Below, one piece after another: positions 1 to 40,042 of a DNA stretch of 40,042 nucleotides (position 1 is its first letter; every line of letters starts with the position of its first letter). The notes beneath the pieces are model-generated. The model made no database searches, was not told where the DNA came from, and saw nothing but the letters and a program-made list of their open reading frames with translations. Origin of the DNA: Acidobacteriota bacterium (GTDB lineage Bacteria > Acidobacteriota > Thermoanaerobaculia > Thermoanaerobaculales > Sulfomarinibacteraceae); contig JAADFK010000232.1 of the NCBI GenBank assembly GCA_013152925.1, positions 1-40,042 of the forward strand, read 5' to 3'. The position numbers were made by a program, and so were the translations under genes.

Positions 1-24
1 CGGTGGGGGCGGCGGGGGCGGCTG

Positions 25-567
25 GTGAGCTCTCGCGGGCTCCGCGCCCTGGGCCTCGCCCTCGTTCTTGCAGGCGGCGCCTGGACGATCCTCTGGTCCC
101 TCTGGCTGGCGGCCCAGCACCGTTCGGGCCAGCTCGACGCGGCCGCCGCCATCCTGGGCCTGCTCCTCTTCGCCTTCCTCCCGGCCATGGCCGCGTGGGC
201 CGGGGGGGCCGTCGTTCTCATCCGTGCCAACCGGCTGGCACGCCAGGAGGCCGAGGCCTCCCTGGAGACCCGGATCGCCGAGGCCCTGCGCACCCGGGGC
301 ATCGTCCGCCTGACGCCCCTGGCCCGGGAGCTCGGCATGCCGGAGCCCGAGCTCCGGCGTGCCGTCGAGCGCCTGGTGGGGCTCAGGCTCCTGCCGGGGC
401 GCATCGACTGGGAGCGCGGCGAGCTCCTGGCGCCCTACGCCCGTGTGGGCGAGGCCTGCCCGCGCTGCGGCGGCCAGCTCGAACCTGCCGGCAAGGGCCT
501 CCTGGCCTGCCGCTACTGCGGCTCCCGGTTCCCCATGGAGGGGGACGAGGAGAACGCCGGGGATTGA
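25..567 (+). CDS. Membrane protein with winged-helix-like region and C-terminal zinc ribbon
   Basis: I do not recognise a named family. The 180-residue product has two hydrophobic helices (about residues 8-30 and 40-66), then a soluble tail. Residues 80-130 are helical and arginine-rich and read like a small winged-helix or DprA-WH-like fold. The C-terminus carries a zinc ribbon with CPRC (C145, C148) and CRYC (C162, C165). The start is GTG at 25. The frame is open to the window edge (no stop in bases 1-24), so the true start may lie outside. It converges with the FetAB-type operon. A regulatory or sensing membrane protein is plausible, but no function is established. Confidence 0.6.
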   Translation: MSSRGLRALGLALVLAGGAWTILWSLWLAAQHRSGQLDAAAAILGLLLFAFLPAMAAWAGGAVVLIRANRLARQEAEASLETRIAEALRTRGIVRLTPLARELGMPEPELRRAVERLVGLRLLPGRIDWERGELLAPYARVGEACPRCGGQLEPAGKGLLACRYCGSRFPMEGDEENAGD

Positions 568-579
568 CGGGGATTGAAG

Positions 580-660
580 ACGGTAGAGCGGACACAAGGA
601 CGCGAAGACGCGGAGGAGAAGCGGATGAAGCCACGGATCTGCACGAATTGACACGGATCG
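580..660. repeat. Degenerate purine-rich dispersed repeat
   Basis: The gap between the zinc-ribbon gene and fetB contains a purine-rich stretch (about 583-625) of the type GACGCGAAGACGCGGAGG. Its reverse complement resembles the pyrimidine-rich intergenic stretches at about 19190-19235 and 20210-20290. It appears non-coding. The same kind of motif in three gaps suggests a dispersed, degenerate intergenic repeat rather than a gene remnant. Confidence 0.4.
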
Positions 661-688
661 AGGAAAAGCGTCGGCCGGGCGGGGGCGA

Positions 689-1516
689 TCAACGCTTTCG
701 CCCGCCTCTGCCACGGTCCTCGACGGTTCTCAACCGCTCGAGGCGCAGACTGCCGTCGGGGGCAACCAACCGGCGGGAGGCCCCATACGCGATGAGAATG
801 GCCCCGAAGGCGTTGGAGGCCGCCAGCATGAACATGACGACGATCTGGTACGCCACGGCCTGAAGCGGAGGCGCCCCCGCCAGGATCTGGCCCGTCATCA
901 TGCCGGGCAGCGAGACCAGACCGGCCACGGTCATGGCGTTGGTGATCGGGATCATGCCCGTTCGCACGGCGGCCCGCATGGGATCCCGCAGGGCCTCGGC
1001 GCGGGCCGCCCCGAAGGCCAGCAGGAGCTCCACCTCGTGGCGGCGGGCGTCCAGGGTTTCCAGGAGGCGTTCCAGGCTCAGCGAAACGCCGTTGAGCGAG
1101 TTTCCCAGGATCATACCCAGGATCGGGATGACGTACTGCGGGTCGAACCATGGCCGGACTCCGACGACCACCTGGGTCACCGCGCCACCCACCAGGAGAC
1201 AGGAGACCGTCATGGTCAGCCAGGCATCGAGGCCGATACCGGTGTAGCGGCGGGTGGACCTGGCCACCGCCTCGCGGCCTGAAAAGAAGATCATTGCCGC
1301 CAGCATGGCCAGCACAACCACGGGGCGCCGCACCGCAAAGACCTTCTCGAGGACGAGGCCGAGCAGACCGAGCTGGACCACCGTCCTCAGGGCGGCGATA
1401 CCCAGGCGCCGTTCGATTCCGAGCTTGAGGCCCATGGAAATCCCGGCGGCCACCACGACGAAACCCGAGGCCACCAGGAGATCCAGGGGACTCAGTTGAA
1501 TCAGGCCGGCGTTCAC
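689..1516 (-). CDS. fetB: FetB-type (UPF0014) ABC transporter permease
   Basis: This is the polytopic permease partner of the ATPase upstream. In E. coli the FetAB pair exports iron and protects against oxidative stress; the substrate here is inferred. The 275-residue product has about seven hydrophobic helices and the conserved UPF0014 stretch with PQYVIPILGMILGNSLNG followed by a helix rich in LE and R residues. The start is GTG at 1516. It overlaps the ATPase stop as GTGA (4 bp), so translational coupling is likely. The C-terminal 25 residues are charged and probably cytoplasmic. Length fits the family (about 260 residues). I am confident of the family and less so of the metal. Confidence 0.85.
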   Translation of the reverse strand: MNAGLIQLSPLDLLVASGFVVVAAGISMGLKLGIERRLGIAALRTVVQLGLLGLVLEKVFAVRRPVVVLAMLAAMIFFSGREAVARSTRRYTGIGLDAWLTMTVSCLLVGGAVTQVVVGVRPWFDPQYVIPILGMILGNSLNGVSLSLERLLETLDARRHEVELLLAFGAARAEALRDPMRAAVRTGMIPITNAMTVAGLVSLPGMMTGQILAGAPPLQAVAYQIVVMFMLAASNAFGAILIAYGASRRLVAPDGSLRLERLRTVEDRGRGGRKR

Positions 1517-2172
1517 GACGCCTCCAGCCGCCCGCCGTCCAGGCGCAGCTTCCGGTCGGCGCCGGCGCCGAGAGCGGGATCGTGGAGCACGGCCAGCACG
1601 GCCCGGCCGGCACGCCGCGCCTGCCGGTGCAGGAGCTCCGAGCAGATCCCGGCAATATCCGGATCGAGCCCGGAAAAGGGCTCGTCGGCCAGCAACACCG
1701 GCGGGTCCCAGAGCAACGCCCGGACCAGGGCGAGCCGGTGGCGCTCCCCGCCGGAAAGCGAGGCCGCCTCGCGGTCCCATGGGATGCCGGCCAACCCGAC
1801 CGAGTCCATCAGGGACCGCGCCCGGTGCTCGTCGAAGCGGCGATCCCCGGCGTTCCGGAGCCCGAACGGGAACTCGAGGTTCCACCGCAGGGTGCCGGGA
1901 AGCACCGGTGCGTCCTGGGCCAGGAGCGTCACCATCGAGCGCCAGGGGGGCAGATCGGCCAACCCGAGCTCCCTTTCCCCGAGGCGGCGCCGCGCGCCGG
2001 GCGCGGGTTCGAGTCCCGCCACCTGCCGCAGCAACGTCGTCTTGCCGCTGCCCGAGGCACCCTCGAGGACGGTCAACCGCCCCTCCTCCAGCTCGAGGGT
2101 CACGTTTTCGAAGAGCACGCGGCCCTCGCCGTTTTGGCCCGTCAGCGGCCCACACCGCATCAGTAACGTCAT
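1513..2172 (-). CDS. fetA: FetA-type ABC transporter ATP-binding protein
   Basis: This ATPase of about 219 residues energises the adjacent permease. All nucleotide-binding motifs are visible: Walker A GASGSGKTT (about 38-46), Q-loop Q85, signature LSGGE (139-143), Walker B VLLADEP (159-165), D-loop SGLD and H-loop H197. The short length and the FetB-type partner downstream identify it as FetA-like. The start is uncertain. ATG at 2172 and ATG at 2160 are both possible, and neither has a clear Shine-Dalgarno sequence. The frame stays open far upstream, but that part is antisense to the divergent glycosyltransferase gene. The two upstream regions share about 90 bp (2173-2259). Confidence 0.85.
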   Translation of the reverse strand: MTLLMRCGPLTGQNGEGRVLFENVTLELEEGRLTVLEGASGSGKTTLLRQVAGLEPAPGARRRLGERELGLADLPPWRSMVTLLAQDAPVLPGTLRWNLEFPFGLRNAGDRRFDEHRARSLMDSVGLAGIPWDREAASLSGGERHRLALVRALLWDPPVLLADEPFSGLDPDIAGICSELLHRQARRAGRAVLAVLHDPALGAGADRKLRLDGGRLEAS

Positions 2173-2259
2173 CAGGGGCAGTGTAACGGAACGCCGGGCC
2201 GCCGGTGCTACCATGGACGGCATCCCGGCCACAGGAACACGTCGCCGGAAACGCTGCCC

Positions 2260-3849
2260 ATGCACGAGAAACCACGGGAAGACCGGCGCCTCGAGCGCAT
2301 CCAGCAACTGGCCCGCGAGGAGGTCGGGGAGGAGGAGCGCGAGACCGCCCGGAAGCTCTGCCGTGAGCACCGCGTGGCCCTCTTCGTGGTCGCCTACAAC
2401 GCCGAGCGCCACCTCCGCTCCGTGATCTCGCGGATCCCGGAGGACCTGCTGCCTCTCTTCGCCGAGGTCTTCATCATCGACGACAGCTCCTCCGACGCAA
2501 CGGAGGAGGAGGCGCGCCGTGCCGGTCTCCAGCACCCCGAGGCCCGGATTCGCGTCTACCGGACGCCCTTCAACCGCGGCTACGGCGGCAACCAGAAGCT
2601 GGGCTACCTGTACAGCATCCGCCGCGGCTTCGAGTATGTCGTGCTCCTCCACGGCGACGGGCAGTACGCACCGGAGCTCCTGCACCGCATCCTGGCCGCA
2701 GCACCCGGCGCCGACGCCGTGCTGGCTTCCCGCATGCTCAGCCGGCGGGAGGCTCTCCGCGGCGGCATGCCCCTCCACAAGTGGATCGGTAACCAGGTCT
2801 TGACCCGGCTGGGCAACCGCATCCTGGGCACCTCGTTCTCGGAATTCCACACGGGCTACCGTGCCTACCGGGTCGCCGCCCTCGAGGCCGTTCCCTTCAC
2901 CGCCAACACCGACGACTTTCACTTCGACGGGGAGATCCTGGCCCAGGGCGCCACGGCTCGCTGGCGCTTCGTCGAGGTTCCCGTCCCAACCTACTACGGC
3001 GACGAGGTTTGCCACGTGCCCGGCTTGCGCTACGCCTGGGGCTTCCTGGTCTCCCTGTTGCGCTCCCGCTTGGCCCGCCTGGGGATCTACTATCGCCGCA
3101 ACTATGACATCGAGCTCTTCGGCGAGGATGCCTACAGCTTCAAGAGGAGCCCCTGGTCACTCCACCAGTGGGTGCTGAGCCGGGTTCCCCTCGAGGAGAT
3201 GGAGAGCTCTGTCGAGCTCGGCGCCCACCACGGCGACCTCAGCGCCATCGTCGCGGACCGTGTGGCCCGCCACGTGGCCGTGGACGTGGAGGCGCCCGAC
3301 CGGGCCGGCGCCTCGGAGGCGCTGGCCCTCGACCTCGAGCGTCCTTTCTCCCAACGCCTTCCCGGCCGGCCCTACGACCTCTGTCTGGCCCTGGACGTCA
3401 CAGAGCACCTGGCCTCCCCGGAGACCTTCATGCAGGAGGTCTTCTCCATCCTCCGCCCCCATGCCCTCCTGGTCGCCAGCACCGCCAACGTCGCCTACCT
3501 CCCCATCCGGCTCGGGTTGCTGCTGGGCCAGTTCAACTATGGCAAGCGCGGCGTCCTCGACATGACCCACAAACGGCTTTTCACCATCCGCAGCTTCAAA
3601 CGCCTCTTGAACGACTCGGGGTTCCAGGTGGAGCGGGTCGTGGGCTTCCCACCTCCCCTGACCGACATGATCGCCGACACCGCCGTGCTCCGTTTCCTGG
3701 AGCGGACCCACGCCGCCCTGGCCCGGATCTGGCCCACCATGTTTGCGTTCAACTTCGCCCTCGCCGCCCGCCGCATGGACGACGTGGAGGACATCCTTGC
3801 CCGGACCACCGCCCTCTTCCCCGGGGAGGAGACCGAAGCGAGTGGATGA
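2260..3849 (+). CDS. Family 2 glycosyltransferase fused to a class I methyltransferase
   Basis: This 529-residue cytoplasmic protein has two domains. The N-terminal GT-A domain (about 38-265) resembles dolichol-phosphate-mannose-synthase-like family 2 enzymes: VVAYNAERH at 43-51, the nucleotide-binding IIDDSS at 72-77 and the metal-binding DGQ at 133-135. The C-terminal domain (about 310-500) is a SAM methyltransferase: a motif-I-like ELGAHHG at 319-325, LDVTEHL at 378-384, and LDMTHKRLFT at 433-442 as seen in sugar methyltransferases. The fusion suggests sequential glycosyl transfer and methylation on a polysaccharide or lipid carrier. Motif I is slightly degenerate (His-His in the glycine loop). 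The start is ATG, with no strong ribosome site. Acceptor and sugar are unknown. Confidence 0.8.
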   Translation: MHEKPREDRRLERIQQLAREEVGEEERETARKLCREHRVALFVVAYNAERHLRSVISRIPEDLLPLFAEVFIIDDSSSDATEEEARRAGLQHPEARIRVYRTPFNRGYGGNQKLGYLYSIRRGFEYVVLLHGDGQYAPELLHRILAAAPGADAVLASRMLSRREALRGGMPLHKWIGNQVLTRLGNRILGTSFSEFHTGYRAYRVAALEAVPFTANTDDFHFDGEILAQGATARWRFVEVPVPTYYGDEVCHVPGLRYAWGFLVSLLRSRLARLGIYYRRNYDIELFGEDAYSFKRSPWSLHQWVLSRVPLEEMESSVELGAHHGDLSAIVADRVARHVAVDVEAPDRAGASEALALDLERPFSQRLPGRPYDLCLALDVTEHLASPETFMQEVFSILRPHALLVASTANVAYLPIRLGLLLGQFNYGKRGVLDMTHKRLFTIRSFKRLLNDSGFQVERVVGFPPPLTDMIADTAVLRFLERTHAALARIWPTMFAFNFALAARRMDDVEDILARTTALFPGEETEASG

Positions 3850-4041
3850 GCCCACCGTCGAAGCCATGGCGCCTCGACCCGGGTCAGGCTCTCCGCAGTG
3901 CCGGCGCCTGCCCCGGAGCCCCGACCGGTGCCCCCTCCTGCATCGCCGTCGTGCCGGACGCTGCCCTTGCCTCCTGCCGTCGCCACTGCCGGCACCGGGT
4001 GACCTTGCCCACTTCGCTCCACCATGCCACCATCGGTGATC

Positions 4042-4866
4042 ATGGCCACGTGGGTCATCGGCGACGTGCACGGATGCCTGGAGCCACTCCTGGCGCTGAC
4101 CAAGCGCATCGGCTTCGATCCCGGGCGGGACCGCCTGTGGTTTCTCGGCGATCTCGTCAACCGCGGGCCGGACTCCCTGGGCGTGCTGCGCTGGGTCGCG
4201 GCCCGTGGAGAGAACGTCTCGTCGTTGCTGGGCAACCACGATCTCAAGCTCCTGGCCTGCTCCTCAGGCGTCGAGAAGCTCCGGCGCAAGGACACCTTCG
4301 GCGGCGTCCTGGACGCGCCGGACCGGGACGAGCTGATCGCCTGGCTGGCCCGGCGGCCACTCCTCGTCCACCTCGGCCGGCACGTCCTCGTGCACGCCGG
4401 GCTCCTGCCCACGTGGAGCCTGGAGGAAACCGAGGAGTGGGCCTCGAGGATCTCCCGGCGCCTCAACGGCGCGGGACGGGCCGCCCTGCTGAGCCGTCCC
4501 GGATGGAAGAAACCTCGTCCGCTTCCCGGCGGCGGAGACGATCTCGACCGACTGGCTGCAGCGGCCGGGATCCTCACCGGCGTCCGCATCGTCGACGGTG
4601 ACGGAGCTCCCGACCCCGAGTTCACGGGCACCCTGGCGATGATCCCCCGTGGATTCAGGCCGTGGTACGAGGGCGCCCGGATCCAGGAGAGCGGCCGGAC
4701 CGTCGTCTTCGGCCACTGGGCCAACCACGGTTTCGCCCGCATGAACGGCGCCGTCTGCCTGGATTCCGCCTGTCTCTACGGCGGTGCGCTGAGCGCTCTC
4801 CGCCTGGAAGACGGCGCCGTCCGCTCGGTCCCCTGTCCCCGCGCCTGGCCGGCCAGAGCGGGATAG
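4042..4866 (+). CDS. apaH: Symmetrical bis(5'-nucleosyl)-tetraphosphatase, ApaH-like
   Basis: This is a metallophosphatase of the ApaH type, which cleaves Ap4A symmetrically to two ADP. The 274-residue product (ATG at 4042) has GDVH at 7-10, GDLVNRG at 36-42, GNHD at 64-67, VHAG at 117-120 and a late FGHWA, which together supply the two-metal site. Length matches ApaH (about 270-280). An upstream in-frame ATG at 4024 would add six residues. I prefer 4042 because the family begins directly with the beta strand before GDxH. Bases 3850-4041 between it and the glycosyltransferase show no feature. Other dinucleoside or protein phosphatase roles cannot be excluded. Confidence 0.85.
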   Translation: MATWVIGDVHGCLEPLLALTKRIGFDPGRDRLWFLGDLVNRGPDSLGVLRWVAARGENVSSLLGNHDLKLLACSSGVEKLRRKDTFGGVLDAPDRDELIAWLARRPLLVHLGRHVLVHAGLLPTWSLEETEEWASRISRRLNGAGRAALLSRPGWKKPRPLPGGGDDLDRLAAAAGILTGVRIVDGDGAPDPEFTGTLAMIPRGFRPWYEGARIQESGRTVVFGHWANHGFARMNGAVCLDSACLYGGALSALRLEDGAVRSVPCPRAWPARAG

Positions 4867-5082
4867 GGAAAGACGAGAGAAGGGAGAAGAGGAGAGGAAA
4901 CATACCGGTCCGCTGCAAAGCCGAGCTCCGCACGGATGGTCCCGGACCGCAACACCCTCCACGCCTCCTCAACCCTCACTCTCTTCTTCCCTCTATCCTC
5001 TATCCTCTCTTCTCTTCTTTCCCCCACCCCCTCACTCCTCACCCCTTCCCTTCCACCGCTATACTCCTCACGGGGAGGCACC
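4867..5082. repeat. Purine-rich then G-free pyrimidine-rich intergenic element
   Basis: After apaH, the + strand is almost pure purine at about 4863-4899. After some 60 bp it becomes a stretch with no G at all from 4964 to 5057 (94 nt), dominated by C/T with a few A. The two tracts are roughly complementary, so a transcript could fold on itself. A related purine-rich stretch lies at about 35400-35515 in the opposite sense (shared AGAGGATAGAGG). A TATACT hexamer at 5060-5065 could be a -10 box for the next gene, without a convincing -35. Confidence 0.5.
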
Positions 5083-6255
5083 GTGGAGCTTCGCATCAAT
5101 CCGGCCGTCATCCACATGGACGAGTCGATCATCCGGGACATGACGCGGGTGGCCGAGGAGGCCGGGGCCATCAACCTGGCCCAGGGATTCCCCGAGTACC
5201 CCATCGCGCCCGAGCTGCGCGAGGCCGCGGCGGAGGCCGTCCGCCGGGACATTCGCCACTACACGCGCACATGGGGCGCGCCACGCCTGCGGCACCGGCT
5301 GGCGCGGCACCTCCACGAGCGCTGGGGGACCGGTTATGACCCCGAGGAGGAGATCGTCATCACCTGCGGCGCGTCGGAGGCCATCATGGCCTCCATGCTG
5401 ACCCTCCTGCCTCCCGGCGCCACCGCCGTCATCCCAGAGCCCATCTACGAGAACTACCTGCCCGCCGTCCGCCTGGCGGGCGCCCGCCCGGCCATCCTCC
5501 CCGTGGACCCCTTCACCGGCGCCTGGAACGCGGCCGAGCTGGACGATGCCTGCCGTGGTGCTGCGGTGCTGGTCCTCAACACGCCCTCGAACCCGGCGGG
5601 CAAGGTCTGGAGCCGCGAGGAGATCGAGACCCTCGCCGAGATCCTGGAGCGTCACGATGTGCTACTGATCACCGACGAGACCTACGCCCACATCACCGAC
5701 CCGGCCCATCCGCACATCGCTCCGGCCTCCGTGACCGGGCTCTGGCGCCGGACGGTCACCATCTCTTCCTTCTCCAAGACCTACGCTGTCACGGGCTGGA
5801 GGGTGGGCTACGCCGCCGCACCCCGGCCCCTGATGGCCGCCATCCGCAAGGTCCACGACTTCATGACCGTCTGCGCGCCGGCGCCGTTCCAGCGGGCCCT
5901 GGCGACGGCGCTGGATCTGCCCGAGAGCTACTACACGGAGATGGCCGCCACCTACCGCGCACGGTACGAGCTCCTGGCCGGTGGTCTCCGCCGTGCCGGC
6001 TGGAAAACCAACGAGCCGCACGGCGGCTACTTCCTCCTGGTGGACCTGCGGCATCTGGACATCCCCGACGACCGCGCCTGGGCCGTCGAGCTGGCCCACA
6101 CGAGAAAGGTCGCCGGCGTCCCGGGCTCCGCCTTTCTCTGGGCGGGCCTCCCCCGCGACGACGGCACCGAGCCCGACCGGCGCGGCCGGTTCCTACGCCT
6201 TTCCTTCGGCAAGCGCGAGGAGCTGCTGGCCGAGGCTGTCGCACGGTTGAGCTAA
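5083..6255 (+). CDS. Class I/II PLP-dependent aminotransferase
   Basis: This is a fold-type I aminotransferase of 390 residues. The GTG start at 5083 is preceded by GGGGAGG, 4 bases away. Visible are the substrate-side NLAQGFPEYP (31-40), the PLP-ring region around 116-125, LNTPSNPAGK (165-174), DETY (198-201) and the Schiff-base lysine K232 in SFSKTYAVTGWRVGY, whose final Arg binds the cofactor phosphate. The FPEYP and SKTYAVTGWR motifs resemble kynurenine/glutamine and methionine (YbdL-like) aminotransferases more than aspartate aminotransferase. The exact amino donor is unknown. It probably starts a transcript of its own. The next gene is convergent, with nothing recognisable at 6256-6439. 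Confidence 0.85.
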   Translation: MELRINPAVIHMDESIIRDMTRVAEEAGAINLAQGFPEYPIAPELREAAAEAVRRDIRHYTRTWGAPRLRHRLARHLHERWGTGYDPEEEIVITCGASEAIMASMLTLLPPGATAVIPEPIYENYLPAVRLAGARPAILPVDPFTGAWNAAELDDACRGAAVLVLNTPSNPAGKVWSREEIETLAEILERHDVLLITDETYAHITDPAHPHIAPASVTGLWRRTVTISSFSKTYAVTGWRVGYAAAPRPLMAAIRKVHDFMTVCAPAPFQRALATALDLPESYYTEMAATYRARYELLAGGLRRAGWKTNEPHGGYFLLVDLRHLDIPDDRAWAVELAHTRKVAGVPGSAFLWAGLPRDDGTEPDRRGRFLRLSFGKREELLAEAVARLS

Positions 6256-6439
6256 CCCGGATCATCCACGGGTCTTCTGGTGCCAGGCCCGAGAAACCCC
6301 ATCCGGCCGCTCGTTTTCGACTCCCTCGCTCGGTGGGCCGCCAGCACGCCAGCGCCCGGAAGCCCGCGGGCGCGCCACCCGCCACGACCTCTCCAACTCC
6401 TGGCGACGGACCCTCACGAAGAGCCCCGGCGAAACGGTA

Positions 6440-7027
6440 TCATCTTTCGCCCCGTGACGGCGGGGCCACGGCCACCACGGCGTAGCGGCCCGGGCCGCCG
6501 GGCACCAGGGCGTGAAATGGGTAGCAGGTCAGCAGGGTCAGGAGACGGCCCGGGCTCTCGCCCATGACCTCCACGTCATTCTCGTCGAGGACCATGGTCC
6601 TCGTCACCGTGTAGCAAACGGCCTTCCCGGAGGGGATCTCCACCACGAGGGCATCTCCGGGCCGCAACCTCTCCAGAAAGGCAAAGTGGGTATCCCGGTG
6701 ACCCGTCAGCACGCAGTTTCCCTCGGCGCCCACGGGCGCGCTGCCGTCCAGATGCCCGGGGCCAAAGGCCATGGTCCGGCCGCTGGCCCCCGCCAGAACG
6801 ATCTCGTCCACTCCGAGGCGCGGCGCCCTGAGGCGGGCCACCGGCCAGGTGTCGGCCCACGGCCACGGGGCGGGCCTTTCGGCACCGCCAAGGGCGGACG
6901 CCCAGGCTCGGAGGAGGAGGACCTGGGCGAGCCTGCCCTTGGCGTAGATCCAGACACCATGGCCGAACGATGCCCCTCCCGCCGCCCCGAGCAGCAGCGC
7001 CATCACGACGGCCGTCCGGCGTCCCAT
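6440..7027 (-). CDS. Dedicated (single-target) sortase of Gram-negative type
   Basis: This 195-residue cysteine transpeptidase is anchored by an N-terminal membrane helix (about 5-25). The catalytic residues are visible: H110 in LTGHRDTHF, C168 in LLTLLTCYPF and R181 in PGRYAVVAV. This is the complete His-Cys-Arg set of sortases. It follows the VIT/VWA protein on the same strand, and the stop and start share one base (TGATG), so they are translationally coupled. Known family: the Gram-negative 'marine' or proteobacterial dedicated sortases, which normally serve one neighbouring target. The encoded arrangement fits that exactly. The protein is probably periplasmic, attached to the inner membrane. 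Confidence 0.9.
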   Translation of the reverse strand: MGRRTAVVMALLLGAAGGASFGHGVWIYAKGRLAQVLLLRAWASALGGAERPAPWPWADTWPVARLRAPRLGVDEIVLAGASGRTMAFGPGHLDGSAPVGAEGNCVLTGHRDTHFAFLERLRPGDALVVEIPSGKAVCYTVTRTMVLDENDVEVMGESPGRLLTLLTCYPFHALVPGGPGRYAVVAVAPPSRGER

Positions 7028-9099
7028 CACGCGGCTCCGGGACCGAAGCGGAGCACGGCGACCGCCAGCAAGAGAAGCATCAGCCCCACCAGCAGGAGGA
7101 GGCCTCCCGGCGTGGCGGTCTGCGGCACCTTGCCGAAGACGTGCTTGTAGTCCCACCCGTGGGGCAGGTTGGTGGGAACCGCCCCCCTGTGGAGCCCAGC
7201 ACCTTCGGGCCGCACGGGGGTCACGTCCACCGCCACGAGGCTCGTGAACCTGGACACAAGGTGGTGGGCCAGGGCAACCTCCACCACACGGTTCCGGACC
7301 TCCTCCCGGGGTACCCCCGCCGCCAGCCCGTCCATCAGCGAGGCGATCTTCCTCCGCGCCCAAAGCCGGTGAAGCCCGGTCCCCTTCTCAGGTGCCGCCA
7401 CGGGCAGCTCCAGATGCCACGCCTCACCACCGGCTCGGCCCCTGATCCCCACGCTCGCCGGCGGCGAGCCCAGCCTGGCGGTCAGCACCAGCGGCTGTCC
7501 GAGGTACAGGTCGGGGATGCGCGCCGGCCACATCTCCGCCTCTTGGCCGCCCCAGTCCACCTGGAGCCCCGTCAGCACCGGGCTTTCCAGCCGGGTGAAA
7601 AGTGCGCGCATCTTCTCCTCCACCTCGTTGGTGCTCCCGATATAGGTAAAGGTCCCCCTGCCGAAGCGTGCCGCGCGCTCCATGAAGTGGGAGTTGGGCG
7701 CCGAGCCGATGCCCACGGTGAACAGGCGGCTCGCTCCCAGGTTCTCCCGGATGAAGGAGAAGAGCTGCTGCTCGTTGCCGACGCAGCCATCGGTCAGGAA
7801 GACGACCTGGCGGACCCGGTCTTCCACATCGTCCTGATCTCCCAGGGCCAGGCGGAGCGCTCCCATCATCTCCGTGCCGCCCTGTGCCCTCAACCCGCGG
7901 ACCCACCTCCGGGCCTCTTCCACGTTGGAGGAAGAGGCCGGCCGGACCTCGGGGAAGAGGGTCCACGACCTCGAGTTGAAGGCCACGATGTTGAAGGTGT
8001 CCGCGGGCTGGAGCCGGTCCAAGGCGAAGAGCAGCGCGTTTCTGGCCTGCCCGATGGAGGTCCCGTGCATGGAGCCCGACGTGTCGATGACGAAGACGGC
8101 CTCCCTGGGGAGCCGGGCGGCCTGGCCGCCCGCCTGCGGCGGCATGGCCATCAGCACCACGTAGGTCTGCCCGTTCAGCTCCTCGGAGAATGCGGCAACC
8201 GTGGGCTTTTCGCCGGTACGGGGAACCCACCGGAGCACGAAATCCCGGTCCGCCGGCACCGTGCCGGCGTCCAGGCTGATCACGTAGCTGCTCCCTTCGC
8301 CGCGGGAGATCTGGACGGCATGGTAGGCGCTGATCAGCTCTCCAAGGGGAGCACCGGCATCCAGCTCCACCGTCAGAGAGAGCGGGTTGACCACCGGTCC
8401 ACCCGGGGGCACCACCGGCGGCGTGATGCGATCGCCGTCGGGGACGGCGGTGGTCGGCGCCCCCCACCCGGCTCCCTCCAGAGAACGTTCCGTCTCGACG
8501 CCCGGCAAATACCTGGGCCCGACCACCGTTGGGAACCTCAGCTCGAACCTCCCGTCCTCGGGAACGAGGAGCTGTTGGTATTCGATGGTCACCTGGACGG
8601 CGTCCCGCGGACCAATGTTGGCCACCGAAGTCGTGAACATGTTCGGGCGCTCCTGCTCGAGAAGCGCCGTGCGCTTCCCCGCCTTCTTGGCCTTGACGAA
8701 GATCCTCCTGGCCTCGCCCCGCTCCTTGATCTGCCCCTCGATGATCCGCTCCCCGATCTTCATGCGGAGTGTGTCCACGGCACAACCCTCGGGGAGGGGA
8801 AAGACATAGACGGCCTCGACCCACTCGTCGGAAGGATTGCTGAAGCGCTGGCTGACCCTTGTTCGCGCCACCACTCCGCGTACCGTGATATCGACATCGG
8901 CCTCAAGCTCCGGCGCCCGCACGTAGAGCCCCGGTTGGCCGGTCTTGAGGAGCAGGCCTCCCCCTTCGGCCTCGGACAGTTTGAGCGTGGGCCCAAGGCT
9001 GTCCACGCAGCGCTCCCGGGCCCCGAGCGGCGTCGCCAACACCGCCACTCCCACAAGAATCAGGATCCCCCGAACGGTCGTTGCTGCCTTCGAGAACAT
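7027..9099 (-). CDS. Sortase target: VIT and von Willebrand factor A domain protein
   Basis: This 690-residue exported protein is the likely sole substrate of the adjoining sortase. The signal peptide is about residues 1-27. A VIT domain (about 35-180) resembles inter-alpha-trypsin inhibitor proteins. The VWA domain follows, with the metal-site start DTSGS at 339-343. The C-terminus has a sorting signal: VPQTATP at 658-664, then a hydrophobic helix (665-684), but only one Arg in a short tail rather than a strong positive tail. ATG at 9099 is preceded by AAAGGAGG, a very strong ribosome site. The family (marine sortase target) normally has LPQTAT; here Val replaces Leu. A surface or periplasmic adhesion role is inferred. 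Confidence 0.9.
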   Translation of the reverse strand: MFSKAATTVRGILILVGVAVLATPLGARERCVDSLGPTLKLSEAEGGGLLLKTGQPGLYVRAPELEADVDITVRGVVARTRVSQRFSNPSDEWVEAVYVFPLPEGCAVDTLRMKIGERIIEGQIKERGEARRIFVKAKKAGKRTALLEQERPNMFTTSVANIGPRDAVQVTIEYQQLLVPEDGRFELRFPTVVGPRYLPGVETERSLEGAGWGAPTTAVPDGDRITPPVVPPGGPVVNPLSLTVELDAGAPLGELISAYHAVQISRGEGSSYVISLDAGTVPADRDFVLRWVPRTGEKPTVAAFSEELNGQTYVVLMAMPPQAGGQAARLPREAVFVIDTSGSMHGTSIGQARNALLFALDRLQPADTFNIVAFNSRSWTLFPEVRPASSSNVEEARRWVRGLRAQGGTEMMGALRLALGDQDDVEDRVRQVVFLTDGCVGNEQQLFSFIRENLGASRLFTVGIGSAPNSHFMERAARFGRGTFTYIGSTNEVEEKMRALFTRLESPVLTGLQVDWGGQEAEMWPARIPDLYLGQPLVLTARLGSPPASVGIRGRAGGEAWHLELPVAAPEKGTGLHRLWARRKIASLMDGLAAGVPREEVRNRVVEVALAHHLVSRFTSLVAVDVTPVRPEGAGLHRGAVPTNLPHGWDYKHVFGKVPQTATPGGLLLLVGLMLLLLAVAVLRFGPGAA

Positions 9100-9162
9100 G
9101 ACGGCCTCCTTTCGTCACATCGATCTGATCATCCGGATGTGGCGCCAAGGGCCGCAGACCGA

Positions 9163-9192
9163 GGCAATCCCGGACCAGAATGTGGCAATCCC
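9163..9192. promoter_or_regulatory. Candidate response-regulator direct repeat (GGCAATCCC x2)
   Basis: The 199-bp gap between the sortase target gene and the divergent response regulator gene contains GGCAATCCC at 9163-9171 and again at 9184-9192. The starts are 21 bp apart, about two helical turns. OmpR/PhoB-type regulators bind direct repeats on one DNA face. The site could therefore let the encoded regulator control both divergent operons. This is inference from spacing and position only. Confidence 0.35.
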
Positions 9193-9298
9193 ATGACGAG
9201 ACAGTCGCGTACCGACGCCTTCCCCCGCTTGCCCTTCACGCCACCGCGCTCCTCGCTCCGCCTTGCCCGCAGGCCGGGAGCTCCGTTAGAGTTGGAGC

Positions 9299-10012
9299 AT
9301 GGCTCCCGGAAACGGCGCGCACGTGGCGGTTGTGGACGACGAGGAGGGTTTGCGCGAAACGGTATCCGTGGCTCTCCGGCGGGAGGGGTTCGTTGTCAGC
9401 ACCTACGCCAACGGCGCGGCGGCCTGGGAGGTCTTCCAGACCGCCCTGCCGGACGTCATCGTGCTCGACATCATGATGCCCCACATGGACGGGCTCGAGC
9501 TGTGCCGGCGAATCAGGGCCCGGGACGAGATCGTCCAGATCATCTTCCTCAGCTCCCGCGACGAGGAGCTGGACCGCATCCTTGGCTTGGAGCTGGGCGC
9601 CGACGACTACCTGTGCAAGCCCTTTTCCATGCGCGAGCTGGTGGCCCGGGTGCGCGTGCTCCTCCGCCGGCTCGCCCTGGTCCGGCGCGGCGCCCCCCCC
9701 GAGGCCGCGGACATCGTGCGCACCGGCGGCCTCGAGCTGGACACCGCCCGGTACACTGTCCGTCTCGACGGCCGGCCCGTGGCGTTGACCGTCACCGAGT
9801 TCCTCATGCTCAGGGCCCTGGCACACCGTCCCGGGCACGTCAAGACCCGGGAACAGCTGATGCGCGAGGGGTACGCGCACGACGCCTTCGTCTCCGAACG
9901 CACCATCGACACCCACATCAAGCGCCTGCGCAAGAAGCTGGCCGCCGTCGAGCCGGGTTTCGACCGGATCGAAACCGTGTACGGCCTCGGTTACCGCTTG
10001 CGCGAGGCCTAG
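9299..10012 (+). CDS. OmpR-family response regulator of the dedicated sortase cluster
   Basis: This DNA-binding response regulator has 237 residues. The receiver domain (about 7-125) has acidic residues D13 and D14, phospho-acceptor D57 in IVLDIMMPHMDG, S85 and K107 in LCKPFS. A winged-helix effector domain (about 135-237) ends in the ERTIDTHIKRLRKKL and YGLGYRL motifs typical of PhoB/OmpR proteins. ATG at 9299 has a modest GGAG ribosome site. The stop is followed immediately by the kinase ATG with no spacer, so the pair is one operon. The arrangement next to a dedicated sortase matches the known dedicated-sortase response regulators (PdsR-like). By sequence alone it could also be called ChvI-like. 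Confidence 0.9.
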   Translation: MAPGNGAHVAVVDDEEGLRETVSVALRREGFVVSTYANGAAAWEVFQTALPDVIVLDIMMPHMDGLELCRRIRARDEIVQIIFLSSRDEELDRILGLELGADDYLCKPFSMRELVARVRVLLRRLALVRRGAPPEAADIVRTGGLELDTARYTVRLDGRPVALTVTEFLMLRALAHRPGHVKTREQLMREGYAHDAFVSERTIDTHIKRLRKKLAAVEPGFDRIETVYGLGYRLREA

Positions 10013-11590
10013 ATGGAAATCCGCCGCGCCCTCTCACGGCTGTGGATCCGGCTCCTGGCCTTCAACGTCCTGTTGATCTTCGTCCCCGTGGCTGGCGCGC
10101 TCTTTCTGGGAACCTACGAGCGCCAGCTCCTCGATGCCCAGGAGCGGACCATGGTCCAGGAGGGCCGCCTGCTGGCGGCGGCCCTGGCGGCCCGCGGACC
10201 GTTGAACGCCGGGGACGCCCGCACCATCCTCCGCGAGCTCGGTCAGCGCCACGAAACACGGCTCCGGATCGTTGGCCGGGAGGGCCAGCTGCTGGCGGAC
10301 TCCGCGCGCCTGGGCCCGCGGCGCGAGCCGGGCGGGCATCCGGCGCCCCACCCCGGCCCGCCGGCAGAGAGCTTCCTCTATCGCCTCGGCTCCCTCCCCT
10401 TTCGCCTCCTCCACAAGCTCCGGGCGCCGACGCCGCCTCAGCCCGGTGACCTCTACGACAGAAACGACCGGCTGATGGGTCCCGAGCTCCGCGCCGCCCT
10501 GGCGGGGCGGTACGGCGCCACGACGCGGGTTTCGGCCGGCGCCTCACCCAAGGTCACCCTGTACAGCGCCATTCCCATCCGCGGCGTCGATGGTATCGAC
10601 GGGGCCGTGCTTGTCTCCCAGTCCACGTACCGGATCCGGCGCACCCTCTACGCCGTTCGTCTCGGGATCTTCAAGGTCTTCCTGGCGTCCCTCCTGGCCG
10701 CCCTGATCCTCTCCGCCCTGGTCGCCACCACCATCGCCCGCCCGCTGAGCCGACTGCGCCGCCGGGCCGAGGACCTCGTTGACCGCCGCGGCCGTCTCAG
10801 GGGGACCTTCCGCCCCGCCCGCCGTCTCGACGAGATCGGCGATCTCCAGCGCGCCCTGGCGCTCCTGACCGAGCGCCTGGACCACCACATCCGCCTGACC
10901 GAATCGTTCTCCGCCGACGTCTCACACGAGTTCAAGAACCCCCTGGCCTCCATCCGCTCGGCCACCGAGCTGGCCCTGAGCTCCGACGATCCCAGGGAGC
11001 GCCGTCATCTCCTGGAGCTGACCCAACGGGAAGTTTCCCGCATGGAGCGCCTGCTCAGTGGCGTCCGCGAGATCTCCCGCGTCGACGCCGGCATGGAGAA
11101 CGAGGAGCGCACCACGGTCATCCTGGACTCGCTCCTGGCCGCTGTTGTCGAGGCCTTCCGCCTCCGCTACCCTCCAGGCCGGCCCGCCTTCCTCCTGGCC
11201 CTCGCCCAGGAAAATATCCGCGTCCACGCCTCCCCAGACCGGCTCACGCAGGTGCTGGAAAACCTCCTGGATAATGCCGCCGGCTTCTCACCACCCGGTG
11301 GCACCGTCACCGTCTCCCTCGCCGCCGATGCGGGGCATGCCGTCCTCAGCGTCGCCGACCAGGGTCCCGGCATCCCCCGGGAGCACCTGGACCGTGTCTT
11401 TTCCCGCTTCTTCACCCTCCGGGAGAACGGCCCCGCCGAGCACACCGGCCTCGGCCTGTCCATCGCCAAGGCCATCGTCGAGGCCTACGGCGGCTCCATC
11501 ACGGCCAGGAACCGTGACGCCGGTGGGACCGTCTTCGAGGTCCGCCTCCCCAGGGGCGGCCGGGCCCCGGAGAACACACCGCCACGATAG
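10013..11590 (+). CDS. Sensor histidine kinase of the dedicated sortase cluster
   Basis: This 525-residue inner-membrane kinase pairs with the regulator just upstream. The N-terminal helix (about 10-33) and second helix (about 217-241) enclose a periplasmic sensor region (34-216) with a Pro-rich stretch near 100-145. HAMP follows (about 240-295). The dimerisation domain has H305 in SADVSHEFKNPLASIRS. The catalytic domain keeps the N-box ENLLDNAAG (416-424), DQGPGIP (449-455) and GLGLSIAKAI. The layout is like ChvG-type kinases. The position identifies it as a PdsS-like kinase, although described family members are, as far as I recall, longer. It may sense envelope state and control sortase and target, which is inference. 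Confidence 0.88.
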   Translation: MEIRRALSRLWIRLLAFNVLLIFVPVAGALFLGTYERQLLDAQERTMVQEGRLLAAALAARGPLNAGDARTILRELGQRHETRLRIVGREGQLLADSARLGPRREPGGHPAPHPGPPAESFLYRLGSLPFRLLHKLRAPTPPQPGDLYDRNDRLMGPELRAALAGRYGATTRVSAGASPKVTLYSAIPIRGVDGIDGAVLVSQSTYRIRRTLYAVRLGIFKVFLASLLAALILSALVATTIARPLSRLRRRAEDLVDRRGRLRGTFRPARRLDEIGDLQRALALLTERLDHHIRLTESFSADVSHEFKNPLASIRSATELALSSDDPRERRHLLELTQREVSRMERLLSGVREISRVDAGMENEERTTVILDSLLAAVVEAFRLRYPPGRPAFLLALAQENIRVHASPDRLTQVLENLLDNAAGFSPPGGTVTVSLAADAGHAVLSVADQGPGIPREHLDRVFSRFFTLRENGPAEHTGLGLSIAKAIVEAYGGSITARNRDAGGTVFEVRLPRGGRAPENTPPR

Positions 11591-11606
11591 GAGCCCCTGC
11601 GGACGC

Positions 11607-12776
11607 TCAGCCAGCCTCATGCCGGCGCGGAAGCGCCAGGACCAGGGGGAGAGAGGCGAAGGCCAGGGAGGCACAGATCAGGAAGGCGGTGCGGATTCCG
11701 AGGTGATCCGCCATAGCCCCAGCGGCCACCACGACCACCGACCGGACCATGAAGCTCATGGCCTGGTAGATACCGTTGGCCAGCCCGCGGTCCGCCGGGA
11801 AAGCGTCCTGCACCGCCGCCATCAGCGAGGGCGCCACCGAGAGGCCCACGAAACCCATGGGCGCCAGCAGGGCCAGGCGGACGGCGGTCGATCCGAAGAC
11901 GAAGACCACCACCAGCAGCGGCGTCAGCGCCATGGAGCCTCCGATCAGCCGGCGCCTCCCCCACCGGTCGCTGGCGGCCCCGCCGAGCAGCGCGCCGGCC
12001 ACCCCAGCCACCTCAACCACTGTCAACGCCGCGCCCGAGGCCCAGAGGCTGCCACCGGCCTCCCGCAGGAAAAGCGGCAGGTAGGTGGTGATCACAGCCA
12101 GGATGAAGGCCCGCGCCGTCAGCAACCCCGCCATGGGTAGCATCACGGGCAACAGTGTGGACAATCTGGCGCCATGGAGCTCGGGCGCGTGCCGTTCCAG
12201 GTCCCGCCTCCACGGGATCTTCCGCAGCCGGCCGAAGAGCATGGCGGAGGCCAGCAGCCCGCCCAGCATCAGCCACGGCGTGCCCTTGAGGCCCAGGAGA
12301 CGGATCCCCGAGGCGACCACCAGCGGCCCCATGGCCCGGCCGGCCTCGCCCCCGACCATCCAGAAACCCATGGCCCGGCCGACGGCCACACCCGATCGCC
12401 GTCCGGCCAGGGCCGGCCCCACGGCGTGCAGCGCCGCCGAGCTGCAACCCGCGATGGAGAGCAGGAGCGCCAACCAGGCGTAGCCGGGCGCGACCCCCAG
12501 CAGGCTCATGGCCACGGCGGTCACCGCCGGCGTCAGGATGACGAAGGGCCGCGGATCGACCCGGTCGCCCAGCCGCCCGAGCCACGGCTGGGCGATGGAG
12601 GGGCCCTGGAGAAACACTGTCAGCAGGCCGGCGCCAGCGCGACTCAGGGCGAGACGTTCGACGAAGACCGGAAGCAGCGGCGGCAGGAAGGCGCTGTAGG
12701 TGTCATGGATGGAGTGGGCCGCCGCGATGGCCCCCACCGAGCCCGTGTCGAAATGTGCAGCGGTTTCCGTCTCCAT
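11607..12776 (-). CDS. Major facilitator superfamily transporter, fosmidomycin-resistance-like
   Basis: This 389-residue protein has about twelve hydrophobic segments. The N-terminal HSIHDTYSAFLPPLLPVF stretch is typical of the Fsr (fosmidomycin resistance) branch of MFS exporters. A short RLGDRVDPR loop between helices 2 and 3 corresponds to the MFS GxxxDRxGRR signature, and SDRWGRRRL occurs in the second half. The substrate cannot be inferred from sequence. It converges with the kinase gene (16-bp gap) and is divergent from the MmgE/PrpD gene. The start ATG at 12776 gives the expected N-terminus, but no clear Shine-Dalgarno is visible. Confidence 0.8.
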   Translation of the reverse strand: METETAAHFDTGSVGAIAAAHSIHDTYSAFLPPLLPVFVERLALSRAGAGLLTVFLQGPSIAQPWLGRLGDRVDPRPFVILTPAVTAVAMSLLGVAPGYAWLALLLSIAGCSSAALHAVGPALAGRRSGVAVGRAMGFWMVGGEAGRAMGPLVVASGIRLLGLKGTPWLMLGGLLASAMLFGRLRKIPWRRDLERHAPELHGARLSTLLPVMLPMAGLLTARAFILAVITTYLPLFLREAGGSLWASGAALTVVEVAGVAGALLGGAASDRWGRRRLIGGSMALTPLLVVVFVFGSTAVRLALLAPMGFVGLSVAPSLMAAVQDAFPADRGLANGIYQAMSFMVRSVVVVAAGAMADHLGIRTAFLICASLAFASLPLVLALPRRHEAG

Positions 12777-12793
12777 CGCCGGGCATCATACGG

Positions 12794-12799
12794 TAGAAT
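12794..12799 (+). promoter_or_regulatory. Possible -10 box upstream of the MmgE/PrpD operon
   Basis: TAGAAT lies in the 98-bp divergent gap, 75 bp before the start codon. The same hexamer recurs upstream of aconitase (29370-29375). No -35 match is clear. A perfect 16-bp palindrome, GCCGGCCGCGGCCGGC, follows at 12816-12831. It may be an operator, or simply GC-rich chance. Confidence 0.3.
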
Positions 12800-12874
12800 C
12801 ACACTCCCATTGGGTGCCGGCCGCGGCCGGCAGGCGGCCCGCGACCCAACCGGCGCCCCACGAGGAGGATTCCC

Positions 12875-14248
12875 ATGAGCCACATCACCGAGCCTCTGGC
12901 CCAGTTCGCCGCCGGCCTGCGTTTCGAGGACCTTCCCGGGGAGGTGGTCTCCGCGGCCAAACGTTTCTTGCTGGACTCCGTGGGCTGCGCCCTGGGCGGG
13001 GCCCAGCAACACGACGTGGCGCTGGCCCGCACGGTCCTGACCGAGACCGCCGGCACGGGGCCCTGCCGCGTTCTCGTGACGGGCGAGCTGTGGGATCCCG
13101 TCTCCGCCTCCCTGCTCAACGCCCTGATGATCCGCGTGATGGACTACAACGACATCTACTGGAAGCAGGACCCTTCCCACCCCTCGGACCTGATCCCGGC
13201 CGCCATGGCCTGCGCCGAACGCGCCGGCCGTTCGGGAGCGGATCTCATCACCGGCATCGTCCTGGCCTACGAGCTCGAGCAGCGGCTCTGCGAGGTCTCC
13301 TTTCCCGGCATCCGCGAGCTGGGCTGGCACCACGCCACCTTGACCGCCGTGGCGGCACCCGCGGCCGCCGGCTGCATGCTCGGCCTCGACGCCCAACAGA
13401 TCCAGCACGCCATGGGCATCGCGGGATCCCACTGCTGCACCACAGGCTCGGTGACCGCCGGCAAGCTGACCATGATGAAAAACACCGTCGATCCCATGGC
13501 GACCCAGGCCGGCGTCTTCGCCGCGCTGCTGGCCCAGCAGGGCTACACGGGGCCCGAGCACGTCCTCGACGGCAAGGAGGGCTTCTCCCACGTCTTCGAC
13601 TCCGAGTGGCGATGGGAGATCCTGACAGAGGGTCTCGGCCGGGACTGGCGGATCCTCTCCTGCGGCATGAAGTTCTTCCCCACCGAGGCGCTCACCCACG
13701 CCCCGATCTCCGCCGTGCTCGATCTGGTAATCGAGAACGACCTCGAGCCCGAGGAGATCGAGGAGGTCACCATCTATTCGCTGGCGCGCGCCGCCGACAT
13801 CCTGGCCGACCCCTCCAAGTACGACCCCCGGACCAAGGAGACGGCCGACCACTCACTGCCCTACGTGCTGGCCGCCGCCATCGCCGACCGCCAGGTCACC
13901 CCGCGGCAGTTCACGCCCGAAAAGATCATGGATCCCGTCATCCGGGAGCAGCTCCACAAGATCAAGGTCGTCGCCGACCCCGAGATCGAGGCCGTCTTCC
14001 CCGAGCTCCAGCGCGTTCGCGCCGTCATCACGACCACCGACGGCCGCCGCTTCGAGGAGCAGCTCGACTACCCCAAGGGCGATCCACGCAACCCCCTGAC
14101 CGACGAGGAGATCCTTGGCAAGATGCGGGCCCTGGCCCAGGGGATCGCCTCCCCCGACGACGTGGACCGCATGCACGAGGCCATCGGCCGTGCCGAGGAG
14201 CTCGAGGACGTGCGGCGGCTGATGGCTGAGCTGGCAGTCCGGAGCTGA
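12875..14248 (+). CDS. MmgE/PrpD family protein
   Basis: This 457-residue protein belongs to the MmgE/PrpD family, which includes 2-methylcitrate dehydratase, cis-aconitate decarboxylase and related enzymes. It begins as the family does (SHITEPLAQFAAGLRFEDLP) and has RFLLDSVGCALGG, the conserved helical core with DYNDIYWKQDPSHPSDLIPA, and the smaller lid domain after about residue 270. ATG at 12875 has a strong GAGGAGG ribosome site. No methylcitrate synthase or prpB lies nearby, so a propionate role is not supported. It lies 10 bp before fluC on the same strand. The true substrate is unknown; a decarboxylase or dehydratase of a tricarboxylate-like acid is a family-based guess. Confidence 0.85.
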   Translation: MSHITEPLAQFAAGLRFEDLPGEVVSAAKRFLLDSVGCALGGAQQHDVALARTVLTETAGTGPCRVLVTGELWDPVSASLLNALMIRVMDYNDIYWKQDPSHPSDLIPAAMACAERAGRSGADLITGIVLAYELEQRLCEVSFPGIRELGWHHATLTAVAAPAAAGCMLGLDAQQIQHAMGIAGSHCCTTGSVTAGKLTMMKNTVDPMATQAGVFAALLAQQGYTGPEHVLDGKEGFSHVFDSEWRWEILTEGLGRDWRILSCGMKFFPTEALTHAPISAVLDLVIENDLEPEEIEEVTIYSLARAADILADPSKYDPRTKETADHSLPYVLAAAIADRQVTPRQFTPEKIMDPVIREQLHKIKVVADPEIEAVFPELQRVRAVITTTDGRRFEEQLDYPKGDPRNPLTDEEILGKMRALAQGIASPDDVDRMHEAIGRAEELEDVRRLMAELAVRS

Positions 14249-14258
14249 GCAGGCGGCC

Positions 14259-14648
14259 ATGCTGAACCCGGTCCGTCTCGCCGCCGTCGCCCTGGGAGGT
14301 GCCACGGGTGCCGTGGCCCGGTACGGTCTGTCCGGTTGGATGGCCATGGCCACAAAGGGCTCCCCCTTTCCGTACGGCACTCTGTCTGTCAACGTGCTCG
14401 GTGCCGCCCTGCTGGGGTTCGTCATGGGCACGGTGACCTCGGGCCGGTGGATCATCTCGCCGGCGGCCCGCGATTTCCTGACCATCGGCCTCCTCGGGGC
14501 CTTCACGACCTTCTCGACCTTCTCCTACGAGACCGTCCAGGCCACCCGGCTCGGTTACGACCGGATCGCCGTGGCCAACGTGGCCGTCAGCCTGCTCCTG
14601 GGCTTGGCCGCCTGCTGGATCGGGCTGACACTGGGCCGCTCCCTGTAG
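14259..14648 (+). CDS. fluC: Fluoride ion channel FluC/CrcB
   Basis: This 129-residue, four-helix membrane protein of the CrcB/FluC family exports fluoride as a dual-topology dimer. Diagnostic features are GGATGAVARYGLSGW near the start, the GTLSVNVLGAALLGF helix with the conserved Asn, and LLGAFTTFSTFSYE, which contains the central phenylalanines and the sodium-site TTFST segment. The length is standard. The DUF190 gene, a frequent genomic partner of CrcB, follows after 23 bp. No fluoride riboswitch-like fold is recognisable just upstream. The gene follows the MmgE/PrpD gene at 10 bp, so it is probably read from that promoter. Confidence 0.92.
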   Translation: MLNPVRLAAVALGGATGAVARYGLSGWMAMATKGSPFPYGTLSVNVLGAALLGFVMGTVTSGRWIISPAARDFLTIGLLGAFTTFSTFSYETVQATRLGYDRIAVANVAVSLLLGLAACWIGLTLGRSL

Positions 14649-14671
14649 CGGCCTCTGGAAAGGAGCTCCCC

Positions 14672-15022
14672 ATGGGCCGGCACATCGAGGGCAAGCTGAT
14701 CCGGATCTTCATCGGCGAGGGGGACCGGTACGAGCGCAAGCCGCTCTACGTCGCCATCGTCCACCTGGCACGCGAGCTCGGGCTCGGCGGCGCCACCGTC
14801 CTCAGGGGCATTGAGGGCTTCGGCGCCGACTCCGTGGTCCACACGGCCCGCCTCCTCCGCCTGTCCGAGGACCTCCCCATCATCGTCGAGATCGTCGGCA
14901 CCGAGGAACGGCTGGCCCCCTTCCTCGAACGGGTGGAGACCATGCTCGACGAGGCCAACTGCGGCGGCCTGATGACCGTCGAGCGTGTCGAGGTCATCCG
15001 CTACGGTCCCGGGAAGAGCTAG
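14672..15022 (+). CDS. DUF190 family protein
   Basis: This 116-residue cytoplasmic protein of the DUF190 family has a ferredoxin-like, PII-resembling fold. The family pattern is visible: GKLIRIFIGEGDRYERKPLY at the start, LARELGLGGATVLRGIEGFG in the middle and LPIIVEIVGTEERLAPFL towards the end. ATG at 14672 has AAAGGAG ten bases upstream. The gene sits directly after fluC, a commonly conserved pairing, so a role in fluoride response or channel regulation is likely though not proven. Its stop at 15020-15022 is only four bases from the stop of the uvrC 3'-end copy on the other strand. Confidence 0.88.
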   Translation: MGRHIEGKLIRIFIGEGDRYERKPLYVAIVHLARELGLGGATVLRGIEGFGADSVVHTARLLRLSEDLPIIVEIVGTEERLAPFLERVETMLDEANCGGLMTVERVEVIRYGPGKS

Positions 15023-15026
15023 CGCC

Positions 15027-15080
15027 TCACATACCGTGGAAATGCCGCCAGACCTGGGAGCCCAGGCGCCGACCCAGGGC
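15027..15080 (-). pseudogene. uvrC: Duplicate uvrC 3' end (left direct repeat)
   Basis: Read on the minus strand, this stretch encodes LGSQVWRHFHGM and a TGA stop, matching the final LGSQVWRHFHGK of the intact uvrC. Compared with 20327-20380, 48 of 54 bases agree, including 26 consecutive identical bases (15043-15068 and 20343-20368). The offset is exactly 5300 bp, and the stop codons align. Protein-level resemblance may extend about eight residues further upstream (YERLDRALG against DELRRALG) and then fades. It is therefore a remnant or attachment-type duplication of uvrC, in direct orientation. Confidence 0.75.
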
Positions 15081-15303
15081 TCTGTCCAACCTCTCGTATT
15101 CCTCCCTGAACCACGCGTCCTCTCTCCGGAATCCCGAACAATCCTTCGCCGCTCGATACACGGTTGTCCCCGTCGTACGCCGCACCGGCGCCCGGAATCC
15201 TCCCTTTCCTTCCCAAGCTTCCTCTCTCCCACCCTATCCCAAATCATGGATATGGAATCCTAGAACGGTAGAAGCCACAATTGCTCAATGGCACCCTTTC
15301 GTT
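15081..15303. other. Gene-free stretch between the uvrC copy and the cassette array
   Basis: This is pyrimidine-rich on the + strand (about 15110-15240) and becomes AT-richer toward the first attC. I see no convincing gene, integrase or promoter. It would contain the left junction of any inserted element. Confidence 0.4.
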
Positions 15304-15423
15304 TCATAACGTCGCGCTTAACCGGCAGGCCGGAGTGGCGTTTGAATTGTGCAATAATGACCGAAGGGACTGCACAATCCAAACGCCGCGGACGACTGTC
15401 CGTGTTGAAGCGCCTTGTTATGT
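15304..15423 (-). repeat. attC site 1 (end of cassette 1)
   Basis: This is an integron recombination site of about 120 bp read on the minus strand. It opens with R'' ACATAAC (15423-15417) and AAGGCGCTTCAA, and closes with TTAAGCGCGACGTTATGA (R' GTTATGA at 15310-15304). Between them are long inverted arms, 15337-15353 and 15371-15387, that pair at 16 of 17 positions. The TAA stop of the cassette gene lies inside R''. These are the hallmarks of attC: conserved ends and a variable palindromic middle. Confidence 0.85.
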
Positions 15424-16512
15424 TTCATTTTGATTGAATAATCTCTCTTCAAACCTTAAACCATTGCCGCATAAACTCTCAATAAATTCTATAGGACTAA
15501 ATATTTGTTCAATATGAAAAACTCCAAATGGAAACGAAGAATTGTAAAGTTTCTCAGCAACCTTAGCCGCTACTGATCCTGTATTCTTCCCTTCTCCATA
15601 TCCGGCTATTGAACATTCATATAACACACCTTCTTCCCGGTTACTTCCTGCTTCAACCTTTAGAACAAATTGGTTTGAACCCAAACGAACCCTTTGTAAA
15701 ACTTGAATCATAACATCTTGCACAACCCTTAGCTTGACAATGTTGCTCAAACCTGTTTTTTTCAATAGAGCATACAACCCAGTCATTGCAACGGAATCAA
15801 AACATACCCGTGTTGAAGCCGAATCGATATTGAGAGTTTTCGGAATAACATGCTGGTCCGAAAAATTAGAGCGATAAGTAGTTCTTGTCCCAATACGACC
15901 TGGAAATATTGTTTGTTTCCCATCTTCAAAGCTCTTTACAAGTCTTTTCTTCCCATCTTCTCTGATAACGAACTGATCATTCAGGTCTTCAAGTGCCCAA
16001 CGAATCGCCGCCTTTCCATGCTTTTCCCCAAGGCCGAGCATTATATAGATGTCGGCGTATTGCATATCCTGAATCACCAAGCTACAGTGCTTCGCCAAAA
16101 GGTTCGTGAGACCAGGAGCCAACCCAACACTTACAACAACAGTTGAATTATGATTTTTAGCTTCTTCATTTAATGATTCGATCTTAGAAAGAAATTCATA
16201 ATTTGCTGTGATGTCAATATAATGAATTCCCCGTTTTATACACTGTTCAACAAAATGAGTGTTCTTTTGATCAATGCACATGATAATAATACTGACATTT
16301 TCTAGCCGATCATCATCTTTTGGAACTGATGTTGAAATATCCAATTCCAACGGTATGACCTTCTGATCCAATTTTGATGAAAACCCCTTTGCTTTTTGAA
16401 AATCTCTCCCAGCAACAATCACTTCACCGGGAAATAAATTTCCCAAGGTAGTGGAAATAACTCCTCCAACCGCACCATATCCTCCTACAACCAAAATCTT
16501 ACCATTGCCCAA
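15418..16512 (-). CDS. Cassette gene 1: saccharopine-dehydrogenase-like protein
   Basis: This 364-residue protein has an N-terminal Rossmann nucleotide-binding fold (VVGGYGAVGG at about 7-16, then a basic residue after strand 2 in VAGRD) and the SVGLAPGLTNLLA motif near the domain junction, as in saccharopine dehydrogenase-like reductases. The start is TTG at 16512, fixed by a perfect AGGAGG seven bases upstream (six if GGT is counted); no ATG fits. The stop TAA is part of attC site 1. Base composition is strikingly AT-rich (about 40% GC by eye) in a 70% GC chromosome, so it was acquired from a different kind of genome. An opine or amino-acid reductase role is possible. The substrate is unknown. 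Confidence 0.8.
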   Translation of the reverse strand: MGNGKILVVGGYGAVGGVISTTLGNLFPGEVIVAGRDFQKAKGFSSKLDQKVIPLELDISTSVPKDDDRLENVSIIIMCIDQKNTHFVEQCIKRGIHYIDITANYEFLSKIESLNEEAKNHNSTVVVSVGLAPGLTNLLAKHCSLVIQDMQYADIYIMLGLGEKHGKAAIRWALEDLNDQFVIREDGKKRLVKSFEDGKQTIFPGRIGTRTTYRSNFSDQHVIPKTLNIDSASTRVCFDSVAMTGLYALLKKTGLSNIVKLRVVQDVMIQVLQRVRLGSNQFVLKVEAGSNREEGVLYECSIAGYGEGKNTGSVAAKVAEKLYNSSFPFGVFHIEQIFSPIEFIESLCGNGLRFEERLFNQNET

Positions 16513-16540
16513 AATAACCTCCTACGAACGACTTTTAGGA

Positions 16541-16612
16541 ACATAACGACTAAGCTCACCTGCCGCTATGGAGCGCAGCGAAATAGCGGTCAGGTCGAGC
16601 GCCTTGTTGGGC
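16541..16612 (-). repeat. attC site 2 (end of cassette 2)
   Basis: This is a 72-bp attC on the minus strand: R'' GCCCAAC (16612-16606) with AAGGCGCTCGACC, then near-perfect arms around CCGCTATTTCG and CATAGCGG, closing in GGTGAGCTTAGTCGTTATGT (R' at 16547-16541). GTTGGGC on the + strand matches the canonical GTTRRRY core. It lies 10 bp after the cassette-2 stop and 28 bp before the cassette-1 start, exactly where an attC belongs. Confidence 0.88.
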
Positions 16613-16622
16613 GGCAATCCCA

Positions 16623-18332
16623 TTATGACATCCAATTTTCTATGCTCTCAAGCTCGTTGGCGACTTGTGCGCAGACATGCTGGAAGTGATTGGCGAACGT
16701 TTCATGCTCCATCAAAGCATCCTGTGCCAACCTCTGGGCCTCGTTCCCTTCGACATGTCCCTTGGCCTTTGAACGCAAGAGCTGGACCGTCCGCAAACCG
16801 ACCAGCTTCTGAATGTCCCCCGGTGTGCCGGTCTTGCTCAGGAGCTTTTCGAGCAACGCGATCGTCTTGTCCTCCTTTTCGTATGGAACTTGCACTGCAT
16901 CGAGTCTCGCTCGGATCGCTTTTGTTTCGAAACCCTCGATGACCAGCTTTGCGAGGGCCATGAAGGCTTCAGCCCATTCATCGCGACTCGCCGTCAGGGG
17001 CGTATTCACACGGTCAAGCAGCTTCTCGTCCCGAAGTGTCCACCATGCTACCTTGTCATGGCGCCAGCGCTGAACGATAGAAAGAACCTTACCCAAAGGC
17101 TGTACGAAGTTCACAAACTCGCCCTTGAAATCATTGATGAAGGCGCGTTCGGAAATACTGGGCTTCGGCGGCTCGTTGAAGGAACGCCAGTGTAACTGCT
17201 CTTCGTATGGAAGGCGACGCAGATAGCAGATGTAAGCGTGTACCTGGCCAGCTTCGTTGACGTCGATTGCTTCAAGGTGCCACGTCGCCCGGCATGAGAC
17301 ATCGCGTTCGCCCACCGTGTACTTGTCACGGTCCGCCTTGTATTTCAGCAGAACCTCTGGTCGGAAGAACGCGGGCGATAGTTCGAAAGGCAGCGCGTTT
17401 CCTTTGGCCTGAAAATAGTTCGTCGTGGCCGCAGGATCGGTGGAGATTTTCGTCACACGCTTGTTGCGCCAGTCGTAAGCAATGAACTCGACATACTCCT
17501 TGTTCTTCTTTCCGAACCACCCGTCCTTGATACCCGTGAAAATTGCTTTGGGAGAGCGACGGATGCGGATAATCTGGGCACCTCGCGTGTAAGCCGCATA
17601 GCCAGATACGACTTTTCGGCGGTAGAAGAAATCTGGCGATTCGGTGATTTCCTGCTCCGGTTCATCTGACCAACCAGAGAAACTGGAGCGCCGCAGCAAC
17701 GTGAAATCAAACATCCTTACTAGCGAGGCGTTGGACGCCGCAAGATACTCTTCCAGCGGCTCCCACTTGAAGGAGACAAGGGCCATGTTGCTACCCTTGT
17801 CTTCGCGACTGGTCACGGAGACAACAGACTCAAGGTCGCCATGTTCATTGAAACGGCAGTAGGCCCGCTTTTCTGGACGCCAATGGATGCCCATCAGATG
17901 GGCGCACTCCTGGTGGAGCTCGTAATAAGTGCGGCCCTGCCCAGTCCAACCTTCGAACGTCCGGCCAAAGATCAACTGCACCGCATTCTCCAGAGTTTTG
18001 GTACCTGTCCCACTCAGTCCCCGTTCAACCCAAACATCCTCGCGCCCACCCCCGGTTACATAGCTGGCTACTGACGTATACGGGTTCAAGCTCCAATGCA
18101 ACAAGTCGTTCTGGTCAAGAGGTGTGAGCCGGTCATTCGCAACGGCCACCGTGTGGATGAATGTATATTCTCCTGACGCGTAAATGACTAGTTCATTTTC
18201 GCTAGCGTTGCTGCGTAGAAAATCGAGGTGCGCTTCAGCTTTTATCCACTGAGAAAAGGATTCGGGCTCAGTTGGCAGCTCGTCGAGCTTAGTGATTCTC
18301 TCAATCAACTTCCTGTGCTCGTAATTGTACAT
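16623..18332 (-). CDS. Cassette gene 2: 569-residue protein of unknown function
   Basis: I do not recognise the family. The start is ATG at 18332 (MYNYEHRKL) with GAGAGGAGAG upstream; the frame is open further, but that part runs into attC. No signal peptide or membrane helix is seen, so the protein is probably cytoplasmic. It is rich in Trp and aromatic residues. A conserved-looking stretch near residue 405 (PYEEQLHWRSFNEPP) is followed by a helical C-terminus. This contains R520 and H526 in RSKAKGH, an R-x5-H arrangement that falls within the loose R-x4-6-H rule for HEPN ribonucleases. That match is short and may be chance. Composition is intermediate (about 50% GC), unlike the host. A defence role is a hypothesis drawn from its cassette setting. 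Confidence 0.8.
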   Translation of the reverse strand: MYNYEHRKLIERITKLDELPTEPESFSQWIKAEAHLDFLRSNASENELVIYASGEYTFIHTVAVANDRLTPLDQNDLLHWSLNPYTSVASYVTGGGREDVWVERGLSGTGTKTLENAVQLIFGRTFEGWTGQGRTYYELHQECAHLMGIHWRPEKRAYCRFNEHGDLESVVSVTSREDKGSNMALVSFKWEPLEEYLAASNASLVRMFDFTLLRRSSFSGWSDEPEQEITESPDFFYRRKVVSGYAAYTRGAQIIRIRRSPKAIFTGIKDGWFGKKNKEYVEFIAYDWRNKRVTKISTDPAATTNYFQAKGNALPFELSPAFFRPEVLLKYKADRDKYTVGERDVSCRATWHLEAIDVNEAGQVHAYICYLRRLPYEEQLHWRSFNEPPKPSISERAFINDFKGEFVNFVQPLGKVLSIVQRWRHDKVAWWTLRDEKLLDRVNTPLTASRDEWAEAFMALAKLVIEGFETKAIRARLDAVQVPYEKEDKTIALLEKLLSKTGTPGDIQKLVGLRTVQLLRSKAKGHVEGNEAQRLAQDALMEHETFANHFQHVCAQVANELESIENWMS

Positions 18333-18397
18333 CTGTTCTCTCCTCTCACTCGACCTCGGTGACCTTAGCGCAAAAACGCGTGCTCTCGCATGATCAC

Positions 18398-18529
18398 GCC
18401 TAACGCTACGGCTCAGGGGCGGCAAACACGCGGAGCAACCAACCTCGAATTACCAATGAGCCTTATGCGGGGCACTGCCTTGGAAAAACCGCCACGCTGT
18501 TTGCCGTCCCTTGCAGCCGATTGTTATGT
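18398..18529 (-). repeat. attC site 3 (end of cassette 3)
   Basis: This is a 132-bp attC on the minus strand. It starts with R'' ACATAAC (18529-18523) and AATCGGCTGCAAGGGACGGC and ends with CCCTGAGCCGTAGCGTTAGGC shortened to R' GTTAGGC (18404-18398), which is fully canonical. The arms GGCTGCAAGGGACGGCAAAC and GTTTGCCGCCCCTGAGCC pair well. It lies between the small cassette gene and cassette gene 2, as expected for cassette 3. Confidence 0.88.
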
Positions 18530-18614
18530 GCGGCTGATTTCGTTTACAAGCGCTTGCCTTTGTGCTGTTGTTTCTATGACCCGCGCTTGATATCGCCTAA
18601 TCGGATCGAATAAC

Positions 18615-18809
18615 TCATTCGCTGCAACAGGGTTGAACATCGCCAATCAGTCTATAACGCCCCAACTCTTCAAGCCAATTAGCGATTGTTGCTGCGCCGA
18701 TATTGCGAAGTTTTGGATCATCTGTTTGTGTTGCATAACCATCAGGAGTTTTCTGATATACTGAAATACCGATCTCGAGCAAGCGCCTTATCAACACCCT
18801 GTCATTCAT
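18615..18809 (-). CDS. Cassette gene 3: 64-residue protein of unknown function
   Basis: This small soluble protein begins at ATG 18809, with AGGGAG ten bases upstream, 28 bp after the R' of attC site 4. It has no membrane segment and no recognisable motif. The sequence predicts two helices separated by a loop (LIRRLLEIGISVYQ and AATIANWLEELGRYR), ending in QPCCSE. Its place between two attC sites is the strongest evidence that it is a real cassette gene. Small unknown proteins are typical cassette cargo; an antitoxin, immunity or regulatory role is possible but unsupported. Confidence 0.6.
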   Translation of the reverse strand: MNDRVLIRRLLEIGISVYQKTPDGYATQTDDPKLRNIGAATIANWLEELGRYRLIGDVQPCCSE

Positions 18810-18836
18810 CGCTTATCTCCCTGCGGTTTATAACGC

Positions 18837-18894
18837 ACATAACTACTAATTATGCGTCCAAAGTGACGTGTTGTCACGCAGCGAAGCGTTATGC
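18837..18894 (-). repeat. attC site 4 (start boundary of cassette 3)
   Basis: This short site (58 bp) on the minus strand runs from R'' GCATAAC (18894-18888) and GCTTCGCTG, through a hairpin CGTGAC-loop-GTCAC, to TTAGTAGTTATGT (R' at 18843-18837). It is near the lower size limit for attC and less symmetrical than the other three. Its position just before cassette gene 3 and its matching orientation support it. Confidence 0.7.
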
Positions 18895-19289
18895 GTCATT
18901 GGATTGGTTACCTCCATATCACATGGTATCATGACGATGCTTCCCCACCCACGCTGCCGAAGGAGTGTATGTGTTGTGCGGCAACACGTCATCCGCGGGG
19001 GGACCGGCAGATCTGTTGGACCGTGTTCGGGAAGCATCCAGAGCTCGGTATCTCAGCTACCGGATGGACCCTGCCCCTCCGGGGAGCACTGCTCCGCGCT
19101 GCCCTACCACCGGGTTCCGGCCTTTCCTCCGCGTCCCTGGACCTCCGCGACTCTGCTTTCTATTCTCCCCTTCTGGCTTCCTCTCTCTGGGTTCTCCGCG
19201 TCCTCCGCCTCCTCCGCACGAAACTCTCTTCTGCCTACCGCCACCCCGGTTACCTCGACATCGCCCAATCGCTCGGCTCGGCATGGAGG
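18895..19289. other. Gene-free stretch upstream of the array
   Basis: No integrase gene or attI is visible here or elsewhere in the window. On the minus strand, an open frame (19037-18846) ends inside attC site 4, with GGAGG near 18912 and NPMTHNASLRDN at its end. It could be the tail of a truncated further cassette, but evidence is thin. From about 19125 to 19260 the + strand is pyrimidine-rich, with CTCCGCGTCCTCCGCCTCC, part of the dispersed repeat seen also near 600 and 20250. Confidence 0.4.
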
Positions 19290-19324
19290 TTGACACATAT
19301 GCCGTGTACACGTATTATGTGTAG
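19290..19324 (+). promoter_or_regulatory. vapBC promoter with overlapping operator palindrome
   Basis: TTGACA (19290-19295), a 17-bp spacer and TATTAT (19313-19318) form a near-consensus sigma-70 promoter, rare in this GC-rich window. The antitoxin ATG begins 7 bp after the -10 box, where transcription should start, so the mRNA is probably leaderless. TACAC (19307-19311) and GTGTA (19319-19323) are perfect inverted arms around the -10 box, suitable as an operator for the antitoxin. Confidence 0.7.
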
Positions 19325-19561
19325 ATGAACGTGACGCTCTCCATCGACGATCGCATCGTGGAGCGGGCAAGGGAGCTGGCGGCCCGTCAGGGCACCTCTC
19401 TCAACCAAATGATCCGGCAGCTTCTGGAAGAGGCCACTGCGGCCTCGTCGCCCGATGTTCTCCTTGCGGAGCTCGAAGAGCTCTGGGAAGCCGAGGTTGG
19501 GGACTCGGGCGGCCGCTCGTGGCGGCGGGATGAGCTGTATGACCGGCCCGTTCTTCGTTGA
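19325..19561 (+). CDS. vapB: VapB-like ribbon-helix-helix antitoxin
   Basis: This 78-residue protein has an N-terminal ribbon-helix-helix DNA-binding fold (NVTLSIDDRIVERARELAAR, then TSLNQMIRQLLEEA at about 25-38), followed by an acidic C-terminal tail that would wrap the toxin. The strand sequence at residues 2-6 contacts DNA in this family. ATG at 19325 is probably the first base of the transcript. The gene overlaps the toxin start by 23 bp. The protein is expected to neutralise the PIN-domain toxin and repress the promoter by binding the palindrome across the -10 box. Confidence 0.85.
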   Translation: MNVTLSIDDRIVERARELAARQGTSLNQMIRQLLEEATAASSPDVLLAELEELWEAEVGDSGGRSWRRDELYDRPVLR

Positions 19562-19970
19562 CACGAACGTCCTGGTATACGCCGATGACCGGAGCTCGGG
19601 ACCCAAACAGGCCCTGGCTCAGGATCTGATCCGGTCGGCTTTCCGGTCCGCCTTCGGAACCGTGTCAACCCAGGTCCTCGCAGAGCTTTTTGCCGTCGCG
19701 ACCCGGAAACTGGGGCTCCCGGCGAAGTCGGTCCGCCGCAGAGTCGAAATCTACTCCTCGCTCCGCGTCCACCGGCTTGCCCCGGATGACCTGCTTGCGG
19801 CCATCGACCTCCACCGCCTCCATGAGCTCTCCATCTGGGATGCGCTGATCGTACGATCGGCGCTGGTCACCGGCTGCCGCGTCCTGTACACCGAGGACCT
19901 GCAGCACGGACAGACCTTCGACGGCCTCCGCATCGTCAACCCCTTCACAGAGCCCACTGCCCGCCCGTGA
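19539..19970 (+). CDS. vapC: VapC-like PIN-domain ribonuclease toxin
   Basis: This 143-residue PIN-domain protein is a metal-dependent RNase of the VapC toxin type. The acidic residues are visible: D8 in FFVDTNVLVYADD, E43 in LAELFAV, D101 in IWDALIV, and a final acid near TEDLQHG. Start choice: ATG at 19539 gives MTGPFFVDTN. ATG at 19530 (MSCMTG) is an in-frame alternative with GGCGGGA just before it. Either overlaps the antitoxin end, as is usual for the pair. The nearby cassettes show how such modules gather in accessory DNA, but the GC content of this pair looks host-like. Confidence 0.88.
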   Translation: MTGPFFVDTNVLVYADDRSSGPKQALAQDLIRSAFRSAFGTVSTQVLAELFAVATRKLGLPAKSVRRRVEIYSSLRVHRLAPDDLLAAIDLHRLHELSIWDALIVRSALVTGCRVLYTEDLQHGQTFDGLRIVNPFTEPTARP

Positions 19971-20326
19971 GCATGACTCTGGCACGACCGAACCCCCGGA
20001 AATGATCCTCGTCGTAAAGGACGGGACGCGCCGGGTACAGGCACGCCCAGCCATCTCGACAGGGTTCAGAGCACGCCCCGACTCCTTCAAGATCGCGAGC
20101 TCGCTCAGCCCGGACCCGGCTCCACGAAACCGTACGGCAGGCCCCCGCTCCACCGCATGGGCTGTTCCTTTTCGTCCGGGCCCGTCTCCAGACCTCCCTC
20201 TGAGTCCCTCACGTTTTCCGCACGAAGATCTCTTGTCCCCCCGCTCCCCTCTTGCCTCCGCGCCTCTGCGTTTCAGTCTCTTTCTTTCGCCACACCCATG
20301 GCGCAGTGGGAGCAGGAGGACGGGGT
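19971..20326. other. Gene-free stretch between vapC and uvrC
   Basis: I see no supported gene. At about 20205-20290 the + strand is pyrimidine-rich, with CCTCCGCGCCTCTGCGTTTC, and resembles the stretches near 600 and 19200. Any right-hand junction of an inserted element would lie near its end, where the uvrC repeat copy begins. Confidence 0.4.
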
Positions 20327-22135
20327 TCACTTCCCGTGGAAGTGCCGCCAGACCTGGGAGCCCAGGCGGGGGCCCAGGGCGCGGCGGAGCTCGTCCTCGG
20401 TGGCGTTGCGGACGGCGCGGAGGGAGCCGAAGCGGGTCAGGAGGGTGCGGGCGCGGCCCGGGCCGATGCCGGGAATCTCCAGGAGCTCGGTGGCCAGGTT
20501 GCGCTTACGGCGACGGCGGCGGTGGCGGGAGACGGCGAAGCGGTGGGCCTCGTCCCGGATCTGCCGGAACACCAGGTGGGCGGGATCCGAGGGGTCGAGG
20601 CGCAGGGGCTCCTCGCGGCCCGGCAGGTGGAGCAGCTCCTCGCGCTTGGCCAGGGCCGCCAGGTCGAGCTGGAGGCCCAGGGCATCCAGGGCCGCCATGG
20701 CGGCGTTGAGCTGGCCCGCGCCGCCGTCGATCAGCACGAGGTCCGGCAGCTCGCCGCCCTCGTCGCGCAGCCGCCGGTAGCGCCGGGTGACGGCCTCGGC
20801 CACGGCGGCGAAGTCGTCCACGCCGTCGAGCCCGCGGATGTTGAAGCTGCGGTACCGTTTCTTGGCCATCCGGCCCCGCTCCCAGACGACACAGGAGGCG
20901 GTCGTGTCCTTGCCGGAGGCGTGGGAGATGTCGAAGCACTCGATGGTGTGGACGGGCTCGTCCAGGCCCAGGGCCTCGGCGATCCTTCGTCCCAGGGCCT
21001 CACCCCGGGCCAGTGCGGCGCGGAAACGCAGCTCGAAGGCCGCCCGGGCGTTGGCCCGCGCCAGCTCCACGCGCCGCGCCCTCGGACCGCGCCGGGGTGC
21101 TGCGATCTCCACCAGCCGGCCGCGCTTCTCACTGAGGAAGGCGGCCGTCAGCAAGCGGTCGTCCTCGTCCAGGGCCACGGCCGTGTCGATGCGGGCCGGA
21201 ACGGCGGGGTTGGCCTCGTAGAACTGGGCGATGAAGCTCGCCAGCAACTCGGCGGCCGGCACGTCGCCGATACCCTCGAAGTGCAGCTCCCTCTTGTCCA
21301 CCAGCGAGCCGCCGCGGTAGGGAAGCACACAGACCGTGGCATTCTCACCGTCGGAGAAGACCGCCAGCACGTCGGCATCCCTGCGCCCGGGCAGCTCGAC
21401 GTTCTGGGGCTCGGCCAGCCGTCGTACCACGGCGAGCAGGTCACGGTAACGCGCGGCGTGCTCGTACTCCTGGTGTTCCGCAGCCCGCCACATGGCAGTC
21501 TCCAGGCGAGGCAGGAGCTCACGGTGGCGGCCGGAAAGGAAGAGCTCGAGCTCCTCCACGGCTTCCCGGTACGCTTCAGGTGTGGTCAGACCCTCGACGC
21601 AGGGCGCCAGACAGGCCCCCATGTTGTAGTAGAGGCAGGGGCGTGAGAGCTTGCCATCGATCTCCATGCGGCACGTGCGAACCTGGAAGCGCGTCCGGGC
21701 CAGCTCCATCAGGCGCCGGGCCATGCGCTGGCCCATGTAGGGCCCGAAGTACCTGTGGCCGTCGTCGCGAACCCGCCGTGTCAGCTCGACACGTGGCCAC
21801 TGCTCACCCGTCGTGACCCGGATATACGGGTAGGTCTTGTCGTCACGGAGCAGGACGTTGTACGGCGGTTTGTGCCGCTTGATCAGGGTGTTCTCCAGGA
21901 TCAAGGCCTCGACCTCGCTGGAGGTCACGGTGAAGTCCAGGCCCCGAGCACGCTCCATCAGGCGTCGCGTTCGTTCCGGGAGCTCTCCCTTCGTGAAGTA
22001 GGAGAGCACGCGGCGCCTGAGAATCCGGGCCTTGCCCACGTAGAGCACCTCGCCGTCCGCCGCGAGAAAGCGGTAGACGCCCGGCGCCTCGGGAGCGGAT
22101 CGTGCCCGGCCACGGAGCGGATGTTCCGGCGCCAC
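20327..22135 (-). CDS. uvrC: Excinuclease ABC subunit C (UvrC)
   Basis: UvrC makes both incisions in nucleotide excision repair. The 602-residue protein has the GIY-YIG nuclease (GVY at 19-21, YVGKA at 32-36), the cysteine cluster CLYYNMGACLAPC (near 166-178) known to bind an iron-sulphur cluster in E. coli UvrC, a UVR motif (EHQEYEHAARYRDLL), the RNase-H-like nuclease with FDISHASG and LVLIDGGAGQ, and C-terminal helix-hairpin-helix repeats (LEIPGIGPGRARTLL). The start is GTG at 22135. It lies 16 bp after rnc, so the two form an operon. The last 54 bases, with stop, are duplicated at 15027-15080. Confidence 0.95.
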   Translation of the reverse strand: MAPEHPLRGRARSAPEAPGVYRFLAADGEVLYVGKARILRRRVLSYFTKGELPERTRRLMERARGLDFTVTSSEVEALILENTLIKRHKPPYNVLLRDDKTYPYIRVTTGEQWPRVELTRRVRDDGHRYFGPYMGQRMARRLMELARTRFQVRTCRMEIDGKLSRPCLYYNMGACLAPCVEGLTTPEAYREAVEELELFLSGRHRELLPRLETAMWRAAEHQEYEHAARYRDLLAVVRRLAEPQNVELPGRRDADVLAVFSDGENATVCVLPYRGGSLVDKRELHFEGIGDVPAAELLASFIAQFYEANPAVPARIDTAVALDEDDRLLTAAFLSEKRGRLVEIAAPRRGPRARRVELARANARAAFELRFRAALARGEALGRRIAEALGLDEPVHTIECFDISHASGKDTTASCVVWERGRMAKKRYRSFNIRGLDGVDDFAAVAEAVTRRYRRLRDEGGELPDLVLIDGGAGQLNAAMAALDALGLQLDLAALAKREELLHLPGREEPLRLDPSDPAHLVFRQIRDEAHRFAVSRHRRRRRKRNLATELLEIPGIGPGRARTLLTRFGSLRAVRNATEDELRRALGPRLGSQVWRHFHGK

Positions 22136-22151
22136 AACGGCCTCCGCCAGG

Positions 22152-22853
22152 CTAGACCAGCCCGAGCCGGACCAGCGCCCGGCGGCAGGCCTGTGCCTGG
22201 GCGGCCTTCTTCGTCGGACCCTCCCCCCGCGCGACCTTCTTGCCGTCCCAGATCAGCTCGAAGGCCCAGGCCTTGCCGGCGCCCCCACCCTCCCGCACCA
22301 GGTGAAACTCCGGCTGGGGAAGCTGGCGGGCCTGGGCGGCCTCGAAGAGGGCCGACTTGGGATCGGCCAGCTTGAGGGTCGTATCGTCCAGGTCCCGGAT
22401 CTCGTCCTCGAACAGCCCCTCGACGAAGCTCCTGGCCACCTCCCATCCCCCATCCAGGGAGAGTGCACCGATGACCGACTCCAGGACGTCCTCGAGAAGC
22501 GCGGTACGCCGGCTCCCCCCCGCCCGTTCCTCGCTCCATCCCATCTCCACATACCCGTCGAGGCCGAGCAGCGCCGCCAGGGAGGCCAGCTTCTCCGAGC
22601 GGACCAGGTAGGCCTTCATCTTGGTCAGACCGCCCTCGTCGCTGTCGGGAAAGCGGCGAAACAACAGCTCCGCCATCACGTGATCCAACACGGCATCCCC
22701 CAGGAACTCCAGCCGCTGGTACGAGTCCCTGTGACTCGAGCCCACCGCCGAGCCGTGGCGAAGCGCCTGCCGCAGCAGCTCCCGGTCCCGGAAGCTGTGC
22801 CCCAGCTTCCCCTCCAGCTCGGCCATGGCGTCGTGATCATTCCTTTCCGTCAC
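22152..22853 (-). CDS. rnc: Ribonuclease III
   Basis: RNase III cleaves double-stranded RNA in rRNA and mRNA processing. The signature YQRLEFLGDAVLD is present, with later acidic residues in LLEDVLESVIGAL, and a C-terminal double-stranded RNA-binding domain (DPKSALFEAAQARQLP to PTKKAAQAQACRRAL). I chose GTG at 22853 (233 residues). ATG at 22826 is an alternative that begins MAELEGKLGHSF, nearer the E. coli start. Neither has an ideally spaced Shine-Dalgarno (AAAGGA is 15 bases before the ATG). The uvrC gene follows directly. The upstream neighbour is the kinase-like gene, whose stop is about 107 bp away. Confidence 0.92.
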   Translation of the reverse strand: MTERNDHDAMAELEGKLGHSFRDRELLRQALRHGSAVGSSHRDSYQRLEFLGDAVLDHVMAELLFRRFPDSDEGGLTKMKAYLVRSEKLASLAALLGLDGYVEMGWSEERAGGSRRTALLEDVLESVIGALSLDGGWEVARSFVEGLFEDEIRDLDDTTLKLADPKSALFEAAQARQLPQPEFHLVREGGGAGKAWAFELIWDGKKVARGEGPTKKAAQAQACRRALVRLGLV

Positions 22854-22960
22854 GAGGGAATCATAGCGCGTTCCCATCCAGACACCTGGACTGGAACAGC
22901 GTGGTTCCATGGGCACAAACCAGCGATTCCTTCGCACGCTCAAGGAAGGTGGGGATGGGC

Positions 22961-24451
22961 TCAGGGCTGAGCGGTCCGGGCCTTCGGCGCCATGGCGCGA
23001 ATCGTGACACGAGTCTTCCCCGCCACTCCGGAAGCTCCGGAGTCGAGCCGGCCTCCGTGGAGGGCGGCCACACGGGAAGCCACAGCCCGACCGAGCTGCA
23101 GGCCGTCCTTCAAACCTTCCGGTTCCTCCCCCTCGCCGGGCGGTCCGAAGACCTCGATATCCACGTGAACGGCACTCTCCTCCTCGGCGAAGCTCACCTC
23201 AAGCACCACGGAGGTCTCCGGCCCCATCCGCTCAACGGCCGGCGCCACCAGCGCCAGGATCATGGCGTGGAGCAGGCGGGAATCACCCCATACGATGGCT
23301 GGGCAATCCCCCTTGCGGACCTCGACGCGGTTGGCCTCGTACAGGTCGTGAACCAGCTGCACCGCCTCCTCGACGATGGGGCCGATGGCGACGAAATCCC
23401 GCTGCCCAAGCTCCCAACCGGAGAGCTCGGACAGCCGTCTCATGATGGCGGCCCCCTTCCGGGAGGCCATGATCACCCGTTCCAGGTAGACGGGTTCGGG
23501 AGACTGGCCGGATTTCGCCGGTTTTGCCGCCAGCTCGGCGTTGAGAAGCTGGCCTCCAAGGAGGTTGTTGAGCGTGTGGGTGATGCCCCTGCCTGCGATG
23601 GCCATGGCCAGAGCTCGCAAGAACCCCTCGGACATCTCGAGGTACGGAATGTCCACGTCCAGCGTGCCCGCCGCCGTGCGAGCGCTGCCGAGCTCCGCCC
23701 CAAGCCGGACGGCCAGGAACCCCAGCAGCTCCCGCTCCACGCCCGTCAGACTTCGTGGCACCGAGGAACAGCAAATGAGCCCTCCGGCCAGGTCATCCCC
23801 GGAGGCGTGTGCCACGGGCACGATCACGGCCGACCGCGCCCCAGCCAGCCGGAATGGGCCCCAGTTGGGGAAGACCTCCTGTACGTTGTCGGTGAGCTCC
23901 AGGATCCCGGAATCGACGTTCAATCGGCTCAGGGGGGAATCGGCCAGGGAGAAGGTGGTTCCCGGCGCCAGCACCATTCGCCCGTGCGAGGCCTTGACGA
24001 CAGCCAGCGGGGGGTGGAACTGTGCGAGGCACGCCTCCTCGGCCCCGGCCAGGTCAGCCGCGACTGCCGGGGACCGGAGCACCAGCTCCTCGCCCGTATG
24101 ACGTGCCAGGGTCGAGCTGAGACGTTCCCGCAGCAGGTCGTCCCGTACGATCTCCGTGACCTCTTCCATCAGTACGGTGCAGGCAGCGCCGGACCGGACC
24201 GGCGCCGCCACGATGAAACGGAACCAGCGCGGCGGTTCGTCGGCAGCCGCCCTGCGGAACGGAGGCGACACGCCGAAACCGGCCTCCAGCCAGCTCCCGA
24301 CCGTCGCCCGGTCCACGGGATGCACGATATCGAGCAACCCCGCGCCAATGACCTCCTCGACAACGGGGGGAATCAACCCCCGATCCCCCTCGTCAAGCGC
24401 CGTGATGATCTCGCGCTGCATCTCGATCACGAGGTACGCCCGCGTCCCCAT
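22961..24451 (-). CDS. PAS-GAF protein with degenerate histidine kinase core
   Basis: This soluble 496-residue protein has a PAS-like domain (about 10-100), a GAF-like domain (about 105-255) and a kinase-like end. The H-box is THTLNNLLG (H292), like the HxxNN-type H-boxes of NtrB-like and hybrid kinases. The ATPase part (about 365-490) looks degenerate. Where an N-box with Asn is expected it reads LLHAMILALVAPAVERM, and the glycine loops are weak, although LQLGRAVASRVAALHGG recalls the end of the fold. It may act as a phosphotransfer or scaffold protein, or as a pseudokinase. No response regulator adjoins. The start ATG at 24451 follows the Mut7-C stop by 4 bp, so the two are co-transcribed. 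Confidence 0.7.
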   Translation of the reverse strand: MGTRAYLVIEMQREIITALDEGDRGLIPPVVEEVIGAGLLDIVHPVDRATVGSWLEAGFGVSPPFRRAAADEPPRWFRFIVAAPVRSGAACTVLMEEVTEIVRDDLLRERLSSTLARHTGEELVLRSPAVAADLAGAEEACLAQFHPPLAVVKASHGRMVLAPGTTFSLADSPLSRLNVDSGILELTDNVQEVFPNWGPFRLAGARSAVIVPVAHASGDDLAGGLICCSSVPRSLTGVERELLGFLAVRLGAELGSARTAAGTLDVDIPYLEMSEGFLRALAMAIAGRGITHTLNNLLGGQLLNAELAAKPAKSGQSPEPVYLERVIMASRKGAAIMRRLSELSGWELGQRDFVAIGPIVEEAVQLVHDLYEANRVEVRKGDCPAIVWGDSRLLHAMILALVAPAVERMGPETSVVLEVSFAEEESAVHVDIEVFGPPGEGEEPEGLKDGLQLGRAVASRVAALHGGRLDSGASGVAGKTRVTIRAMAPKARTAQP

Positions 24452-24455
24452 TTCC

Positions 24456-24950
24456 TCAACGCCCCCCAGTCGTCACCGGCACGCCGGCGACGGCCTCGGC
24501 AACCCTGCGCAACCGCGCCAGGATCCGTTCCGTATGGCTTCCCGGCCAGTAGACCGCGCCACAGGATGTGCACCGCCGGAACCTCGGCGCCGTACGCGCC
24601 ACGTGAGGAGGAACCACGCCTTCGGCATCGCCACGATCCAGGTCGGCCAGAACGCCGTTGCACCGCGAGCATCTCGCGGAGCTCAGACTCGCCACCGGCG
24701 TCACCCCGAGCCGGCGGAAGACCTCCACAAGCTGTTCCTCCAGGCCATCGCTCCGGACCAGCAAGCTCCTCGGTCCCACCGAGGCCAGCTCCCGGTCGCG
24801 GGTCAGGAGCCACCGCTCTTCCCGCCGCGCGCGCTCGGCGAGCTCCGCGTCGGGCGCCCCCGAGAGCTCCGCATCGTAGCCGAAGAGCCGGAGCCAACGG
24901 GCCAATGAGCCGAGCATGGCATCGCACAGGAAACGGGGCATCCCCAGCAT
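24456..24950 (-). CDS. Mut7-C RNase domain protein with zinc ribbon
   Basis: This 164-residue protein of the Mut7-C family has a PIN-like RNase domain with a zinc ribbon. It has FLCDAMLGSLARWLRLFGYDA near the start, with the acidic D10, TRDREL with D52, and cysteine pairs C94/C97 and C127/C130. RNA cleavage is the predicted activity; biological targets are unknown. Starts at ATG 24950 or ATG 24941 (MPRF) are both possible, and neither has a clear ribosome site. It is divergent from the peptidase gene, with only 25 bp between the start codons. The gap includes a perfect palindrome at 24947-24960. The degenerate kinase gene is just downstream. Confidence 0.85.
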   Translation of the reverse strand: MLGMPRFLCDAMLGSLARWLRLFGYDAELSGAPDAELAERARREERWLLTRDRELASVGPRSLLVRSDGLEEQLVEVFRRLGVTPVASLSSARCSRCNGVLADLDRGDAEGVVPPHVARTAPRFRRCTSCGAVYWPGSHTERILARLRRVAEAVAGVPVTTGGR

Positions 24951-24960
24951 GCTAGCATGC
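24947..24960. promoter_or_regulatory. Perfect 14-bp palindrome between divergent starts
   Basis: GCATGCTAGCATGC is self-complementary over all 14 bases and overlaps the likely start codon of the Mut7-C gene, 15 bp before the peptidase start. A dimeric regulator could bind here to affect both. No regulator is identified. Confidence 0.35.
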
Positions 24961-24975
24961 CGGCGGGAGGCAGAC

Positions 24976-26061
24976 ATGGGTATTCCCCGATCCGAGCTTG
25001 AAACCCGACGCCACACCGCCATCCGGAGTCTGGCCGACGCCGGCCTCGACGCCCTGATCCTTGAGCCGGGGACCAACTTCCGGTACCTGACGGGCATGGC
25101 CGTCGAACGTAGCGAGCGCCTCGTCGCCCTGGTCCTGACCGCCGGGGGCGAGGCGTGGATCGTCGGGCCGGCCTTCGAGGCCGATCGCCTCGGCGGCGCC
25201 GCCCCGGGGGGCTACATCATCTGGCAGGAACAGGAGGATCCCTATTCCATCCTGGCCGAGCGCCTGGGCGGGGTTCGCCGCGTCGGCCTCGGACCGACCA
25301 CCTGGTTCGCCGACGCGGAGCGGCTGGGATCGGCCCTCTCCGGCGCCTCACTGCGGAGCGCCCACGGCCTCCTTGCCAACCTGCGGATGCACAAGACGCC
25401 CTTCGAGCTGGAGGCCATCCGGCGCGCCGCCGCTGCCTGCAGGGAGCGAATCGCCGCGGCCCATGCCCGGCTGCGGCACGGCATCAGGGAGATCGAGCTG
25501 GCGGAGGGTTTTGGCACGGGGGACGACACGGTGCTCGTGCAGTTCGGACCTTCCGGCGCCCTGCCCCACGGCGACGCCGGCGAGCGTCCCCTGGAGCCAC
25601 CAACCGCCCTCCTGATCGACCACTGGGCACCCCTCGAGGATGGCTACTGGGGCGACCTGACACGATCCACGTGGGTCGGTGGCGATCCGCCCGCACGCTA
25701 CCGGACGGTCTGGCAGACGGTCCTCGAGGCCCAGCTGGCCGGCATCGACGCGGCGAGGCCGGGAGTCCCGTGCAGCGCGGTGGACGCTGCCGCACGGGCC
25801 GTCATCGAGCGGGCCGGCTTCGGCGAGCTCTTCACCCACCGTCTGGGTCACGGCCTGGGCCTCGACGTCCATGAGCCGCCGTACCTCGTCGAGGGCAACG
25901 ACCTCGAGCTCGAGCCGGGCATGGTGGTCACCGTGGAGCCTGGCATCTACCTCCCCGGTGAGTTCGGCGTTCGCCTGGAGGAAGACATCGTGATCACGGA
26001 GACAGGCGCCGAGCTCCTCTCCAAGCCCCAACGAAACCTGGATCCCATCGTGCTCGGCTGA
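24976..26061 (+). CDS. Xaa-Pro peptidase family M24 (PepP/PepQ-like)
   Basis: This 361-residue metallopeptidase has a creatinase/prolidase N-terminal domain (about 1-130) and a pita-bread M24 domain. Metal ligands are in place: Asp residues in [18 protein letters not shown], His in [14 protein letters not shown], Glu in TVEPGIYLP and Glu in VRLEEDIVI. It cleaves bonds next to proline in peptides, an inference from the family. ATG at 24976 has GGGAGG before it. The next gene follows after 6 bp on the same strand. Confidence 0.85.
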
Positions 26062-26067
26062 GCCGTG

Positions 26068-27513
26068 ATGGAGGCGCATCCTGCCCGGGAAGTGAAGGAG
26101 AGCCCTCGCCGACTTCTCCTGGTGATGGGGCTCGCCGCCGTCCCCCTCCTGCCGGCCCTCTGGGTCGGGTTCCTGGCCGACGATTTCGTCGGCGCGGTCC
26201 TTCTCCGTCAGAAGGGCTGGCGGTTCGCCCTGTCGCAGCTGTGGCCCGGGACCGGGGAGTTCTTGCGGCCACTCTCCATCGCCTTCTTTGTCCTCGAGGG
26301 GAAGGTTCTGGGCCTTCGGCCGGCCGCCCTCCATGCCGTGCATCTGTTGCTCTTCCTCGCCGTGGCCTGGTTGGCCTCCCGGCTGGCCTCCCGGCTGGCC
26401 GGCGGTTCCGCCGCACCCTGGGCGATTCTGTTCGTCCTCTGGTACCCCGCCCACGCCGAGGCACACCTCTGGATCGCCGGGCTCTTCGACCTGTTGGCGG
26501 CGCTCTTCGTCGTGGCCGGTCTTTTCCTGGCTCTCCCCGGCCCCGGCGGCGCCGCGCGGCGTGGCACCGTGGCGGCGGCCTTCGCGGCAGGATTCCTGGC
26601 CCCGCTGGCCAAGGAGGTTGGCTGGGCCTTCCCCATCGTCATCGCCATCTGGTGGCCCATGGGGCTTCTTCCACTCAGGCCACGCGGGACGGCACGGAAG
26701 ATCGTCACGGCCGCGTTCGCGGGTGCACTGCTGACCGTCGTCTACCGGCTGGCGGCCCTCGGCGGAACCGGCGGATACCAGGACACGGCCAGCCGGATAG
26801 TGGAGGGGCTTGTCTCCCTCCCCGCGGTGCTCCTGCACGCCACATTGCTCCCGGCCAACCCCTCGTTCGGCGGCTGGAGCGTCGGTATCAACGCAGCCTG
26901 TGCCGCTGCGGCCCTCGCACTCGTGGCGGTCTGTCTCCTCCACCCCAAGCGGGGCTCGGCCGGCGCGCGTCTCATCCTCGCCGGCCTGACCATGGCCGTG
27001 GCCACCCTGCTCCCGACACTCCCCTACCTGGATGCCACCGTCTTCTGGAGAAACAGCCGCTACCTGACCCTTCCCGGCATCGGCCTGGCCCTGACCGCCG
27101 CCGGATGCGCCGGCGGCGGCGGACGGCTCCGCACCATCGCAGGCTGGAGCCTTGGCGCCTCCTGGCTGGCGGCCCTGATCCTGGCCACCATCCCGTGGCT
27201 CCAGGCGGCAAGGGCTCGTGACACGATCCTGGTCACCATCGGCGAGGTCACCCGCGCCCAGGGGACTCAAATCGTTTGGTTCAAGGGATCAATCGGCGAG
27301 CTCAGAGGTGTCCATCTCCTGGGAGGCCACCTGCAATGGGCCGTCCGGTACTGTTTTCCTGGCAGGAAGATCGAAGCGGACTCCGAGGCGTTTCAACGCT
27401 ATCGGGGATCGAGGCCGGCTCCTCCCTGCCAGCAGTCAGGCCAGAGCTGCCACCTCTTGGAGTTTCTGCCCGATCCGCCCAGGGTTCACGAGATGTCCTC
27501 CATGAGCCCATAG
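26068..27513 (+). CDS. Polytopic membrane protein, GT-C glycosyltransferase-like
   Basis: This 481-residue protein has about ten hydrophobic helices and a soluble C-terminal part (about 390-481). The first loop has FLADDF (acidic pair after helix 1) followed by EFLRPLSIAFFVLEGKVLGLRP. This spacing is seen in PMT-like and other GT-C enzymes that take sugars from polyprenyl phosphates. The substrate is unknown. The start could also be GTG at 26065, one codon earlier. It lies 6 bp after the peptidase gene and is probably in its operon. The minus-strand GT87-type gene lies across the repeat block, so two envelope glycosylation genes flank it. Confidence 0.65.
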   Translation: MEAHPAREVKESPRRLLLVMGLAAVPLLPALWVGFLADDFVGAVLLRQKGWRFALSQLWPGTGEFLRPLSIAFFVLEGKVLGLRPAALHAVHLLLFLAVAWLASRLASRLAGGSAAPWAILFVLWYPAHAEAHLWIAGLFDLLAALFVVAGLFLALPGPGGAARRGTVAAAFAAGFLAPLAKEVGWAFPIVIAIWWPMGLLPLRPRGTARKIVTAAFAGALLTVVYRLAALGGTGGYQDTASRIVEGLVSLPAVLLHATLLPANPSFGGWSVGINAACAAAALALVAVCLLHPKRGSAGARLILAGLTMAVATLLPTLPYLDATVFWRNSRYLTLPGIGLALTAAGCAGGGGRLRTIAGWSLGASWLAALILATIPWLQAARARDTILVTIGEVTRAQGTQIVWFKGSIGELRGVHLLGGHLQWAVRYCFPGRKIEADSEAFQRYRGSRPAPPCQQSGQSCHLLEFLPDPPRVHEMSSMSP

Positions 27514-27580
27514 CTCCCGGGACGACGTTGTTGCGATGTAACCGTTTCCCGAGCGCCACGGCCTGTCCCCCCTTCCCGCG

Positions 27581-28104
27581 TCATCCCCACCGCAGCGGCC
27601 CGGAGGGACCTCCCTTCCCGCGTCATCCCGACCGGAGTGGCCGGGGTGCCCTCCCCCCTGTCATCCCGACCGGAGTGGCCGGAATGCCCTCCCCCCTGTC
27701 ATCCCGACCGAGTGAGCGCAGCGAGCGAGTGGAGGGACCTCCCCGCCACTGGCCGGCGGCTGGAGAACACCGCCTCCCACGATAACCGGGGAGATCCCTC
27801 CACTTCGCGCCCTTGCAGGGCGCTCCGGTCGGAATGACGGAAGGATGAGACCGGGGCGCTCCGGTCGGGGCGCCCTCCCCCCTGTCATCCCGACCGAGTG
27901 AGCGCAGCGAGCGAGTGGAGGGACCTCCCTGCCACTGGCCGGCGACTGGAGAACCCCGCCTCCCACGATAACCGGGGAGATCCCTCCACTTCGCGCCCTT
28001 GCAGGGCGCTCCGGTCGGGATGACGGAGGGACGAGGCCGAGGCGCTCCGGTCGGGATGACGGAGGGACGAGGCCGAGGCGCTCCGGTCGGGATGACGGAA
28101 GAAG
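27581..28104. repeat. Compound tandem and inverted repeat block
   Basis: This non-coding block has three layers. From 27623 come two 38-bp copies starting with TCATCCCGACCGGAGTGGCC (27623, 27661) and a third partial start at 27699. Two 186-bp tandem units follow (27686-27871 and 27872-28057). Each carries arms from GTCATCCCGACCG to GGAGGGA that pair with a far arm from TCCCTCC to CGGTCGGGATGAC, so each can fold as a long hairpin. A 36-bp unit starting CTCCGGTCGGGATGACGG repeats at 28009, 28045 and 28081. The motif resembles intergenic repeats seen in many environmental genomes. Bases 27514-27580 show nothing. Confidence 0.85.
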
Positions 28105-28113
28105 AAGTGGGTT

Positions 28114-29301
28114 TCATCCATCCTCTTCATCCGCCATCGTTCGCAGGAACAAGAAGAACAGGACGAAGTCCAGGGCCACCACGCTGGCACCACGGATGAG
28201 GACCATCCGCGCAGTGGTGTCAAGGAAGAAGTCGAACCTGTGAGCCCAGGTGAGCCCAATGGTTGTCAAGATGAGCGGGCCGAGCGTTGCGATCTTCCTT
28301 CGTCGGGCCGAACGCGCACCGATCCAGGCGATCCCCGGGAGCTGCAACAGCTGGTAGTGGTACCACGCTATGGGTGAAGCCGCCAGCGCCAGCGGGACAA
28401 GAGCGCCCGTCAACGCCGCTGCCGATGGGTTGTAACGCCTGGTGACGGCAAAGAGGATTCCAAGACCTGTCGCCATGGTGAAAACGGCAGCCGTCACGCT
28501 GAGCATCGCATCCCGGACGGAAAGGTGGAGCCGCCTCGGGTCGTCTCCGTAGGTCCAGGCGGCGGGAACCGCTCCATCGCTCCGGGGTGGATCCGCAATC
28601 CGAAGAACCGTCGCGGGCAGAGAGAAATTGAGGACGGCCGGGCTACCCATCCAGTAGCTCCCACTGTGGGGCCACGGCGAGCCGTTGGTCATGACCGCGA
28701 TCAGGCCCATCGGCCCCACGACGAAACCGGCAGCAACCGCCACAGCGACGAGAAACTGCCTCACTCTTCCGAGAAAGAGGTCCCGGACGGTCAGGACAGC
28801 GGGCCAGAGCTTCACCGCCGTTGCAAGACCAAGCGATACGGAACCCCGCCGGTGCTCCGCCATCGCCAGTGCGAGCAGCAGCACGAGCAACCCGTTCACC
28901 TGGCCCAACACGAGGTTCTCCGCAACGGTACCGCACAAAGACCATGTCACCGCAACGCTCAACGTGGCCACGCGGTCCCTGCCGCTGATCCGCCAGACGA
29001 CGTAGGCAGCACCGGCGATGAAAAGCTGATTCAACCAGAACCATGCGAGACGAGCGGTCAGGTAGTGCAGGGGCGCCAGCGGAAGAACGAGAAACGCAAC
29101 GAGAGGCGGGTAATCGAAATTGTACACAGTGTAGGGCGACACGCCGTGAAGCAGGGCCCGGGCCGCCAGGTAGTAGTGCGTGAAATCGCTCCAACTCCCG
29201 GTGATGAGCTTTGGGGCAAGAAAGAGGTTCCGCTGCACATACCGGAAACATGCAACGGCCAGGAGGAACCAATACCACAGGGGTATCCCTCGTCTTTTCA
29301 T
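28114..29301 (-). CDS. GT87 (DUF2029) family polyprenyl-phosphate-dependent mannosyltransferase-like protein
   Basis: This 395-residue protein has about ten membrane helices. The GT87 hallmarks are visible: a first loop with SDFTHYYLAARALLHGVSPY, the FDYPPLVAFL motif, and GQVNGLLVLLLALA followed by AVKLWPAVL. Enzymes of this family (such as PimE) add mannose from polyprenyl-phosphate-mannose on the outer face of the membrane. The sugar here is inferred. It is divergent from aconitase, with 167 bp between starts, and its 3' end abuts the repeat block. Confidence 0.8.
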   Translation of the reverse strand: MKRRGIPLWYWFLLAVACFRYVQRNLFLAPKLITGSWSDFTHYYLAARALLHGVSPYTVYNFDYPPLVAFLVLPLAPLHYLTARLAWFWLNQLFIAGAAYVVWRISGRDRVATLSVAVTWSLCGTVAENLVLGQVNGLLVLLLALAMAEHRRGSVSLGLATAVKLWPAVLTVRDLFLGRVRQFLVAVAVAAGFVVGPMGLIAVMTNGSPWPHSGSYWMGSPAVLNFSLPATVLRIADPPRSDGAVPAAWTYGDDPRRLHLSVRDAMLSVTAAVFTMATGLGILFAVTRRYNPSAAALTGALVPLALAASPIAWYHYQLLQLPGIAWIGARSARRRKIATLGPLILTTIGLTWAHRFDFFLDTTARMVLIRGASVVALDFVLFFLFLRTMADEEDG

Positions 29302-29369
29302 CGAGGTTCAGCATATCACCGGTGCGCACGCCGACCCGCCACCGGGCTGCGCCGGCCCGCGGAATGTAC

Positions 29370-29375
29370 TAGAAT
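29370..29375 (+). promoter_or_regulatory. Possible -10 box upstream of aconitase
   Basis: TAGAAT lies 93 bp before the aconitase ATG. The same hexamer occurs before the MmgE/PrpD gene. There is no convincing -35 element, so this is tentative. Confidence 0.3.
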
Positions 29376-29468
29376 GCCGGCCCGGAAGAGGCTGGCCGGC
29401 GGTCGTCGGCCATGCGTTTGTGCAACAGTTCACATGGGAGACCCGCCCGCGGGAGGAAGGAGCGAACG

Positions 29469-31742
29469 ATGCCGGTTATCGAGACAACACCGGAAATGGT
29501 GCGCCGTGTCTACGAGACGAGCCGGAAGCGGCTGGAGATCGTCAGGAAACGGCTCAACCGGCCGCTGACCCTGGCCGAGAAGGTGCTTTTCGGCCACCTG
29601 GACGATCCGGAGAACGAGCACGTGGAGCGGGGCAAGGCCTACATCATGCTGCGCCCGGACCGTGTCGCCATGCAGGACGCCACGGCCCAGATGGCCATGC
29701 TCCAGTTCATGCTCTCTGGCAAGGATGAGACCGCCGTGCCCTCGACCATCCACTGCGATCACCTGATCCGCGCGCGCTCCGGCGCCAAGGAGGACGTGGC
29801 CCGGGCCATCGAGGAGAACCGGGAGGTCTACGACTTCCTCCAGAGCGCCGCGGCCCGCTACGGCCTGGGGTTCTGGAAGCCGGGCTCGGGCATCATCCAC
29901 CAGATCGTCCTGGAAAACTACGCCTTCCCCGGCGGCATGATGATCGGGACGGACTCCCACACGCCCAACGCCGGCGGCCTCGGCATGGTGGCCGTGGGCG
30001 TCGGCGGCGCCGACGCCGTGGACGTCATGGCCGGCTTCCCCTGGGAGGTGCTCCAGCCCAAGCTGATCGGCGTCAAGCTGACCGGCAAGCTCCACGGCTG
30101 GACGGCGCCCAAGGACGTCATCCTCAAGCTCCTGGACATCCTGACCGTCAAGGGCGGCACCAACGCCATCGTCGAGTACTTCGGCCCCGGCGCCGCCTCC
30201 ATCTCGGCCACGGGCAAGGCCACCATCACCAACATGGGCGCGGAGCTGGGCGCCACCTGCTCCATCTTCCCCTACGACGCCCGCCACAAGGCCTACCTCG
30301 AGGCGACGCGCCGCGGTGAGATCGCCGCGCTGGCCGAGGCCAACACGGACCTGCTGACGGCCGATCCCGAGGTGGCCGAGAACCCCGAGAAGTACTACGA
30401 CCAGCTGATCGAGATCGACCTGGACACCCTGGAGCCCCATCTGGTCGGCCCGCACACGCCCGACCTGGCCCACCCCGTCTCCCGCATGACCGACGATGTC
30501 AAGCTCAACGGCTACCCGGACAACATGACCGCCGGCCTGATCGGCTCCTGCACCAACTCCTCCTACGAGGACATCACCCGCGCCGCCGAGGTCGCCGAGC
30601 AGGCCCTGGCCAGGGGCGCCAAGCTCAAGGCGACCTTCTGGGTGACACCGGGCTCCGAGCAGGTGGAGGCCACCATCGAGCGCGACGGCCAGATGGAGAC
30701 CCTCAAGAAGCTGGGCGCCGTCGTCCTGGGCAACGCCTGCGGGCCCTGCATCGGCCAGTGGGAGCGTCACGATATCGAGCTCGGCACGCCCAACTCCATC
30801 GTCACCTCCTTCAACCGCAACTTCAGGAAGAGGAACGACGGCAGCCCCGAGACCTACGCCTTCATCGGCAGCCCTGAGATCGTCGTCGCCTACGCCCTGG
30901 CCGGCCGCCTCTCCTTCAACCCCATGAAGGACGAGCTCGAGGCCGGCGACGGCAGCACCTTCAAGCTCCAGGCACCGGCGCCGGCCCCAGACATTCCCGC
31001 CCAGGGCTTCGTGTTCAAGGCCGACGGCTACGTGGCCCCTCCTGAGACGCCTGAGCGTGTCGAGATCAAGGTCCGTCCCGACTCCGACCGGCTCCAGCTC
31101 CTGACCCCCTTCCCCGCGTGGGACGGCAAGGACCTGGAGAAGCTCCCGGTCCTCGTCAAGGCCGTCGGCAAGTGCACCACCGACCATATCTCCCAGGCCG
31201 GACCGTGGCTCAAGTACCGCGGCCACCTGGACAACATCTCCAACAACCTGCTTCTGGGCGCCAACAACGCATGGACCGAGGAGCCCGGCACGGGCATCGA
31301 CGTGGAGACCGGCGAGAAGAAGCCCATCCCCGAGCTGGCCCGTTCCTACAAGGAGCGCGGCATCCGCTGGGTGGTCATCGGCGACGAGAACTACGGCGAG
31401 GGCTCCTCCCGCGAGCACGCCGCCATGGAGCCCCGCCACCTGGGCGGCGCTGCCGTCATCGCCCGCTCCTTCGCGCGCATCCACGAGACCAACTTGAAGA
31501 AGCAGGGCGTCCTGCCCCTGACCTTCGCCGATCCGGCCGACTACGAGAAAATCAGGGCCGACGACCGCATCTCCATCGTGGGGCTCAAGGACCTGGCGCC
31601 CGGCAAGCCGCTGACCGTTGTCCTGCACCACGCCGACGGCAGCGAGGAGAGCTTCCAGGTCAACCACTCGCTCAACGCTGAGCAGATCGAGTGGTTCAAG
31701 GCCGGCTCCGCCCTCAACCTCCTGCGGAAGCAGAACGGCTGA
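29469..31742 (+). CDS. acn: Aconitate hydratase, mitochondrial type
   Basis: Aconitase interconverts citrate and isocitrate in the TCA cycle. The 757-residue product has the iron-sulphur ligand segments [13 protein letters not shown] and [12 protein letters not shown], substrate-side residues in STIHCDHLI and [14 protein letters not shown], and a swivelling domain 4 with [20 protein letters not shown]. It matches the mitochondrial-type lineage, which is shorter than the AcnA type (about 890). ATG at 29469 is supported by AAGGAG seven bases upstream. A strong terminator follows, so it is probably monocistronic. Confidence 0.95.
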
Positions 31743-31766
31743 GCCACCGGCCCACCGACAACACTA

Positions 31767-31798
31767 CCGGCCCGGGAGGCGACCCCGGGCCGGTTTTT
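31767..31798 (+). terminator. Rho-independent terminator after aconitase
   Basis: CCGGCCCGGG (31767-31776) and CCCGGGCCGG (31784-31793) form a perfect 10-bp stem with a 7-base loop, followed by TTTTT (31794-31798). This is 24 bp after the aconitase stop and is the best intrinsic terminator in the window. Confidence 0.92.
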
Positions 31799-31874
31799 CG
31801 TTCGGAATGCGCCTCGATTCCGGAGCTACAGGCCGAAGCGGCTCCCGGAACCTATATTGGCATCAGGAGATTCC

Positions 31875-34268
31875 ATGGTCAGGGTCATCCCGGAAGGCGT
31901 CGCATTCCGCGAGCACGTCCTGCTCCGCGACGGGCGGGGCGTACTGATCCGGGCGGGCACACCCGAGGATCTCCCGCTGGTCAAGGAGCTGATGGAGCGG
32001 GTTTCTCCCGAGAGCCTCCGGCTCCGCTTCGGCGCAGCGATCAGAGAGGTGCCCCAGGAGGTCCTGAAACGTCTGACCCGAGGCGACTTCACCCGAGAGG
32101 GATGCCTCTTGGCCATCGTCATCGAGGATGGCAGGAACCGAGTCGTGGGCAAGGCCAATTACATGGCTCTGGAGACCGGGCGAAGCGCCGAATTCGCCAT
32201 GCTCGTCGACGACAGCTACCGGGGGCTCGGCATCAGCACGTTGCTCCTGGAACGCCTCGCCGGCCTCGCCGCCGCCAACGACTTCACCGAGCTCGTGGCC
32301 GAAGTGTTGCCAGAAAACACCACCATGCTTCGGGTTCTCCAAAGCTCCGGACTCGAGCTCCGCCAGGGCCGCGACCACGGAACCGTCCAGATCGTCATCC
32401 CGATCCGGAGCATCGCCGCCTTCCGGGAGGCGGCCCGGGTTCGCCGCCAGATCGCCGTGACCGCTTCGTTGACGCCCGTCCTTCATCCCTCTTCCCTCGC
32501 CGTGATCGGGGTCTCGGCCTCCGGCTCCTCTGCGGGAGACACGATCCTCCGACAGGTGATGGACGGGGGTTACACCGGCACGCTCCACGCGGTCGGCTCG
32601 GGAGCAGCCGGCTCCGAGGCGCTCCCCGTTTATCGCAGCCTTGAGGACATCCCCCAAGCCCCCGAGCTGGCGATCGTCGCCGTTCCGGCCAGAGCGGTCC
32701 TGGAAATCGAAAAACAGGCCGCCCGTGCCGGCGTCAAGGCGCTCGTCGTCGTCAGCACGGGTTTCGCGGAGGCGGGACCCGAAGGCGCCACGCTCCAGGA
32801 TCGCCTGGTCGACCAGGTCCGGGCACACGGTCTCCGGCTCGTGGGTCCATGTTCCCTCGGAGTGATCAACACGAACCCCGCCGTCTCTCTCAACGCCAGC
32901 CTGGCACGCTCCCTCCCCCCGCGGGGAAGCCTGGGCTTCTTCTCCCACTCCGGAGCGTTGGGCCTGTCGGTCCTCGAGTACGCGGCGGCCCGAGGCGTTG
33001 GCTTTTCAACCTTCGTCGCAGCCGGCAACCGGGCCGACGTCCAACTGGCTGACCTGCTGGTCTACTGGGAGGAAGATCCCGACACCCAGATGGCAGCCCT
33101 CTACCTCGAAACATTCGGCGACCCCAGGAGGTTCACCCGATCGGCGCGCCACATGACGCCGCGCAAGCCGATTCTCTGCATCAAGACCGCCCGAACGGCG
33201 GCCGGGAAAGCCGCGGCCCGCGAACACACCGGTGCACCCTGTCCGGAGAGCAGCGGAATCGACGAGGAGATCCTCTTCCGTCAGGCGGGTGTCATCCGCA
33301 CCAACGATCTCGAAGAGCTTCTCGATGTCGTGCTGCTCCTCGAAAACCAGCCGCTACCACCCGGGAACCGAATTGCCCTGGTGACCAACTCTGGTGGTCT
33401 TGGCACGCTGTGCGCCGATGCGTGCCAGGCCCATGGGTTATGCCCGAGCGACTCCGGACCGGTGCACATTGCGATCACCGAGCCCCCGGATCACGCCCGC
33501 CGGGCGATCCAGGAAGCCCTGGCCGACCCGCACACGGACGCTGTCCTCGGCGCCTTCGCCTGCCTGGGGGACTGGACCCCGCCCACCGTCGCCGATCAAG
33601 CGCTTCTCGCTGTATCGGCTCAGGGCGGCCACCCGTCACCCGACAAGCCCATTATCCTTTGCCTCGTGGGGCGTGCGCCAACCCACATGGCGGAGTTGGC
33701 CGGACCTCAGCCCATCCGGATTCCGGTCTACCGGTTTCCTGAAAGCGCAGTCCGGGCCCTGGCCCACGCCGCCCGTTACGCCGCGTTCCGCCGGCGTCCC
33801 GCGGGGACTGTCCGGTGGCGTGACGATGTGGATGCGGCCGCGGCACGGCACCGGATCCACGAGCTCCTTGCCGCCCGTCGCCGATCCGCCACGGTGGCCC
33901 TCGACGCGGTGGACTCTGCCTTTGTGCTCTCCGCCTTTGGGATCTCCGTCAGAACCTGCCGGCCCATCGGCGTCTACATCACCGTTCGTTTCGACGCTCT
34001 CTTCGGTCCGATTGTCGAGCTCCGCAGGCCCGGGATGTCCCCCGTTTTCCGTTTGACGCCCCTGACGGACCGGGATATCGCCGAGACCCTCGAGGCCATC
34101 CACTGCTCCCATCTGGAAGGCCTCGGAGAGCTCCTCTCCCGCCTGTCCCAGCTGGTCGAGGAGCTGCCCTGGGTATGCCGGTTCGAGGGGAACGCCGGAT
34201 GCTCGGATGGTCGCTGCTTCTGCCCCGGTGTTCAGATCGAGATCGGCAGCGGCAACATCTTCCCATGA
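31875..34268 (+). CDS. GNAT acetyltransferase fused to ADP-forming acyl-CoA synthetase, ATP-grasp part shortened
   Basis: This 797-residue fusion has an N-terminal GNAT domain (about 13-180) with acetyl-CoA loop YRGLGIST at 115-122. A CoA-binding Rossmann domain follows (about 205-325, SLAVIGVSAS), then a succinyl-CoA-ligase-like flavodoxin domain (about 335-640) with FFSHSGALG and the phospho-histidine candidate H451 in REHTGAP. After about residue 665 comes a stretch matching the start and end of an ATP-grasp domain (LSAFGISV, then FGPIVEL, LTPLTDRD). The usual 100-odd residues between them, which bind ATP, appear to be missing. Start ATG 31875 follows AGGAGA. Family members acetylate lysines of metabolic enzymes (Pat type) or make acyl-CoA. 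The latter looks impaired here. Confidence 0.8.
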   Translation: MVRVIPEGVAFREHVLLRDGRGVLIRAGTPEDLPLVKELMERVSPESLRLRFGAAIREVPQEVLKRLTRGDFTREGCLLAIVIEDGRNRVVGKANYMALETGRSAEFAMLVDDSYRGLGISTLLLERLAGLAAANDFTELVAEVLPENTTMLRVLQSSGLELRQGRDHGTVQIVIPIRSIAAFREAARVRRQIAVTASLTPVLHPSSLAVIGVSASGSSAGDTILRQVMDGGYTGTLHAVGSGAAGSEALPVYRSLEDIPQAPELAIVAVPARAVLEIEKQAARAGVKALVVVSTGFAEAGPEGATLQDRLVDQVRAHGLRLVGPCSLGVINTNPAVSLNASLARSLPPRGSLGFFSHSGALGLSVLEYAAARGVGFSTFVAAGNRADVQLADLLVYWEEDPDTQMAALYLETFGDPRRFTRSARHMTPRKPILCIKTARTAAGKAAAREHTGAPCPESSGIDEEILFRQAGVIRTNDLEELLDVVLLLENQPLPPGNRIALVTNSGGLGTLCADACQAHGLCPSDSGPVHIAITEPPDHARRAIQEALADPHTDAVLGAFACLGDWTPPTVADQALLAVSAQGGHPSPDKPIILCLVGRAPTHMAELAGPQPIRIPVYRFPESAVRALAHAARYAAFRRRPAGTVRWRDDVDAAAARHRIHELLAARRRSATVALDAVDSAFVLSAFGISVRTCRPIGVYITVRFDALFGPIVELRRPGMSPVFRLTPLTDRDIAETLEAIHCSHLEGLGELLSRLSQLVEELPWVCRFEGNAGCSDGRCFCPGVQIEIGSGNIFP

Positions 34269-34313
34269 GCCCCACTCTGACGTCGCGGTATGATCGGCGC
34301 GAAAGGAGGCAGC

Positions 34314-35420
34314 ATGACGCGGGCTCTCGTGCTTTCCGGTGGCGGCGTGCGGGGGATCTTCCAGGCCGGGGTGATCGGCCGTCTCGCCGAGCGGGGCGAG
34401 AACGGCTGGGAAGTCTTCACCGGCGTCTCGGCCGGGGCCATCAACGCTTTCCTGGCGGCCCAGGACCGGGTCCGCGAAATGGAGGACCTCTGGGTCCGCC
34501 AGGCGGAGAACGGCCTGACGGCCTTCCGGTCGCGCCTCGATCTTGCCAACCTCGCCCTCCACGCCCTGGCCCCCGGTCTGCTGAGCTACGCCGACGTGGA
34601 GGCCATGGATGGCCTGTACGACAACCAGGAGCTCCTGGAGATCCTGGAGCCCTTCGCCGCAGGACTTGCGGACCGCCTCGAGCGGCTGGGCCACCACCTG
34701 CGGATCGGCGTCGTCTGCCTCCAGACCGGGGAGTACCTGGCCGCCGATCCCACGCGGCACGTGGCCCCGCCCGAAATCGCCCGCCTCGTGCTGGCCTCCA
34801 CGGCCATTCCCCTGGCTTTCGACCCCGTGGAGCTCACGCTCGATGTCCCCGGCGCGGCCTGCTCAGGGCGCCGCTGCCAGTTCGCTGACGGCGGCGCCCG
34901 CAACATCACGCCGCTGGCCGACGCCATCGGGGCTGCCCGGGAGGCGGGCATCGCCCTCGAGGGGATCGACGTCATCCAGTGCCTGCCCTGGGATCCCTCG
35001 GGCACCCGCCACGAGTACCACGGCCTCCTGCAGATCGGCCTGCGCGCCCAGGAGATCCTGACCAACGACAACTACCGCAACGACCTCGAGCTCTTCCTCC
35101 AGGCCAACGCGCTGGCGGCCCTGAGGGAAGAGCTGTTATCCTCCGGGGACGAGCCCTCCCGGACCGTCCTGGACCGGTTAACACGAGCCATTCCCGGCTT
35201 TGAGCGCCACCGGCCCATGGACCTGCGCATCATTCGCCCAACGCCGGAATCGTGGCAGGCCTTCACGGGTCGGCCCGATGCCGACCTCGCCGTGGAGCTC
35301 CCCGGAGACCTCGACCGAAACGCCGGGCTCCTTCGCCTGATCCACGGTTACGGCCGCTGGCTTGCGGAGCATCCGGAGCTCCACACGGTCGTCGGGTCGG
35401 AAAGAGAGCACAGAGGATAG
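34314..35420 (+). CDS. Patatin-like phospholipase
   Basis: This 368-residue protein has a patatin fold with the oxyanion loop GGGVRG (9-14), nucleophile S39 in GVSAG and the catalytic Asp in FADGGARN. It would hydrolyse acyl esters of phospholipids or other lipids. No signal peptide is seen, so it acts in the cytoplasm or is attached to the membrane. ATG at 34314 has a strong AAAGGAGG upstream. TATGAT at 34289-34294 may be a -10 box, but no -35 is clear. It lies 45 bp after the GNAT fusion gene. Eukaryotic-like toxic lipases use the same fold, but nothing here suggests a toxin. Confidence 0.88.
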   Translation: MTRALVLSGGGVRGIFQAGVIGRLAERGENGWEVFTGVSAGAINAFLAAQDRVREMEDLWVRQAENGLTAFRSRLDLANLALHALAPGLLSYADVEAMDGLYDNQELLEILEPFAAGLADRLERLGHHLRIGVVCLQTGEYLAADPTRHVAPPEIARLVLASTAIPLAFDPVELTLDVPGAACSGRRCQFADGGARNITPLADAIGAAREAGIALEGIDVIQCLPWDPSGTRHEYHGLLQIGLRAQEILTNDNYRNDLELFLQANALAALREELLSSGDEPSRTVLDRLTRAIPGFERHRPMDLRIIRPTPESWQAFTGRPDADLAVELPGDLDRNAGLLRLIHGYGRWLAEHPELHTVVGSEREHRG

Positions 35421-35824
35421 AGGAAGACAGACGATCAGGCGTTTCCGCTGGCGCACTCCCCGAACAGGCGACGTGGAAGAGTGAGGGGTGAGGAGGAAGG
35501 TGTGAGGGATAATGGCGCCAACGGAAAATGCCCGCGCGACGCCTGTAAGTGATGGAGGGCTTTCTCGGACCGGTGACACCAGGTAGTCGCACCGCCCCCA
35601 GCACCCATACGCATTACCTTGAATTGATCGCCTACTGGTGCCTCACCACCGGTGATACGTTGGACACATCCACCGGCATTACACGAGTTGGCACATGCTC
35701 TTCAAGCCTTCCTGTGCACAGATCCTTGTGAGGAGCCAATGAGCATTGTGGTTTCTTCCAACCTGACCTTTGCTGCAGATACATGCGGCACAAACCCGCC
35801 ATTCTTCGGATCATTTTGATAAGT
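35421..35824. other. Gene-free transition into the AT-rich island
   Basis: About 35400-35515 is purine-rich on the + strand and resembles the opposite strand of 4964-5057 (shared AGAGGATAGAGG and GTGAGGGGTGAGGAG). From about 35580 composition falls toward that of the island genes. No gene, integrase or tRNA is recognisable; short open frames here have no supporting signals. Confidence 0.4.
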
Positions 35825-36901
35825 CTATATACTATTCACATATCTTTTGCTTACATAAGGTGAAGTCATGACTGAAAGCAACGCTCCGTAATTGAGATCA
35901 AACACAACTTCGTCCCCTGTCTTCAAGCCTTCCTTCTTCGCATTCATTATGACATGATCACCACTTGCACCCAGGATATCAATATCCAATAAGGGAGTTA
36001 GTCCGGAAACAGGAACATCCTGTAACCCCACTCCGAGAATAACTCTTCGTATTTGGCCGTGATCCTTGAACCCGGGAACATTTCCGAATGCATCCTGACA
36101 AACTTCTCCGTAAGGAATGGACGGCTTTATCTTAGATTCAATGACCTCTGCAATCAGCATAAATGCATCTGTGTATAATCCGGGAATAGGCGTTCTATAG
36201 AGGGTTTCGCACCCCAAATAGATAGATTCGCCCAATCTCAAGTTATTGATCCTTCCGGTATTTCCACCGGACACGAACCAGGTATAATTGGCCGAGTTCC
36301 CGCCGGAAACAATCTCCAATGAGAGTCCGAACCTTTCTTCTATATCTCCGGCAAGGGAGGACAGGTACTCCATTTTCTCCTCGTCCGGTTTGATTCCCCC
36401 GAAACAGGCCAGATTCGTACCTATGCCTGCGAGCTCGATTCCTTCCAGCAACAGTACCTCTTGAACTGCGTCCTCTAAATCCGAAGGCATCAATCCCTCT
36501 CTCAAATCACCTGACTCCACCATTAAGATAACTTTATGTGCAGTGTTATTGTTCACGGCGAACTTTGAGAGCATTTTGACCACTGACAGCTCCGAATTAA
36601 GACTGATGTCGGCATACTTGACTACCGATTCAGCCTGGCTGGGAATGGGTGTTCTCAACAGGACAAACTGTGCCTGTATGCCTGCCTCACGCATCCTCCT
36701 GATATTTGTTATCCTTGAATCGCCAAGAGTATGTATTCCGCTTTTTACAAGGACCCCTGCAATACGGGGGTCTCCGCAAACGACCTTTGTGACGCCAGTT
36801 ACGCAGATGCCTCTTGAACCGTATAGCCTCTTTAACTTCTCAGCATTATGTGCGATTTTTGCAAGGTCTATCTCTATTCTGGGTGTTGTCACATCGATCA
36901 C
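35825..36901 (-). CDS. Alanine/ornithine-racemase-like PLP enzyme
   Basis: This 358-residue protein has an alanine-racemase-type TIM barrel, with the PLP lysine K39 in CVTGVTKVVCGD and a C-terminal beta domain with LGASGDHVIMN. It resembles ornithine racemase (Orr) and YhfX-like proteins more than Alr. The start is GTG at 36901, sharing one base with the upstream stop (TAGTG), which points to coupling. A GTG at 36892 is an alternative. The gene is AT-rich, like its operon partner and unlike the chromosome. It probably racemises or binds an amino acid or its N-acyl derivative. The substrate is unproven. Confidence 0.8.
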   Translation of the reverse strand: MIDVTTPRIEIDLAKIAHNAEKLKRLYGSRGICVTGVTKVVCGDPRIAGVLVKSGIHTLGDSRITNIRRMREAGIQAQFVLLRTPIPSQAESVVKYADISLNSELSVVKMLSKFAVNNNTAHKVILMVESGDLREGLMPSDLEDAVQEVLLLEGIELAGIGTNLACFGGIKPDEEKMEYLSSLAGDIEERFGLSLEIVSGGNSANYTWFVSGGNTGRINNLRLGESIYLGCETLYRTPIPGLYTDAFMLIAEVIESKIKPSIPYGEVCQDAFGNVPGFKDHGQIRRVILGVGLQDVPVSGLTPLLDIDILGASGDHVIMNAKKEGLKTGDEVVFDLNYGALLSVMTSPYVSKRYVNSI

Positions 36902-37968
36902 TATTCCTTCGGCAGCTCCGGAAATGCTTCGAATATACTTGTGACAAGTTTGTCGCACCCGTACTTTAGGACATCCGTTGTTGGTAACCGGAACATCTCT
37001 TCATAATCGCTTATTGCCCTTATGATTTCCCCATCGATCATATCTTCGTGGTTGATTGTGATAGCGATTACCTTCGATCCTGAAAAGACTTCTATCATCT
37101 CTATCTCACTTTCCAGGGTCGGCATTGGTACATAAGGAAAATCTCCGAGGTTCTTTCTTTTCGGCGGGTGCTGAACGATAATAGCCTTCGGCTTTGCACC
37201 CCGTACAATGGCACATGAGCTAAGGTATGCAGGATGGCTGAGGGCACCCTGGCCTTCGACTATAATTACGTCCGGATGCTCCGTGTCCTCTGCTTCCATA
37301 ACTGCATTTTCGATTTCCCCCGTCATAAACTCTTCGACAATCGCATCCACTGCAACGCCGTACTTTGCGCCCTGAATTAATCCTGTCTGTCCGGTTGCCA
37401 CGAACGCGACGTTTAGCGCCTCTTTCCTCAATGCTTCTACAAGGATCATCGATGAGGTTCTCTTGCCAACAGCGCTGTCTGTGCCAAGTATGGCCACTAT
37501 TGGCGTGCCGACCTTTAGAATGCGCCCTGAGAAAAGATGTAATTCCTTTTTTGCGGGAGGTTTTCTGACATCGTATATTCTGACCCCGCACTCGTTTGCC
37601 TTTTGCGTAAACTCTTCATCATCCGTAAAGAACTCATGAAGGCCGTTTACTATGTTCATCCCCTTTTCCATCGCCTTGAGTATTATCTTCCTCTGCTCCT
37701 TCTTAAGAAATGCCTCAAGAGGCGCAACGCCGTATATGAAATATCCCGGAATCTCCTTTAGTCTCGTAATGGCGTCATCGAGATCACGGAATATACGTAT
37801 CCCGGTTTTTACTCCCTCGAGATACTCTCCGGCATCCATACCCGCCTTTGTACTGTCGATGACACCGGCGATCTCGTACTTTTCAGAATGCCTTACAAGT
37901 CCGTTGGCAGTCTTTCCATCCATCTTCCCGAATTCGTTTTCACAATATACTATTGCCTTTGTTTTCAT
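36901..37968 (-). CDS. DUF1611 family protein (DgcN-like, P-loop)
   Basis: This 355-residue protein belongs to DUF1611. It has an N-terminal Rossmann-like domain (about 1-145) and a C-terminal P-loop domain starting GTDSAVGKRT at 162-171, with VIIVEGQGALSHP further on. The family includes DgcN, a D-glutamate N-acetyltransferase of marine bacteria. Whether this protein does the same is not shown. The ATG at 37968 has only a weak ribosome site. It is in an operon with the racemase-like gene and shares its AT-rich base composition. The pairing suggests D-amino-acid metabolism. Confidence 0.8.
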   Translation of the reverse strand: MKTKAIVYCENEFGKMDGKTANGLVRHSEKYEIAGVIDSTKAGMDAGEYLEGVKTGIRIFRDLDDAITRLKEIPGYFIYGVAPLEAFLKKEQRKIILKAMEKGMNIVNGLHEFFTDDEEFTQKANECGVRIYDVRKPPAKKELHLFSGRILKVGTPIVAILGTDSAVGKRTSSMILVEALRKEALNVAFVATGQTGLIQGAKYGVAVDAIVEEFMTGEIENAVMEAEDTEHPDVIIVEGQGALSHPAYLSSCAIVRGAKPKAIIVQHPPKRKNLGDFPYVPMPTLESEIEMIEVFSGSKVIAITINHEDMIDGEIIRAISDYEEMFRLPTTDVLKYGCDKLVTSIFEAFPELPKE

Positions 37969-38194
37969 GGATTATCATCTTGGAGGGATAGGGATAGGCA
38001 TTTCTATTTTCATACCATGGAGTGTATCACGCATCCCGGGCTCGAGGCCGCCGTTCGAGACCTCGACGTCCTCTTCGGCTCCCCATCATCGGACCACATC
38101 CGGCCTCTGTCCGGGAACCAGTCGCCGGACACCCCTTCAACCCCGGTTTCAGGCACACCTCAACCAGGAACCCGGCAAACTGTAACACCTCGCC

Positions 38195-38608
38195 GTGATG
38201 CACCTTGCGGGCGGGATGGGGTGGGCGCAGGCTTGGGGCGTGCGGAATGAGCGTTCGATTGCTGGATTCGAGCTGGCGCGGGAGATCGGGGTGACCCGTG
38301 GGGGCCGGACGCGGTGGCGTTGTCCGGCGGATGTCCGTCAGCGTGTCGTGGGATATGCGCGGGAGCGTCACACGGCGGGTTGGGCCTGGAAGGAGGTGGC
38401 CGCCGAGCTTGGGGTGGCGTGTTCAGCGCTCAGGCTGTGGGTGAAGGCCGGAGGCGAGGAGAGGCCAGGCGCTCTGGTGCCGGTGTCGGTCCGGGGGCTG
38501 GGTGTCTTGGGATCCGGGGGCTCGGCCGGGGTGCTGACGCTGGTATCGCCGGCGGGGTACCGGACGTTAACGCGTATGTCCCCCAGCACCCCGGGCTCCA
38601 ACCGGTGA
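38195..38608 (+). CDS. IS66-type TnpA-like small protein (orphan)
   Basis: This 137-residue protein has a helix-turn-helix-like region (about 45-82: PADVRQRVVGYARERHTAGWAW, shortened, then ELGVACSALRLWV). The later GALVPVSV and GVLTLVSPAGYRTL strands recall the C-terminal end of IS66 accessory protein TnpA. No TnpB or TnpC transposase follows. It is thus an orphan or relic of an insertion sequence, or a TnpA-like regulator. The GTG start at 38195 is uncertain; GTG at 38240 is also possible. GC content is host-like. Confidence 0.5.
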   Translation: MMHLAGGMGWAQAWGVRNERSIAGFELAREIGVTRGGRTRWRCPADVRQRVVGYARERHTAGWAWKEVAAELGVACSALRLWVKAGGEERPGALVPVSVRGLGVLGSGGSAGVLTLVSPAGYRTLTRMSPSTPGSNR

Positions 38609-38642
38609 GATGCCGATCCCTGCCGCCATCCGCCGGACGGTA

Positions 38643-38670
38643 CACGGGCCGGGGTCGGCCCCGGCCCGTG
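38643..38670. terminator. Perfect 12-bp hairpin between convergent genes
   Basis: CACGGGCCGGGG (38643-38654), TCGG loop, CCCCGGCCCGTG (38659-38670). It lies between the converging TnpA-like and surface-protein genes. There is no T-tract on either side, so it may be a bidirectional barrier rather than a classical intrinsic terminator. Confidence 0.55.
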
Positions 38671-38699
38671 GGTTCGGCGGTCGGCAACCAGCGGCACCT

Positions 38700-40042
38700 T
38701 CAGCGAAGGGTCACCAGCATGCGAATGCTTCCCGTACCGGACGGAAGCGCCTCAAGCGCCTTGCCGATGATGGTGCCCGGGTAGGCCCACACGGCCTTCT
38801 CCGCCGTGCCGGGCTCGCTCCCGGCGCAGAGCAGGTCGCCAGGATGGATGGGTCCCGACGCTGCCGATGCACGGACCTCGACGATCCCCAGGATCGCCAC
38901 CGCGACCTTCCCAGAATTGCCATCCACATCGATCGTCGAGCCGCCCACGATGGTCGGTCTGTCCGAGACGACACCCATGACCGCCCGGGCCCTCTTCGCC
39001 GTGGCCGGCTCCAGCTTGCCGTCGGAACCGATTCCCACGACAGTCCCCGGATCGAGCTTGCCGTCGGCCGGGTACATCTCGGCGAAATCGGCACCATTGG
39101 AGTGAAATGAGCCATCGGCGTACACCTCGCCAGCATGGGTGACCTTCCAACGCAGCCCCACCTTGTGATCGTAGATTTCCGCCAGATCACCGGTCCCCGT
39201 CCCCTTAACAATCAGCGCATTGCCGGTTTCACTCCATGCATAGAGGCCAGGGCCGTTGGAGGTGTTCCAGCCAGTGACGCCGATGGCCGTGGTGGCGGAT
39301 GCCGTTCCGAACACTCCCGAGGCCCATCCGCCGGCGCCTTCCGTCTCTCCCACAATTCCCCGGGCACCGCTCCCCGTGGACATGTTCCAGCCGTACACTC
39401 CGTGCCCCTTGGGAGAATTGGCCAAGCCGAAGACGCCGTTGGTCACATTCGCGGTATTTGTGGCCTCGCCCACGACACCCGTGGAAGGAGATTCGCCACG
39501 AACACCAACACCACTGGAATTGGTGGCCTTCCCCAGCACGCCGTACGTTCCGTCGCTCGATGCCTGCACACCGATCCCCTTGGCGACAACATTGACCGCC
39601 GGCTCGGCGGACTGCGCATTGTAGACGTACACTCCCTGCCCATCGACATGTTCGTTCCACACCGTCAGGACCGACCAGTCCGACATCGCCTTCTCGGCTC
39701 GCGCCACTCGCTGCGAAGTGTCCGCCTTCCCCGGAGAATATCCCGAGAACGACCACAATCCCAGCGCCCTCCCGTCAGTGCCCTGGTTCAGGCTCATCGT
39801 CGTGCCGGGCCCCTCGTTGGTCAGGTTGAACAGCGCGCTATTGCTGTCGGTCGCTGCCCCCTGACCAGAATAGGGAAGTGTCAGGCCTCCACCGCCACCG
39901 CTCGCTTCGAATGTGATTTTGTGATTCCCCGCGTCGGGCGTAATGGTTACGCCGTTGCCACCCACAAGGTCCACGTTGCCCTGCACACCCTTCAGAGAAC
40001 GAACGACCGTCCCGTTGGCGATCTTGGAGGAGGTCACGCCGC
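38700..40042 (-). CDS. Repetitive surface protein, 5' end beyond the window
   Basis: This is the C-terminal part (at least 445 residues) of a larger protein. The frame is open to the window edge, so the apparent start at 40037 is probably internal. The visible part begins with a stretch typical of repetitive adhesins and tail-fibre-like proteins (SLKGVQGNVDLVGGNGVTIT), then many short glycine-rich repeats of the GVYGWN / GVFGTA / GVTGWN type, consistent with a beta-helix. The C-terminal region (about 310-445, GADFAEMYP to IRMLVTLR) resembles the end domain of such fibres, sometimes an autoproteolytic or trimerising domain. An extracellular fibre or surface protein is likely. The family is not certain. 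Confidence 0.65.
   Translation of the reverse strand, partial: GVTSSKIANGTVVRSLKGVQGNVDLVGGNGVTITPDAGNHKITFEASGGGGGLTLPYSGQGAATDSNSALFNLTNEGPGTTMSLNQGTDGRALGLWSFSGYSPGKADTSQRVARAEKAMSDWSVLTVWNEHVDGQGVYVYNAQSAEPAVNVVAKGIGVQASSDGTYGVLGKATNSSGVGVRGESPSTGVVGEATNTANVTNGVFGLANSPKGHGVYGWNMSTGSGARGIVGETEGAGGWASGVFGTASATTAIGVTGWNTSNGPGLYAWSETGNALIVKGTGTGDLAEIYDHKVGLRWKVTHAGEVYADGSFHSNGADFAEMYPADGKLDPGTVVGIGSDGKLEPATAKRARAVMGVVSDRPTIVGGSTIDVDGNSGKVAVAILGIVEVRASAASGPIHPGDLLCAGSEPGTAEKAVWAYPGTIIGKALEALPSGTGSIRMLVTLR

Follow-up and report, generated by a model that had tools for sequence, protein, structure and literature searches.

A very probable integron relic in an Acidobacteriota genome: a cassette array with a conserved attI site and a remnant of the integrase gene

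Public genomes contain clusters of attC sites without an integrase, known as CALINs (PMC9024848), about as often as they contain complete integrons (PMC9024848). It is seldom visible whether a given cluster arose by loss of an integrase or by stray insertion of cassettes. This question is raised by an array in a member of the Acidobacteriota. The window analyzed here, 40,042 nucleotides in length, is all of contig C232 from a draft genome of 3.67 Mb, a metagenome-assembled genome (MAG) in 237 contigs that is 95.9% complete. The array occupies the minus strand in the middle of this contig and consists of attI, cassettes 1 to 3 and three attC sites, all in one orientation. A sequence-only reading had described it as a CALIN in which four attC sites delimit three cassettes, with neither integrase nor attI in the window. 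The results presented below lead us to regard the array as, very probably, the CALIN-like relic of an integron in which the integrase decayed in place and attI was kept. The features discussed are collected in Table 1.

Table 1. Features of the array and its borders, in coordinates of the window.
Feature	Position	Strand	Details
IS-end remnant (probable), distal array border	15062..15260	+	79% identical to C225:658-857 of the same genome
attC3, final site of array	15304..15423	-	scanner 32; fold z -6 to -7; missed by covariance model
Cassette 3	15310..16546	-	1237 bp; bounded by attC2 and attC3 cores
Gene 3	15418..16512	-	364 aa; saccharopine-dehydrogenase-like NAD(P)-binding protein
attC2	16541..16612	-	scanner 25.8; covariance model 35.7 bits, E 6.5e-7, top in window; fold z about -2.6
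Cassette 2	16547..18403	-	1857 bp; bounded by attC1 and attC2 cores
Gene 2	16623..18332	-	569 aa
attC1	18398..18529	-	scanner 31-32; covariance model 15.9 bits, E 0.05, second in window
Cassette 1	18404..18842	-	439 bp, crossover to crossover; bounded by attI and attC1 cores
Gene 1	18615..18809	-	64 aa; from ORF list and sequence
attI and intI-attI spacer	18837..18967	-	nine-copy alignment; crossover G^TTATGT between 18843 and 18842
Short ORF MTHNASLRDNTSLWTHN and stop	18899-18846	-	ends beside crossover; with GGAGG spans 18846..18915
Shine-Dalgarno GGAGG	18915-18911	-	from sequence
Candidate extended -10 element TGATACCAT	18923..18931	-	TGnTACSATG conserved in nine aligned copies
intI 5' stub	about 18965..19075	+	tblastn and DNA identity; reads ...NTSSAGGPADLLDRVREASRARYLSYR, then unrelated sequence

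The attC sites were sought with a scanner that scores the R''/R' consensus, the complementarity of R'' and R' and the pairing of the L arms. It was calibrated on 78 loci that hold intI, where, at a cut-off of at least 24, the 175 kb of the array side (minus strand) yielded 101 sites and the 319 kb of the opposite side yielded 3. Exactly three sites in the whole 40 kb window reach this cut-off, and these are attC1, attC2 and attC3. With the threshold raised to 25.8, the value attained by attC2 as the lowest scorer, 40 shuffled windows contained 0.2 sites per window and in no case had three inside a 4 kb stretch; real sequence from outside arrays, 164 kb in all, contained none. A home-made covariance model, built from 23 attC sites that all belong to other genomes and distinct from the model of IntegronFinder, ranked 16539-16614 first in the window (E 6.5e-7) and 18396-18531 second (E 0.05). 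The third site, 15304-15423, went undetected by the model; its fold is the strongest, and none of 200 shuffles was equally stable. In one search of the host genome with the covariance model only attC2 was found, and at gathering scores Rfam gave no match within the window. Each of the three sites has R'' and R' cores, folded arms with an extra base and a hairpin on the bottom strand, and all three are real attC sites. The fourth site of the sequence-only reading, 18837-18894, lacks these features. It forms no hairpin (fold z of -0.3 and -0.7), is not matched by the covariance model, and its copies part right after the G^TTA core; as an attC site it was rejected.

The segment 18837-18894, together with an adjoining 160 nt or so, recurs in the host genome and in relatives. 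Nine aligned copies of this leader agree up to GTAGTTA and have nothing in common afterwards. Because the cassette side diverges right after the G^TTA core, the segment is the end of an attI; by the alignment, this divergence is the pattern expected of an attI into which different cassettes have been inserted at G^TT. A leader model places the site immediately upstream of a complete intI at G016:C40 (24.9 bits) and also next to a contig-truncated intI at G012:C356, where about 0.3 kb of integrase sequence reaches the contig end (68%, E 5e-43). At both loci attC arrays lie on the cassette side of attI, opposite intI. Both genomes belong to the family of the host. G016 is a Thermoanaerobaculales MAG of the Acidobacteriota with an integrase identical to that of 'Thermoanaerobaculales bacterium GMC4.metabat2.271', which places the host, an uncultured acidobacterium, in this family of the class Thermoanaerobaculia. 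The stub in the window is short and a weak match by itself, aligning with residues 26-54 of the intact IntI of a family member at 45% identity (tblastn, E 0.006), and its identification draws on homology to longer stubs. The stub region has 75% DNA identity over 225 nt with G013:C89, where the stub runs on as IntI to about residue 83 (a 64-residue piece, 61% identity, E 3e-19). Since the leader copies run into intI, and since the leader stands upstream of a complete intI at G016:C40, the window holds both an attI (about 18838-18967) and the 5' stub of an intI, contrary to what had been read from the sequence. Directly past the stub, at 19325-19970, there is a VapBC-like pair, comprising an RHH antitoxin and a PIN toxin.

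An intact integrase gene was also looked for in the rest of the genome, as had been proposed. In this MAG, 95.9% complete as noted, no intI exceeds the cut-off of 265 bits, and the best score, 69 bits, comes from Xer-type recombinases; as the assembly is fragmented, an intI may still lie in the missing part. Two XerC-like recombinases of the PRK01287 family are encoded on contigs C188 and C110, each directly 3' of a gene of about 360 aa; the latter two genes belong to one family, and the pairs probably represent a separate mobile element. In the class as a whole, 44 of 149 genomes have an intI match over the cut-off, which weakens the earlier suggestion that an array is unusual in a genome of such high GC content. 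Within the family such matches occur only in G002 and G016.

Measured against a complete integron, the locus has an attI that adjoins the first cassette and cassettes with attC sites in the same orientation, and in place of an intact intI beside attI it has only the 5' stub. Measured against a CALIN, which requires at least two attC sites without a neighboring integrase, it has three by scanner and fold or two by the covariance model, and the integrase is a stub. The description as a CALIN with three cassettes thus holds for the three attC sites and for the absence of an intI over the cut-off, and fails insofar as a bare CALIN was meant. Because attI and the first 30 or so codons of intI are retained, the array is read as an integron decayed in place, and its attI is one of at least four in this genome. 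Such an integron, with a divergent intI, an attI and a promoter, would have taken up cassettes singly at attI by the usual IntI reaction, in which the folded bottom strand of the attC of a circular cassette recombines with double-stranded attI at G^TT. The intI gene would later have been cut down to its first 30 or so codons, leaving behind attI, promoter-like and ribosome-binding signals and three cassettes that would now be fixed unless an integrase acts in trans. Within the family, the attI would also have been copied to a number of genomic locations, and those copies would have lost intI too.

The leader model, run over 147 genomes of the class, counted four attI copies in the host genome, five in G008, six in G013, seven in G001, three in G007, two in G012 and four in G016, and gave a single weaker match in each of two further genomes. 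Nearly all of these copies are without intI and they head different genes. In most of those examined the distance from the core to the start of the gene is about 5-50 nt, and the genes vary, among them HicB/HicA, BrnT-like, Phd/YefM antitoxin, pyridoxamine-oxidase-like and uncharacterized genes. The covariance model detects attC in the sense direction on the cassette side at G000 C187, G008 C170 and C67, and G013 C89, and in G012 and G016. Behind most other copies none was found, many of the stretches being short or bounded by contig edges. Branching in a tree of the attI copies is mostly unresolved, and our simplest guess is that they spread by duplication of the integron followed by decay. 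At G000 C92 and G008 C49 the gene that follows attI is of the HicB type (HicBA in G008), and such genes may stabilize stranded attI loci. A coarse literature search, short on subscription journals, returned no report of several integrase-less attI copies per genome.

Comparison of individual copies bears on whether these sites are still in use. In G008, the copies on C170 and C44 are about 94% identical over some 395 nt of the integrase side and on through attI. In both, intI is already truncated, and from GTTAG on they are wholly different. Two copies in G001, on C293 and C238, behave likewise at attI, without a recognizable intI. As the G008 copies are alike through the truncated intI and diverge exactly at the crossover, the alignments indicate that the heading cassette was probably exchanged once the local integrase was gone. 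At G013:C194 carA is separated from a Gfo/Idh-type gene by an attI-bearing insert of about 4.5 kb; the congener G008 (C139) has about 220 bp at this position, which suggests that attI-led units come and go. All of this would be accommodated if the dispersed attI copies were docking sites served in trans by an integrase located elsewhere or brought in by an incoming element, a proposal that adds to the relic reading. The integron of the family would then have broken apart into numerous scattered attI platforms without an integrase, each with cassettes of its own behind it and still loaded in trans, in effect a distributed integron. We consider both the service in trans and this wider picture possible but on the doubtful side. 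No complete intI is detectable in the copy-rich genomes G000, G008, G013, G001 and G007, most attI copies look decayed, and the two G008 copies could represent a single locus as carried by two strains within the MAG. A two-strain reading of that pair would likewise need turnover after truncation.

The other explanations concern the array itself. The cassettes might have entered by off-target insertion at a secondary chromosomal site where no integron was ever present, as an intact intI is absent nearby and CALINs of Xanthomonas are known at several loci away from intI (PMC12444791). This origin is largely refuted by the conserved attI and the intI 5' stub that adjoin cassette 1, and we judge it very improbable. 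The strong difference in GC content that had been remarked on is real, with 49, 54 and 40% in cassettes 1, 2 and 3 against 68-70% (about 69%) outside; so abrupt a change in a MAG could also reflect a foreign low-GC piece joined to the contig in assembly or binning. This is slightly less probable still, given that the array lies within the contig, that the flanking sequence on either side is 72-82% identical to genomes of the same family and that three further contigs of the host genome carry the attI leader. Least credible is the reading of the leader as a repeat with no relation to integrons and of the attC-like hairpins as products of chance. The leader does occur in several copies, many of them close to contig ends in the manner of repeats, but it stands beside intI and true arrays in two genomes, its copies diverge exactly at the crossover, and the null counts and the covariance model match (E 6.5e-7) speak against coincidence.

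At the distal border, the counterpart of 15062-15260 on C225 starts about 50 bp past the stop of a transposase-like ORF, and from this similarity the segment is a probable remnant of an IS end. A 54-bp direct repeat (89%) is present at 15027-15080, beside the distal end of the array, and at 20327-20380, the 3' end of uvrC. No empty site for the array was found, crcB/DUF190 and uvrC not being neighbors in the relatives examined. A second low-GC island (about 47%, 35825-37968) carries an operon of a DgcN/DUF1611-like and an ornithine/alanine-racemase-like gene; a transposase-like ORF lies nearby at 38195, and the island has no attC site.

Read in the direction of the array, leader copies present TGnTACSAT, then GGAG, then an ATG that begins a frame of 16-19 codons closing at the core. 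The arrangement of GGAG, 11-13 nt and ATG occurs in 16 of 31 leader copies, and in 15 of these 16 the ORF is open. From its conservation, TGATACCAT is a possible cassette promoter, Pc. The codon positions of the short ORF vary equally; the idea of a selected peptide was dropped for want of codon-position bias, and this suggests that only the initiation signals, and not the peptide, matter. The attI leader probably drives the expression of cassette 1. The arrangement of the short ORF resembles that of ORF-11/ORF-17 in the attI1 of class 1 integrons, where a short ORF with GGAG and ATG likewise lies inside attI and ends at the crossover (PMC8876359); ORF-11 is a translational enhancer of similar layout, the peptide of which matters little (PMC8876359). 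In contrast to attI1, the sequence here is unrelated, stop codons fall just before the crossover, and the element is known from sequence.

As the sequence-only reading had stated, each of the three intervals contains a gene on the same strand. Gene 1 is probably frameshifted, by one base near 18623 and through either a true mutation or an assembly error: the next frame continues uninterrupted as far as a TAA (18526-18524) in R'' of attC1. We found no family or homologue for it, and none in plasmids. For gene 2, a purine-rich ribosome site just before the ATG at 18332 makes this a more likely start than 18425. Its product matched no known family, no relatives were found in viral contigs or phages, and a structure prediction from the single sequence had a pLDDT of 33. 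Its best relative, in G278, is 55% identical. On a Pseudomonas aeruginosa plasmid a homologue (32%) lies two genes from a SAVED-HNH effector, beyond which a CD-NTase and a ThiF protein complete a CBASS-like set; in P. syringae a homologue directly follows gmtY and gmtX, and further family members are found on Rhodococcus and Streptomyces plasmids. By association with the CBASS and gmtY/gmtX neighbors, we would guess that gene 2 is a candidate anti-phage defense gene. Gene 3 matches PF03435 (34.6 bits, cut-off 25.1) and has 58% identical pieces in Stanieria. The earlier observation of a stop codon within an R'' applies to this gene, its TAA lying at 15420-15418 in R'' of attC3.

Integron decay and CALINs are already known (PMC2426708, PMC12444791, PMC9024848), and published tools already draw on acidobacterial attC sites (PMC12444791). 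As in integrons with an inactivated intI, the pseudo-integrons (PMC2426708) and those of Xanthomonas (PMC12444791), intI has decayed here and the array persists. Unlike in those, there are several intI-less attI copies per genome, and in one relative the heading gene probably changed after truncation of the integrase. The array differs from a CALIN in keeping an attI and an intI stub, with sister attI copies scattered in the genome. An attI outside class 1 integrons escapes IntegronFinder (PMC9024848), and loci like this one would therefore be filed as bare CALINs.

The attI and the stub settle, for this array, the choice between integrase loss and stray insertion. A search for attI is a route to integron relics that software based on attC alone files as bare CALINs, and cassette 2 offers a candidate new defense gene. 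For the family, the multiple copies of attI amount to natural experiments on the use of docking sites that lack an integrase of their own.
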